DNA of 64,000 nucleotides from positions 103,259 to 167,258 of the forward strand of contig VBWC01000001.1 of the NCBI GenBank assembly GCA_006218035.1. Direction: 5' to 3'. The first letter of the stretch is position 1. Every line of letters begins with the position of its first letter. Below the pieces are notes generated by a model. That model was given only the letters and a program-made list of their open reading frames with translations. It did no database searches and was not told the origin of the DNA. Source of the DNA: Gammaproteobacteria bacterium. Lineage in GTDB: Bacteria > Pseudomonadota > Gammaproteobacteria > VBWC01. Of the stretch, positions 1-64,000 are shown in pieces. A program made the translations under genes and the position numbers.

Positions 1-2001
1 GCCCGCGATACCAGCGATAACGAACTGCGCGTGACGGTAGCACTGCCGGGCCGGAACCTGTCGATCAAGGTATGGCGGGCCCGCTCGGGTAATATCAATC
101 TCTACCTGCTCGATACCGACCTGCCGGAAAACTCCGATACCGATCGCCGTATTACCTATCAACTCTACGGCGGCGATATCACCACCCGGATACAGCAGGA
201 GATCGTGCTCGGCATCGGCGGCGTGCGCGCGTTGCGGGGCCTCGGACTGAAGCCGAGCGCGTGGCATATCAACGAAGGCCACTCGGCGTTCATGATCGTC
301 GAGCGCTGCCGCGAGCGTGTCAAACAGGGGCTGGACTTTCATACCGCGCTGGAACTGGTGGCCAATGGCACGGTGTTCACCACGCATACGCCGGTAGCGG
401 CCGGCCACGATATTTTCAGCGAGGAGCTGATGAAGAACTATTTCAGCGGTTTCGTCGCGGAAATGGGCATTTCAATGGCGGATTTTCTGAAACTCGGCGT
501 GACACCGGCCGATCACGGCGGTTTCAACCAGACCGCGCTCGCGTTGCGCGGCTCACGTTTTCACAACGGCGTCAGCCTCATCCACGGTCGCGTCGCGTCA
601 CGCATGGAGGGTTATATCTGGCCGCAGATTCCGCACGAGGAGAATCCGATCCGGCATGTAACGAACGGTGTTCATATCGCGACGTTTCTGGCGCGCGAGT
701 GGATCATTCTGTTCGACATGCGCTTTGGCGGCGACTGGCGCAATCAGCTGACCACCCCCGAGTTCTGGCACGCGCTCGACGATGTTCCCGATCACAGCTA
801 CTGGAGCATCAGGCAATCGCTCAAGTCCCAGCTGATCGAAGAAGTGTATCTGCGCATCACCCGGCAATACCGTCGCAACGAATACAGCCAGGCGCATATC
901 GAGCGCCTGACCCAGCATCTGATACCGCAGGAAACCGATATACTGACGATCGGCTTTGCCCGACGTTTCGCGACCTACAAGCGCGCCAACCTGCTGTTTA
1001 TGAATCTTGAGCGGCTGGCGCGCCTGGTGAATGACCCGGAACGCCCGGTGATTTTTGTTTTTGCAGGGAAGGCCCATCCCCATGACCTGCCGGGCCAGCA
1101 GATGATCCAGTTCATCCACGAGGTGTCGCAGCGTCCGGAATTCGAAGGCAAGATACTGCTGTGCGAAGGCTATGACATGGCGCTGGCGCGACGGCTCGTC
1201 AGCGGTGTGGACGTCTGGCTGAACACGCCCGAGTATCCGCTCGAGGCAAGCGGCACCTCGGGCGAAAAAGCCGGCCTGAACGGCGTCATCAATCTGAGCG
1301 TGCTCGACGGCTGGTGGGGCGAGGGTTACAACGGCGAGAACGGCTGGGCGATTACGCCCCACGGCCCCAGTTACGATTCACACTCGCGCAACCGCGCCGA
1401 ATCCAACGAGTTGCTCGACATCATCGAGGAACAGATCATCCCGCTCTATTACGAGCGCAACGGGCACGGCTACTCGGAAGGCTGGGTAAAAAAATCCAAG
1501 GCGTCGATGAAATCCATCCTGCCCCGTTACAACTCACAGCGCATGGTCATGGACTATGTCCGGGAGTATTACAGTGTCGCGTCGCGCCAGTGCGAGAAAC
1601 TGAAAAAGAATGACGGTGCCGCCGCCAGGGACCTCGCCCGCTGGAAGGAAAAAGTCATGCTGGCGTGGCCCAGTATCCGTATCCGGCGCGTCGACCAGCC
1701 GCGGCCCTATATCGTATCCACCGACACATTGCCGGTGGAAGTCGCGGCACAGCTGAACGGACTGGACACCACGGACGTTATCATCGAATGCCTCGTCGGC
1801 AGCGAATCGGAACAGGGCGAATTCATCGCGCATTCGTGCCACAAGCTCACCGGTCGCGGCACCAATGAAACGGGGGAAACCTTGTTCGGGCTCGACCTGG
1901 AGCCAACGTTGCCGGGGCTGCAGTACTACAAACTGCGCGCCTACCCGCATCATAAACTGCTGGCGCATGAGTTCGAACTCGGCTGCATGTTGTGGATATA
2001 A
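1..2001 (+). CDS. glgP: Alpha-glucan (glycogen) phosphorylase, GT35 family, 5'-truncated by the window edge
   Basis: Frame is open from base 1. Phosphorylase motifs NEGHSAFMIVERCRE, HTPVAAGHDIF, TIGFARRFATYKRANLLF, GTSGEKAGLNGVINLSVLDGWWGEGYNG. Confidence 0.92.
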   Translation, partial: ARDTSDNELRVTVALPGRNLSIKVWRARSGNINLYLLDTDLPENSDTDRRITYQLYGGDITTRIQQEIVLGIGGVRALRGLGLKPSAWHINEGHSAFMIVERCRERVKQGLDFHTALELVANGTVFTTHTPVAAGHDIFSEELMKNYFSGFVAEMGISMADFLKLGVTPADHGGFNQTALALRGSRFHNGVSLIHGRVASRMEGYIWPQIPHEENPIRHVTNGVHIATFLAREWIILFDMRFGGDWRNQLTTPEFWHALDDVPDHSYWSIRQSLKSQLIEEVYLRITRQYRRNEYSQAHIERLTQHLIPQETDILTIGFARRFATYKRANLLFMNLERLARLVNDPERPVIFVFAGKAHPHDLPGQQMIQFIHEVSQRPEFEGKILLCEGYDMALARRLVSGVDVWLNTPEYPLEASGTSGEKAGLNGVINLSVLDGWWGEGYNGENGWAITPHGPSYDSHSRNRAESNELLDIIEEQIIPLYYERNGHGYSEGWVKKSKASMKSILPRYNSQRMVMDYVREYYSVASRQCEKLKKNDGAAARDLARWKEKVMLAWPSIRIRRVDQPRPYIVSTDTLPVEVAAQLNGLDTTDVIIECLVGSESEQGEFIAHSCHKLTGRGTNETGETLFGLDLEPTLPGLQYYKLRAYPHHKLLAHEFELGCMLWI

Positions 2002-2036
2002 ACGGCGGCGGCGCATTCGTGCGCCGGCCCGGGCCG

Positions 2037-3581
2037 TCAGGCGCCGGCAGGCAGCTCCTTCGCCTTACGGCGATCCGCTGCCGCCGCCGGTGTAACGCCA
2101 AGGCGTTCATACAGTTCCGCCAGATGACGCAGGCGCGCGACATTGTCGTCCGTGACCTGCTCCCACTCGAATCGCCATAGCCAGTTTCCCTCGGTCGTAC
2201 CGGGCCGGTTCGTCCGGTGCTCACCACCGAGCATCAATACGTCCTGCATCGGCACCATCGCCAACTGCGCGATGCTGCTGTAGGCACAGCGGATCAACGG
2301 CCACGGCATCGGATCGCCTGGCAGCCCGAGATAATCGTCGACCTTGCGGCGCAGGTCATCGCCGAGCGATGTATACCAGCCCAGTGTCGTGTCGTTGTCG
2401 TGCGTACCGGTATAGACAACACTGTTGATCTCGTGATTATGCGGCAGGTAGGGATTATCCGGCCCGCCGTCGAATGCGAATTGCAGTATTTTCATACCAG
2501 GCAGCGAAAACTTTTTGCGCAACGCATCTACCTCTGGCGTGATCAGGCCAAGATCCTCCGCAACCAGTGGCAACGGGCCGAAATGCCGCCGTAACGCGCT
2601 GAACAAGGCCTCGCCGGGTGCCGTCACCCAGCGGCCATTGATGGCTGTCGGGCTGTCGGCCGGTATCTCCCAATACGCTTCGAATCCGCGAAAGTGATCG
2701 ATGCGGATCAGATCGACCAGTTCGCGCTGTGTCTGCACCCGCTCGATCCACCAGCGGAAACCGTTAGCTGCCATCGCGCTCCAGCGGTAATGCGGATTTC
2801 CCCAGCGCTGCCCGGTCGCCGAAAAGTAATCCGGCGGCACACCGGCAACGACACGCATGTGGCCGGTTTCATCCAGCTCGAAATATTCCCGCCGGCTCCA
2901 GACATCGGCGCTGTCATAGGCAACGAAAATCGGCATATCGCCGAACAGCCATATGCCGCGCTGGTGCGCGTAGTTTTTCAGCGCCTGCCATTGCCGGAAA
3001 AACACGAACTGCTCGAAGCAAACCTGATGAATGAACCGCGCCAGCCGGCGTGACGCCTCGTCCAGTGTGGCGGCGGCACGATCGCGCTGCTCGACCGGCC
3101 AGCGATCCCATTCCGCGCCGCGATTTTCCTTACGCAACGCCTGATATAGCGCGTAATCGCGCAGCCAGTGATGATGCGTGTCGATAAACAGCGCGAGTGC
3201 CGCATGGTCACGCCTGTCCGCCTTTTCAAGGAATCCCGCATGCGCCCGCGCCAACAGAGCGCGCTTTTGCACGACCCGATCGGTCGAATGCGCCTGAAAG
3301 TTCGCCACGGCGAACGGCGCGTCGAGCCAGCCGGCATCGATCAACGCGTCGATACTGATCAACAGCGGGTTGCCGGCATGCACCGAAAGACATTGATAAG
3401 GCGAACCGTCGATATGCGTCGGGCCCAGCGGCAGCATCTGCCAGACGGTCTGACCGCAGGCCTGCAGAAAATCGACGAATCGATAGGCGTCGCCCCCCAG
3501 GTCGCCATTGCCCCACCGCCCCGGCAACGACGTCGGATGAAGTATCACCCCGGCTCGACGCTGATCGAGGGGATGGTTCAC
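2037..3581 (-). CDS. malQ: 4-alpha-glucanotransferase (amylomaltase)
   Basis: RRAGVILHPTSLPGRWGNGDLG, IRIDHFRGFEAYWEIPA, VYTGTHDNDTTLGWY are typical of GH77. Confidence 0.95.
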   Translation of the reverse strand: MNHPLDQRRAGVILHPTSLPGRWGNGDLGGDAYRFVDFLQACGQTVWQMLPLGPTHIDGSPYQCLSVHAGNPLLISIDALIDAGWLDAPFAVANFQAHSTDRVVQKRALLARAHAGFLEKADRRDHAALALFIDTHHHWLRDYALYQALRKENRGAEWDRWPVEQRDRAAATLDEASRRLARFIHQVCFEQFVFFRQWQALKNYAHQRGIWLFGDMPIFVAYDSADVWSRREYFELDETGHMRVVAGVPPDYFSATGQRWGNPHYRWSAMAANGFRWWIERVQTQRELVDLIRIDHFRGFEAYWEIPADSPTAINGRWVTAPGEALFSALRRHFGPLPLVAEDLGLITPEVDALRKKFSLPGMKILQFAFDGGPDNPYLPHNHEINSVVYTGTHDNDTTLGWYTSLGDDLRRKVDDYLGLPGDPMPWPLIRCAYSSIAQLAMVPMQDVLMLGGEHRTNRPGTTEGNWLWRFEWEQVTDDNVARLRHLAELYERLGVTPAAAADRRKAKELPAGA

Positions 3582-5296
3582 GTTGTCTTCCCGCCCTCCG
3601 TGGACTTGCGCATGACACCGCCGCGCGCCGCGTCGCCGCCACCGTGGCTGACGACGTGCGACAGGTTTTCCGGCGGCTCCTCGCCGATAATTTGATAAAG
3701 ACTCGCGAGATGAATGCGATAGAGACGCTCGAAATCGCTGACGCTCCCGGCCGGGTTTTCATCGCCGAACCACCAGCACCAGTCGGAACCCTCGCACACG
3801 GCGAGTTGCCGTGCCGCCGCCGCCTTCACATCGTCGGCTAATCGTCCCGACGCCACGGCCGTGTCGAACGCCCGCTTGGCCTCGCACAACATGTCCCAGC
3901 CGCGGTTCTTGTCCGCCGAGCCAATCCAGGTCGAGAACGTGCCGTACACCCAGCTGCCCGCAACGACGCCGGGCAAGGATTGGGGCTCCTTGATACCACC
4001 CAGCGCGTCAGAAAACGTCGTCAGTTCCAGGCGAGGATGACTGGCAAGGCGTGCGTACAGCGCCTTCAGAAAATGATAGCCGTTCTCCGGATAGTATTCC
4101 CATGCGTTTTCACCATCGAGGATGATGGACACCACACTGTCAGGCTCCGCCGCGCAGTGGTTGGCAATCGTCTCAAGATGCGCAACAAGATTGGCCACCG
4201 CATCGTCGGCGTGCCAGTCGGAATAGGTAAAACCGATCAGATCGGACAGGCCGTCGTCACGAAAGAAACAGGTGATTGCGTCACCCTTGCCGATGCGGTA
4301 GGAACGATGCAGCCGGCGGTCATGGTTATTTTCGATGCCGTGTTTTTTGATCGTGTTCTGAAACACACCCTGGCCGGTCGCCGCCCATTTGAAGCCATAA
4401 CGCGCCAGCAGCTCGAGCGCCTTGGTGCTGACCCCGCCCTCCGCCGGCCAGCATCCGGCGGGCGTGAAGCCGAATTGCCGCCTGAACGTCGCGATGCCTT
4501 CCTCGATATGGTAATTGGCACGGTCCATACCGCCGGGATACCGGCTCATGACCGGCATACGCACATCGGGCGTCGCCTCGGCAGCCGCACCCAGATCCAG
4601 CAGCAGCGGCAATATCGGATGCGCATACGGGGTCACTGACAACTCCACCTGACCGCGCTCGGCCAGCGCGCGATACCGGCCAATCACCGCGGACATCAGC
4701 TCGCCGATGATAACAAGCAATTCGCGCCGCTCGTGCAAGGTGTACGTGCTGCCCTTCTCGATCAGGCGCTTGACGCGCGCATCGCTGCGCCGGACGGTTT
4801 CACCCAGCCACGCCAGGTGATACCAGACAACGATATCGACCAGGTATTGCTCGTCGATGTACTTCAGTGTCTGCGGCTGCTTGATCAACCCGTCAGCGAT
4901 CTCCGCGAGCTGACGAAACGGCGCGAACCGGTTGATCAACCGGTGGCGGTTCACCTTCAGGCACGCCTTGATCAGCGCCATGCGCTCTTCCGGTACCACC
5001 GGCAGCGCCGGCATATCCAGTGCCGCCAGCAGTGGATCGCTGATAACCCCGCGGTCGTTAAGAAACGCCTGTATCTGTTTCGTGTAGTCGTCGATCTGCT
5101 CGAGCAGGATCGGCGCAAAATTGACTACGGCCCGGGCGCCCGGCGTATTCTCCAGAACGACGGCCATGTCGACGTAATCCTTGATTGCGTGCAGATAGGT
5201 CCATGGCAACTGGTAGGTACCACTGAGCCGGTCGCGGTATTCCGGCTGGTGCATGTGCCAGCACAACACCACCTTGAGCCGGGCTTCAGACGACAT
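3578..5296 (-). CDS. Glycoside hydrolase family 57 protein (alpha-amylase-like)
   Basis: [15 protein letters not shown]-terminus, [29 protein letters not shown] and [11 protein letters not shown] motifs. Start chosen at MSSEARLK (track ORF begins 5314); overlaps malQ by 4 bp. Confidence 0.88.
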
Positions 5297-6551
5297 GGTG
5301 GGTGCGCTGACCAAGCATATCGGGAGTCACCAGCACAACGCCGCCGGGCGATACGTAAAACCGCTTGGCGTCTTCCTTCCGGTCCTCGCCGATCACCGTT
5401 TCCGGCGGCACGTGACATCCCGAATCGAACACCACCTTTTTCAACCGGCAACGTTCGCCAATATCGACGTTCGGCAACACAACGCAGTCCTCGACGTAGG
5501 AGTAGGACCGCACATAAACATTTGAAAACAGCAGCGAACGCCGCACCACCGCGCCCGACACGATAGATCCGCCGGATATCATCGAATCGACCGCCATCCC
5601 GCGCCGGTTCTCGTCGTCAAACACAAACTTCGCCGGCGGCAGTTGCGCCTGGTGGGTCCAGATCGGCCAGCGGTCATCATAGAGATTCAGCTCGGGGGTC
5701 ACGCCGATCAATTCCATATTCGCCTCCCAGAAGGCATCCACAGTACCGACATCGCGCCAATAGGCCTGCTTGCCGGTTTCGTCGCGAAACGGGTGGGCAA
5801 ACACGCGGTAATTGTGGATAACGGACGGGATAATGTCCTTGCCAAAGTCGTGGTTCGACGACGAGGTGTATGCGTCCTTGAACAACTGTTCGTACAAAAA
5901 ACCGGTCGAGAAAATGTAGATGCCCATCGAGGCCAGCGCCATGTTTTCGCGTCCGGGCACGCCTTCGGGCTGTTCCGGCTTCTCGATAAAGCGCGTAATG
6001 CGGTCGTCGGTATCCACCGACAGCACGCCAAACGCCTTCGCCTGCTCCAACGGCACCTCGATACATCCGACGGTCAGGTCGGCCTGGCGTTCCACATGCG
6101 CGGCGATCATCGTTCCGTAATCCATTTTATAGATATGGTCACCGGCGAGAATCAGCACGTAAACCGGGTTATGGCTGCGAATAATATCGATGTTCTGATA
6201 AACCGCATCAGCGGTCCCCGCGTACCATGACGTTTCTATCCGCTGCTGCGCCGGCAGCAATTCGACGAACTCATTGAAATTTCCACGCAGAAATCCCCAA
6301 CCCTGCTGGATATGGCGTATCAACGAATGGGCCTTGTACTGTGTCAGCACACCGATACGGCGTATGCCCGAATTGACGCAGTTCGATAGCGGAAAGTCGA
6401 TAATGCGGAACTTGCCGCCGAATGGCACGGCTGGTTTGGCTCGCCACATTGTCAAATGCTTGAGGCGTGACCCGCGGCCACCCGCCAGAATCAGCGCCAG
6501 GGTATCGCGTGTCAGTCGGCTGACAAATCGCGTGCTGTGGTTGGTTTGCAT
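5286..6551 (-). CDS. glgC: Glucose-1-phosphate adenylyltransferase
   Basis: [57 protein letters not shown]. Confidence 0.96.
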
Positions 6552-6898
6552 CGACTAGCCCTCGGTCTCCCTCTCATTACGGGCGTTCATTAAATGCCGG
6601 AGTCTTGTTTTCCACTGGTTCTGCCGGCCCACGCACCCCTGCCGCGTCACCTGCCGAACATCACAGCGTGATTCATCGATACCGGCCGATGACGCACTCA
6701 CCAATCACGCCTGTCGCCCGAAATACACCCATCCCGTCACGCATGTCATCGCAGAGCCGCAAACAACCTGTTATCTGCGATTATGTTACCATATCAACAT
6801 CTGCAATCGGGGCTTTTGTCAATGTTGAATGCCCGTGCGCCGGTATGATTCCACCGCCTATTCATGAGCGTCTTACACAGGATACGGGGCCTTGATTT

Positions 6899-9109
6899 AT
6901 GAAGCCGCAACCTGCTGATAACCAGAGTCCGTCCGCGACTTCCCGACTGCCGGATGAGATCGTCCGCATCCTTGAGGCGCGCCATCACGACCCGTTTGCC
7001 GTGCTTGGCAAACATCGTCACGGCGACGACGAGGTAATTCGCGTTTTCATTCCTTACGCGGCAACCGCCCGGCTTCCCGATCAGAAACTCCCGCTGGAGC
7101 GTCTCGCCAGCTCGGATCTGTTCGAGTGGCGCGGCGCGGCCGGAACGGTGCCGGATCGGTACGCGATCGAGTGGCGCGATGGCCGTGGCGATGTGCAGCG
7201 CCGTTTCGATCCGTATTGTTTCCCGCCCCAGATCAGCGAGTTCGATCTGCACCTGTTCGGCGAAGGCAAACACTGGCACGCCTACCGTTTTCTGGGCGCC
7301 CATCCGCATGCAGTCGATGGTGTGCACGGCGTGCTGTTCGCGACCTGGGCGCCGAGCGCCGAGCGCGTCAGCGTCGTCGGCGACTTCAATCAATGGGACG
7401 GCCGCAGCCATCCGATGAGGGTGCGCGGCGGCAGCGGCATCTGGGAGTTGTTTATTCCCGGCCTTGCCAAGGGAGAGCTATACAAGCTTGAGATCCGTAA
7501 CCGCACGCATGGCAGCATCCATCTGAAGTCCGATCCGTATGCGCAGCGCTTCGAAATACGACCCAGCACGGCATCAATCGTTGCTGACGACAAGGCGTTC
7601 GCCTGGAGCGACGATCACTGGATGACGACGCGGGTTGCCCATGACTGGCTGCACGCGCCAATGTCGATCTACGAGGTTCATCTCGGATCCTGGCAACGCG
7701 GCCCACAAGGCGAATTTCTCAATTACCGCGAGCTGGCCCATCGGCTGGTCGAACATGTCGGTAACCTCGGCTTTACGCATATCGAATTGCTGCCGGTTAC
7801 CGAACACCCGCTTGACGCCTCATGGGGTTACCAGACGATCGGCTATTACGCCGTAACCAGCCGTCACGGCACGCCGGATGATTTCCGTTACTTCGTCGAC
7901 TACTGTCACCGCAACGGCATCGGGGTGCTGCTCGACTGGGTGCCCGGACATTTCCCGAAGGACCCGCACGGCCTGGCGCGATACGACGGCAGTGCGCTCT
8001 ATGAACATGAAGACCCGCGCATTGGCGAGCACCGCGAATGGGGCACATTGATCTTCAATTACGGCCGCAACGAGGTAAAAAACTTTCTGTTATCCAGCGC
8101 GCTGTTCTGGCTTGACGAGTGTCATATCGACGGGTTGCGCGTCGACGCAGTGGCATCGATGCTGTATCTGGATTATTCACGGGAACCCGGCGACTGGCTG
8201 CCCAACCGCTACGGTGGCAAGGAAAACATTGAGGCGATCGATTTCATACGACAGCTGAACGAGGTGACGCACGACCAGCATCCCGGCACGATGGTAATTG
8301 CCGAGGAATCGACGTCGTGGCCGATGGTGTCCCGGCCCGTATGGCTCGGCGGACTCGGATTCAGCATGAAATGGAATATGGGCTGGATGCACGACACGCT
8401 TGAATACATGAGCAAGGATCCGATTTACCGTCACTACAATCACAACGTGCTGACGTTCAGTCAGCTGTACGCGTATACGGAAAATTTCGTCCTGCCGTTC
8501 TCACATGACGAAGTGGTACACGGTAAGGGCTCGATGCTGAACAAGATGCCCGGCGATGAATGGCAGCGTTTCGCCAATCTGCGCCTGCTTTACACGTATA
8601 TGTTCACCCATCCCGGCAAGAAGCTGCTGTTCATGGGCTGCGAGTTCGGCCAGGGACAGGAATGGAATTTCGACGCAGCGCTGGACTGGTACGTGCTCGA
8701 CTACCCGTTACATCAAGGCATACAGAAGCTGGTGCAGGATCTCAACCGAATCTATACCACGACCGATGCGCTGCATCAACACGACTTCGAAGGGCAGGGT
8801 TTCGAGTGGATCGATTGTCACGATGCGGGACAATCGACCTTGTCGTATCTGCGCCGCAGCGGCGCTCAAGTGGTGGCTGTCATCCTGAATTTCACGCCGG
8901 TACCGCGCGAGGGTTACCGCATCGGCGTACCCTGTGCCGGTGCTTATCGTGAGGTACTCAATTCGGACGCGAGCTGTTATGGCGGAGGTAATATCGGTAA
9001 CGCCGGGCTTGTGTACGCGAGCGACCAACCCTGGATGGGGCGTCCGTACTCGCTATCGATTACGCTGCCACCGCTGGGGGCGATCGTGCTGCAACCCACC
9101 GGCGGCTGA
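6899..9109 (+). CDS. glgB: 1,4-alpha-glucan branching enzyme
   Basis: GH13 branching enzyme: [59 protein letters not shown]. Confidence 0.97.
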
Positions 9110-9135
9110 TAACATCGGCAGCGCGGCCACGCCAA

Positions 9136-9879
9136 TTACAGCGTGGACATCAGCAGGCCGAGGGCCACCGGCCACAACCATTGCGCCCACGGCGGCGGCA
9201 CCGGCCGGTCGATCACCAACGTCTGCAACCGCTCCGTTTCGGCCGTATACAGCGCGTGCCGGAATAAATCTACCGCCACCTCCCGCGCCTGCCCGATAGC
9301 GCCCGTGCGCGTCGATAACCGCTCACGCCGTTGGCGCACGCTTTGCTGCATCGCCGCCACTTTGTCCAGCACCAGCGTCGCTCTCACCGCCAGACGCTCG
9401 CTGGCAGTACCGCCCTGGCCGAACGGCGATGCCAGCCAGTAAATGGCGCCGAGCAACTGCTCGCGCGACGTCGACTGCAACAGCAGGTTGACGGCGCACA
9501 CGATCAGCACCAGCACCGCGATACGCAGCGTCCCGTCACGCATCCCCGCAACCGTCGGCACCCATGGATCGAGAAACTGCAACCACGCGGGAGACTCGCC
9601 GGGTGTAAACCACAGAAATACGAACAGGATCGACAGCAGAAACCAGCGCAGGCGGCGCAACATGAACAGCGCCGGACGAAGCGGCGTACCCGACATCCAG
9701 TAAGCCACGGTCAGTGTCGCAACCGCTGCAATCAGCGCGTGAAAAGCGGCAGTGGCGACGCATGTCACGAACACACAGAGCAATACGATACGAACTACCG
9801 GATGAATCATGGGCGTGTTGTGCGGTTCGGTCCCGAAAAACGCAGCGGCCAGTATGCTGGCCGCGGCAGGATACATCAC
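9136..9879 (-). CDS. Multi-pass inner-membrane protein, possibly CbiQ/EcfT-like (weak)
   Basis: Several hydrophobic helices (RWFLLSILFVFLWF, LRIAVLVLIVCAVNLLL, WLWPVALGLLMSTL). Start may be internal (MIHPVVR, ~9810). Confidence 0.45.
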   Translation of the reverse strand: MMYPAAASILAAAFFGTEPHNTPMIHPVVRIVLLCVFVTCVATAAFHALIAAVATLTVAYWMSGTPLRPALFMLRRLRWFLLSILFVFLWFTPGESPAWLQFLDPWVPTVAGMRDGTLRIAVLVLIVCAVNLLLQSTSREQLLGAIYWLASPFGQGGTASERLAVRATLVLDKVAAMQQSVRQRRERLSTRTGAIGQAREVAVDLFRHALYTAETERLQTLVIDRPVPPPWAQWLWPVALGLLMSTL

Positions 9880-9894
9880 GAAACAGCGGTGGCG

Positions 9895-12084
9895 CTAACC
9901 GATCTGCGCAAGCAGATCCCGGGCTTCCTGTTTCTGGACGTCGGAGCCTTCCGCTACCACCTCTTCCAGAATACTGCGCGCACCGTCGTGGTCGCCCATA
10001 TCGACGTAGGCCTTCGCCAGATCAAGCTTGGTGGAGACGACGTCCGAGCTGTCCAGACCAAAAGCTTCGTCATCGGCCGCATCGGACGCTGCGAACTCGC
10101 GATCCTCTGGTGAGGAAAGGTCTTCGCCAGGAGACGTAAATTCCATCCCGGCATCTTCAGCGACCGGGATATCGAGCGTCTTCGATTTCGCGGCGGACCC
10201 GGCATCGTACAGACCGGCCTCGAACTCGATCGCATTATCTCCGCGTCCAGGTGCGGCAGTGTCCACCTCTGCCGAATGACCGGCAGCGCCGCCGATTGCC
10301 TGCGCACCGCCGAACAGCGGGTGTTCGGGCGCCATTTCCTGACCCAGCGCGGCCGCGCGCATCCAGAACTCGGATCCTTCGCCGTCGGCGCCGCCCAGCG
10401 CGTCATGTATTTGCTCGGCGTGCGCAACGAACTGTTGCTTGTCCTGGGCCGCAAAATAAATCTCCAGCAACTTGAGTTGCAGATCAAGCCGGCCCGGATG
10501 ATGTTCGATCGCGCCCTTGATCAGGGTTTCCGCCTGCGGATAACGGTGGTACGCCAGATAAACATCCACCTCCGACAGCACGTCGATATCATCAGCCTCG
10601 GCACTGATACCATGCCCATCGCTATCGAACGGAGTCGGTGACGCGATCTCGAACTGATCATCGACCGCCGCACGAGTATTCTCGGACACGGCTGCGGCCG
10701 GCGGCGCGGCCACTACCACCGGCGTAAACACGTTGGAATCCAGCGATTCCAGCTGGCGCCGTCGATACATCTTCCAGCCCAGCATGACGAGACCCAGTAC
10801 GAGAATCATCACCGTGCTCAATACAATCGGGCTGCCGAACACGCCATGCTCCTCGCGCGGCCGGGCGGCTTCGGTCACCGGCGGAGTCGCAGGCGCCGCC
10901 GGTTTCCCGGCTGAAGCGTCGGCGGCTTGTTCGGCTTGCTGCGCCTGGATCGTCGCAAGGGTACCGTCCTTCAACGTCAACAACCGCTGCATTTCGGTAA
11001 GCTGGGACTCCAGGGAGGCAATGTGTTGCTTAAGGTCGTCGTTTTCCAGCGCCGTACGATCGGCCGCTTCCGCAGCCAATGCCAGCTCTTGACGAATTTC
11101 GGCCGCGTTGGTGCGCTCACCCTGGCCCGACGAAACGGTGCCAGTGGCGTCCATCGCCCGCAGTTCTTCCTCGGTCGGTGCCACCAGTTTCAGGCGCGGC
11201 TGCTGATCAGGCGCCGTCGAACCCGCGGCCGCACGCCCGGCATCCGGCATCACGCCCTGTGGTCGTGCGGGTGTCACGCTTTCGCCACGCTTGCGCGCGA
11301 GCCATTCCTGGTAGTGGCGACGCGATTCCCGTTCCGCCTCGCCCTTGCTCATCGCGGTCAACAGACTGCGATCCTCAAGGCGTAAAACATAGCCGGCCTT
11401 GAGTTCATTTATATTGTCGTTATAAAACGCGTCCGGATTGCCTTTCAGCAACGCCATCATCGTCTGCGGGACACTGACTGATTTATCCGGCCGCATCTGT
11501 TCGGCGATCGACCACAGCGTATCCGTGCGCCCGGTCGGACCGTATTCATTCGTTGAGACGCGCGTCGCCGGCGCCGCAGGTGCCGGTCGCTCCGGTCCGG
11601 CCGGAGCAGTGGCGGCCGGTCGTGCCGGCACGGCTTCCGGCGCCGCGGACATCGTCATGGCCGGCGCGACCGGCGCCGGACGCTCCGTGGTCAAGACCGG
11701 CGGGTCTAGCAATACGGTATATTCACGTTGCAGCTGGCCGGCCGGCCAGCTGACTTGCACGATGAAATCGAGGAAAGGCTCGCGAATCGGCTGCCGCGAA
11801 CTGACCTTGATAACCGACGTGCCGTCGCGCCGGGTATCGATCTTGAACGTCAGCTGATCGAGGACCGGATGGCGGTCAACACCGGCCGTATCAAACGTCG
11901 CGTTGGACGCAAGACCGATACTGACGGCCTTCATATCCTCGCCATTCACTGAATGAAGCTTGATCTCTGCGTCGAACGGCTGGTTTAGCGCGGACTTCAG
12001 TTCGATATCGCCAATACCCAGCGCCTGAACTGCCGCCGCATACAAAAACAGCAACGGGGTTATTAATAACAGCTTACGCGTCAT
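9895..12084 (-). CDS. fimV: FimV/HubP-like polar landmark protein
   Basis: N-terminal LGIGDIELKSALNQPFDAEIKL, LysM-like region (TLWSIAEQMRP...GYVLRLE), coiled coil, TM, C-terminal acidic TPR/FimV C-domain (TKLDLAKAYVDMGDHDGARSILEEVVAEGSDVQKQEARDLLAQIG). Confidence 0.9.
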   Translation of the reverse strand: MTRKLLLITPLLFLYAAAVQALGIGDIELKSALNQPFDAEIKLHSVNGEDMKAVSIGLASNATFDTAGVDRHPVLDQLTFKIDTRRDGTSVIKVSSRQPIREPFLDFIVQVSWPAGQLQREYTVLLDPPVLTTERPAPVAPAMTMSAAPEAVPARPAATAPAGPERPAPAAPATRVSTNEYGPTGRTDTLWSIAEQMRPDKSVSVPQTMMALLKGNPDAFYNDNINELKAGYVLRLEDRSLLTAMSKGEAERESRRHYQEWLARKRGESVTPARPQGVMPDAGRAAAGSTAPDQQPRLKLVAPTEEELRAMDATGTVSSGQGERTNAAEIRQELALAAEAADRTALENDDLKQHIASLESQLTEMQRLLTLKDGTLATIQAQQAEQAADASAGKPAAPATPPVTEAARPREEHGVFGSPIVLSTVMILVLGLVMLGWKMYRRRQLESLDSNVFTPVVVAAPPAAAVSENTRAAVDDQFEIASPTPFDSDGHGISAEADDIDVLSEVDVYLAYHRYPQAETLIKGAIEHHPGRLDLQLKLLEIYFAAQDKQQFVAHAEQIHDALGGADGEGSEFWMRAAALGQEMAPEHPLFGGAQAIGGAAGHSAEVDTAAPGRGDNAIEFEAGLYDAGSAAKSKTLDIPVAEDAGMEFTSPGEDLSSPEDREFAASDAADDEAFGLDSSDVVSTKLDLAKAYVDMGDHDGARSILEEVVAEGSDVQKQEARDLLAQIG

Positions 12085-12208
12085 GCCTCCTCCCGCTGCC
12101 GATGCCCGTCCGGGACATCATTCCATATCAGTCGCATCCGATGTTTCCTGTTCTCTCGACGGCCCGGGGAAATCCCGGGCTTATCCGGAGAATTTCTGAT
12201 CTGTTTCA

Positions 12209-13234
12209 TCAATTAAGGTAATGTTCTACCAGAATTTCCGCGATTTGAATACTGTTCAGGGCCGCGCCTTTGCGCACGTTATCCGAGACCACCCACAGGT
12301 CAAGCCCACGCGGATGAGAGATGTCCTCGCGGATACGGCCAACATACACGGGGTCAGTTCCGGCGGCATCGACGGCGGCAGTCGGGTATCCACCCGCCTT
12401 GCGTTCGTCCATCACCTTGACACCCGGCGCCTTCAATAACAACTTCCGCGCCTCCTCGGCAGTAATCTTGCGTCGGGTCTCGATATGTACGGCCTCGGAA
12501 TGACCGTACACCACGGGAACCCTGACTGTCGTTGGATTTACCAGCATAGCGTCATCTTCCATGATTTTTTTAGTCTCCCAAACCATCTTCATCTCTTCCT
12601 TGGTATAGCCGTTGTCGAGAAATACGTCGATATGCGGCAATACATTGAACGCGATCTGCTTCGGGTAGACCTCGGCCAACACCGGTTTGCCCTGCAATAT
12701 AGCGGCGGTCTGCGCCATCAGTTCGTCGATGGCCTCCTTGCCGGTGCCCGACACCGACTGATAGGTACAGACGTTGATACGCTCGATACCGACCGCGTCA
12801 TGGATCGGCTTGAGCGCCACAACCATCTGAATAGTAGAACAATTCGGGTTTGCGATAATACCCCGGGTGGTGTATCGGGCAATCGCATGCGCATTGACCT
12901 CGGGCACCACCAGCGGGATATCCTCATCGCGCCGGAATTGCGAGGTGTTATCGATCACGACACAGCCGGCCGCGGCCGCTTTGGGCGCATAGACCTCCGA
13001 AATACTCGCACCGGCCGAAAACAGGCCGATTTGCACCTTGGCGAAATCGAATTCCGCGAGGTTGCCTATCGTGATCTCGCGGCCCTTGAATTTAACCTTC
13101 TTGCCGGCCGAGCGCTCGCTCGCCAGTGCATAGAGATTGTTCACCGGAAAGTTGCGCTCTTCCAGCATGCGGATCATCACGTCGCCGACCGCGCCGGTCG
13201 CACCCACTACCGCGACATCAAATTTCTTCACCAT
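12209..13234 (-). CDS. asd: Aspartate-semialdehyde dehydrogenase
   Basis: VAVVGATGAVGDVMIRMLEERNFP, NPNCSTIQMVVALKPI, YQSVSGTGKEAIDEL. Confidence 0.96.
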   Translation of the reverse strand: MVKKFDVAVVGATGAVGDVMIRMLEERNFPVNNLYALASERSAGKKVKFKGREITIGNLAEFDFAKVQIGLFSAGASISEVYAPKAAAAGCVVIDNTSQFRRDEDIPLVVPEVNAHAIARYTTRGIIANPNCSTIQMVVALKPIHDAVGIERINVCTYQSVSGTGKEAIDELMAQTAAILQGKPVLAEVYPKQIAFNVLPHIDVFLDNGYTKEEMKMVWETKKIMEDDAMLVNPTTVRVPVVYGHSEAVHIETRRKITAEEARKLLLKAPGVKVMDERKAGGYPTAAVDAAGTDPVYVGRIREDISHPRGLDLWVVSDNVRKGAALNSIQIAEILVEHYLN

Positions 13235-13262
13235 TGCCTTGTCCTGTCTGAACGTTTTTTAC

Positions 13263-14339
13263 CTAATCTGCCATCGCCGCGACGACCGCATCACCCATCG
13301 CCACGGTACCGATTTTCTGAGTACCTTCGGAATGGATATCCGCCGTGCGCAACCCTGTATCCAGCACGCGCTCGATCGCCCGATCGATACGCTCCGATAA
13401 AGCAGGCTCATCGAGCGTGTAACGCAACATCATCGCCACGGACAATATAGTCGCCAGCGGATTCGCGATGCCTTTGCCGGCGATATCCGGCGCCGAGCCA
13501 TGGATCGGTTCGTACATGCCCTTGCCGGTCGCGTCCAGCGCCGCCGACGGCAGCATGCCGATGGAGCCGGTCAGCATCGCCGCGCAATCCGACAGGATGT
13601 CACCGAACATGTTGGTCGTTACCATCACGTCGAACTGCCTGGGCCGGCGCACCAGCTGCATCGCTGCATTGTCGACATACATATGGGTCAACTCGACTTC
13701 CGGGTAATCCTTGCCTGTACGGATCATGACCTCGCGCCAGAGTTCCGTGCACTCCAGCACATTGGCCTTGTCGATCGAACAGACGCGCTTGCCGCGCTGC
13801 ATCGCGATATCGAACGCGACCCGCCCGATGCGCTCGATCTCCGACTCGCGATAGACCAGCGTGTTATAGCCTTCCCGCTCGCCGTTCTCCAGCCGACGGA
13901 TACCGCGCGGCTTGCCGAAATAGATGCCGCCGGTCAGCTCGCGCACGATCATGATGTCGAGCCCCGCGACCACCTCGGGCTTCAGCGTCGACGCGTCGGC
14001 GAGCTGGCGATACAGCAGCGCCGGACGCAGATTGGCGAACAGCCCCAGCTCCGCACGCAGGCCGAGCAGGCCCTTCTCCGGCCGGACCGAGATATCCAGC
14101 GATTCCCATTTATGACCGCCGACCGCACCCAGCAGTATCGCGTCGGCGCGGCGGGCCGCGGCGAGCGTCACGTCGGGCAACGGAGAGCCGGTCGCATCAT
14201 AGGCAGCGCCGCCAACGAGCCCATGCGCGAGCTCGAGCTTCAGCCCGAATTCATGGCGCAGGTACTCCAGCACCTTGACGGCCTCGGCCACGACCTCCGG
14301 CCCGATGCCGTCGCCGGGCAATACCAGAATCTTGTGCAT
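13263..14339 (-). CDS. leuB: 3-isopropylmalate dehydrogenase
   Basis: [56 protein letters not shown]. Confidence 0.97.
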
Positions 14340-14400
14340 TTCTCCGTCCCGATAATTACCGAGGTTTCAATATATGGCCGCCATTTGCGGGATAACTGCC

Positions 14401-14476
14401 GTCATGCCCGCGCAAGCGGGAATCCAGTCTTTCATCACGCGACACGTCGCCGGATGCCCGCTTGCGCGGGCATGAC
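14401..14476. repeat. Palindromic REP/MITE-like element with perfect 20-bp terminal inverted repeats
   Basis: gtcatgcccgcgcaagcggg (14401-14420) is the exact reverse complement of cccgcttgcgcgggcatgac (14457-14476). Confidence 0.85.
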
Positions 14477-14538
14477 GAAATGCCACGGGGACTACAATCC
14501 ATAGTCGTAGCTTCCGACATAACGTCAATCCGACTGCT

Positions 14539-15183
14539 TTATAGCTCCGTAAACAACCACGGCGCCTGCTGCGCACGGCGCTTTTCATAGATGCGGATTT
14601 CATCGACATGCTGCAGGGTCAACCCGATATCGTCCAGCCCTTCGAGCAGGCAGTGCCGGCGAAACGCGTCAATGTCGAATCTCATTTCCGTGCCCGCTGG
14701 CGCAATCACCCGTTGGTTTTCGAGATCAACGGTCAAGGTATAACCGTCCGTCTTCGCAACGGCGTTAAACAGGCCATCGACCACGGCCGTATCCAGCACA
14801 ATCGGCAACAGTCCGTTCTTGAAACAGTTGTTGTAGAAGATATCTGCGTAGCTCGGCGCAATGATCGCACGAAAGCCGTAATCGACCAGTGCCCACGGCG
14901 CATGCTCGCGCGACGAACCGCAACCGAAGTTGGCGCGCGCCAGCAATATAGTGGCGCCTTTATAGCGCGGCAGGTTCAAAACGAACGCCGGGTTCAGCCG
15001 CCGCTTGCTGTGGTCCTGCCCCGGCTCACCGTGGTCAAGGTAACGCCACTCGTCGAACAGGTTCGGTCCGAAACCGGTCCGCTTGATCGATTTCAGGTAC
15101 TGCTTGGGAATGATCGCGTCGGTATCAACGTTGGCCCGGTCGAGCGGCGCGACGATGCCGGTAAATTTTTTGTACGGTTCCAT
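14539..15183 (-). CDS. leuD: 3-isopropylmalate dehydratase small subunit
   Basis: [38 protein letters not shown]. Confidence 0.97.
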
Positions 15184-15192
15184 AAAGTCCGA

Positions 15193-16635
15193 TTACCGCG
15201 ACGCCGTGCGCACCGCCTCAATATCGGTCTGGCCAAAGGTACGCACGTCGACAAAATGTCCGGCGATCGCCGCGGCGGCGGCCATCGCCGGACTGACCAG
15301 ATGGGTACGACCGCCCTGCCCCTGCCGACCCTCGAAGTTGCGGTTCGACGTCGACGCACAGCGTTCACCCGGTTCGAGGCGATCGGCGTTCATCGCCAGA
15401 CACATCGAGCATCCCGGCTCGCGCCATTCAAAACCGGCATCGAGAAAGATCCGGTCCAACCCCTCGAGTTCGGCCTGCTGCTTGACCAGCCCGGACCCCG
15501 GCACGACCATCGCCAGCCGGACAGTCCCCGCGACCTTACGGCCGCGCGCGATGGCTGCCGCCGCGCGCAGATCCTCGATACGGGAATTCGTGCAAGAACC
15601 GATAAACACCTTGTCGAGCCGGATTGCCACCATCGGCGTGCCGGGTTCAAGCGCCATGTAGTCCAGCGCGCGTTGCATGCCGGTACGTTTCACCACATCC
15701 GGCTCGGCCTGCGGGTCGGGCACACGGCCGTCGACCGCAACCACCATTTCGGGCGACGTTCCCCAGGTGACCTGCGGCTGGATGTCCTGCGCGTTGACGT
15801 GCACGACGTGATCAAACCTGGCATCGGCATCGCTATGCAGCGCGCGCCACACGGCCACCGCCTGCTGCCACTGGTTCCCCTGCGGCGCATAGGTGCGGCC
15901 ACGCGCGTATTCGATAGTCTTGTCGTCCACGGCAATCAACCCGGCGCGCGCGCCGGCCTCGATCGCCATATTGCAGACGGTCATGCGGCCCTCAATAGAC
16001 AGCGCGCGGATCACGTCACCGCCGAACTCAATCGTATAGCCGGAACCGCCCGCGGTACCGATCCGGCCGATAATCGCGAGCACGATATCCTTCGCGGTTA
16101 CGCCCGGGCCAACCTCGCCGTCAACGCTGACCAGCATGTTGCGTGCCTTCTTCTGGATCAGGCATTGCGTCGCGAGCACATGCTCGACTTCGGACGTGCC
16201 TATGCCCTGCGCCAGCGCACCGAGCGCGCCGTGCGTCGAGGTATGCGAATCGCCGCACACGACCGTCATACCCGGCAGCGTCGCGCCAGTCTCGGGGCCG
16301 ATCACATGGACGATCCCCTGACGGGGATCGTCCATGCCGAATTCGGTGATGCCAAACTCCCGGCAATTGTCTTCCAGCGTCTCGACCTGCAGGCGCGACA
16401 CCGGATCGACGATACCGGCCGCGCGGTTCGTTGTCGGCACGTTATGGTCGGGCGTGGCGAGATTGGCGGACACGCGCCATGGGCGCCGCCCCGCCAGGCG
16501 CAGGCCCTCGAACGCCTGCGGTGACGTCACCTCATGCACCAGGTGACGGTCAATATAGAGCAGACACGTGCCGTCGTCGTTGCGACGGACCACATGTGCG
16601 TCCCATAACTTGTCGTAAAGTGTTTGGCCTGCCAT
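15193..16635 (-). CDS. leuC: 3-isopropylmalate dehydratase large subunit
   Basis: [51 protein letters not shown]. Confidence 0.97.
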
Positions 16636-16712
16636 GGTGAATCACGTAAGATACGGCTTCGAAAAACAACCGGCGAATTATAGCAAACACCACGCCGCCT
16701 GGAGTTGGTTTT

Positions 16713-17621
16713 TTGATGGCTCGGAACGCGCAAACCACTGTGGCACACGCCAGAATCCTCGACGGCAAGGCGGTCGCCGCCGCTATCCACGAGGAAATCC
16801 GGACACGCGTCGACCAGCGGCTGGCGCATGGCCTGCGCCGCCCGGGCCTGGCGGTGATTCTGGTCGGCAGCAATTCGGCCTCGCAGGTCTATGTACGTAA
16901 TAAGCGCGCCGCCTGCGACAAGGCGGGGTTTCTGTCGCGCTCGTATGACCTGCCGGAGACGACCGGCCAGTCAGAACTGCTAGCATTGATCGACAAGCTG
17001 AATGCTGACCCCGAGATCGACGGCATACTGGTACAACTGCCGCTGCCCGCACAGATCGACAACGAAACCGTTATTGAGCGCATCCGGCCCGACAAGGACG
17101 TCGATGGCTTCCATCCGTACAACGTCGGACGCCTGATGCTGCGCGTACCGGCGCTGCGCCCGTGTACGCCGCACGGCATCATGACGCTGCTCAAACACAC
17201 CGGCATCGAGCTCATGGGCAAACACGCCGTCGTCGTCGGCGCCTCCAACATCGTCGGCCGGCCGATGTCGCTGGAACTGCTGCTTGCCGGTTGCACGGTC
17301 ACAATGACGCACCGCTTCACCGAAGACCTGCCTGGACACGTGGCGCGCGCCGACATCGTCGTCGTCGCCGTCGGCAAGCCGGATATAATCAAAGGCGCAT
17401 GGATCAAACCGGGGGCGATCGTCATCGATGTCGGCATGAACCGCCTGCCCGACGGCCGCCTGGTCGGGGACGTCGAATACGACAAGGCCGCCGAACGCGC
17501 CGGCTGGATCACCCCCGTCCCCGGCGGCGTCGGCCCGATGACCGTCGCGACGTTATTGCAGAATACGCTGTGGGCGGCGGAGAAGTTGCACGCCGGTAAA
17601 ACCCCCGGAAAGTCCGGCTAG
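16713..17621 (+). CDS. folD: Bifunctional methylenetetrahydrofolate dehydrogenase/cyclohydrolase
   Basis: [84 protein letters not shown]. Confidence 0.96.
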
Positions 17622-17629
17622 CTCTCCAG

Positions 17630-17656
17630 TCATTCCCGCGCAAGCGGGAATCCAGC
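17630..17656. repeat. Half-copy of the GTCATTCCCGCG-type palindromic repeat
   Basis: gtcattcccgcgcaagcgggaatccag; matches the arms at 14401 and 19386 with one or two differences. Confidence 0.8.
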
Positions 17657-17761
17657 TCAATCATTGTAAATTTCAATAAGCGCAGCGCGCCGAACTGGGC
17701 ATACTTGCATTCGGCGTAACTGGATTGTTGAACGCCATTCGTTTACCGCAGGTCAGATCGG

Positions 17762-19210
17762 CTACGCTTTCCGTACCCGAGTTCCGTCAGCACCGTCCTC
17801 TACAACATAGCCCTGTGCTTTCAGCGCGTCACGAACTTCATCGGAGGTTTTCCAATCTTTCTCACGGCGCGCTTTGTCACGTATTGAAACGAGCACATCA
17901 ACCGTTACCTCCCGGCTGTTGAAGTTTAAAACCGCTTGCGGAATCGCTACAGATTTAGTCCTGCTCATGTACTTGAGGAATATCTCCGGATTGTCTGCCA
18001 GACTACCAAGCAGTCCCCCGAGTTCTTTCAACGTCATAACCAGCACCGCTGCCCGATCAGTAGCCTTATCGTCCAGCGCGCGATTGATCTCGCCGGCGAT
18101 GCCATCCAGCACGGCCAGCGCATCTGAGGTATTGAAATCATCATCCATCGCCGCGCGGAACGACCGGTCATAGGCCGTGTCGCCGGCCGCTGCCGCCGAC
18201 ACGCCTTCCTGCCCGGCCCGGTACAGCGCGCGATACAGACCCGCCAGTCGTTTCTCGGCCGACGCCAGCAGATCGAGGCTGTAGTTCAGCGGGCTACGGT
18301 AATGGCTTTGCAGAATAAAATAGCGAATGATCTCGCCGGCGCGCTGCCCGTCATCCTTGTCCACACGTGCAAGTACGTCGCGCACCGTGAAAAAATTGCC
18401 GAGCGACTTGGACATCTTTTCTTCATTGATCTGGACGAAGCCGTTGTGTATCCAGACGTCGACGAATTTCTCGCCGGTTGCGGCCTCACTCTGCGCGATC
18501 TCGTTTTCGTGGTGCGGAAACTTCAGGTCCATGCCGCCGCCGTGGATGTCGAAATGGTTCCCGAGGCACGTCGTCGACATCGCCGAACATTCGATATGCC
18601 AGCCCGGCCGGCCTTTACCCCATGCCGAATCCCACGCCGGCTCGCCGGGCCTGGCGGCCTTCCATAACACGAAATCCAGCGGGTCATCTTTGGCCTCGTC
18701 GATCTCGACGCGGCTGCCGGCGCGCAGGTCCGCCATGCGTTTGTTGGACAATTTGCCGTAATTCTCAAACCGGCTGACGTCGTAGTACACATCGCCGTTG
18801 CCCGCCTGATAGGCGAACCCCTTGTCGATCAGCGTCGCGATCATCGTGGTAATGGCGTCCATCGAATCCGTCGCACGCGGTTCATGGTCGGGCGGCAGCA
18901 CACCCAGCGCCTGCTCGTCTTCGTGCATCGCGGCGATGTAGCGTCCGGTCAGCACATCAATGTCTTCGTCGTTCTCGCGCGCCCGCCGGATGATCTTGTC
19001 GTCGATGTCGGTGATATTGCGTACGTAGTTCACCTCGAGGCCAGTGGCGCGCAGATAACGCACAATCACGTCGAACACCACCATGACGCGGGCGTGACCG
19101 AGGTGGCAGTAGTCGTAGACCGTCATGCCGCAGACGTAGATATCGACCTTGCGGTCGGGACGCTCAAATTTCTCTTTTTGCCGGGTCAGGCTGTTATAGA
19201 TCTGCAACAT
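17762..19210 (-). CDS. cysS: Cysteinyl-tRNA synthetase
   Basis: [52 protein letters not shown]. Confidence 0.97.
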
Positions 19211-19244
19211 CTCATCACGTCTTCCGTCTTATGAACTCAAATTC

Positions 19245-19412
19245 GTCATTCCGGGCGAAGCGAAGCGTACGAGCCCATGGACGGGCGAGGTAGGCGATGT
19301 CGGGAACAACTGTCGAGACCCGGAATCCAGCCCTTATCGAAGTCGCCGCGTTTCCATTTGCATAGGCGAGTCGCGACCGGATGGACTGGATTCCCGCTTT
19401 CGCGGGAATGAC
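19245..19412. repeat. Composite intergenic repeat with GTCATTCC...GGAATGAC ends and an internal CGAGCCCATGGACGGGCGAGGTA module
   Basis: gtcattccgggcgaag at the left; ctggattcccgctttcgcgggaatgac (19386-19412) at the right; internal acgagcccatggacgggcgaggta (19269-19292). Confidence 0.75.
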
Positions 19413-19490
19413 GACCTCTGGACCGGTCATGCCGCCAGGTGATTTCCAACAATCCGAGGTTCCTTATCGCTGTTAACTCTATACTGAACA

Positions 19491-20912
19491 CTACGACCCG
19501 GCGCTGTTGATTCCGGCCTGCAACCGCCGTCTTGCGCGCTCGATCGATAACAGCGGTATCAGCTGTGCCATCTCCGGACCGTCGGTCTCGCCGGTCAGTG
19601 CCGCGCGCAACGGCAGAAACAGCGCCTTTCCCCTGGCGTTCGTCGCCTGCTTCAGATCGCTCAGCAGTGCCGCAAAATCGCCGCGATGCGCATCGAGCGC
19701 GCGCACGGCGTGTTCGAAAAAGGCGGCGCCGGCATTGCGGATAATCGTGTGCGCCGCGTCGTTCAATGCCAACGGCTCGTGAAACAATATCGTGGCCCAA
19801 TGCAGCGCGTCTTTCGGGAACAGCACATTGGGGCGTACGGCGTCGAAAAACGCGTCGCGACGGGCTTCTGTCACAATGTGCCGGACATCCTCGCCCATCC
19901 ATTCCCACAACGCCACGGCGTCGCTGCGGATCACCGCCTCGCGCTGCCAGTGCATCAGTTGCGCGGGATCAAACTGCGACGGCACGCGCCCGACCCGCTC
20001 CAGTTGAAACTGCGCGGCCAGCGCGGCCGTGCTCAAGAAACTGTTATCGTCGTAGTTGTGACCAAGACGCGCCAGATAATTAATGACTGCGTCCGGCAGA
20101 TAGCCTGCCTCACTCAACTCATGCACGCTGAAACTGCCATGGCGTTTCGACAACGGTGTGCCGTCGGAGCCGACGATCATCGCGATATGACCATAGCGCG
20201 GCGCCGTCAGGCCTAGCGCTTCCAGCAACAAGATCTGGCGCGGCGTGTTGGTCAGGTGATCCTCGCCGCGCAGCACATGCGTCACGCCCATCAACGCGTC
20301 ATCGACCGCGTTGCAGAAAAAAAATGCCGGCGTACCGTCGGAGCGACGCACCACGAAATCGCCAATGTGGTCGGTTTCAAAGCGCTGCGGGCCGCGCACC
20401 AGGTCATCGAACATCACGGTAGCGCCGGGCGGCACGCGGAAACGCAAAGTCGGTCGCAGGCCCCTTTCAAGACGCGCGATCACCTCATCGCGGGTCAGTT
20501 TCAGGCAAGTGCCAGAGTAACGCGGCGGCTGTCCGGCCGCCAGTTGCGACTTGCGGGACAGATTGAGTTGCTGTTCGCTGCAAAAACAGTGGTAGGCCAG
20601 CTGCTGCTGTTCCAGCAGATCAAAGTAGTTGCGGTAGATATCGCCCCGTTCGGACTGTAGATACGGCCCGTGCGGACCGCGCATGCCCGGCCCCTCGTGC
20701 CAATTGAGCCCCAGCCATTCCAGATCGGTCTCAATCGCCCGCGCGTAGTCAGCCTCGCTACGGCTTTGGTCGGTATCCTCGATACGCAATAAAAACGTGC
20801 CGTCGCGGCTGGCGGAGAACAGCCAGCTGAACAGCGCCGTACGCAGATTGCCGACATGCAGCATACCGGTGGGGCTCGGTGCGAACCGGGTTTTGGTGCG
20901 GGACTCAGTCAT
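19491..20912 (-). CDS. gltX: Glutamyl-tRNA synthetase
   Basis: TRFAPSPTGMLHVGNLRTALFSWLFS, LLRIEDTDQSRS, PLSKRHGSFSV. Confidence 0.96.
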   Translation of the reverse strand: MTESRTKTRFAPSPTGMLHVGNLRTALFSWLFSASRDGTFLLRIEDTDQSRSEADYARAIETDLEWLGLNWHEGPGMRGPHGPYLQSERGDIYRNYFDLLEQQQLAYHCFCSEQQLNLSRKSQLAAGQPPRYSGTCLKLTRDEVIARLERGLRPTLRFRVPPGATVMFDDLVRGPQRFETDHIGDFVVRRSDGTPAFFFCNAVDDALMGVTHVLRGEDHLTNTPRQILLLEALGLTAPRYGHIAMIVGSDGTPLSKRHGSFSVHELSEAGYLPDAVINYLARLGHNYDDNSFLSTAALAAQFQLERVGRVPSQFDPAQLMHWQREAVIRSDAVALWEWMGEDVRHIVTEARRDAFFDAVRPNVLFPKDALHWATILFHEPLALNDAAHTIIRNAGAAFFEHAVRALDAHRGDFAALLSDLKQATNARGKALFLPLRAALTGETDGPEMAQLIPLLSIERARRRLQAGINSAGS

Positions 20913-21065
20913 TCCGGTGTTCTTATAATATCCTTAACCTGCGCGGCGCCATAAAATACCACAGTTGGCTTTTCCTGGCGCCGGTAACGCTTTAATATGC
21001 GCAGCAAGCCGGTCAACATACGCCTCCTCGGCGGGCACAGCTTCCATACGGAGTACAGTCGACCC

Positions 21066-21650
21066 ATGAAACATCCTCTGATCACGGCGTTTCTTATCTA
21101 TTTGACGTTACTTGCGTCCGGCAACGCACTGGCGGCCGACGCCGCCCATCCGCGCGTGAGTGTCCAGACATCTGCCGGCGAGATTGTCGTTGAACTGGAT
21201 CGGGTCAACGCGCCGATCACGGTCGACAACTTTCTCAAGTACGTAAACGATGGCTACTACGGCGGCACGATATTTCACCGGGTGATCGACGACTTTATGG
21301 TACAGGGTGGCGGCTATACCGAAGCGTTCGACCTTAAACCGACCAAGCCGTCGATCCGCAACGAGGCCGCCAACGGCCTGAAAAATACCCGCGGCACCAT
21401 CGCAATGGCGCGCACCGGCGACCCCCACTCCGCCACCGCGCAGTTCTTTATTAACGTTGTCGACAACGGCTTTCTCGATCACACCGGCCCGACAGCGAAC
21501 GGATGGGGATACACGGTGTTCGGCAAGGTCGCGCAAGGCATGGACGTTATCGACGCTATCCGCAAGATGCCTACCGGTCCCGGCGGGCCGTTCCCTAAAG
21601 ATGTGCCACGCACGCCGGTGGTGATCAAATCGATCACTTTGCTCGACTAG
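21066..21650 (+). CDS. ppiA: Periplasmic peptidyl-prolyl cis-trans isomerase (cyclophilin)
   Basis: Signal peptide MKHPLITAFLIYLTLLASGNALA; YYGGTIFHRVIDDFMVQGGGYT; ARTGDPHSATAQFFINVVDN. Start chosen at the MKHP signal peptide. Confidence 0.88.
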   Translation: MKHPLITAFLIYLTLLASGNALAADAAHPRVSVQTSAGEIVVELDRVNAPITVDNFLKYVNDGYYGGTIFHRVIDDFMVQGGGYTEAFDLKPTKPSIRNEAANGLKNTRGTIAMARTGDPHSATAQFFINVVDNGFLDHTGPTANGWGYTVFGKVAQGMDVIDAIRKMPTGPGGPFPKDVPRTPVVIKSITLLD

Positions 21651-21702
21651 GCCGGCGCTTCGGGCACCGAGCCAGACGTCTCGCTGAGACAGCGCATCGA
21701 GT

Positions 21703-22425
21703 ATGACGACATTGTTCATCGCCGATCTGCACCTGTGCGACGAACGTCCGGCCGTCACCGGGTTGTTCGTCGACTTTCTGCGGTCGCGCACATCCGGCGC
21801 CAATGCGCTCTATATACTGGGCGATCTGTTCGAATACTGGGCCGGCGACGATACGGCGCAACCGGACCAGCAAACTGTCATACGCGGCTTGCAAGACGCG
21901 ACCAGACGCGGCCTGCCGATTTATTTCATGCACGGCAACCGCGATTTTCTCATCGGCCAGCGTTTTGCCACGGAAACCGGCTGTCGGCTACTGACCGAGC
22001 CGACTATCATTGAGATCAATGGCGAGCGCGTCCTGCTGATGCACGGCGACCTGTTGTGCACCGACGATCACGGGTATCTGAAATTCCGCGCGATGGTACG
22101 CAACCCCGACTGGCAGAGGGAATTTCTGTTGCGGCCGGCACCGGAACGCGTGGCCATCGCACGGGAATACCGCGCCGAAAGCAAGAAACAATCCCGCCGG
22201 AAGGCACCGGAGATCATGGATGTCAACCAGCTGGAGGTCGCGCGCGTCATGGAGGCGCATGACGTCCGGCTGCTGATCCACGGCCATACCCACCGGCCTG
22301 CCATGCACAGCTTCGCGATCGATGGCAACGAACACCGACGTATCGTACTGGGCGATTGGTACCTGACAGGCAGCGCGCTCGTTGCGGATCATCGCGGTTA
22401 TCGCCTCGAAGACTTTCCTGTGTGA
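21703..22425 (+). CDS. lpxH: UDP-2,3-diacylglucosamine diphosphatase
   Basis: TLFIADLHLCDERP, ILGDLFEYWAGDD, HGNRDFLIGQRFA, HGHTHRPA. Confidence 0.95.
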   Translation: MTTLFIADLHLCDERPAVTGLFVDFLRSRTSGANALYILGDLFEYWAGDDTAQPDQQTVIRGLQDATRRGLPIYFMHGNRDFLIGQRFATETGCRLLTEPTIIEINGERVLLMHGDLLCTDDHGYLKFRAMVRNPDWQREFLLRPAPERVAIAREYRAESKKQSRRKAPEIMDVNQLEVARVMEAHDVRLLIHGHTHRPAMHSFAIDGNEHRRIVLGDWYLTGSALVADHRGYRLEDFPV

Positions 22426-22678
22426 CACATTGCGACGAAGGGGCCGGCGTGACGCAACCCATGGCACCCCGGCACGACCGGCTCGAACCTCTCCGCCGGA
22501 ACGGCGTTGAAGCATGGCGCAGAAATATCCACCGGTCTAAAGAATTCTTCGAGCGGTACGATACGTCGGATCTACGCAAGCGCGGCCCGAATCCAATCGG
22601 CACAAGTATTGCCACGTGTTTGCTGCTTGCACTGGCGTCATATTATCCAACAGCGTTTTTTGCTATTGTTGGTGGCGT

Positions 22679-23128
22679 ATGATTTTGCGTGACATCAAGC
22701 AGTGGCTGACGGTCATGTGCGGCGGCATACTCCTGCTGGGCACGGCGGCCGCTCCTGCCGGCGGGGAGACGGTTGTGATAGTCAGCAAGAGCAGCACGAT
22801 CACCACGCTTTCGGCAAACGACGCCAGGGCAATCTTTCTGGGCAAGATAACCAAAGTGCCGGGCGGATCGAATATTCAGGTTCTGTTGCAGGAAAATGAT
22901 TCCGCGGTACATACGGAATTTCTTGAAAAACTGGTTACCAGGACCAACGACCAGTTACGGAGCCTGTGGGCACGGCGCGTTTTTACCGGACTCGTCAGTC
23001 CGCCCCTGCAGGTGTCCGGCGACCAGGCGATGCTGGATAATGTCGCACGGCTGACCGGCAGTATCGGGTATATCAGCAGGGATGCTGTCAACGATTCCGT
23101 CAGAATTGTATATACCGTAAAAGACTAG
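22679..23128 (+). CDS. Small PstS-like (phosphate-type substrate-binding) secreted protein, copy 1
   Basis: Signal-like N-terminus; AIFLGKITKVPGGSNIQVL, WARRVFTGLVSPP, GSIGYISRDA. Start trimmed to MILRDIKQW. Confidence 0.7.
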   Translation: MILRDIKQWLTVMCGGILLLGTAAAPAGGETVVIVSKSSTITTLSANDARAIFLGKITKVPGGSNIQVLLQENDSAVHTEFLEKLVTRTNDQLRSLWARRVFTGLVSPPLQVSGDQAMLDNVARLTGSIGYISRDAVNDSVRIVYTVKD

Positions 23129-23207
23129 GCTTCATCTGTTTCCCAGCCGGCAATTTAGTAGCCGGGGCGTGGCGAGAAATTTACTGAATGGTTTCAGGAG
23201 TGCGAAC

Positions 23208-23636
23208 ATGAGGCTCGCAACTGCGGTTGTGTTTGTCTTGATGCTCACCGTCCATACCCCGACCCGGGCGGCCGGAGAGACGGTGATCGTGGCCAACCCG
23301 TCAAGTAATATCAGCGAATTTTCGGAACACGAGATCCGCGCGATTTTTCTTGGGAAAATCACCCGCCTGCCGAACGGTAAGCCGATCACTGTCTTCATTC
23401 AGGAAGATGGCGCAGCGCACGCGGATATACTGCACAAGATTCTCAACAAAACCGACGCGGAATTCATGAATCACTGGGCGCGGCGCGTTTATGCCGGGAG
23501 AAGCCCGCCACCGTTGACGCTGGGCAGCGATGCCGAAGTGATCGATCACGTTCGCCAGCAAGATGGCGGCATCGGCTATGTCGGCAAGGACGCGGCGCTC
23601 CGCAGCTCGCTAAAGATCATCTACACAATTCCGTAA
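23208..23636 (+). CDS. Small PstS-like secreted protein, copy 2 (tandem paralogue)
   Basis: MRLATAVVFVLMLTVHTPTRA signal; AIFLGKITRLPNGKPITVF, WARRVYAGRSPPP, GGIGYVGKDA. The upstream start at 23169 is also possible. Confidence 0.75.
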   Translation: MRLATAVVFVLMLTVHTPTRAAGETVIVANPSSNISEFSEHEIRAIFLGKITRLPNGKPITVFIQEDGAAHADILHKILNKTDAEFMNHWARRVYAGRSPPPLTLGSDAEVIDHVRQQDGGIGYVGKDAALRSSLKIIYTIP

Positions 23637-23671
23637 CCACGCCCCATCGCCAGGCCGCTATTCCGCTGGCG

Positions 23672-24676
23672 CTACGTCGCCACCAGCCAATCGCCTGCGT
23701 ATTGTCTGACCAGGTCCGCCATCAGCCGGATATGCGCGTCGCGATCGTTCAGGGCGGGGATATATTGATACCGTATGCCCCCCGCCGCCATGAAGATGTC
23801 GCGGTTCAGCAGCGCGATTTCCTCGAGGGTTTCCAGGCAGTCCGCTGAAAACCCCGGGCAAACCACATCGACCTCACGGATGCCCGAGGCGGGCAGTGCC
23901 CGCAGCGTTTCCAGCGTATACGGCTGCAACCACTGCTCGCGACCGAAACGTGACTGGAAGGTCAGCGTCCATTGATTTTCGCGCAGGCCCAGACGGGCAG
24001 CGATCGCGGCGGCGGTCGCCCGGCATTGATCAAAGTACGGATCTCCCGCACGTCGCGTGCGTTCCGGCATGCCGTGAAACGACATTATCAGCATCTGGCC
24101 GCTGCCATTGACCGTCCGGCTTTCGCGGATACTCTCGGCGACCGCCTCGATGTATGCCGGTGCATCAAAATAGTGTTCGACTACGCGCAGCTCGGGCCTC
24201 GCCGGCCAGCAATTCACTGCGGCTGTCACGGCATCCAGGGTCGACGCCGTCGTCGCCCCGGAATACTGCGGATACAACGGCAGTAACAACAAGCGCCCGA
24301 CGCCCTGGCGGCGCAGCTCTTCCAGCGCCGATGGCAGCGACGGATGCCCATAACGCATACCCAGGGCAGCGATCACCCTATCGCCATGCTCTCGTTCCAG
24401 CGTTTCGCGTAAACGCAGCACCTGCTGCCGCGAGATCGCCGTCAGCGGCGAGCCTTCCGGCGTCCAGATCTTCTGATAGTTGGCGGCCGATTTGCGCGGC
24501 CGGGTACGCAGCACAATGCCGTGCAGAATCAGCCACCACAGCGGCCGCGGTATCTGCACCACCCGGGGATCCCAGAGAAACTCGGCGAGATACCGCCGGA
24601 CGGCCTCTTCGCTCGGCGCATCGGGCGATCCCAGATTCGACACCACCACGCCCATTCTGTATTTACTCGAAGCCAT
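23672..24676 (-). CDS. hemH: Ferrochelatase
   Basis: MGVVVSNLGSPDAPSEEAVRRYLAEFLWDPRVV, LLPLYPQYSGATTAS, SFHGMPERTRRAGDPY, VDVVCPGFSADCLETLEEI. Confidence 0.95.
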   Translation of the reverse strand: MASSKYRMGVVVSNLGSPDAPSEEAVRRYLAEFLWDPRVVQIPRPLWWLILHGIVLRTRPRKSAANYQKIWTPEGSPLTAISRQQVLRLRETLEREHGDRVIAALGMRYGHPSLPSALEELRRQGVGRLLLLPLYPQYSGATTASTLDAVTAAVNCWPARPELRVVEHYFDAPAYIEAVAESIRESRTVNGSGQMLIMSFHGMPERTRRAGDPYFDQCRATAAAIAARLGLRENQWTLTFQSRFGREQWLQPYTLETLRALPASGIREVDVVCPGFSADCLETLEEIALLNRDIFMAAGGIRYQYIPALNDRDAHIRLMADLVRQYAGDWLVAT

Positions 24677-25009
24677 GCTGCTCCCGCTCTCAAAACCCCG
24701 CCGTGCACAGGGTGTGCAAGTATAGCCTCTCCCTCGTAAAAACATGAAGTTAACGGCTTGCCCTAAATTTTTCCGTCAAAGCGACGATATCGACAGAACG
24801 TACCGGTTAACGGACCGGTCGCGGCAGCGGCACCACCGGCCCACGGATGTCTGAAAGATCAAGGCACGACATCGCGTCAACCAGTGAATTGCTTGGCAGC
24901 TGCCCAGGATCGCGACTGACTCGCTCGATATTTCGAGCGCACAGTCGCCCCGCCACGGATGGCGACAAGAACAAGGGGCTCAGGGGTTAATTTTTACGAG
25001 GGTACCAGC

Positions 25010-27484
25010 ATGAAGAAAAGTCTTATTGCGTTAACCGTCACCGGTCTGACATTGGCCGGTTGCGGCGGCGGGAGCAGCAGTTCGGCGGTAAGCAGCGGCT
25101 CCGTCACAGGATTACAGATGCCCTCCAGCATGAGCGTCGTCAGCGCTCAGGATAGCCAGAGCACCGCCGTGGTCATCGCGTCAACGTTCGCCTCTGGCGC
25201 GCTGTTCGACGCCGCGGGCACCGAATACACCACCGACCCGGTACGCGCATGGGTATGGGACGCATCGCTGGAGCCAATGCAACAGGTCAACGAGATTCTA
25301 TGCTACATGGACCAGACCGGCGCCTCCGACATGGTGAATCTGGGCGCCTATACCGCTTTGATCGACGAAGAGAAATGCAAGCAGGGCCAGAACACCTCGT
25401 CAGACACCGGCCAATCGAGCGGCCAGTCGACCAAACTGCAGTTATGGACGATAGAGTCGACCCGCGCCAGCAACAGCGCGCCACAGCTCGTCAAACTGTG
25501 GGTGCCGCCAACCAACAGCGAGGGTGACACGCAGAATGTCCTGGTCGAGGTCACCGCCTATGAAGGCGTCAGCGCGAGCAAACCGTTTGGCAGCTTCAAG
25601 ATGACATTCAAGGGCGTGGATCAAATCACCAGCGACCAGACCATGCTTGGCAGCCTGTTTACCGTCGATGCCAATACCGATCCGGCCAATGCCAACGCGA
25701 ACGGCGACCCGCAGTTCAAGCTGATCATGTCAGGCACGGAAAGTGGCGGAGGCGGAGGCGGAGGCACCTTCCAGAACGCAACGAACGTCGTGTTTGACGA
25801 TGCCAGCGGCACGGCAGGGCAGGCCCGTACCAAGTCAGGATTCACGCCGACCGGCCAGTCGTTCTCGATGGGGTCAGACTTCGCGGTTGCATTCAACGCC
25901 ACGCATTTCCTGCGCCACGGCGAAGCGACGGATCAGAACGGCAATCCGCTGGGGGCCACCGACGTCTGTACCGACCGTAACGACTTCAACAGCACGGTAT
26001 GGCGCTACAACGTATATCACTCGGACAATGCAACGGCGGGCAAGACGCCGGGCAACCGCGTCGCGATTAATTCCGGCTTCCCGGTAACGGCCGGCGGCGA
26101 ACACGGCTGGATAGGTTACTGGGGACTGTGGTTCCCGGGTGACGTCGATATCAGCACCTTGACCACCGTGACGCGTGAGACGTTCGGGTCCAATGTACAG
26201 ACCGTCTACGACCTGGTCCAGGCACCCGGTAAACTCATCAAGAGCACCAAGGACACGATGCTGCTGACGGAAATCGACGGCACAACGTTCAATTACTGGG
26301 ACAACAATACCGGCACCGATTATGTCGTCGAGTACTCAGTGGACAACACACTGGCCGACGGCACCGTTGTCGCGGGCGCGGGCTTCTGGAAAACCGGCCG
26401 CATCGTCCGTACCCAGAACGGCCAGACGGTTTCGACCGACCTCGATAACAACCCCGCAACGGGCAACCCCGCACCGGACGATGCGCCGATTGATGCTACA
26501 CCGGCGAGCGGCCAGTTCCTCGGCATGTGGTCACAGGCCCTTGGCGGTCAAATGAGCTATGTCGGCGGCGCCGCTTCCATCACGTTCTTCGCCCAGGAGT
26601 TCATCAACACCAACACCGCGATAACCGAGATGTTCAACGTTACGAACGATCCGGACCAGGACGGTATTGTCGAACTCAAGTGCTACCAGAGATGCCTGAA
26701 GGGCAATATCAGCCAGGCGGATCTGGATGATGTGACGCCCCCGCTGGCCACCTATCTGGCCGACTCGAACGATCCGAACGTGCCGGCGCAGGTCTACAAG
26801 TTCAAGAAGGCCGATCTGACGCTGTACATGAACGACGGTACAACACCGGTGAAGCTGGCAACCGGCGTCACACCGCAGGCAGGCAGCCCGAACCAGTGGG
26901 GCATTAACAGCGACGCGATGGTGCTGGCCAGCGCGTCTGTAGCCAATGTCTGGGAGACCTGGCAGGCCAATACGTCATACCGTTGGGAAACCGGCGATAA
27001 CAGCTGGAACAAGACCTTCGCGGTAAAGGAACAGGGCACCACCACGTTTGTCCAGTTCGACAAACCGATACAGATCAAGCTGACGTTCGATGCCACCAAG
27101 GATGCCAACGCCGGCGGCAATTTCGCGGGTACCGCGAACTACAACCGGACCTTCGTGCTCGACTATAGCGGCGACGGCAACCTGTTTGGCATTCCGTGGC
27201 TGGAACCAGCTCCCGGACAGGAAGCCAACTTCCGGTGGAGTCCGGCGTTCACGCTGGCCGATGGCAGCGTGATGGGTAGCTCTAACGAGTACGTCGTCAA
27301 GGCGATCGAAAAGGAACAGCAGATGCGCGACGTCAATGTGAGCAACTGCTCGACCCTGACGGTTCCGACCAGCACGCAACTGCCGCTGCCGACCACGGCG
27401 GAAATCGGCACGGTCAGTATCACGATGGCCGACAAGCCGACCGTTACCGACGCGCCGGCGGTCATCGAAGGCGAATTACAGTAA
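25010..27484 (+). CDS. Large secreted lipoprotein of unknown function (824 aa)
   Basis: MKKSLIALTVTGLTLAGCGGGSSSS signal with lipobox LAGC; Gly-rich linker GGGGGG; extracellular-type composition; own terminator downstream. Confidence 0.75.
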   Translation: MKKSLIALTVTGLTLAGCGGGSSSSAVSSGSVTGLQMPSSMSVVSAQDSQSTAVVIASTFASGALFDAAGTEYTTDPVRAWVWDASLEPMQQVNEILCYMDQTGASDMVNLGAYTALIDEEKCKQGQNTSSDTGQSSGQSTKLQLWTIESTRASNSAPQLVKLWVPPTNSEGDTQNVLVEVTAYEGVSASKPFGSFKMTFKGVDQITSDQTMLGSLFTVDANTDPANANANGDPQFKLIMSGTESGGGGGGGTFQNATNVVFDDASGTAGQARTKSGFTPTGQSFSMGSDFAVAFNATHFLRHGEATDQNGNPLGATDVCTDRNDFNSTVWRYNVYHSDNATAGKTPGNRVAINSGFPVTAGGEHGWIGYWGLWFPGDVDISTLTTVTRETFGSNVQTVYDLVQAPGKLIKSTKDTMLLTEIDGTTFNYWDNNTGTDYVVEYSVDNTLADGTVVAGAGFWKTGRIVRTQNGQTVSTDLDNNPATGNPAPDDAPIDATPASGQFLGMWSQALGGQMSYVGGAASITFFAQEFINTNTAITEMFNVTNDPDQDGIVELKCYQRCLKGNISQADLDDVTPPLATYLADSNDPNVPAQVYKFKKADLTLYMNDGTTPVKLATGVTPQAGSPNQWGINSDAMVLASASVANVWETWQANTSYRWETGDNSWNKTFAVKEQGTTTFVQFDKPIQIKLTFDATKDANAGGNFAGTANYNRTFVLDYSGDGNLFGIPWLEPAPGQEANFRWSPAFTLADGSVMGSSNEYVVKAIEKEQQMRDVNVSNCSTLTVPTSTQLPLPTTAEIGTVSITMADKPTVTDAPAVIEGELQ

Positions 27485-27507
27485 CCGTCATCGTTACTGG
27501 TACTGCC

Positions 27508-27543
27508 GAAGCCCCGCCCCTTGTGGTCGGGGCTTCTTCTTTT
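27508..27543 (+). terminator. Rho-independent terminator after the lipoprotein gene
   Basis: gaagccccg (27508-27516) pairs perfectly with cggggcttc (27528-27536), followed by ttcttttt-like tract. Confidence 0.85.
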
Positions 27544-27581
27544 ACGAGCCGGGAATTTGGTACGGTATCACCTGATCAGTT

Positions 27582-27698
27582 GTTGTAGCCTGGGCGCAGG
27601 CCCGGAACCCGGGAACTCATGCCGCTATCCCGGATTCCGCTGCAAGACTACGACAAAGAACCCCGGATTACGGCGCTGCGCGCCTTCATCCGGGCTAC
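27582..27698. repeat. Dispersed GTAGCCTGGG...CCCGGA...CCGGGCTAC palindromic repeat, full-length copy
   Basis: gttgtagcctgggcgcaggcccggaacccggga ... tcccggattccgctgc ... ccccggattacggcgctgcgcgccttcatccgggctac. Confidence 0.75.
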
Positions 27699-27727
27699 CG
27701 GCTACATGCTCGTTTAACGCTAGAACA

Positions 27728-27770
27728 GTTGTAGCCTGGGGCCCGCAGGGCCGGAACCCGGGGATTCATG
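27728..27770. repeat. Partial second copy of the GTAGCCTGGG repeat
   Basis: gttgtagcctggggcccgcagggccggaacccggggattcatg. Confidence 0.7.
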
Positions 27771-27810
27771 CTACGCGACTGTTAACACGGCAGATCGTGC
27801 CAATGCATGG

Positions 27811-28257
27811 TTACGTCGAGCGGCACAATAACGGCGGCGGGTGCCCTGTCGCGCGGAAAAACAGGAAATCGCGCAGAATCAGCGCGTGATCAAAAGCCAG
27901 CGGGCCGGGCAGCGATTCGAGCGAAAAAACACCCACGTTACACGCATCGTCCCGCGCCTCCGGAACGCCGGACGCGCGCGCCACATACACGGCACTAACG
28001 GTATGACCGCGCGCGTCGCGCCGCGGGTCGGAATAGCAGCCCAGCAACGCCTGCAGGCGGACGTCGAGACTGGTCTCTTCACGCGCCTCACGCAGCGCTG
28101 CCTGTTCCAGAGTCTCCCCGATGTCGACGAATCCGCCGGGCAACGCCCAACCATAAGGCGGATTACGCCTCTCGATCAGCACGATTGGCAGACCAGGCCG
28201 GTCATCCATTTCGATGATGATGTCTGCCGCCAGCAATGGTGTCACCGGCTTTTCCAT
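27811..28257 (-). CDS. NUDIX hydrolase
   Basis: Nudix box GGFVDIGETLEQAALREAREETSL. Start trimmed to MEKPVTPLLAADIIIEM (upstream part of the track ORF lies in repeat DNA). Confidence 0.88.
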   Translation of the reverse strand: MEKPVTPLLAADIIIEMDDRPGLPIVLIERRNPPYGWALPGGFVDIGETLEQAALREAREETSLDVRLQALLGCYSDPRRDARGHTVSAVYVARASGVPEARDDACNVGVFSLESLPGPLAFDHALILRDFLFFRATGHPPPLLCRST

Positions 28258-28275
28258 GACGCTACCCGGTCCCTG

Positions 28276-28433
28276 ACAGTCTGTTGAAATACGCACTGCA
28301 CCATTTCCGTTCGTGCTTCGACAAGCTCGGCACGAACAGACTATCAAGCGGCTAGCCGTTCGCCCTGAGCCTGTCGAAGGGCGCCAGTCGAAAGACAAAC
28401 AGCGTTCGACGGACGTTTTCCAACAAACTGCTA
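28276..28433. repeat. Composite repeat element with imperfect terminal inverted repeats and TTCGACA/CTTCGACAGGCTCAGG-type core
   Basis: cagtctgttgaaatacg at the left and gttttccaacaaactgcta at the right (inverted, imperfect); core ccgttcgtgcttcgacaagctcggcacgaac and ccgttcgccctgagcctgtcgaagggc. Confidence 0.6.
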
Positions 28434-30338
28434 ACGCGGCAGGATGATCCGCCGTTCGTCGCCGCTCAGCGTCAACAGCAGGTCGTTCAAACGGGCCACG
28501 AACGCCGCCGGATCATCGAGCTGCCCGCCTTCGCCGAGCAGCGCCTGATCGAACAGGATATGCGCCCAATCCGAGAAGCGCCGCTCGTCAGAGACATCCT
28601 TCAGTTTGCGCACCAACGGATGCTGCGGATTCACCTCCATGATCGGCTGGACATGATGCACGTCCTGACCGACGGTGCGGAGTATCCGCTCGAAATTCGT
28701 CCCCATCTCGTGCTCATCGACAACGAGACAGGTCGGTGACTTCGTTAACCGATGCGAGACGCGCACGTCCTTGACGCGCTGTGCAAGCGCCACTTTCAGC
28801 CGCGCCACGACGTCGGTCACCTCCGCCGCCGCCTGCTGCTGCGCGTCCTTCTCGGCCTGATCCGCGACATCGCCGAGGTCAAGATCGCCCTTCGCCACCG
28901 ACACCAGCGGCTTGCCGTCAAACTCGTTCAGATGCGTGATCAGCCATTCGTCGATACGGTCAGCGAGCAACAGAACCTCGACGCCTTTCTTGCGGAAAAT
29001 CTCCAGATGCGGGCTGTTCTTTGCCGCTGCAAAGCTCTCCGCGGTGACATAATAGATCTTGTCCTGCCCGTCTTTCATACGGGCGACGTAGTCGGCGAGC
29101 GCAACGTCCTGCGTGTCCGTATCGCTATGGGTCGACGCGAACCGCAACAGGCCGGCGATGCGCTCGCGATTGGCCGTATCCTCGATCGGCCCCTCCTTCA
29201 GCGCCCGGCCGAACTGTTGCCAGAATCCCGCGTACTTGTCCTTGTCGTTACGTGCGATATCCTCGATCAACCCCAGCACCTTCTTTACCGACGCCGCGCG
29301 CATCGTGTCGACCGCCTTGTTACGCTGCAAAATCTCCCGCGACACGTTCAACGGCAGATCGTCCGAGTCGATCACACCACGCACGAAACGCAGATAGTTC
29401 GGCATCAAATGCTCGGCATCGTCCATGATGAAAACGCGGCGCACGTAGAGCTTGATGCCGTGCTGGCGTTCACGATCCCACAGATCGAACGACGCATGCT
29501 TCGGCAGATAAAACAGACTGGTATAGGACTGCCTGCCCTCGACCTTGGAATGCACCCAGGCGAGCGGCTCATCGAAATCGTGGGCGACGTGTTTGTAGAA
29601 CTCGTGATATTCGCTGTCCTGGATATCCGCCTTGGGGCGCGTCCATAGCGCATTCGCGCGATTGACGGTGTCCTCGCCGGTGCCATCCGCCTTGTTCATG
29701 CGGATCGGCAACGAGATATGGTCGGAGTATTTGCGTATCACGTGTTGCAAACGCGATGCATCCAGAAAATCGTCTTCGTCCACACGCAGGTGCAGCGTCA
29801 CGTCGGTGCCGCGCAACGGCTTCTCGATTGTTTCGAGGGTATACGTGCCATCGCCCGTCGACTCCCAGCGCACTCCGTGTTCGGCGCCGAGTCCGCTACG
29901 GCGTGTCTCGACCGTCACGCGGCCGGCGACGATAAACGACGAGTAAAAACCGACGCCGAACTGGCCGATGAGCTGACGATCCTTCGCCTGATCCCCGGTC
30001 AGCGACGAGAGAAACTGCCGCGTACCCGATTTCGCGATCGTGCCGATGTTCTCGATCACTTCGTTGCGATTCATACCGACGCCGTTGTCCGACACCGTGA
30101 TCGTCCGCGCCTCCTTGTCGAACGCGACCCGTATGCGCAGGTCGCTGTCGCCCTCGAACAACGCATCGTCGGCCAGCGCCTCAAAACGCAACTTGTCGCA
30201 CGCGTCGGAACCGTTGGAAATCAGCTCGCGTAAAAATATTTCCTTGTTGGAGTACAGGGAATGAATCATCAGATCCAGCAGTTGCCGGACCTCGGCCTGG
30301 AACTCCAGTGTTTCTGTGTGCGCTGCTACCTTGGTCAT
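28431..30338 (-). CDS. htpG: Chaperone protein HtpG (Hsp90)
   Basis: [61 protein letters not shown]. True start [13 protein letters not shown] at 30338; the track ORF to 31391 is an over-extension. Confidence 0.97.
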
Positions 30339-30629
30339 ACCTGCCAGTTCTCCCGCCTGTTTCCGGAAATCGAATCCGGAAATTATAACCGGGATGGTAA
30401 TTTTCGATAAGCCGGCTGGTGTATTCGGGCAGAATGCCCCGATTGATACCGGGCTTCCGACAGCGGTACACCCGGTAACGTCACGGTTCGATCGCGAAAG
30501 TGCCTGGAAAACAGGGAAAAACAAAATGACCGGTTTCAGGTGGCGTTTCGGGAAAATTTCGCCGAAGGATTTTAAAGCGTTTCCGGCCGCTGCCGCGCTC
30601 GATTTCGGCGCGTAATTGTGCTTGAATGA

Positions 30630-32276
<1,647 letters not shown>

Positions 32277-32347
32277 CGCCGCTCGTGCCTACCCGGTCAC
32301 CGCAGCGCCCGTCGCCGCTGCATGAACCCGCACCAACAGGAACCACG

Positions 32348-34771
32348 ATGACAGACACCCGCTATATCCGCCGTTTTGCCGAGCTTGGTAACCAGGACGT
32401 CGCGCTGGTCGGCGGCAAGAACGCGTCGCTCGGCGAGATGTATTGCACGCTGTCGCCTCATGGCGTGCGCGTTCCGAACGGCTTCGCGACCACGGCGACG
32501 GCCTATTACGACTTCCTCGATCACAACGCGCTGCGCGACCGGATCGAACAGGCACTCGCATCGCTTGACGTCGACGATGTGACGGCACTCGCCGCCACCG
32601 GCGCGCGCATTCGGGAATGGATCTCGCACGCCGAACTGCCTGAGCGTCTCGCCACGGAGATCGCCGCCGCCTACGAGGAACTCGCCGCCGAGTACGGCGC
32701 GAATCCCGATGTCGCCGTGCGCAGCTCGGCTACTGCGGAAGACCTGCCGACCGCGTCGTTCGCCGGCCAGCAGGAAACCTATCTGAATATCCGCAGCGCC
32801 AAACACCTGCTGGCGACCTGCCGTCAGGTGTATGCGTCGCTGTTCACCAACCGGGCGATCGCCTACCGCGTGCACCAGGGCTTTCGCCATATGGACGTCG
32901 CGTTATCCATCGGCGTGCAGAAAATGGTGCGCTCGGATCTAGGCGCCGCCGGCGTGATGTTCACCATCGACACCGAAACCGGATTTGCCGATGTGGTGCT
33001 GATCACCGCCGCCTATGGCCTGGGCGAGAACGTCGTACAGGGCACGGTCAATCCCGACGAGTTCTACGTGTTCAAGCCGACGCTGGCCGCCGGTTTCCGG
33101 CCGATCATCCAGCGCCAGCTCGGCGAAAAGGCCATCAAGATGATCTACACGCACGATCCGCTGGCCGGCGTGTCGACGCGCAACGTCGCGGTGCGCCGCG
33201 AGGAACGTAACCGCTTCGCACTGACCGACGACGAGGTACTGGAGCTTGCGCGCTACGCCGTCACGATCGAACAGCATTACTCGCGACTGGCCGGTCGGGC
33301 GACGCCGATGGACATCGAATGGGCCCGGGACGGCCAGACCGGCGAGCTGTTTATCGTGCAGGCCCGGCCGGAGACGGTGAAATCGCAGGCGGATAGCCGT
33401 TTCCAGGAGATCCACACGCTGCACGCACGCGGCCCCGTGCTGACGCGGGGTAAAAGCGTCGGCCAGAAGATCGGCGCCGGCCCGGCGCGCGTGATCCTCG
33501 AGGCGGCGCAAATGACCGATCTTCAGCCCGGCGAGGTGCTGGTCACCGACATCACCGACCCGGACTGGGAACCGGTGATGAAGATCGCCGCGGCCATCGT
33601 CACCAACCGCGGCGGGCGCACCTGCCATGCCGCCATCGTTGCGCGTGAACTCGGCATACCGGCGATCGTCGGCTGCGGTGACGCCACTGAAGTGATTGCA
33701 ACGGGCCAGGACGTCACCGTGTCGTGCGCGGAGGGCGATGTCGGTTACATCTACGAAGGCATACAGGCGTACACCACAGAAACGCTCGATATCGCCGACC
33801 TGCCGCGCCCGCGCACCGACATCATGGTCAACCTCGGCAACCCCGGCCAGGCATTCGAAACGGCGCGCCTGCCCTGCGACGGCGTCGGACTGGCACGGCT
33901 GGAATTCATCATCAACGACACCATCCGCGTACATCCGCGCGCCATTCTGGAGTACGACTCGCTGGACCGGGAAACACGCCGCTCGATCGACCGCCTCTGT
34001 GCCGGCTATCCGGATCGACGCCGTTTTTATGTCGACCGGCTGGCCGAAGGGATCGGCATGATCGCCGCCGCGTTCTATCCAAAACCGGTGATCGTGCGCA
34101 CCAGCGATTTCAAGTCGAATGAATACGCCGCATTGATCGGCGGCGCCACGTTCGAGCCGCACGAGGAAAACCCGATGATCGGCCTGCGCGGCGCCGCGCG
34201 TTATTTTTCAAAACAGTTCGCCGAGTGCTTTGCGATGGAATGCGAGGCGCTGCGCCAGGTGCGTGAAACCATGGGACTGGACAACGTCATCGTCCTGATC
34301 CCGTTCGTGCGCAGCGTTGCCGAGGCGCGTGCAGTGCTGGACCTGATGGCGCAACACGGACTCGAGCGCGGGCGGAACGGACTGAAGATCTACATGATGT
34401 GCGAGATACCATCGAACGCGCTGCTCGCGGGGCAGTTTCTCGAACTGTTCGACGGCTACTCGATCGGCTCCAACGATCTCACCCAGCTGACGCTGGGCGT
34501 CGATCGCGATTCTAACCTGGTGACCGGCCATGACGAGCGCGACGCCGCGGTGATGCTGCTGATGGAGGTCGCGATCGAGGCGTGCCGCGAGCGGGACAAG
34601 TACATCGGTATCTGCGGACAGGCACCGTCCGATTTCCCCGAAATCACGGAACGACTGGTGCGGCTCGGCATCAGCTCGATCTCGCTGAACCCGGACAGCG
34701 TGATCCGCATGACGACGCTGGCGGCGGAAGTGGAACGCGATCTCGCCCAACCGTCCGCCAGGGCCGGTTAG
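32348..34771 (+). CDS. ppsA: Phosphoenolpyruvate synthase
   Basis: [85 protein letters not shown]. Confidence 0.96.
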
Positions 34772-34796
34772 GCAACGCTTAGGGAAGCCCTGATGT

Positions 34797-35003
34797 GTCA
34801 TCATTCCGGGCCCTGCTTTCGCAGGGGCAGGCTGCGCGTAGCGGACGAGCCCATGGATGGGCGAGGTACGAGTCCACGGACGGACGAGGTAGAGTCCTGC
34901 CGGGAGCAAGGACCGAGACCACGTCCGGAACCAGTGGTCGAGACGCGAAATCCAGTGTCTTTAATCCAGCAAATTGCTGGATTCCGGCTTTCGCCGGAAT
35001 GAC
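34797..35003. repeat. Composite intergenic repeat, second copy, with the CGAGCCCATGGATGGGCGAGGTA module duplicated
   Basis: gtcatcattccggg at the left, ctggattccggctttcgccggaatgac (34977-35003) at the right; modules at 34845-34868 and 34869-34891. Confidence 0.75.
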
Positions 35004-35135
35004 ATCAAAAGAATAAATCAGACCTTCCCGAGTATCGCGATCAATCCGTCGTTCCCGTGAACGCGCGGCTGCGGGGATGCAGGAGGCACGAGCCCATGAA
35101 CCGGCGAGTAGCGTCAGGCCGGGGGCGAAGACCCG

Positions 35136-36224
35136 CTAAAACATCAGGAACGCCCAGCTCAAGGTCCATGTATTCACGTCTTTGGTACCGCCGTCCGGAT
35201 TGAACTTTTTATATTCGACAAACATCGCATTGCTTTCATCGAGATCGAAACGTGCGACCGCCACTTCGTGCGTGCCCGCCGTGGTCCCCAGCAGCGTGAA
35301 ATAGGCGTCCGCCGGGTTATCGATGGTCAGATCCTCATGACGGTAGATCACCTTCACGACGTCGGTAATCCGATAACCGAACTGGGCATAGTACGCCGTC
35401 GCCGTGCCGTCAAAACCGGTGCCCAGCTCATCGGTATTGTCGTAATTGTAATACTCGGCAAGAATATCAAACCTGCCCGGCACGTAGCGGAAATCCACCC
35501 CGGTGACCACCTGACCGACCAATTGCTGTGCGGCGGTACCGCAGGCACTGCACGAATCGAACACCGGATTACTCATCGCGAATATCCCGACACTGATGTT
35601 CTGGTCCGGGAATTCCACCAGACCCCGCGCACCCACCAAAAAATTCTCGCCGGGCGCCGACACGTTGTTCACATCGATCTCGCGCGGTACCACTGCCGAC
35701 GTGTCTAGCGACGACGCGTTGCCGAAAAAGAGCTCGTAGCCAAGATCACTATGGCCGAGGTCTACCGTGCCGGTCGCCATCATGCCGATCACATGCATGG
35801 GCAGCGTCGCGCTGGCGCCGTCCTCGAACTCGAGAAACGACGGCCGTGATACCGAGTCCTGCATCAGCACACCATGATGAAAATTCCGGTTCCAGTACCC
35901 CAGCGGCGCATGATAACGACCCGCGCCCAGCGTAAAGGCGTCGTTGAACCGGCGGCTGATATACAACCGCTCCAGGTCGACGACAATCTCGTTGCTGCTG
36001 CCGGTCTCCAGGACATACTCGACAAACACCGAGGTGCTGTCGTTGATCTTCTGCATCGCATACAGATCGAACTGGCCCAGGGCGAAGCTCTCTTCAACGG
36101 CCGTAGCGTTTGAATCGATGAAGCGGATGTCGCCGAATGCGCCGAATTCGACACTGTAAGCCGACGGCCCGGCAGTCCATAGAAACAGGCCAATCACAGC
36201 GGCGGCTATTCTTCGCAGATTCAT
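35136..36224 (-). CDS. Outer-membrane beta-barrel/porin-like protein
   Basis: Signal peptide, alternating beta-strand pattern, aromatic C-terminus (WTLSWAFLMF). Confidence 0.75.
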   Translation of the reverse strand: MNLRRIAAAVIGLFLWTAGPSAYSVEFGAFGDIRFIDSNATAVEESFALGQFDLYAMQKINDSTSVFVEYVLETGSSNEIVVDLERLYISRRFNDAFTLGAGRYHAPLGYWNRNFHHGVLMQDSVSRPSFLEFEDGASATLPMHVIGMMATGTVDLGHSDLGYELFFGNASSLDTSAVVPREIDVNNVSAPGENFLVGARGLVEFPDQNISVGIFAMSNPVFDSCSACGTAAQQLVGQVVTGVDFRYVPGRFDILAEYYNYDNTDELGTGFDGTATAYYAQFGYRITDVVKVIYRHEDLTIDNPADAYFTLLGTTAGTHEVAVARFDLDESNAMFVEYKKFNPDGGTKDVNTWTLSWAFLMF

Positions 36225-36276
36225 TCCTGATTCCTCCCTCCGTGTGAATTCTGACAGGCTTCCGCGTCAGGCTACG

Positions 36277-36723
36277 TTATGGTCGCAGCAGCACCTTGAC
36301 CGAGCCGTCAACAGCGGTCTCATCGATATACCCGATCCCGTCAGGGAATCGGGACAACCATTTCTTGACGGCCGCATCATCCATGACAACCGGCGGCGGC
36401 ACACCGTTACCGGTAAAGATCTGCTTGGCCCAATAGGCCTTGGCCTGCTCCGGTGTCTTGTGCAGCACCTTCTGATAAAACTCGGTTCTGGCGGGGCGTT
36501 GCTCGGCCTGATCGATCACCTTGCAGGGCGTACCATCCGGCAAGCGGGGGGCCGCGGCGGTAAAGATCTCCTTGATCTGCTCCGCGGTCAGCGTATCTAC
36601 GGCCAGCGATGGATTGGCGATCACGACAACATCCGCCGATACCGCAGCGGCACTGCCCAGCAAGCCGAGGGAAAGAATGATTATGCGACCCGCCCGACAG
36701 ATGTTGATCCCTGTTACCGCCAT
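36277..36723 (-). CDS. Small PstS-like secreted protein, copy 3
   Basis: ADVVVIANPSLAVDTLTAEQIKEIFTAAAPRLPDGTP, YWAKQIFTGNGVPPP, DGIGYIDETAV; same pattern as the 22.7 and 23.2 kb paralogues. Confidence 0.75.
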   Translation of the reverse strand: MAVTGINICRAGRIIILSLGLLGSAAAVSADVVVIANPSLAVDTLTAEQIKEIFTAAAPRLPDGTPCKVIDQAEQRPARTEFYQKVLHKTPEQAKAYWAKQIFTGNGVPPPVVMDDAAVKKWLSRFPDGIGYIDETAVDGSVKVLLRP

Positions 36724-36857
36724 GTCGACACCAGCCCGTTCCAGTTTTAATACGAGGCAATACCGATGGTTTTACTGGATCGCCGGGCGTAACGCAAGCA
36801 GCGGGCGGGCTTGAGAATTGTTATCAAATCCATGCCGCCGCAGAGGATGGCGGGCTG

Positions 36858-38477
36858 TCAGACCTTGAACTTACCCACCAGTGTTTGCACCTGCAGCGCG
36901 AAACTCGACAATTGCTCACTGCTCGTTGCGGCCTGGCGCGCACCCTCCGCAGTGTCCGACGCCACGTCGCGTATCGCGACGATGTTCTTGTTGATTTCTT
37001 CCGCCACCGCCTCCTGTTCCTCGGCGGCGGTCGCGATCTGGGTGTTCATACTGGTTATCGTGTCGATACGGTCGGCAATCGATTCAAACGTGGTGCCGGC
37101 CTTCGCCACCTGTTCCACGGTCTTTTGCGCCTGCGTCACACCCTGCTCCATGGTATGCACCGCGCCATCCGCGGCGGTTTGCAAGCGCTCGATCAACTGG
37201 CGAATTTCCTGCGTCGAGTCCTGCGTGCGTTGCGCGAGGGTGCGCACCTCGTCGGCAACCACCGCAAAGCCGCGGCCGTACTCACCGGCGCGGGCCGCCT
37301 CGATTGCCGCGTTCAACGCCAGCAGATTGGTCTGCTCTGCGATCCCCCGGATGACATCGAGGACCGCGCCGACATTATGGCTGTCGCGCTCAAGCTGATG
37401 AATGGCCAGCGACGCCGTGTTCACGTCTGACGCGAGCCGCTTGATCGAACCCACCGTTTCCGCAACCAGTACGCGCCCGGCCTTGCCGTCCTGGCTCGCC
37501 TCCTCGGCGGCCGACTGCGCGCGCACCGCATTCCGCGCGATATCCTGTACCGTCGTCACCATCTGGTGCATCGACGTGAGAATCTGCTCGAGCTCTTGCT
37601 GCTGCCGTTCGACGCCGGAATCGGTGGTCTCGGCGATAGCCTTCACTTCCAGTGCCGCACCGCTCAGTTGCGCCGTAGAACCGACCAGCTGCCGGATGAT
37701 GGATTGCAACTTCGCGATGAAATCGTTCAACGCGCCGACCATCGCGCCGACCTCGTCATTGCTGCGGCTTTCCAGTCGCCGCGTCAGATCGCCCTCGCCG
37801 GCGGCCATCTCGCGCAAGGTCGTCATGGCTCCTCGTATATTGTCGGTAATCGAGCTGCTGATCAGCACGGAAATAACGATCAACAGCAGCACGGACATCA
37901 GGCCGGAAACAATCCCCAGGCTTAGCGCGCGGTCGGAGGCGTCATTGGCTTCGCGGATCGTCTGCGTGAAGTTTTGGTAGCGCTCCTCACGGAACTGTTT
38001 CAGCTCCAGCGCCAGCTGATCATAGGTATCGGCCATCTTCTGCGCCGCCGGCCGCAGGGCATCGGGTGACATCGCGTTCAACATCATCCCGCTGGAGACA
38101 CTGACCGCAGCGTCATAGTAGGCGGAAAACAGGGTACCGAGGCGGCTGACGTCGTCCGTCACCTCGGCATCGATTGCCGACAGCCGGGTGAATGTCGCAC
38201 GCAGCGCGGTAGCCTGGTTCGCCGCTTCCGCCCTGAGATCTTCGTCTGCCGCGGCGACCGCACCGACCAGCGCGTCGCGGGTGCGTGCCAGACTGGCGAT
38301 CGCCCGATCGGCGTTTTCCAGCAACGGGAAGGAAACATCCTGAATGTATTTGAGACGACTGGCGTTGCCGCCGGTGACAACATAATTCACGCCCAGCGTC
38401 ACGGCAAACCCGAGCAGCGCGATGACCACCACCGACGAAAACTTCAGCCGGATCGGCAGATTCAATATCCAGTTCAT
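36858..38477 (-). CDS. Methyl-accepting chemotaxis protein
   Basis: 4-helix-bundle sensor, HAMP, signalling hairpin [50 protein letters not shown]. Confidence 0.95.
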
Positions 38478-38680
38478 TCCATGTGACTCCGCTGCCGCCG
38501 TCGTTTGGAAAACCCGGCGACAGTGGCGATGAAGGTATCCGTAGACTACGCCTCCAACACCACTTTTTTAATCCATATCAACGCCTTTATCGTCCAATAG
38601 ACGTGAGTCATGAGGGCGGCAATCGCCGGCGATTATCACGGGGATATCGCAATGAACCCGGAATCCGCCAACCGCCTTGT

Positions 38681-39898
38681 TTAAGCGCGGATCCGCAGCG
38701 CTACCAGCAGATCCATCACGTTCGTGCCGGTCGGACCGGTACCAACCAGGTCGCCGGCGGCGTCAAGAAAGCGGCCGGAATCGGCCGCTTTCAGGCTCTC
38801 GCCGCTGTTCAGCCCGGCACGTTCGCCCCGCATGATGGTGTCGCCGTCAATAATCGCGCCGGCGTCTCGGCCGGGCCCGTCGCCGCCGTCGGTAGCGCCC
38901 GCAAGAAACAGCAGGTCCGCACGGCCAGCCATTTCGCCGGCCACGGCGAGCGCCAGATGCTGGTTGCGACCGCCACGGCCGGGGCGATCCGGCAACATTA
39001 CGGTGGTTTCGCCGCTCCAGACGTGGATACCGGGCCCCGCTGCCATCGCGAATTTCGCGAGCCGCCGTCCCTCTATCGCCGCGTCGCCGGTGACCAGGCC
39101 CTCGTGCGCGGTAACGTCATAGCCCAAACGGCATGCGGCGTTCGCCGCAGCGCGGCGCGCCAGCGCAGCACTCGCGACGATCTGCGTGGCAACGCCCGCA
39201 AATTCAGGCCCGGCACCGTCGGGCACGGGAGCCGCGGCCGACATCAGACGGGCCAGCCATGGCGGTAAATGCGCGGGCAGCAACCGGTCGTCAGCCGCGT
39301 CCGCGACCAACAGGCCCGAGCCGATGTCGCCGACTACATCACCGGGCACGTCCGAGATCAGCAGGTTGAGCGTGCGGCGGCCGCCCAGATGGCGCGCGAG
39401 ACGTCCGCCCTTGATACAGGACAGGCGTTTGCGTACCCGGTTGATCGCATCGATCGGCAACCCCGCGCCCTGCAACCACTGATTGGCGCGCGCCAGATCC
39501 GCGAGGCCGATTCCGCGCGGCAATAGTTCCACCAGCGCGGACGCGCCACCCGAGACGAGGAACAACAATGTCGCATCGGCCGGTGCGCCGGCGATGAATT
39601 CCACGAGACGCGCACCGGCCTCGAGGCTGTGTTCGTCGGGAATCGGATGACCGGCCTCGATAATCGTCAGTCGCTGATGTGAAGATACCGGCGGCTCGAC
39701 GTAGCCGTGTTTCGTGACCACCAGACCGCGCTCGATTTGCCCGCCCAGCACATCGAGCGCGCCCAGCGTCATCGCACTCGCGGCCTTGCCGATCGCGACC
39801 ACTAGCACCGGGGAATCGAACGCGATATCGAGCAACGCGGCACGCACGCAGTCCCGCCCGTGCACGGCAGCTATCGCCGCCTGATAGATTTCCCGCAA
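38681..39898 (-). CDS. Glycerate 2-kinase (GckA/TtuD, MOFRL family)
   Basis: VVAIGKAASAMTLGALDVLG, FLVSGGASALVELLPRGIGLADL, GRGGRNQHLALAVA, ATDGGDGPGRDAGAIID. Confidence 0.9.
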   Translation of the reverse strand: MREIYQAAIAAVHGRDCVRAALLDIAFDSPVLVVAIGKAASAMTLGALDVLGGQIERGLVVTKHGYVEPPVSSHQRLTIIEAGHPIPDEHSLEAGARLVEFIAGAPADATLLFLVSGGASALVELLPRGIGLADLARANQWLQGAGLPIDAINRVRKRLSCIKGGRLARHLGGRRTLNLLISDVPGDVVGDIGSGLLVADAADDRLLPAHLPPWLARLMSAAAPVPDGAGPEFAGVATQIVASAALARRAAANAACRLGYDVTAHEGLVTGDAAIEGRRLAKFAMAAGPGIHVWSGETTVMLPDRPGRGGRNQHLALAVAGEMAGRADLLFLAGATDGGDGPGRDAGAIIDGDTIMRGERAGLNSGESLKAADSGRFLDAAGDLVGTGPTGTNVMDLLVALRIRA

Positions 39899-40014
39899 GT
39901 GCCGGCGTTCGCTGGTCAGCAGCGTACTAGTCTCCGCAGTACCGGACAGATAGAAGCGTGCTCATGCGATGAGGATAGGCCACGCGCACCTGCATTCGCA
40001 CCACCACCGGCTGG

Positions 40015-41202
40015 CTAACGGCCGATCGCTCGCTCCAGATCGGCGATCAGGTCCGCGGCGTCTTCAAGTCCGACCGAGATCCGCACGAGACCGTCACCGA
40101 TACCGGCCGTCCGGCGTGCATCGGCTGACATGCGACCGTGCGTGGTCGTTGCCGGATGCGTGATCGTGCTCTTGGCATCGCCCAGATTGGCAGTAATCGA
40201 AATCAGCTGCACCGCATCGATCAGTTTCCATGCCGCGTCGCGCCCGCCAGCGACATCAAACGAGATGATGCCGCCGAACCCTGATTGCTGCCGCGCGGCG
40301 AGCGCATGCTGCGGATGCGACGGCAGACCCGGATAGTTGACGCGGGTGATGCGTCGCTGCTGTTGCAACCATTCGGCGATCAACTGTGCGTTACGGCAAT
40401 GCGCCTGCATACGCAGGCTCAGCGTTTCGAGCCCGTGCGCAAACACCCACGCGTTAAACGGGCTCAGACACGAGCCGGCGGTGCGCAGATAACCGTACAC
40501 CTGCGTACCCACTACGGCCTCGCTGCCAACGACCGCGCCACCGATGCAGCGACCCTGCCCGTCGATGTACTTGGTCGCCGAGTGCACCACGATATCGGCA
40601 CCGAGTTCCAGCGGCCGTTGCAGCACCGGCGTGCAGAACACGTTATCCACGACCAGCAGACACTCATGGGCATGGGCCAGCGCCGCCAGCGCCGGAATGT
40701 CCGCGACCTCGGTCAGCGGATTGGCCGGCGTCTCGATAAACAGCAGCCGGGTGTTCGGCCGGATCGCCGTCGCCCACGCCGTCACATCCGTCAATGATAC
40801 AAATGTCGTTTCGACACCGAACCGGCCGAGGATGTTCTCGAACAACAGTATCGTCGAGCCGAACAGACTGCGCGACGCGACAATGTGATCACCGGCGCGC
40901 AGCACGCCCATACAGGTCGCCATGATCGCGGCCATGCCGGACGACGTCGCCACGCAACGTTCGCCGCCCTCCAGCGTCGCAAGACGCTGTTCGAAGACGC
41001 GCACGGTCGGGTTGGTAAAGCGCGAGTACAGGTTACCGGGTTCCTCACCGGAAAACCGCGCCGCCGCCTGTGCCGCGCTGTCGAAACAGAAACTCGACGA
41101 CAGGAAGATCGGTTCGCTCTGCTCGCCTTCATTGGTACGCCGCTGTCCGGCGTGCACGGCGCGCGTATTAAATCCGAACTCTTCGGGATCTGACTTTAAC
41201 AT
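40015..41202 (-). CDS. metZ: O-succinylhomoserine sulfhydrylase
   Basis: FNTRAVHAGQRRTNEGEQSEPIFLSSSF, YSRFTNPTVRVFEQRLATLEGGERCVATSSGMAAI, HSATKYIDGQGRCIGGAVVG. Position next to purF and the SAM-II-like leader supports metZ. Confidence 0.93.
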   Translation of the reverse strand: MLKSDPEEFGFNTRAVHAGQRRTNEGEQSEPIFLSSSFCFDSAAQAAARFSGEEPGNLYSRFTNPTVRVFEQRLATLEGGERCVATSSGMAAIMATCMGVLRAGDHIVASRSLFGSTILLFENILGRFGVETTFVSLTDVTAWATAIRPNTRLLFIETPANPLTEVADIPALAALAHAHECLLVVDNVFCTPVLQRPLELGADIVVHSATKYIDGQGRCIGGAVVGSEAVVGTQVYGYLRTAGSCLSPFNAWVFAHGLETLSLRMQAHCRNAQLIAEWLQQQRRITRVNYPGLPSHPQHALAARQQSGFGGIISFDVAGGRDAAWKLIDAVQLISITANLGDAKSTITHPATTTHGRMSADARRTAGIGDGLVRISVGLEDAADLIADLERAIGR

Positions 41203-41255
41203 TCGGCGTCTCCATCAAACGGGCCTGACTCAACCATCGCAGCGGTTCCAGGCGC

Positions 41256-41348
41256 AAAAAAACCCGCTTCACGTTATAGCTAAAGCAGGTTTTCCCTCGC
41301 TTTAGCTGCATTTATTTCGCGCCCGCAAGCTGAACTCAAATCGGCGCG
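41256..41348 (-). promoter_or_regulatory. SAM-II-like riboswitch (aptamer ~41294-41348) with intrinsic terminator/antiterminator upstream of metZ
   Basis: RNA (minus): ACGCGCCGAUUUGAGUUCAGCUUGCGGGCGCGAAAUAAAUGCAGCUAAAGCGAGGG, resembling the recalled SAM-II pattern CGCGCYGAUUU..UUGC..GCGCG..AUAAAUG.AGCUAAA. Downstream CCTGCTT (41283-41289) pairs AAGCGGG (41263-41269), then T7 (41256-41262). Confidence 0.85.
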
Positions 41349-41389
41349 TCGGAGTAGCCTAGAAAATGGCCGGCAAATTGTCAACCGGA

Positions 41390-42901
41390 TCACGACACGT
41401 TATACAACTCGAGGAGCTCGGCGTCCGCCTCCTGACGCTCGCGTTTCCTGATGTCGCTGCGGATATTCTCCAATCCGTCGAGGTAGTCGCGCGTGACGTC
41501 GCCGGTAACATACTTGCCGTCAAAACACGATGTATCGAATTCGGTAATCCGCGGATTGCCGCGCTGCACCGCGTCGATCAGATCGTCAAGGTCCTGGTAG
41601 ATCAGCCAGTCAGCGCCCAGTACGCGCTCGACCTCGCGTTCGTCACGACCATGGGCGATCAGTTCGCTCGCTGTCGGCATGTCGATACCGTAGACGTTCG
41701 GATACCTGACCGGTGGCGCCGCCGATGCGAAATACACCTTCGCCGCACCCGCTTCCCGCGCCATCTGGATGATCTGCTGCGACGTTGTGCCGCGTACGAT
41801 GGAATCGTCGACCAGCAGTACATTCTTGCCGGCGAATTCGAGCTCGATCGCATTCAGTTTCTGGCGCACGGATTTCTTGCGCATCTCCTGGCCGGGCATG
41901 ATGAACGTGCGCCCGATATAGCGGTTCTTGATAAACCCTTCGCGATACGGCACGCCGATATGGTAGGCAAGCCGCAACGCCGACGTGCGGCTGGTGTCCG
42001 GGATGGGGATCACGACATCGATATCGTGATCCGGCCGCTCGCGCAGGATCTTTTCGGCAAGCTTCTCGCCCATGCGCAGACGCGCCTTGTACACCGAGAT
42101 ATCGTCGATGATCGAATCCGGTCGCGCCAGATAGACGAATTCAAAAATACACGGCGTATAGCTGGGTTTCTCGGCGCACTGGCGCGTGCTTATCTTGCCG
42201 TCCCGGCTGATGAACACCGCCTCGCCGGGCTCGAGATCGCGTATCAACTCGAACCCGAGCACGTCGAGCGCCACGCTCTCCGACGCGATGATGTATTCGG
42301 TGCCCTTGTCGGTTTCACGCTTGCCGAACAGGATCGGCCGGATGCCGTGCGGATCGCGAAAGCCGACGATGCCATAGCCGATGATCAGCGCGACGGCGGC
42401 ATAGCCGCCGCTGCAACGCCGGTGCACCCCGGCGACCGCCTCGAACACGTCGTCCTCGTCGACGCGCAAACGGCCGGCGTGATGCAACTCATGGGCGAAT
42501 ACATTCAGCAGGATTTCGGAATCGGATTCCGTGTTGATATGGCGCAGGTCCTCGAGAAACAGATCGCGCTTCAACCGGTCCGCGTTGGTCAGGTTGCCGT
42601 TATGCGCCAGCCCGATACCGAACGGGGAATTGACGTAGAAAGGCTGCGCCTCGGCCGACGATGAACATCCCGCCGTCGGATAGCGCACATGGCCGATACC
42701 CATGTCGCCCTGCAGCCGCATCATATGGTGGGTACGGAACACATCGCGCACCAGGCCGTTGTCCTTGCGCAGTGCGAGGCGGCCGTTATCGCAGGTCATG
42801 ATGCCGGCGGCGTCCTGGCCGCGGTGCTGCAACACGGTGAGGCCGTCGTAGAGATCCTGGTTGACGTTGCCTTTACCGACTATCCCGATAATGCCGCACA
42901 T
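41390..42901 (-). CDS. purF: Amidophosphoribosyltransferase
   Basis: [61 protein letters not shown]. Confidence 0.97.
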
Positions 42902-42946
42902 GTCTTGTTTCCTGTATCCTGAATTGTTACGCGCCGCCGCCGGGGA

Positions 42947-43441
42947 CTACGCCTTCCTGAGCAACCTGTCGGCAATGTCGCCGGGAATCCAGGCGCCGAT
43001 CCAGCCGGCCAGTTGTCGGCAATACCCGACCGTCGCCGAATCCGTCCACCAGTCCTGTTCAACCAGCGGTGTGAGCCCCATCAGCACCACGGCCACGGTC
43101 GCCAGCAATACGCCACGCAGCGCGCCAAACACCATACCGATAATCCTGTCGGGAATACCGAGGCCCGCGCCGCGAATCAATTTCACCACGAGCCAGTTGG
43201 CCAGACCGAGTATCATCAGTGTGACAACAAATATCACGGCGAAGGCGATACCTGTCTGCAAGGCAGGGATCGGTATGTAGCCGGCTAAACTGTCCGCCAG
43301 GTACGGCGAAAACCGCAATGCCACCCAGAAGGCGACGACCCACGCGACCAGCGACAACGCTTCGCGCACAAAGCCGCGCCACAACCCCAGCAGTATCGAC
43401 AACGCGACGATGCCGAGGATGGCGTAGTCTATCCAAATCAT
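42947..43441 (-). CDS. cvpA: CvpA family protein (colicin V production)
   Basis: MIWIDYAILGIVALSILLGLWRGFVREALSLVAW; start trimmed from 43501. Confidence 0.92.
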   Translation of the reverse strand: MIWIDYAILGIVALSILLGLWRGFVREALSLVAWVVAFWVALRFSPYLADSLAGYIPIPALQTGIAFAVIFVVTLMILGLANWLVVKLIRGAGLGIPDRIIGMVFGALRGVLLATVAVVLMGLTPLVEQDWWTDSATVGYCRQLAGWIGAWIPGDIADRLLRKA

Positions 43442-43559
43442 TCGCGGCACGGTCGGCAGAACTGAAACATTGCACGGCGTATTGTAGCCAAGTTCGAACA
43501 CGAAATCATGGCCGGAACAACGCGGCGCCGGAGTATTGGCAAAACCATCGGCAGCGAGG

Positions 43560-44201
43560 TCAGCTGACCTCGTGGGTCACTACCATGCCCTTGAGCCTGA
43601 ATTCCTTCTCGAGCTGAATGCGCAGCGTATCCGCCCGCGACCTTAACAGCTCCGGACCGACACGGACTCGGTAAATCCGCTTGTTGCCCGGTCCTCCGGC
43701 CACGTCGTCAACGAATGCCGCGTAGCGACGCTTACGCAGCTTGTCGCGCAACGCAAACGCGTTATCCCGGCTGGAAAAACTGCCCAGCTGCACGACCCAC
43801 GCGCTCGGCGCGCCCCCGACCGGTTTGGCGGCTGGCGGCGGTCCGGACGTCTTCGGTACGCTTTCGGCCTGCGCCACCGGCGGTTTCGGTGCAGTGTGCG
43901 CGACGACATCCGGCTCGGCGGCGACCACATCCGCCACCGGCGGGACGGGCACGGCGTCGCTGGCCGCCGTCTCCGCCGCCGCGGCGGGCGCTAGGTCAGG
44001 TTTGATCGGTTCGACGCGTTCGGGAATGTTCAGCGGCAACACCTTGACGCTCAGTCCCGACGACTTCGGCGGGATCACCTCGTTCTCGAAACCCGGATTT
44101 ATCTCGTCGGGGGATTGCAGCACCAGCGGCAGAAAAATCACCGCAATACTGACCAGCACCGCGACACCGACCAGACGTTGCTTCAATTTTCCGCTCTCCA
44201 T
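43560..44201 (-). CDS. dedD: SPOR-domain protein (DedD-like)
   Basis: N-terminal TM, Pro/Ala linker, C-terminal SPOR domain WVVQLGSFSSRDNAFALRDKLRKRRYAAFVD; syntenic between folC and cvpA. Confidence 0.88.
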   Translation of the reverse strand: MESGKLKQRLVGVAVLVSIAVIFLPLVLQSPDEINPGFENEVIPPKSSGLSVKVLPLNIPERVEPIKPDLAPAAAAETAASDAVPVPPVADVVAAEPDVVAHTAPKPPVAQAESVPKTSGPPPAAKPVGGAPSAWVVQLGSFSSRDNAFALRDKLRKRRYAAFVDDVAGGPGNKRIYRVRVGPELLRSRADTLRIQLEKEFRLKGMVVTHEVS

Positions 44202-44279
44202 GACGGTTACGGTACCAGTGTTTTAAAGCGCTTGCAGCACGAATTATCGCACGATCGCCTGCCCGACGCGCGTTGTTCC

Positions 44280-45551
44280 TTACGCTATCCGTTCCTGCTC
44301 GCGCATGGCCGCCGCCACCGTATAAAACGAACCGAACACGACCAGCCGGTCACCGGGCGCGAGCCGCTGCCAGACGTCTGGCCAGGCGCTGGCGACATCG
44401 GTATAGCGATGGACGTTGTCACGGATGCCAATGGCCTGCAAGGCAGCGATCAATCGCTCGGCCGGCGCGCCGCGCGCGACGTCCAGACCGGCGACGTGCC
44501 AGACATCGATCGCCGGGCGGACGCCGCGCAACACGCCTTCGATATCCTTGTCGGCCAGCATGCCCACCAGCGCGTGGGTGCGCCCGGCACACGCCAGCTG
44601 CGACAGATTGTTTGCCAGCACCGTTGCCGCCTGCGGGTTATGGGCCACGTCGAGGATCTGCGTGACATCACCGGCGATGACCTGGAAACGGCCCGGCAGT
44701 GTCGCTTCGAGCAATCCCTCACGCACCGCGCCCTGCGTCACCGGCAACCGGGTTGCGAGTAATTCCAGCACCATCAGCACGGCGGACGCATTGCGCAGTT
44801 GCACGGTGCCGCGCAGACGCGGCAACGGCAATGCCGGTCGTCGCCGGCCGGGGCCATCCCAGGTCCACGACAGCCCCTGCAGTGAGTAATTAAAGTCACG
44901 CTGAAAACAGTAGAGCGCAAGGCCGAGCGCCGCGGCATGCGCGCACAACGAAGCGGGCGGGTCGCTGTCGCCGTAGACCGCCGACCGTCCGGCGCGGAAA
45001 ATACCGGCCTTCTCCTGGCCGATCGCTTCACGGTTATCGCCCAGCCAGCCGGTGTGATCGATGTCCACCGTGGTGACCAGCGCGGCGTCGGCATCGAGGA
45101 CGTTCACCGCGTCCAGACGCCCGCCCAAACCGACCTCCATGACCGCGACGTCGATCCCGGCGGCGGCGAAAATCTCGATGGCCGCGAGCGTACCGAACTC
45201 GAAATAGGTCAGTGAAATATCGCCGCGCGCCCGGTCGATGCGGTCGAACGCCTGTACCAGCGCATCATCGCCGACCTCTGCGCCATTAACCCGGATGCGC
45301 TCGTTGTAACGCAGCAGATGGGGCGACGTGTACATACCGACACGGTGACCGGCGGCGGCCAGTATGGCGTGCAGCATCGCCACTGCCGAACCCTTGCCAT
45401 TGGTGCCGGCCACGGTGATGACCGCGTATGGCGGTGATTGGCGGCCCAGCCGGCGCAACACTGCGTTGACGCGTTCCAGTCCGAGATCGATCGCGTTGGG
45501 ATGCAGGGTTTCCTGCCAGGCCAGCCATTCTTGAAGGCTGTTGAAACGCAT
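44280..45551 (-). CDS. folC: Bifunctional folylpolyglutamate/dihydrofolate synthase
   Basis: VITVAGTNGKGSAVAMLHAIL, GMYTSPHLLRYNERIRVNG, ILDVAHNPQAATVLANNL. Confidence 0.95.
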   Translation of the reverse strand: MRFNSLQEWLAWQETLHPNAIDLGLERVNAVLRRLGRQSPPYAVITVAGTNGKGSAVAMLHAILAAAGHRVGMYTSPHLLRYNERIRVNGAEVGDDALVQAFDRIDRARGDISLTYFEFGTLAAIEIFAAAGIDVAVMEVGLGGRLDAVNVLDADAALVTTVDIDHTGWLGDNREAIGQEKAGIFRAGRSAVYGDSDPPASLCAHAAALGLALYCFQRDFNYSLQGLSWTWDGPGRRRPALPLPRLRGTVQLRNASAVLMVLELLATRLPVTQGAVREGLLEATLPGRFQVIAGDVTQILDVAHNPQAATVLANNLSQLACAGRTHALVGMLADKDIEGVLRGVRPAIDVWHVAGLDVARGAPAERLIAALQAIGIRDNVHRYTDVASAWPDVWQRLAPGDRLVVFGSFYTVAAAMREQERIA

Positions 45552-45613
45552 AAGACCGGTGCGCGGATTAGCCGCGACGAGTGACAGACTGCTGCTGCCG
45601 CGCCACCCGGCGG

Positions 45614-46549
45614 TCAGACACCGGGTGACGGCGCCAGATCGGGCTCGCCCGACACGCGTGACAGTAACGGCTCCAGCGGCGCATCCGGCTGGGGCGCCGG
45701 CCGGTGCGTCAGCATGGTCAGGATCGATGCGATGCGGTTACGCATTGCGTTGCGCTCGATTATCGCGTCGACAGCGCCGTGCTCGATCAGGAACTCGCTG
45801 CGCTGGAAGCCTTCCGGCAACGTTTCCCGCACGGTCTGCTCGATCACGCGCGGTCCGGCAAAGCCGATCAGCGCCTTCGGCTCGGCGATGATGACATCGC
45901 CAAGCATTGCCAGACTGGCGGAAACACCGCCCATCGTCGGATCCGTCAACACAGAAATATAGGGGATGCCGGCCGCCTTGAGATCCGCCAGCGCCGCACT
46001 GGTCTTGGCCATCTGCATCAGCGCAATCAACGCCTCCTGCATGCGCGCGCCGCCGCTCGCGGAAAAGCACACCAGCGGAATACGCTCATCGATCGATGTC
46101 CTGACCGCACGCGCAAAACGCTCGCCGACTACCGCGCCCATCGACCCGCCCATGAACGCGAACTCGAACGCCGCCACGACCACCGGCACGCCCTCGACCT
46201 GACCCTTGATGACGATCAACGCGTCTTTTTCGCCGGTGGCCTTCTGTGCCGCGGACAAGCGATCCTTGTACTTCTTGCTGTCGCGGAACTTGAGCAGGTC
46301 CTCGGGCACCAGATCCTCGCCAATCTCGCTGCGCGGTTGTTCATCAAGAAAACTGTCGATCCGCTGCCGCGCGCCGATGCGTTCGTGGTAACCGCATTTC
46401 GGACAGACACAGAGATTGCGCTCCAGCTCCGCGCGGTAAAGAGTCGCGCTGCACTCCGAGCACTTGGACCACAGCCCCTCCGGAATCGATTTTTTCCGGT
46501 TGCCCTCGGTCCTGATCCGCGACGGCAACAATTTCTCAAACCAGCTCAT
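45614..46549 (-). CDS. accD: Acetyl-CoA carboxylase carboxyltransferase subunit beta
   Basis: Zn ribbon [48 protein letters not shown]. Confidence 0.96.
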
Positions 46550-46569
46550 AGTCGTTTCCGTTACACCCG

Positions 46570-47412
46570 TTATTTGCCGCGCAGCCGGTGTTTCACCGCG
46601 TCCGCCACGGCATTATCCATCGCGGCGCGCATCTCGCCTAACTGCAGCCGGAGGTGTCCGGCGATTTCCTGAGGCCTGCCTGCCCCTGCCTCGACAGTTT
46701 TGACCAGCGCACTGCCGACGACCACTGCATCGGCGATCGCGGCGACCCGCGCCGCGGACTCCGCATCGCGTATACCAAAACCAACGCCGACCGGCAACGA
46801 TGTTACTTCACGAATCTGTGCCAGCCTGGCTGCTACCGACGCCACATCCAGCGTGGCCGCACCGGTCACACCTTTCAGCGACACATAATATACGAAGCCG
46901 CTGGCGTTCGCGCAGATCCGTTCGATACGCTCCAGCGTGCTGGTCGGCGCGATCAGAAAGATCGGGTCCAGCTGCCGGCTGCGCAAGGCATCGACCAGCC
47001 CGGCGGCCTCCTCCGGCGGCAGATCGACGGTCAGCACACCATCGACACCCGCTGCTTGCGCCGCCTGCGCAAACGCCTCGTAACCCATCATCTCCACCGG
47101 ATTGAGATAACCCATCAACACCACCGGCGTCACGTCGTCCCGTCGGCGGAATTCGCGCACCATGCCGAGCACATCGCGCAGACTGACGTGGTGGGCGAGC
47201 GCGCGTTCGCTGGCGCGCTGGATCACCGGCCCGTCGGCCATCGGATCGGAAAACGGCACACCGAGTTCGACGATGTCGGCGCCGGCCGCGACCATCGCAT
47301 GCAGCAGCGGCACTGTCACATCCGGCTGCGGATCACCGGCGGTGACATACGGGATCAGCGCCTTGCGGCCCTGGGCGCGCAGTTGCGCGAAGCATTGTTC
47401 GATACGGCTCAC
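46570..47412 (-). CDS. trpA: Tryptophan synthase alpha subunit
   Basis: [58 protein letters not shown]. Confidence 0.96.
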
Positions 47413-48644
47413 AGGCGGATTCCCTCGCGCGTCGCGACCGTATGGATATCCTTGTCACCGCGGCCGGACAGGTTGACGATAATAATCTTGTCCCGGTCGA
47501 GACGCGGCGCGAGCTTCGTCACATAGGCCAGCGCGTGACTGGACTCCAGCGCCGGAATAATCCCCTCGATACGGGTGAGATCGTGAAACGCCTGCAGCGC
47601 CTCGTCGTCCGTGATCGCGATATAATTGGCGCGGCCGCTGTCCTTCAGCCACGCATGTTCGGGGCCGACGCCGGGATAATCCAGACCGGCCGAGATCGAA
47701 TGGGTCTCGATGATCTGGCCGTCGTCGTCTTCCATCAGATAGGTGCGGTTGCCGTGCAGCACACCGGGACGCCCGGCGCACAATGGCGCGGCATGCTGCC
47801 CGGATTCGAGCCCGGCACCGGCAGCTTCGACGCCGTACAGCACGACACCGTCGTCGTTCAGGAACGGATAGAACAGTCCAATGGCGTTCGATCCGCCACC
47901 GACACAGGCCACCAGCGCATCGGGCAGCCGCCCTGCCTGTCGCAGAATCTGCTCGCGCGCCTCGCGGCCGATGACGCACTGGAAATCCCGCACCATCGCC
48001 GGATACGGATGCGGTCCGGCAACGGTGCCGATGATGTAGAACGTGTTGTCGATATTCGTCACCCAGTCGCGCATCGCCTCGTTCAGCGCGTCCTTGAGCG
48101 TCTTCGATCCGGAGGTCACCGGCACGACCGTGGCACCTAGCAGTTTCATGCGGAAGACGTTCGCTGCCTGCCGCTCGATATCGACCGCGCCCATGTAGAC
48201 GACGCATTCCAGACCGAGGCGCGCGGCGACCGTTGCCGTCGCGACACCGTGCTGACCGGCGCCGGTTTCAGCGATGATGCGTGTCTTGCCCATGCGTCGC
48301 GCGAGCAGTGCCTGGCCGATGGTGTTATTGATCTTGTGCGCGCCGGTATGGTTCAGATCCTCCCGCTTGAGCCAGACCTGCGCGCCGCCGATCCGCGCCG
48401 ACCAGCGCGCTGCATGATAGAGCGGCGACGGCCGCCCGACATACTGGCGCAGGTCGTCGTCAAGTTCCTGCAGAAATTCGGCGTCACCGCGAAAACGCTC
48501 GTAGGCGAGGCGCAACTCTTCGAGCGGCGCCATCAATGTCTCGGCAACGAAGCGCCCGCCATAAGGGCCGAAATGCCCGCTGGCATCCGGCAGCAACTGA
48601 CCGGCATACGGTGCGGTTGCCGTCTGGCTAATCTGTTTTGACAC
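47409..48644 (-). CDS. trpB: Tryptophan synthase beta subunit (GTG start proposed)
   Basis: [61 protein letters not shown]. Track ORF starts at 48683; GTG at VSKQISQ gives a normal N-terminus. Confidence 0.93.
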
Positions 48645-49254
48645 TTTCCACACTCCGCATGAAAGCCCGCATCTTCGCCGCATCCTTGATGCCGGGCGCC
48701 GATTCTATGCCGCCGCTGACATCGACCGCGTACGGCCGTACGCTGACAATTGCCTGCGCAACATTATCCGCGGTTAACCCGCCGGCCAGTATTAACGGCT
48801 TCGCGATGTTCGCCGGCACCGTTGACCAGTCGAACGTCTTGCCGGTACCGCCCGGCAACACGTCGTGCCAGGCATCCAGCAACAGGCCGCTGGCGTCGGC
48901 ATACTGTGCAGCGCAAGTTGTCAGATCAACGTTATCGCGCATGCGCACCGCCTTGAGGTAAGGCCGCGCGTACCCGCGGCACGCCGCCGCCGGCTCGTCG
49001 CCATGAAACTGCAGCACATCAATTCGCACCGCGTCCAGCACCGCGTTGATTTCCCGCTCGTCGGCATCGACAAACAAACCGACCACGCTCACGAACGGCG
49101 GCACGTCACGCACGATAACGGCGGCGCGTTCCGCCGTCACGTGGCGCGGGCTGGGCGGGTAAAATACCAGTCCGATCGCGTCGGCGCCGGCGCGCGCCGC
49201 CGCAACGGCGTCTTCCGGACGGGTGATTCCGCAAAATTTGACGCGGGTGCGCAT
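48628..49254 (-). CDS. trpF: Phosphoribosylanthranilate isomerase
   Basis: [56 protein letters not shown]. Confidence 0.95.
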
Positions 49255-49371
49255 GCGACTGCCAGTAAGTTAATGGTCTTACCCGGACATCTCCGGGAGA
49301 CCGAACCTGTCGAATGCCGCGCATTTTACCGGTTTTTCGCCGCGACGTCGCTTGGCCGGGCTCAACACCGG

Positions 49372-50151
49372 CTAGCCGAACAACGGGTCGCTGTCCGGTA
49401 CGGGGATATCGAACTGGTCCGGGTACCCAACGCCAACCAGATAGAGCCCCTGCGCCGGTGCAGTGACGCCGCCAACCGTCCGGTCGCGGGCATCCAGCAC
49501 CTGCCCGGCCCACGCCGGCGGATATTTCCCGGCGCCGATCGCCATCAACACACCGGCGATATTGCGCACCATATGATGTAGAAACGCGTTGGCGACGATA
49601 TCAACCGTCACCAGCTCACCACGCCGGTCGACGTCGAGACGATGGATCGTGCGCACCGGGTTCTTCGCCTGACACGCCATCGCCCGATACGATGAGAAAT
49701 CGTGCTCGCCGATGAGATGCACGGCCGCCTCGGCCATGCGGCGCTCATCGAGCGGCAGACAACACCATGACACCTTGGCCCCCATTAGCCCGGGACGGAC
49801 CGCGCGATTTAGAATCACGTAGCGGTAATGGCGCCAGCACGCCGCGAAACGCGCATGGAATTCGTCGCTGACCGACCGCGCCCAGGTAACGCTCACGTCA
49901 CGTTCGAGAAAACTGTTGGCACCGAACACCCACGAACGCAGCGTGCGATCGGCATCGCTGTCGAAATGGATCACCTGCCCGAGCGCATGCACACCCGCGT
50001 CGGTCCGGCCGGCGGTAATCACCCGGACAGGATGATCAGCGACCTTGCTCAACGCCGTTTCAATACACCCCTGGACGGTACGCCCCTGCTTCTGCCTCTC
50101 CCACCCGCAGAAATCCGTGCCGTCATACTCCACTCCCAGCGCCAGCCTCAT
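49372..50151 (-). CDS. truA: tRNA pseudouridine(38-40) synthase
   Basis: ALGVEYDGTDFCGWERQ, AGRTDAGVHALGQVIHFD, FLHHMVRNIAGVLMAIG. Confidence 0.96.
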   Translation of the reverse strand: MRLALGVEYDGTDFCGWERQKQGRTVQGCIETALSKVADHPVRVITAGRTDAGVHALGQVIHFDSDADRTLRSWVFGANSFLERDVSVTWARSVSDEFHARFAACWRHYRYVILNRAVRPGLMGAKVSWCCLPLDERRMAEAAVHLIGEHDFSSYRAMACQAKNPVRTIHRLDVDRRGELVTVDIVANAFLHHMVRNIAGVLMAIGAGKYPPAWAGQVLDARDRTVGGVTAPAQGLYLVGVGYPDQFDIPVPDSDPLFG

Positions 50152-50179
50152 ACCTCAGTTCCCGGAACACCGTTATACG

Positions 50180-50204
50180 AAAAAACAAGGGCGCCAAGCG
50201 CCCC
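50180..50204 (-). terminator. Rho-independent terminator after the globin gene
   Basis: Minus strand GGGCGC TTG GCGCCC followed by TTGTTTTTT (plus: aaaaaacaagggcgccaagcgccc). Confidence 0.8.
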
Positions 50205-50250
50205 GATAGAATTTTCAATCCAACAGTCCGGGCCCTGGCCCGACCCATCG

Positions 50251-50658
50251 CTAGCGCGCGTCCGCCGAAATGTAGTCTACGGTCTTCTGCAACACCTCGC
50301 GCCATTCGCGCTCGATATCCGGTGTGAACTTGTGATCGGACTCAGTGACCGTTTTGATCAGGCTGTCGATCCAGTATTTGTACAGACTTCGATCGATATT
50401 CATCCCGTCCTTGCCGTGCGATTTGCGCAGTACCTTCAGCGTGTTCTCAGCGACGGGATGACCTTGCGCATACATGATCGCGATATTCAGGCCTTGTTTG
50501 AGAACTTCCGTCTGATGCGCAAAATCCGTGTTTTTGAACAACGGACGTATCGCCGGATGACTGCTAATGAAAATATCGTAAAACCGGTTGATCAGTTTCG
50601 GATTGTTGATTAATGAACGACCGAAACTGCGCTGCACGTTAAAATATTTCTGTTCCAT
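50251..50658 (-). CDS. Single-domain globin-like protein
   Basis: FYDIFISSHPAIRPLFKNTDFAHQTEVLKQGLNIAIMYAQG is a globin-type B-E helix pattern; start trimmed to MEQKYFNVQ. Confidence 0.7.
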   Translation of the reverse strand: MEQKYFNVQRSFGRSLINNPKLINRFYDIFISSHPAIRPLFKNTDFAHQTEVLKQGLNIAIMYAQGHPVAENTLKVLRKSHGKDGMNIDRSLYKYWIDSLIKTVTESDHKFTPDIEREWREVLQKTVDYISADAR

Positions 50659-50725
50659 GCGTTGCCTCCGTGTCACCGCTAAATCAGAGAACCCGGCGCG
50701 GTAATCTCAACAATACACGCAGATA

Positions 50726-50816
50726 TGGAGGAGAGGGCGGGATTCGAACCCGCGTGGGGCGTAAGCCCCCAACCGATTTCGAGTCGGTGCCGGTGTGACC
50801 GCTTCGGTACCTCTCC
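50726..50816 (-). tRNA. tRNA-Ser(CGA), CCA encoded
   Basis: Minus strand GGAGAGG...ACCGA CTCGAAA TCGGT...GCGGGTTCGAATCCCGC CCTCTCC T CCA, with long variable arm. Confidence 0.95.
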
Positions 50817-50966
50817 GGAACAAGGATGGCAGAAGATCGCGCTATATTGTGATGGCCAATCATGGATTGGCTGTTACAATCAACCCGCTAGATGTCCCGT
50901 CAAGACCCATGACACCTGAGCCGATAGTAGTTTATATCAATCAACTACCGCTATCACGAACTTTTT

Positions 50967-52421
50967 ATGCCACCCAGGAGCGGCTCGAGAATTACCCTGT
51001 CCCGCATTCTCCTGGTTGGTCTCGCGATCACATTGCTGTTCCTGATCAACAGGAGTTGCACGGAACAACCGACGACGCTGGAACGGGTACAGAACAAGGG
51101 CCAGCTGGTGGTTCTGACCCGCAACAGTCCGACCACCTATTATGAAGGACCGGACGGCCCCACCGGATTCGAGTACGACCTCGCCAAGCTCTTCGCCGAA
51201 CATCTCGGCGTCAACCTGAAGATCGTCACGGCCAACACCTTCGGCGAAGTCATCCCGCGCACCGCGCACGGCGACGTCCATCTCGCAGCGGCTGGCCTGA
51301 CCGTTACCGAGGAACGCGCCAAACGGGTGCGCTTCGGGCCGGTGTATCAGGAGATCACCCAGCAACTGGTTTACCGCGCCGGCGAGGATCCGCCGCGCCG
51401 AATCGAGGACGTCATCGGCGGCACGCTGGAGGTGATGGCCGGCAGCAGCCATGCCGAACGCCTCAAGGCGCTGAAGCTTGAGCTTCCTGCGCTTGCGTGG
51501 AAAGAGAACACCGAACTGGAAAGCGAAGAATTATTAAGCCTGGTTTGGGAAAAGAAACTCGACTACACGATCGCCGATTCCAACGAGGTCGCGCTTAACC
51601 AGCGCTTTTACCCGGAACTGCGGGTCGCGTTCGATCTTACCGAGCCGCAGCAATTGGGCTGGGCCTTCCCCAAATCCAAGGACGACACGCTCTACAACGC
51701 CGCCGTCGATTTCTTCAACATCGTTAACGCCAACGGCAAGTTAAAGCAGATCATCGAGCGTCATTACGGTCACGTCAGCGAGTTCGATTACGTCGGCACA
51801 CGTAAATTCATGCAGCATTTCAATGAACGCCTGCCACGCTTCAAGGCCATGTTCATGCAGGCGGGCGTACAATCCGGCTTCGACTGGCGCCTGCTCGCGG
51901 CGATTGGTTACCAGGAATCCCACTGGGATCCGCGCGCCGCGTCGCCTACCGGCGTGCGCGGCATCATGATGCTGACGCGGACGACCGCCGCCCAGCTCGG
52001 CATCACCAATCGCCTCGATCCGGATAAAAGCATACGTGGCGGCGCCACGTATATCACACACATCATCGCCAAGATCCCTGACCGGATTCCCGAACCGGAC
52101 CGCACCTGGCTCGCGCTGGCGGCCTACAACATCGGCTTCGGCCATCTCGAGGACGCCCGCAAGATTGCGCAGCAGCGCAAACACGACCCGGACAAGTGGA
52201 TCGACCTCAAGGAAAACCTGCCGCTGCTGCGGCAGAAAAAGTGGTACAGCAAGACCCAGTACGGCTACGCGCGCGGCAACGAAGCCGTGGTGTATGTCGA
52301 AAACATCCGCAGTTATTTTGACCTGATGATCTGGATGACCGACCCGCGACCGCCACGGCCCGATTCGACGATCAACGAACTGGCACCGGACATCCCGACC
52401 ATTTTGCCACCGGTGCTGTAG
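50967..52421 (+). CDS. mltF: Membrane-bound lytic murein transglycosylase F
   Basis: SBP-like domain (GQLVVLTRNSPTTYYEGPDGPTGFEYDLAKLFAEHLGV) plus SLT domain (LLAAIGYQESHWDPRAASPTGVRGIMMLT). Confidence 0.95.
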   Translation: MPPRSGSRITLSRILLVGLAITLLFLINRSCTEQPTTLERVQNKGQLVVLTRNSPTTYYEGPDGPTGFEYDLAKLFAEHLGVNLKIVTANTFGEVIPRTAHGDVHLAAAGLTVTEERAKRVRFGPVYQEITQQLVYRAGEDPPRRIEDVIGGTLEVMAGSSHAERLKALKLELPALAWKENTELESEELLSLVWEKKLDYTIADSNEVALNQRFYPELRVAFDLTEPQQLGWAFPKSKDDTLYNAAVDFFNIVNANGKLKQIIERHYGHVSEFDYVGTRKFMQHFNERLPRFKAMFMQAGVQSGFDWRLLAAIGYQESHWDPRAASPTGVRGIMMLTRTTAAQLGITNRLDPDKSIRGGATYITHIIAKIPDRIPEPDRTWLALAAYNIGFGHLEDARKIAQQRKHDPDKWIDLKENLPLLRQKKWYSKTQYGYARGNEAVVYVENIRSYFDLMIWMTDPRPPRPDSTINELAPDIPTILPPVL

Positions 52422-52626
52422 CCCCGCGCCCGCTCCGCGACCCCGGACCGCCGCAAACGCCGTTGCAACAGTCCTTCCCGCTCAATTACCGCCTGCCGGG
52501 GCCGAAAACCTTTCGGGGATCGACACCCGCCCGATATCGGCACTCGCAGCATCAGGATATGCACCCAGGAACTGTCACATACATCGCCCTCCTCGCCTTG
52601 CCTGGCGCTCGACCTGGAAGCGCGGC

Positions 52627-53367
52627 ATGACGCTGCAGCCAGCACTCCGCCTGCCGTCCGGCGTGATATTGCCGGTCGCGCAATCGCGGCGTTATACCAT
52701 GACGCTGCTGCGGGTGGCGGGCCTGCTCGCCATGATCGCCATGCAATGCCTGATCACGGCAACAACGAACGAATCCTGGATCGTCGATACAAACACGCTC
52801 AACCAGATCGGGCACGAATACGGCGATGACGCCAGAAAGCGGGTGATCACATGGAATACCCTGCTGCAGGAAGGCAAAGACCTTGCCGACGACAAAAAAA
52901 TTGTGCTGGTGAACCGCTTTTTCAATCAACTGCGCTTTGTCTCCGACATGGAACATTGGGGCACCGGGGATTACTGGGCAACCCCGCTCGAATTTCTTGG
53001 CAGCAACGGCGGCGACTGCGAGGACTTTGCCATCGCGAAATATTTTTCGCTGCGTGAACTGGGCGTACCGGTGGAGCGACTGCGGCTGACCTACGTGCGC
53101 GCACTGAAGCCGAATCCGGTCAGCCAGGCCCACATGGTACTGGCGTTCTATCCGGCAACGGACGCCGAACCGCTGGTGCTGGACAATCTGATTGATGACA
53201 TCAGGCCGGCGTCGCAGCGACCGGACCTGGTACCCGTCTACAGCTTCAACGGCGACGGGCTGTGGCTCGCCAAGGAGCGGGGACGCGGCCGGCTCGTCGG
53301 CGCGTCGGACCGCCTGAGTCGCTGGACCGAGCTTGTCGGCCGTATGGCAAGCCGCAACCAAAGGTGA
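52627..53367 (+). CDS. lapG: LapG-like transglutaminase-type periplasmic cysteine protease (BTLCP)
   Basis: NGGDCEDFAIAKYFSLRELGVP (Cys), NPVSQAHMVLAFYP (His), PLVLDNLIDDI (Asp). Start uncertain; MTLLRVAGLL at 52699 is an alternative. Confidence 0.9.
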   Translation: MTLQPALRLPSGVILPVAQSRRYTMTLLRVAGLLAMIAMQCLITATTNESWIVDTNTLNQIGHEYGDDARKRVITWNTLLQEGKDLADDKKIVLVNRFFNQLRFVSDMEHWGTGDYWATPLEFLGSNGGDCEDFAIAKYFSLRELGVPVERLRLTYVRALKPNPVSQAHMVLAFYPATDAEPLVLDNLIDDIRPASQRPDLVPVYSFNGDGLWLAKERGRGRLVGASDRLSRWTELVGRMASRNQR

Positions 53368-53415
53368 GCTACTCTATATGCCCGGGCGTAATGCGTTAAA
53401 CGGAGAAAGCCCATC

Positions 53416-55377
53416 ATGACGCTTTACAGGCAACTGGTACTGGTGGTCGTGATGCTGTTCGTTCTGATGTTCGCCGGGACCTATCTGGCGAACATCGACG
53501 GCACACGCACGTTTCTGCTAACACAACTCGAATCACATGCGCAGGACACGGCCACGTCACTGGGACTGTCGCTGTCACCGGCTATGCGAACGAACGACGT
53601 GGCGACGATGCAATCGATGGTCGACGCCATTTTCGACCGTGGTTACTACCGGGAAATCAGCGTGGCCGACGCCAACGGCGCCATTCTGGTCGAAAAAAAG
53701 ATGGACGTGACCATCGAGCACGTGCCGGCGTGGTTCGTCAACTGGCTGGCGCTGGAAACGCCGCACGCCAGCGCTGCCGTGATGTCCGGCTGGAACCCGG
53801 GCGCCACGGTGCGTGTACACAGCCATCCAGGCTACGCCTATAGCGAACTCTGGCAGACAACGACACGGATGGCCCTGTGGTTTCTGCTGACCACCATCGG
53901 CGCAAGCATCACCGGCGCACTCATATTGCGCGTGCTGCTGCGCCCGCTGAAGACTGTCGAGCAACAGGCCGAAGCCATCAGCGCCCGTCAATACGACGTG
54001 CAAGGCAAGCTGCCGCGTACGCGGGAACTGCGTAACGTGGTTCTGGCCATGAACCGCATGGCCGGCAAGATCAAGATGATGTTTGAGGAACTCTCCCGCA
54101 ACGCGGAGCGCTTCCGCAAGCTGGCGTTCGAGGACCCGGTCACCGGGCTCGGCAACCGCCGGTTCCTGGAAGCACAGCTGGAAAATATCCTCGGCAGCAT
54201 TGATGAACACCGCCACGGTGCGCTAATGCTGATACAGCTGCACGGGCTGCAGCAGCTGAACGACCGCCACGGCTATGCGCGCGGCGACGAACTATTGAAA
54301 GCGGCCGCCAACCTGCTGGCCAATGCCACCCTGTCGCTGGACAGACGCGTACTGGCGCGCACCACCGGTTCGGACTTCGTGCTGGTGATTCCGGGCATCG
54401 ACCCGGAATCGGCAGGCAACGTTGCCGCACGATTGTGCGAAAAACTTGTGCAACTTCATACCAGCAAACTGATCGACTCGCCGGACGTCGCGCATCTCGG
54501 CGTCGTCAACTATGACAAGGACGCCGGCGCGCAGGCACTGCTCGCGCAGGCGGATCAGGCATTACGCACGGCGCAGGCAGGAGCCCCCAACAGCTGGTCG
54601 AACTACCGTGCGGCATCCGCACCGGCAGGAGAAATGCGCGGCCGTCAGGAGTGGAAGACGCAGCTCGTCGACGCGATCAAACACCGCCGGGTCGTGCTGC
54701 ACTCCCAGCCGGTCGTCGACGCACGCAACGCCGGCCGCACGCTGCACCATGAAGTACTCGTCAGGATCCTCGACAGCGACGCGCAGGTATTACCGGCGGC
54801 GCTATTCCTGCCGCTGGCCGAACAACTGGATATGGTCGACGATATCGACCGTATCGTCATCGAGGATGCGTTGCGCTTCGCTACCGGACTTAGCACGTCC
54901 GTCGCCATCAACCTGTCGCCGGCCTCACTGGGTAAGCCGGAGTTTCAGGCCTGGCTTGCCGACATGTTGCGTCAGGTCAAAGACGCGGTACCGCGGATCG
55001 TTTTTGAAGTATCGGAACTCGGCGCGGTGAGGGAACTCGAATCGATACGCCGGTTCGTCGGCACCATCCAGGGGCTCGGGCATGGCTTCGCGCTCGACCA
55101 CTTCGGGCAGGCATTCTCGTCGTTCGGCTATCTACAGTCGCTGCGTCCCGATTACGTCAAGATCGATGGCGCCTATACCCACAACATCGCCACCAACAAG
55201 GACAACCGCTTCTACGTCGAATCACTGTGCAGCGTCGCCCACAGCCTGGATATCCTCACCATCGCCGAGCGCGTCGAGAACCGGCAGCAATGGGAGACGC
55301 TGACGTCGCTCAACGTTGACGGTATTCAGGGCCACGTCGTCGGCAAGCCACAGGACATCCGCGAGCTGCAGCGCTAA
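53416..55377 (+). CDS. lapD: LapD-like inner-membrane c-di-GMP receptor (LapD_MoxY_N, HAMP, degenerate GGDEF, degenerate EAL)
   Basis: Periplasmic module ending GWNPGATVRVHSHPGYAYSELW, TM, HAMP; GGDEF site reads TGSDF; EAL site reads EVLVR. Confidence 0.9.
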   Translation: MTLYRQLVLVVVMLFVLMFAGTYLANIDGTRTFLLTQLESHAQDTATSLGLSLSPAMRTNDVATMQSMVDAIFDRGYYREISVADANGAILVEKKMDVTIEHVPAWFVNWLALETPHASAAVMSGWNPGATVRVHSHPGYAYSELWQTTTRMALWFLLTTIGASITGALILRVLLRPLKTVEQQAEAISARQYDVQGKLPRTRELRNVVLAMNRMAGKIKMMFEELSRNAERFRKLAFEDPVTGLGNRRFLEAQLENILGSIDEHRHGALMLIQLHGLQQLNDRHGYARGDELLKAAANLLANATLSLDRRVLARTTGSDFVLVIPGIDPESAGNVAARLCEKLVQLHTSKLIDSPDVAHLGVVNYDKDAGAQALLAQADQALRTAQAGAPNSWSNYRAASAPAGEMRGRQEWKTQLVDAIKHRRVVLHSQPVVDARNAGRTLHHEVLVRILDSDAQVLPAALFLPLAEQLDMVDDIDRIVIEDALRFATGLSTSVAINLSPASLGKPEFQAWLADMLRQVKDAVPRIVFEVSELGAVRELESIRRFVGTIQGLGHGFALDHFGQAFSSFGYLQSLRPDYVKIDGAYTHNIATNKDNRFYVESLCSVAHSLDILTIAERVENRQQWETLTSLNVDGIQGHVVGKPQDIRELQR

Positions 55378-55449
55378 CGGGCCGAGGTCACCTGAAGAAT
55401 TTTTCGGCGACCCTCGGCAATGCCTGCAACAACCTCCCGAACCCCGCCC

Positions 55450-57261
55450 TTATTCCGGCATACCGCCCGATGCCCGCGCCGGCACCAGACGGGAACCGCG
55501 AATAATGATTTCGACACGCCGGTTCAACCGCCGTCCTTCACTCGTCTCGTTGGTCGCGACCGGCTCACTCTCGCCCATCCCGGCGACCAGCATCATTTCG
55601 CGCGTGATACCCTTGGAGATCAGATAGTCCGACACTGAGTTCGCACGCCGCATGGACAGTTTCTGGTTGTACTCGTCCGCACCCACGCTGTCCGTATGGC
55701 CAACGACATTGATCTGCGAGATCGCGGCATCATCCTTCAACCGCAACGCCAGCTCATCGAGCGCGCGGATCCCTTCGGGCTTTAGCTCGCTCTTGTTGAA
55801 TTCGAACAATGCGCCCGCCGACAACGAAATTTTCTCCAGCACCTGCGGTGGCGCCTGACGAGTGATAATCACCGGTTCCGGTTCCGCCACCGGCTCGGCC
55901 TCGGCCATGTAGAAACAGCCGATCTCGGTCAAATCGTCCGTCTTCGGCTTCGCCTCTGCCGGCAACGGCACGTTCAGCGCAGCCAGCAACCGCCCCTTGC
56001 CTGCCAACACGCGGTAGATGGCGAACGTTTCATCATATTGGCCGTTGATGTAGTCTGATTTCGCCGAAACGACCTCGTTTTCCGAATCCAGCAGGTCCAG
56101 CAGCGACCGCTGCCCGATAGTAAACTGCTTGCGGTAGGCATCGCGGGCCCGCTCGGCGGCGTCGACATGCTTTTTCAGGTGAATAAGGCGGTCGTTCAGT
56201 GCGGCAAAGGCATTCCACGACAAGCGCATGCTCTCGACCACCTGACGGCAGGTCCGGTTGCGGACCTCCTTGGCCTCATCGATCAGATGGAATGTCTCCG
56301 CGCGGCGGGCTTTATCCTTGCCACCGCGATACAGGTTGTAGTTCAAGCGCAGCATTGCGCTGACATCGTCATTGTCACCGCGCACGCCATCGAGATCCTC
56401 GTTCGCGGTCGCACCGAGTTCAACGCTGAGCCGCGGATAATACGGCGCCTTCGCTACCTTGTACTGGTCGCGGGCCGCTTCGATATCCGAAGCCGCTGCC
56501 TTCAGTTCGGGATGGCCGTCGATCGCCTGCTGCACCGCCGCGTTCATCGTCGGCGGCACCTGATCCTGCGGCGCTACCGGCTTGACGAGACTGCGCGGAA
56601 ACTCGTCGACGACGCGAAAATAATTGATCTCTGCCTCGCGCAGGTTGCTCTTTTCCGCCACCCAGTTGCTGTTCGCCAATGCGAGACGCCCCGCCGTCTG
56701 ATCGACGTCGGCACCGCGTCCCAGACCGCGCTCGCTGCGTAACGATATTTGCTCGTGGGTTTGCTGATGGGCACGCAAATTCTCTTTGGCCAGCGCCACC
56801 AGCTCCTGGCGACGCAGCACTTCGAGGTACACCTCTGCCGTGCGCAATGCGACCAGATCAGCGGTCGCCTGCACGCCATAGGCGCGCGCATTGACGCGCT
56901 TGGTCTGCCGGTCCACTTCGCCGGGCGTCCCGCCGCCGTCCCACAACAGCTGATCGAGCTTGATACCGAGTTCCTGACGCGTCAGCGAAATGGAGTCCAG
57001 GCCGCCGGCCCGCGTCGTCGGGTTGTCACTGCGTTCACGGCCGATCCCCGCGCTGGCGTCGATGGACGGCAGGTAACCGGCTTTCGCCTGACGCAGCTCG
57101 TGGTCAACCGCGAGACGGTCGTTCGTACGGATCAACAGGTCGGGGCTCGTCGCTATGGTCTTGCCAACGGTTTCCGGCAACGTCTCCGCCGTCGCCAACA
57201 CACAGGGTAATCCCCAGGTCGCCGCAGCAACCGCGATGTAAATAGCCTTCCTCACGCGCAT
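55450..57261 (-). CDS. TolC-family outer-membrane T1SS component fused to a C-terminal OmpA peptidoglycan-binding domain
   Basis: TolC part: AKAGYLPSIDASAGIGRERSDN, ARDAYRKQFTIGQRSLLDLLDSENEVVSAKSDYINGQYDE. OmpA part: LFEFNKSELKPEGIRALDELA...INVVGHTDSVGADEYNQKLSMRRANSVSDYLISKGI...GRRLNRRVEIII. Confidence 0.93.
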   Translation of the reverse strand: MRVRKAIYIAVAAATWGLPCVLATAETLPETVGKTIATSPDLLIRTNDRLAVDHELRQAKAGYLPSIDASAGIGRERSDNPTTRAGGLDSISLTRQELGIKLDQLLWDGGGTPGEVDRQTKRVNARAYGVQATADLVALRTAEVYLEVLRRQELVALAKENLRAHQQTHEQISLRSERGLGRGADVDQTAGRLALANSNWVAEKSNLREAEINYFRVVDEFPRSLVKPVAPQDQVPPTMNAAVQQAIDGHPELKAAASDIEAARDQYKVAKAPYYPRLSVELGATANEDLDGVRGDNDDVSAMLRLNYNLYRGGKDKARRAETFHLIDEAKEVRNRTCRQVVESMRLSWNAFAALNDRLIHLKKHVDAAERARDAYRKQFTIGQRSLLDLLDSENEVVSAKSDYINGQYDETFAIYRVLAGKGRLLAALNVPLPAEAKPKTDDLTEIGCFYMAEAEPVAEPEPVIITRQAPPQVLEKISLSAGALFEFNKSELKPEGIRALDELALRLKDDAAISQINVVGHTDSVGADEYNQKLSMRRANSVSDYLISKGITREMMLVAGMGESEPVATNETSEGRRLNRRVEIIIRGSRLVPARASGGMPE

Positions 57262-57415
57262 TCCTCCACTAATCGGTGTTGATCACTAGTCATATAGTGT
57301 TAGACGATTCCTGCCGGATACCCGTACGGCGCTACTGACGCGACGCATCCGGACGTTCGCGCACTCCAGCAGAGCCGCGCATCGTATCACTTCCGGCGGT
57401 AAACCGCAGTAATCC

Positions 57416-58117
57416 CTAGTTATCGTGGCGCTTTAGCCCGTTGTAAAGCAGCGCCAGATTCAAACGGCTGGAAATACCGAGCTTTTCAAACACCACACTG
57501 AGATGGGCCTTGACAGTACGGTCGGAAATACCGAGTTCGCGCGCGATCTCCTTGTTGTTCGCGCCGTCGCTGACCATGCGCACTACCTCGACCTGGCGGC
57601 GCGTCAGGCTGCGGAATCGCGCGAGCTGCGCAGCCTCCGGCCCGCCCCGCTGCACCTCGACTCGTAATTGATTGACCAGCGCGGGAACCAGATCGCGTGG
57701 TATCCACAGCGCGCCGTTCAAGAGGCTTTCCACCGCCTTGGCAAAGGTATCCGGCGCGACATCGCTGCGGCAAAAGCCGCGCACGCCGTAGCGCATCAAC
57801 TCCGGGTTGACGGACTGCGCCTCGCGGTCGATCATCAGCAGTATCGATGTTTCCGGCGATGTCTCGTTGAGCGTCACGAGGTATCGCAACTCGTCACCGC
57901 ACAACAATTGTTGATCGAGCACCAACACCCGCGGCAGTTGATCCACGATCGCCTCGAGCAGTTCATCGAGCGCGGTGACCAGGCGGCCATTGTTGCGCGC
58001 CAGCAGCTGTGTACCCAGCGCGAACCATGCGGAATCGCGCCGGCAGGCGACGGTCACTGCGTAATCTGCTTCAGAAGTTGTCAGGGCCGACATCCTCAAC
58101 ATGGATGATCCCGTCAA
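57416..58117 (-). CDS. LuxR/NarL-type transcriptional regulator with degenerate receiver-like N-terminus
   Basis: HTH: LTRRQVEVVRMVSDGANNKEIARELGISDRTVKAHLSVVFEKLGISSRLNLAL; 4-bp overlap with lapC. Confidence 0.88.
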   Translation of the reverse strand: MTGSSMLRMSALTTSEADYAVTVACRRDSAWFALGTQLLARNNGRLVTALDELLEAIVDQLPRVLVLDQQLLCGDELRYLVTLNETSPETSILLMIDREAQSVNPELMRYGVRGFCRSDVAPDTFAKAVESLLNGALWIPRDLVPALVNQLRVEVQRGGPEAAQLARFRSLTRRQVEVVRMVSDGANNKEIARELGISDRTVKAHLSVVFEKLGISSRLNLALLYNGLKRHDN

Positions 58118-59511
58118 CGTTCCGAGAGCGCACGCTCTCTGGCCTTGAGCACGGGCTTCAGCAGGTAATCGAGCACCGTCTTCTTGCCGGTCTTGATGTC
58201 GACCATCGCCGTCATGCCCGGAATAATGCGCAACGCGTCGGCGTTCGGCCCGAGATAACTCTTGCGCGTACGGACGCGTATCACGTAATAATTTTCGCCA
58301 CGACCCTTGCCGGCGGCATCGTCCGCTCTGATGGTATCGGCGCTGATATGCTCCAGCTCGCCGTCAAGCCCGCCATATATCGAGAAGTCATAGGCACTGA
58401 ATTTCACCACCGCGTCCTGCCCCGGCCGCAGGAACGCTATGTCGGCCGGCCGAATATTCGCTTCGACGAGGAGCGAATCCTCCAGCGGCACGATCTCGAC
58501 CAGATCCATGCCCGGCTGCACGACGCCGCCGACGGTCGTGACCTTGATCTGCTTGACTATGCCGTGCACCGGCGAACGCACAATGGTACGGGTCACCCGG
58601 TCTTGCGCGGCACGCACGATTTCCGTAACCCCTGACAGGTCCGCCTGTACCTGATTGAGCTCGGCAAGCGCCTGGGTACGAAAGGTGATCTCGGCGTCCT
58701 CGATCTTGTTGTTCGCCTCGGCGATCGCTGACTCAAGACGCGGCGCGGACAACGAGGCTGTCTCCAGCTCACCCTTGATGTCGTTCACACTGCGCTTCAA
58801 GCGCAATACCTCCACCGGCGATATGACTCCCTCGCCGACCAGCGGCTCGGATATTTTCAGCTCTTGCTCCACCAGGCGGTAGCTGCGCCGCAACTGCTCG
58901 GTGCGCGCCTTCAACTCCGCAAGATCCTGCTGCTTCTGCTCCTGCTGCTGTTTTAGAATGCCGGTCTTGCTCTGTAACTCGTGTTGGCGGGATTGAAACA
59001 GATCCTGCTGGTTTCTGGCGGTCTGCGGCTGTGCGCTGACCACCTCGGCCGGCGGCTCAAACAGGCGTCCTTCAGACTCCGCCGTCAGCCGTGCCAGTTG
59101 CGCCAGCAGATCGTAGTACTTTTGTTGTGTCTCGCGGAAGCTGGAAGAAAAACGCGTATCGTCGAGCCGCAGCAGTGGCTGGTCCTTGGCAACGGTTGCG
59201 CCCTCCGCCACGAGCAGCTCCTGCAGAATACCGCCCTCGAAATTCTGCACGACCTGCACCTTGCTGGATGGAATCACTTTCCCGGCGCCCGTCGTCACCT
59301 CATCGAGTGTGGCAAACGCGGCCCAGACCAGCGCAATGATAAAAAACAGTGCCGCCGCGCCCAGAATCAGGTGGCTGCCGGCACGGGTACCCCGAAACGT
59401 CGACGCGTTCACGTCGGACATGAATTCGACATCGTCGTGGTACGCCTCGGAAAAACTCTCCTTGGTATAGCGTTGAAACGCTGCGGCAAACCGTTCCCGC
59501 ATTGTTTTCAC
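58114..59511 (-). CDS. lapC: T1SS periplasmic adaptor (HlyD/LapC family)
   Basis: GKVIPSSKVQVVQNFEGGILQELLVAEGATVAKDQPLLRLDDTRF; RSPVHGIVKQIKVTTVGGVVQPGMDLVEIVPLEDSLLVEANI. Confidence 0.93.
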   Translation of the reverse strand: MKTMRERFAAAFQRYTKESFSEAYHDDVEFMSDVNASTFRGTRAGSHLILGAAALFFIIALVWAAFATLDEVTTGAGKVIPSSKVQVVQNFEGGILQELLVAEGATVAKDQPLLRLDDTRFSSSFRETQQKYYDLLAQLARLTAESEGRLFEPPAEVVSAQPQTARNQQDLFQSRQHELQSKTGILKQQQEQKQQDLAELKARTEQLRRSYRLVEQELKISEPLVGEGVISPVEVLRLKRSVNDIKGELETASLSAPRLESAIAEANNKIEDAEITFRTQALAELNQVQADLSGVTEIVRAAQDRVTRTIVRSPVHGIVKQIKVTTVGGVVQPGMDLVEIVPLEDSLLVEANIRPADIAFLRPGQDAVVKFSAYDFSIYGGLDGELEHISADTIRADDAAGKGRGENYYVIRVRTRKSYLGPNADALRIIPGMTAMVDIKTGKKTVLDYLLKPVLKARERALSER

Positions 59512-62357
59512 TGCGACACCTTGATCTTGCCTTGTTTCAGCGCTTCCATGACGTCGTCCTTCGGCCCGTCCGCCACGACACTGCCGCCATCCATGACGAT
59601 GATGCGGCTTACCAGGCTAAGTAGCGACGCGCGATGCGTCACCAGCAGCAGCGTCTTGTTCTCGAGCAACAGCGATAGACGCTGTTTCAGCAGTTCCTCG
59701 GAGCGGTTATCCATCGCGTTACTCGGTTCGTCCATCAGCAGTATCGGCGCATCCGTCAGCAGGGCGCGGGCCACCGCGACGCTCTGGCGCTGACCGCCCG
59801 AAAGGCCTTCGCCGCGTTCGCCGACCTGACGATCGAAACCGGCGGGATCGGCGTTGACAAAATGGGTGACACCGGCGATGTCTGCCGCACGCAGCATCGC
59901 TGCGTCGTCCGCGTGCGGCGCACCCAGCACGATGTTGTCCCGCACACTGCCATAGAGCAACATGATGTCCTGCGGCACGTAACCGATGTTGTGGCGAATG
60001 TCCGCCGGATCGAGCTGCCGGATATCGGTGCCGTCGAGCAATACCGAGCCGCCGTCCGGCTCATACAGACCCAGAACCAGCTTGCCGATCGTGCTTTTTC
60101 CGGAACCGATGCGGCCGATGATCGCGACATGTTCACCTGAATGGATCGTGAACGAAACGCCTTTCAGCGCCGCGACCTGCTGCCCCGGATAACTGAAAAC
60201 AGCGCTTCTGAATTCGATGTCGCCCTTGAACACCGGGCGGTGCAGGAAGCTTTTTCCGGCCGGGCGCTCCAGCGGCATCTCCATCAATCGGGTGATGGTC
60301 TGCAGCGACGCCTTGGCCTGGTGGTAGCGCGTGAGTGTTGCCGCCACCTGCGACAACGGCGCCAGCGCGCGGCCGGTCAGCAAGGTGCAGGCGATCAGCG
60401 CACCTATCGTCATCTCGCCGGCGCCGATCAGGTAAACGCCCGCGATCACCACGATGACCGTTGCCAACTGTTGCAGGAACGCCGTCGTATTCGCTGCGCC
60501 AGCCGACAGTAGCCGCACCCTGAGACTCAGTTTGGCGATATTGCCGACCGCCTGCTCCCAGAGGCGCTGACGGGTACCCTCGGCACCGGTGCTCTTGATG
60601 GTCTCCAGCCCGGTCAGACATTCGATCAACGTCGCATGTTTTTGTGTGGAATGCCGGAACAGCTGCTCAACGGTCTTGCCAAGCGGTATCTGGATGACAA
60701 ATCCGGCGAGCACGGCAATCGGGATGACGGCGACCGGAATCCATGCCAGCGGACCACCGATCATCCAGATAATCAGAATAAACAGTATCGTGAACGGCAG
60801 ATCGACCAGCGCGGTCAGCGTCGTCGACGTGAAAAAATCCCGGAGGCTCTCGAATTCCTGGAGATTATTTGCAAACGCGCCGACCGACGGCGGCCTCGCC
60901 GCCATCCGGATGCCCATGACCCGTTCAAACAGCATCGCCGACAGTACAATATCGGTACGTTTGCTCGCGATGTCGATAAAGTAACCGCGCAGCGTGCGTA
61001 TCACCCAGTCAAAACCGAAAACAATCGCGATACCGATAGACAGTACCCAGAGCGTTTCAATCGCGTTATTGGGCACCACGCGGTCGTAGACATTCATGAT
61101 GAACAGCGGCGTGGCGAGCGCAAAGAAATTGATCAGGAATGACGCCAGCAGCACCTCGCTGTAAATCACCCAGGAATCCTTCAAGGTATCCCAGAACCAG
61201 TGGTGCGGCCGTGGAATAACGGAACTGGCACTGCGATCGTCAAATCGATAGGCGGGATTGACGAAGATCGCGCAACCGTTGTACTGCGCCAACACATCCG
61301 CAAAGGCGAGCACCGTAGCGCCCTCGCCGGATTCGGGCTGAATAACCCGCAGACTGCCGTCGTCCCGGATCTTCTCGAGAATGCATGCCTGACCGTCCTT
61401 GAGCAACAACACGGCCGGCAGTACCAGTGCCGAAATTTTACCGAGCGGACGTTTAACGACTCGCGCAGACAAACCGGCGCGCGCGGCGGCGCGCACGAAC
61501 AGCGCCGGGGTCAGGCGGTTATCCACCAGCGGCAACCCGGCCGTCAACGCATCGGCACTGAACGGTTGATGCATCATCTTGGCGAGTATCGTCAGACAAC
61601 CCAGCAACGGATCGTCATGAGACGAGCGGCCGCCCGCGTGATCCCGGGCAGCCGCTACCGCGTCATCCGGCGGCGATTTGACGGGCGGTTCGGCCGCCGG
61701 GCGCCGCGCGTCCTGATCGCCGCGATCCACACGCGGTTGCGACACTTCCGCCACCGTCGCATGCACCTGGAATCGCGTCGGGCTGCCTGCCGGCGATACG
61801 GCGGTAATCGTGGCAAAATTCAGCGCGTCGGTTTCCGCCTGACTGGTGCCAGCCGGACTGTTTGCCGTTGATTCAATTTTGATCGCCGCCGCCGGTTTAA
61901 CGGACAGGCTCGCCGCGGTCGACACACCGGCGTCGTCAGGCGGCGCCGCATCCGCCTTCTGCGTCGGCGGTTTCGACAAATCATCGCGCCGCAAGGTTGC
62001 CACATTGGTAGCGCCGGTTTTCGACGCCAGCAAGGCAGCCAACGTAGCGGGATCGGCGTCGCGTCGCGGTACCACCGCCGGCACCGGTCCGGAAACACGG
62101 GCGCCATCGCGTACTGCCCGAACTCCTGATTCCGCGTCAGCGGTTGGAACGGCGACGCGCGGAGGCAATATAGGGGCGTCGCCCTTGCCGTCGCCAAACG
62201 TATCTGCCGACGGGGCCGGTTTTACCGCTGGCTTCGCCGCAGCGTCCTGGGCAGGGCTGACACGTCGGGAGACCGGGATTCGCCGCTTGGGCGGCGGACT
62301 CGGCTTACCGATAACCTTCTCGATAAACGGAAAAATCTTGTTGTACAGATCAAGCAT
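59508..62357 (-). CDS. lapB: T1SS ABC transporter (LapB family) with C39-like domain and long N-terminal extension
   Basis: C39-like DDPLLGCLTILAKMMHQPFSADALTAGLPL; Walker A GRIGSGKSTIGKL; signature LSGGQRQSVAVARALL; first ~245 aa Pro/Ala-rich. Confidence 0.92.
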   Translation of the reverse strand: MLDLYNKIFPFIEKVIGKPSPPPKRRIPVSRRVSPAQDAAAKPAVKPAPSADTFGDGKGDAPILPPRVAVPTADAESGVRAVRDGARVSGPVPAVVPRRDADPATLAALLASKTGATNVATLRRDDLSKPPTQKADAAPPDDAGVSTAASLSVKPAAAIKIESTANSPAGTSQAETDALNFATITAVSPAGSPTRFQVHATVAEVSQPRVDRGDQDARRPAAEPPVKSPPDDAVAAARDHAGGRSSHDDPLLGCLTILAKMMHQPFSADALTAGLPLVDNRLTPALFVRAAARAGLSARVVKRPLGKISALVLPAVLLLKDGQACILEKIRDDGSLRVIQPESGEGATVLAFADVLAQYNGCAIFVNPAYRFDDRSASSVIPRPHHWFWDTLKDSWVIYSEVLLASFLINFFALATPLFIMNVYDRVVPNNAIETLWVLSIGIAIVFGFDWVIRTLRGYFIDIASKRTDIVLSAMLFERVMGIRMAARPPSVGAFANNLQEFESLRDFFTSTTLTALVDLPFTILFILIIWMIGGPLAWIPVAVIPIAVLAGFVIQIPLGKTVEQLFRHSTQKHATLIECLTGLETIKSTGAEGTRQRLWEQAVGNIAKLSLRVRLLSAGAANTTAFLQQLATVIVVIAGVYLIGAGEMTIGALIACTLLTGRALAPLSQVAATLTRYHQAKASLQTITRLMEMPLERPAGKSFLHRPVFKGDIEFRSAVFSYPGQQVAALKGVSFTIHSGEHVAIIGRIGSGKSTIGKLVLGLYEPDGGSVLLDGTDIRQLDPADIRHNIGYVPQDIMLLYGSVRDNIVLGAPHADDAAMLRAADIAGVTHFVNADPAGFDRQVGERGEGLSGGQRQSVAVARALLTDAPILLMDEPSNAMDNRSEELLKQRLSLLLENKTLLLVTHRASLLSLVSRIIVMDGGSVVADGPKDDVMEALKQGKIKVSQ

Positions 62358-62453
62358 TACTACTCCCCGGGACGATCTGCCTCCGCAGTCACCGACCGCG
62401 TGGCGTCCACGCGCCGGCCGTCTGCTAAATGTTTTACGTCACCCGTCAGATAT

Positions 62454-62480
62454 AGGTATCGTTCCGTGCCGCAGATACCT
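62454..62480. promoter_or_regulatory. Inverted repeat in the lapB / small-ORF divergent intergenic region
   Basis: aggtatc-N13-gatacct, perfect 7-bp arms. Confidence 0.4.
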
Positions 62481-62551
62481 TGAAGAACATCAGGCGCATT
62501 AAGGTACAAGGAACAGACGCTTATATCCACTTTCGAGGCATGGAGGACACA

Positions 62552-62890
62552 ATGCCATACATCACCCGCGACACCAGTGGAAAAATCATGGCGCTTTACG
62601 GCGAACAACGCCCGGACGCGACCGAAGAACTGCCGATCGAACATCCCGATCTTCAGCCGCTTTTGGACCAGCTGCGACTGGTACGTCAGGCAAAAGACCA
62701 ACTCTCGTCGCTGGATAGCAATATGGTGCGCGTCATTGAGGATCTGGTCGACGTCCTGATCGAAAAAAAGGTCATCCTCGCGACCGACCTGCCGCATGCC
62801 GCCCAGGAAAAACTGCTGGGGCGGCAACGCCTGCGCCAGAAGATGACCGCGCTCGACGACCTGATGGTTGGCGAGGACGACATCATCTGA
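62552..62890 (+). CDS. Conserved small protein upstream of the LapA-like adhesin (112 aa)
   Basis: MPYITRDTSGKIMALY...NMVRVIEDLVDVLIEKKVILATDLPHAAQEKLLGRQRLRQ; ggagga SD 6 nt upstream of ATG 62552. Confidence 0.75.
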   Translation: MPYITRDTSGKIMALYGEQRPDATEELPIEHPDLQPLLDQLRLVRQAKDQLSSLDSNMVRVIEDLVDVLIEKKVILATDLPHAAQEKLLGRQRLRQKMTALDDLMVGEDDII

Positions 62891-63083
62891 CCTGCTGGTG
62901 ACTGCGTCGCGGCGCACTTCGGCAATGCCTCCGGACGATTTTCGTTATCGACTATAACTGGCTGTTTTTAATAAACCTGTTGCCGGGCTAGTACCTCTGT
63001 ACAATTGCCGGCGCGATGCAAAACCGTATGGTGCCTGGTTACTTCCAGAGCGAATTCATACACCCAGAATCGAGGAATCCGGT

Positions 63084-64000
63084 ATGGCGCAGCAAATCGG
63101 CATGGTCAAAAACATCACCGGCACAGTCAGCGCAACAGGCGCCGACGGGACGCAACGCATCCTGTTCGAAGGTGATGTAGTTGCTGCTGACGACGTCATC
63201 AGCAGCAACGGCGACGGCCGTGTCGAAATCTCCTTCAGCGATGGTACTACACTCGAAATGGGCCCGAACGCGCTAATTGTTCTGGATAAATCGATATTCG
63301 ATCCAGCGACTGCCGTGACCGGCACGCCGGCGGCCGGAAACACCGACGCGACCGTCGCCGCACTGCAGCGGGCTATCCTGGCAGGCCAGGATCCGACACA
63401 GGTCGCCGAGGCGCCTGCCACGGGACCCGGCGCCGAATCCGAGAGTCTCGATCCGGGCTTTACGGTTCGGATGACAAACCAGAAGGTCACGCCGATCAGC
63501 GGCTTTGACACATCGGGCGTTACGCCGGATACCTTCCTGTTGCCCCAGGATGAACTGCTACAAAACCCGTTCCCGTTAGTTTCGATTACCGGATCCAGCC
63601 CACCGGGCACCCCTGGTGGTGGCGGCGGCGGATCGACCAGCGCCTTAAGTACCGGTTCGGCAATCGAAGGTAACCCGGTCATATTCGACATAAACCTCAG
63701 CACGATAAGCGCTGGGGACACCACGGTAACAGTCAATGTCTTTAGTAGTCCCGGCGACACCGCGACGCCCGGCGTGGACTACACCAGCCAACTCTATACC
63801 GTCATTATTCCGGCCGGCCAGAGTTCTGCACAATTAGGCGTGGACACCGTCGCTGATGGCATACATGAACCGAACGAAACGTTTTCTGCACAAATACTGA
63901 CGGCAACCAATTCCGCCGGCACCATTAATATCAATTCCACGCCGGCGACCGGTACCATCATCGATAACGATACGCCGACCGTTACTGTCACCGGCACCAA
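63084..64000 (+). CDS. LapA-like giant T1SS adhesin, N-terminal fragment, truncated by the window end
   Basis: Manual translation: MAQQIGMVKNITGTVSATGADGTQRILFEGDVVAADDVISSNGDGRVEISFSDGTTLEMG...TGTPAAGNTDATVAALQRAILAGQDPTQVAEAP...GGGGGG...Calx-beta-like repeat...GTIIDNDTPTVTVTGT. No stop before 64000. SD-like gagga upstream. Confidence 0.93.
   Translation, partial: MAQQIGMVKNITGTVSATGADGTQRILFEGDVVAADDVISSNGDGRVEISFSDGTTLEMGPNALIVLDKSIFDPATAVTGTPAAGNTDATVAALQRAILAGQDPTQVAEAPATGPGAESESLDPGFTVRMTNQKVTPISGFDTSGVTPDTFLLPQDELLQNPFPLVSITGSSPPGTPGGGGGGSTSALSTGSAIEGNPVIFDINLSTISAGDTTVTVNVFSSPGDTATPGVDYTSQLYTVIIPAGQSSAQLGVDTVADGIHEPNETFSAQILTATNSAGTININSTPATGTIIDNDTPTVTVTGT

Follow-up and report, generated by a model that had tools for sequence, protein, structure and literature searches.

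Position and likely promoter of the metZ leader

The question raised by this locus is which element occupies the stretch between purF and metZ and how it could control the gene behind it. In the window (the whole stretch of DNA analysed, 64,000 nucleotides), the putatively regulated gene metZ, coding for O-succinylhomoserine sulfhydrylase (40015-41202, minus strand; NCBIfam TIGR01325, 582.8 bits, cut-off 510), has as its upstream neighbour on the same strand purF, coding for amidophosphoribosyltransferase (41390-42901, minus strand; NCBIfam TIGR01134, 525.1 bits, cut-off 350). An Rfam search of the window at curated cut-offs returned tRNA only and no riboswitch match. A first-pass annotation had placed a SAM-II-like riboswitch with an attenuation platform between the two genes, and every leader element that it quoted was recovered on the minus strand in exactly its place. 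On the sequence evidence described below, the metZ leader is very probably a SAM-II OFF switch acting by transcription attenuation.

The leader appears to have a promoter of its own. A -35 hexamer TTGACA (41379-41384, minus strand) and a -10 hexamer TAGGCT (41356-41361, minus strand), the latter identified from the sequence and from relatives, are separated by 17 nucleotides, score 9/12 and stand just ahead of the first aptamer helix, P1; they form the likely metZ promoter, with a predicted transcription start at about 41349, immediately ahead of P1. In the leaders of relatives, the promoter score had a mean of 8.96 versus 6.81 in shuffles, with similar placement, and TTGAC was present in the corresponding stretch of 113 of the 137 related leaders. 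A fixed-limit scan of the window for promoters and terminators listed neither this promoter nor the metZ terminator, the former because TAGGCT agrees with TATAAT at only 3/6 positions, which makes a weak -10, and the latter because its loop is larger than 8.

Family match and anatomy of the aptamer

The Rfam model RF00521 (SAM_alpha/SAM-II) matched 41284-41357 (minus strand) along its entire length (positions 1-79 of 79), scoring 31.0 bits (E 2e-5); at E<=0.001 this was the single match across the 3.0-Mb genome. The covariance-model hit that the first-pass annotation had called for was thus obtained with a significant E value over the full model, but with a score 5 bits under the curated cut-off of 36 bits. 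Since this cut-off is a threshold for annotation and does not describe the structure of the class, the leader is still filed as SAM-II, and metZ downstream of it is the gene context of that class. Between 41150 and 41450, nothing matched the models for SAM-V, SAM-II long loops or SAM-SAH at E<=1. With R1, a model that we built to estimate what RF00521 misses, the leader scored 76.5 bits (E 6.6e-16), a score that is not independent since the R1 alignment contains the window's own sequence; the next match in the genome had an E value of 0.36.

The whole aptamer extends from 41348 to 41299 on the minus strand. It opens with the 5' strand of P1, CGCGCC (41343-41348), located by sequence, RF00521 alignment and covariation, followed by the loop L1, GAUUUGA (GATTTGA in the DNA; 41336-41342), which in the RF00521 alignment holds U10, U11 and U12 of SAM-II. 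The 5' strand of the pseudoknot P2 comprises GCUUGC plus position 24 (41324-41330; RF00521 alignment and covariation), with GCTTGC read in the sequence at 41325-41330. Next come the 3' strand of P1, GGCGCG (41318-41323; sequence and covariation), the A-rich linker L3, AAATAAAT/AAAUAAAU (41310-41317; sequence), and the 3' strand of P2, CA-GCUAAAGC (41299-41308; sequence and covariation), so that the antiterminator 5' arm described below is included in the aptamer. P1, the U-rich L1, the pseudoknot P2, the A-rich L3 and a methionine gene downstream are shared with RF00521, whereas the GC-rich pairing of L1 with the 3' side in the RF00521 consensus (CGGCC/GGCC) is absent from the metZ leader.

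For numbering, the leader was placed on the crystallised SAM-II sequence (2QWY), presumably with the same start. All nine core positions compared (G8, U11, U12, U20, U21, C23, G42, A45 and A46) were identical, and these bases, which make up the core triples, were near invariant in relatives. The likeness to SAM-II asserted by the first-pass annotation is therefore borne out by both the full-length family match and the core. In the SAM-II structure 2QWY the triples are G8-C23-G42, U11-U21-A45 and U12-U20-A46; the triples of U11 and U12 are made with P2b, and the O4 atoms of U11 and U21 sense the sulfonium of SAM (PMC3764141).

These positions bear on the identity of the ligand, which we take to be SAM. 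A switch of ligand in a SAM-II-like aptamer, e.g. to SAH, would fit an RF00521 score under the Rfam cut-off, and the ligand is unreadable from sequence. However, all core positions compared are those of SAM-II, including the sulfonium-sensing U11 and U21 (PMC3764141), and the related elements mostly stand ahead of metZ and otherwise ahead of metK, metF and metN, which makes such a switch very improbable. A search of the genome for SAH riboswitches gave no match, but since the control set was equally silent, this negative carries no weight.

Covariation and the structured strand

The covariation set consisted of 88 distinct aptamers and the leader set of 137 related leaders. Standard pairs filled 95.7% of the pair cells in the 88 aptamers, while structures slid out of register reached at most 51%. 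In P1, double-sided changes were observed in 5/6 pairs; the inner five had been used in the selection of sequences, but the outer one had not, and it was paired in 105 of the 137 leaders versus 57.9 expected in shuffles. In the pseudoknot, pair 24-40, which lay outside the search pattern and, like all of P2, outside the RF00521 structure line (P1 only), was formed in 88/88 aptamers (80 GC, 7 AU, 1 CG) with 8 double changes, the compensatory change being from G24-C40 to A24-U40. The covariation score was 0.140 against 0.057 in shuffled alignments and was reached by 0/500 of them (88 distinct aptamers). Of the further P2 pairs, the two outermost were kept in 81/88 and 65/88 aptamers, and four, beside the ligand site, were invariant and are therefore neutral on pairing, neither supporting nor refuting it. 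In the set of 80 loci chosen via the MetZ protein, the covariation signal had the same direction but less strength, owing to the near invariance of the core.

Compensatory changes in both P1 and the pseudoknot, which had been named beforehand as a check on the proposal, were thus seen. The pseudoknot register itself had to be revised: the UUGC/GCAG pairing of the first-pass annotation was dropped for that of the crystal structure, which the alignments back (C23-G42, G22-C43, U21-A45 and U20-A46, together with 24 paired to 40).

The pairs also indicate which strand is structured. The Rfam model RF02424, a small RNA family, matches 41272-41346 on the plus strand with 28 bits, below its cut-off of 70, and an RNA of this type from the opposite strand might be the real product of the locus. 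Against this, 28 T-G or G-T wobbles were counted in the relatives versus 6 C-A combinations, which would be the wobble pairs of the opposite strand, and the excess points to the metZ-sense RNA as the strand that folds. Promoter and U-tract also lie on the minus strand, and RF02424 matches (that in the window and L207-L216) lie on the strand opposite to the RF00521 or R1 matches of their genomes. We regard an opposite-strand product as extremely unlikely and retain the riboswitch on the metZ-sense strand.

Overlapping antiterminator and terminator arms

Two mutually exclusive helices follow from the leader sequence between 41307 and 41256 (minus strand). The antiterminator 5' arm, AGCTAAAGC/AGCUAAAGC (41299-41307), is part of the aptamer 3' strand and a perfect 9-bp complement of the 3' arm, GCTTTAGCT/GCUUUAGCU (41278-41286), as the first-pass annotation had noticed; both arms were read from the sequence and from relatives, and the hairpin has a predicted energy of -16.2 kcal/mol. 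Overlapping the antiterminator 3' arm is the 5' arm of a terminator, ACCTGCTT/ACCUGCUU (41283-41290), which pairs with AAGCGGGT/AAGCGGGU (41262-41269) to give a hairpin of -11.9 kcal/mol, followed by a U-tract of seven (T7, 41256-41262) whose first U also closes the stem. The competing terminator that had been postulated is hence present. In the predicted minimum-energy fold of the ligand-free leader, P1 and the antiterminator are formed.

This design is conserved in relatives. An antiterminator helix of at least 8 bp was found in 86 of the 137 leaders (63%) versus about 16% with shuffled downstream sequence, a terminator in 105/137 leaders versus 46/411 shuffles (11%), and the competing arms overlapped in 65 of the 78 leaders having both. 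The base that flanks the antiterminator showed no covariation (24/66 versus 21.2 expected), and the support for this helix is therefore complementarity and overlap, not compensatory change. From the conserved overlap of the arms, the predicted logic is that bound SAM favours the terminator and turns metZ off.

In the mechanism that we propose, RNA polymerase would start at the dedicated promoter past purF and make the aptamer (41348-41299) first. With SAM bound, the pseudoknot would retain the strand GCUAAAGC and block the antiterminator, so that the ACCUGCUU/AAGCGGGU hairpin and the U-tract would form and transcription would end ahead of metZ. When SAM is scarce, GCUAAAGC would pair with GCUUUAGC, taking up the terminator 5' arm, and metZ would be transcribed. 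The attenuation mechanism itself is textbook.

An aptamer whose main effect is on translation or mRNA stability, the hairpin being a constitutive terminator shared with purF, has a precedent in the SAM-II element of S. meliloti metA, which acts on translation and whose terminator is apparently SAM-independent (PMC9373788), and no terminator was detectable in about one in four related leaders. In the window, however, the aptamer ends about 97 nt from the start of metZ, which makes direct masking of the ribosome-binding site impossible, and the 5' arm of the terminator overlaps the 3' arm of the antiterminator, both in this leader and in the relatives counted above. We therefore consider this alternative unlikely and prefer SAM-dependent attenuation.

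Distribution and gene context

Among 387 genomes sampled from the same class, RF00521 matched 122 at E<=0.001, with 31 exceeding the cut-off. R1 found the element in 189/387, a count that is not independent for the genomes whose sequences R1 includes; the modest novelty of this work lies in that breadth, 189 genomes by R1 versus 31 above the RF00521 cut-off. Most RF00521-matched loci were read, plus 80 metZ loci selected through their MetZ protein, with no RNA model involved. In the latter set, the element stood upstream of metZ and on its strand in 43/80 loci; among loci found by RNA model, 75/96 precede a metZ-like gene, and the extra R1 loci that were read are mostly ahead of metZ too. Carriers include Sulfuricaulis, Thiohalomonas, Competibacter, Thiohalophilus, Methylobacillus, Methylovorus and Methylotenera, and the closest relative is the gammaproteobacterium isolate nzgw581 (L022), with a MetZ identity of 98%.

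Other genes of the pathway were also found behind SAM-II elements, their names being taken from reading the protein sequences. The element lies directly ahead of metK (SAM synthetase) at L008, L108, L119, L126, L205 and L240, ahead of metF at L009, L121 and L166, and ahead of a metN-like transporter gene at L130 and L238.

Relation to described elements

The leader is not new in kind, since gamma- and betaproteobacterial, terminator-linked and Sinorhizobium metZ SAM-II elements have all been published. In 2007, SAM-II elements were described from alpha- and gammaproteobacteria and Bacteroidetes, the gammaproteobacterial cases being called sporadic, and in alpha- and betaproteobacteria the platform was usually a terminator (PMC2258182); by 2009 it was described as commonest in alpha-, beta- and gammaproteobacteria (PMC2704228). 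Owing to this literature and to the presence of the element in about half of the sampled genomes, the interest that the first-pass annotation had attached to the host is weaker than it supposed. S. meliloti metZ has a SAM-II riboswitch (RZ) in which SAM binding is likewise predicted to lead to a Rho-independent terminator (PMC9373788); the leader described here differs in belonging to another proteobacterial class and in having a perfect 9-bp antiterminator on the aptamer 3' strand.

Leyn et al. 2014, scanning with Rfam profiles, reported SAM_alpha from Rhizobiales and Rhodobacterales only and described a betaproteobacterial metXZ element with terminators as new (PMC4239095). Like the leaders studied here, the metXZ element has a pseudoknot and a downstream terminator and precedes metX or metZ, and it is reported ahead of metZ in Methylophilales (PMC4239095), where the SAM-II element was found here too. 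The latter stands ahead of metZ in Methylobacillus (L082), Methylovorus (L094) and Methylotenera (L088), three loci at which Rfam gave no match at E<=0.01. On account of these three, the metXZ element is probably a SAM-II riboswitch. A third name is RF02424 (Bp2_287), an annotated Burkholderia sRNA that covers the same DNA as the SAM-II leader on the opposite strand and appears to be a reverse-complement model of it.

It seems likely to us that the leader is one member of a large gamma/beta SAM-II branch, which about half of the species sampled in the class carry and which is largely missed by automatic annotation and split under the names SAM_alpha, metXZ and antisense Bp2_287. If so, this branch would be a main control of metZ in these bacteria and not a sporadic import. 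For the leader itself, left blank by standard annotation, the predicted riboswitch gives a reliable function. Refitting the SAM-II model with these sequences would allow leaders of metZ, metK, metF and metN to be annotated across many gamma- and betaproteobacteria and would revise the 2007 view of gammaproteobacterial SAM-II as sporadic; one Rfam sRNA family and one 'novel' element would probably become obsolete.

Variant and tandem elements

In the Methylophilales versions (L082, L088, L094 and L098) the L1 loop is enlarged, probably the reason why RF00521 misses them. At L031 (2577-2678) and L059 (2818-2893), an extra insert of about 20-45 nt separates the P1 3' strand from the conserved AAAT/GCTAAA. 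Tandem SAM-II is already known (PMC9481103), and tandem elements were observed at L110, L118, L184, L187, L202, L204 and L246-L249, where a variant aptamer, mostly GATTTAA..CAACTTGC..GCTAAAGCGTTGGC, comes second, after a SAM-II attenuator. These tandems precede non-methionine genes, whose products are a hydrolase (HD_4), an AAA ATPase of MoxR type and proteins that match no Pfam family. One genome (G261) had 10 matches to the R1 model.
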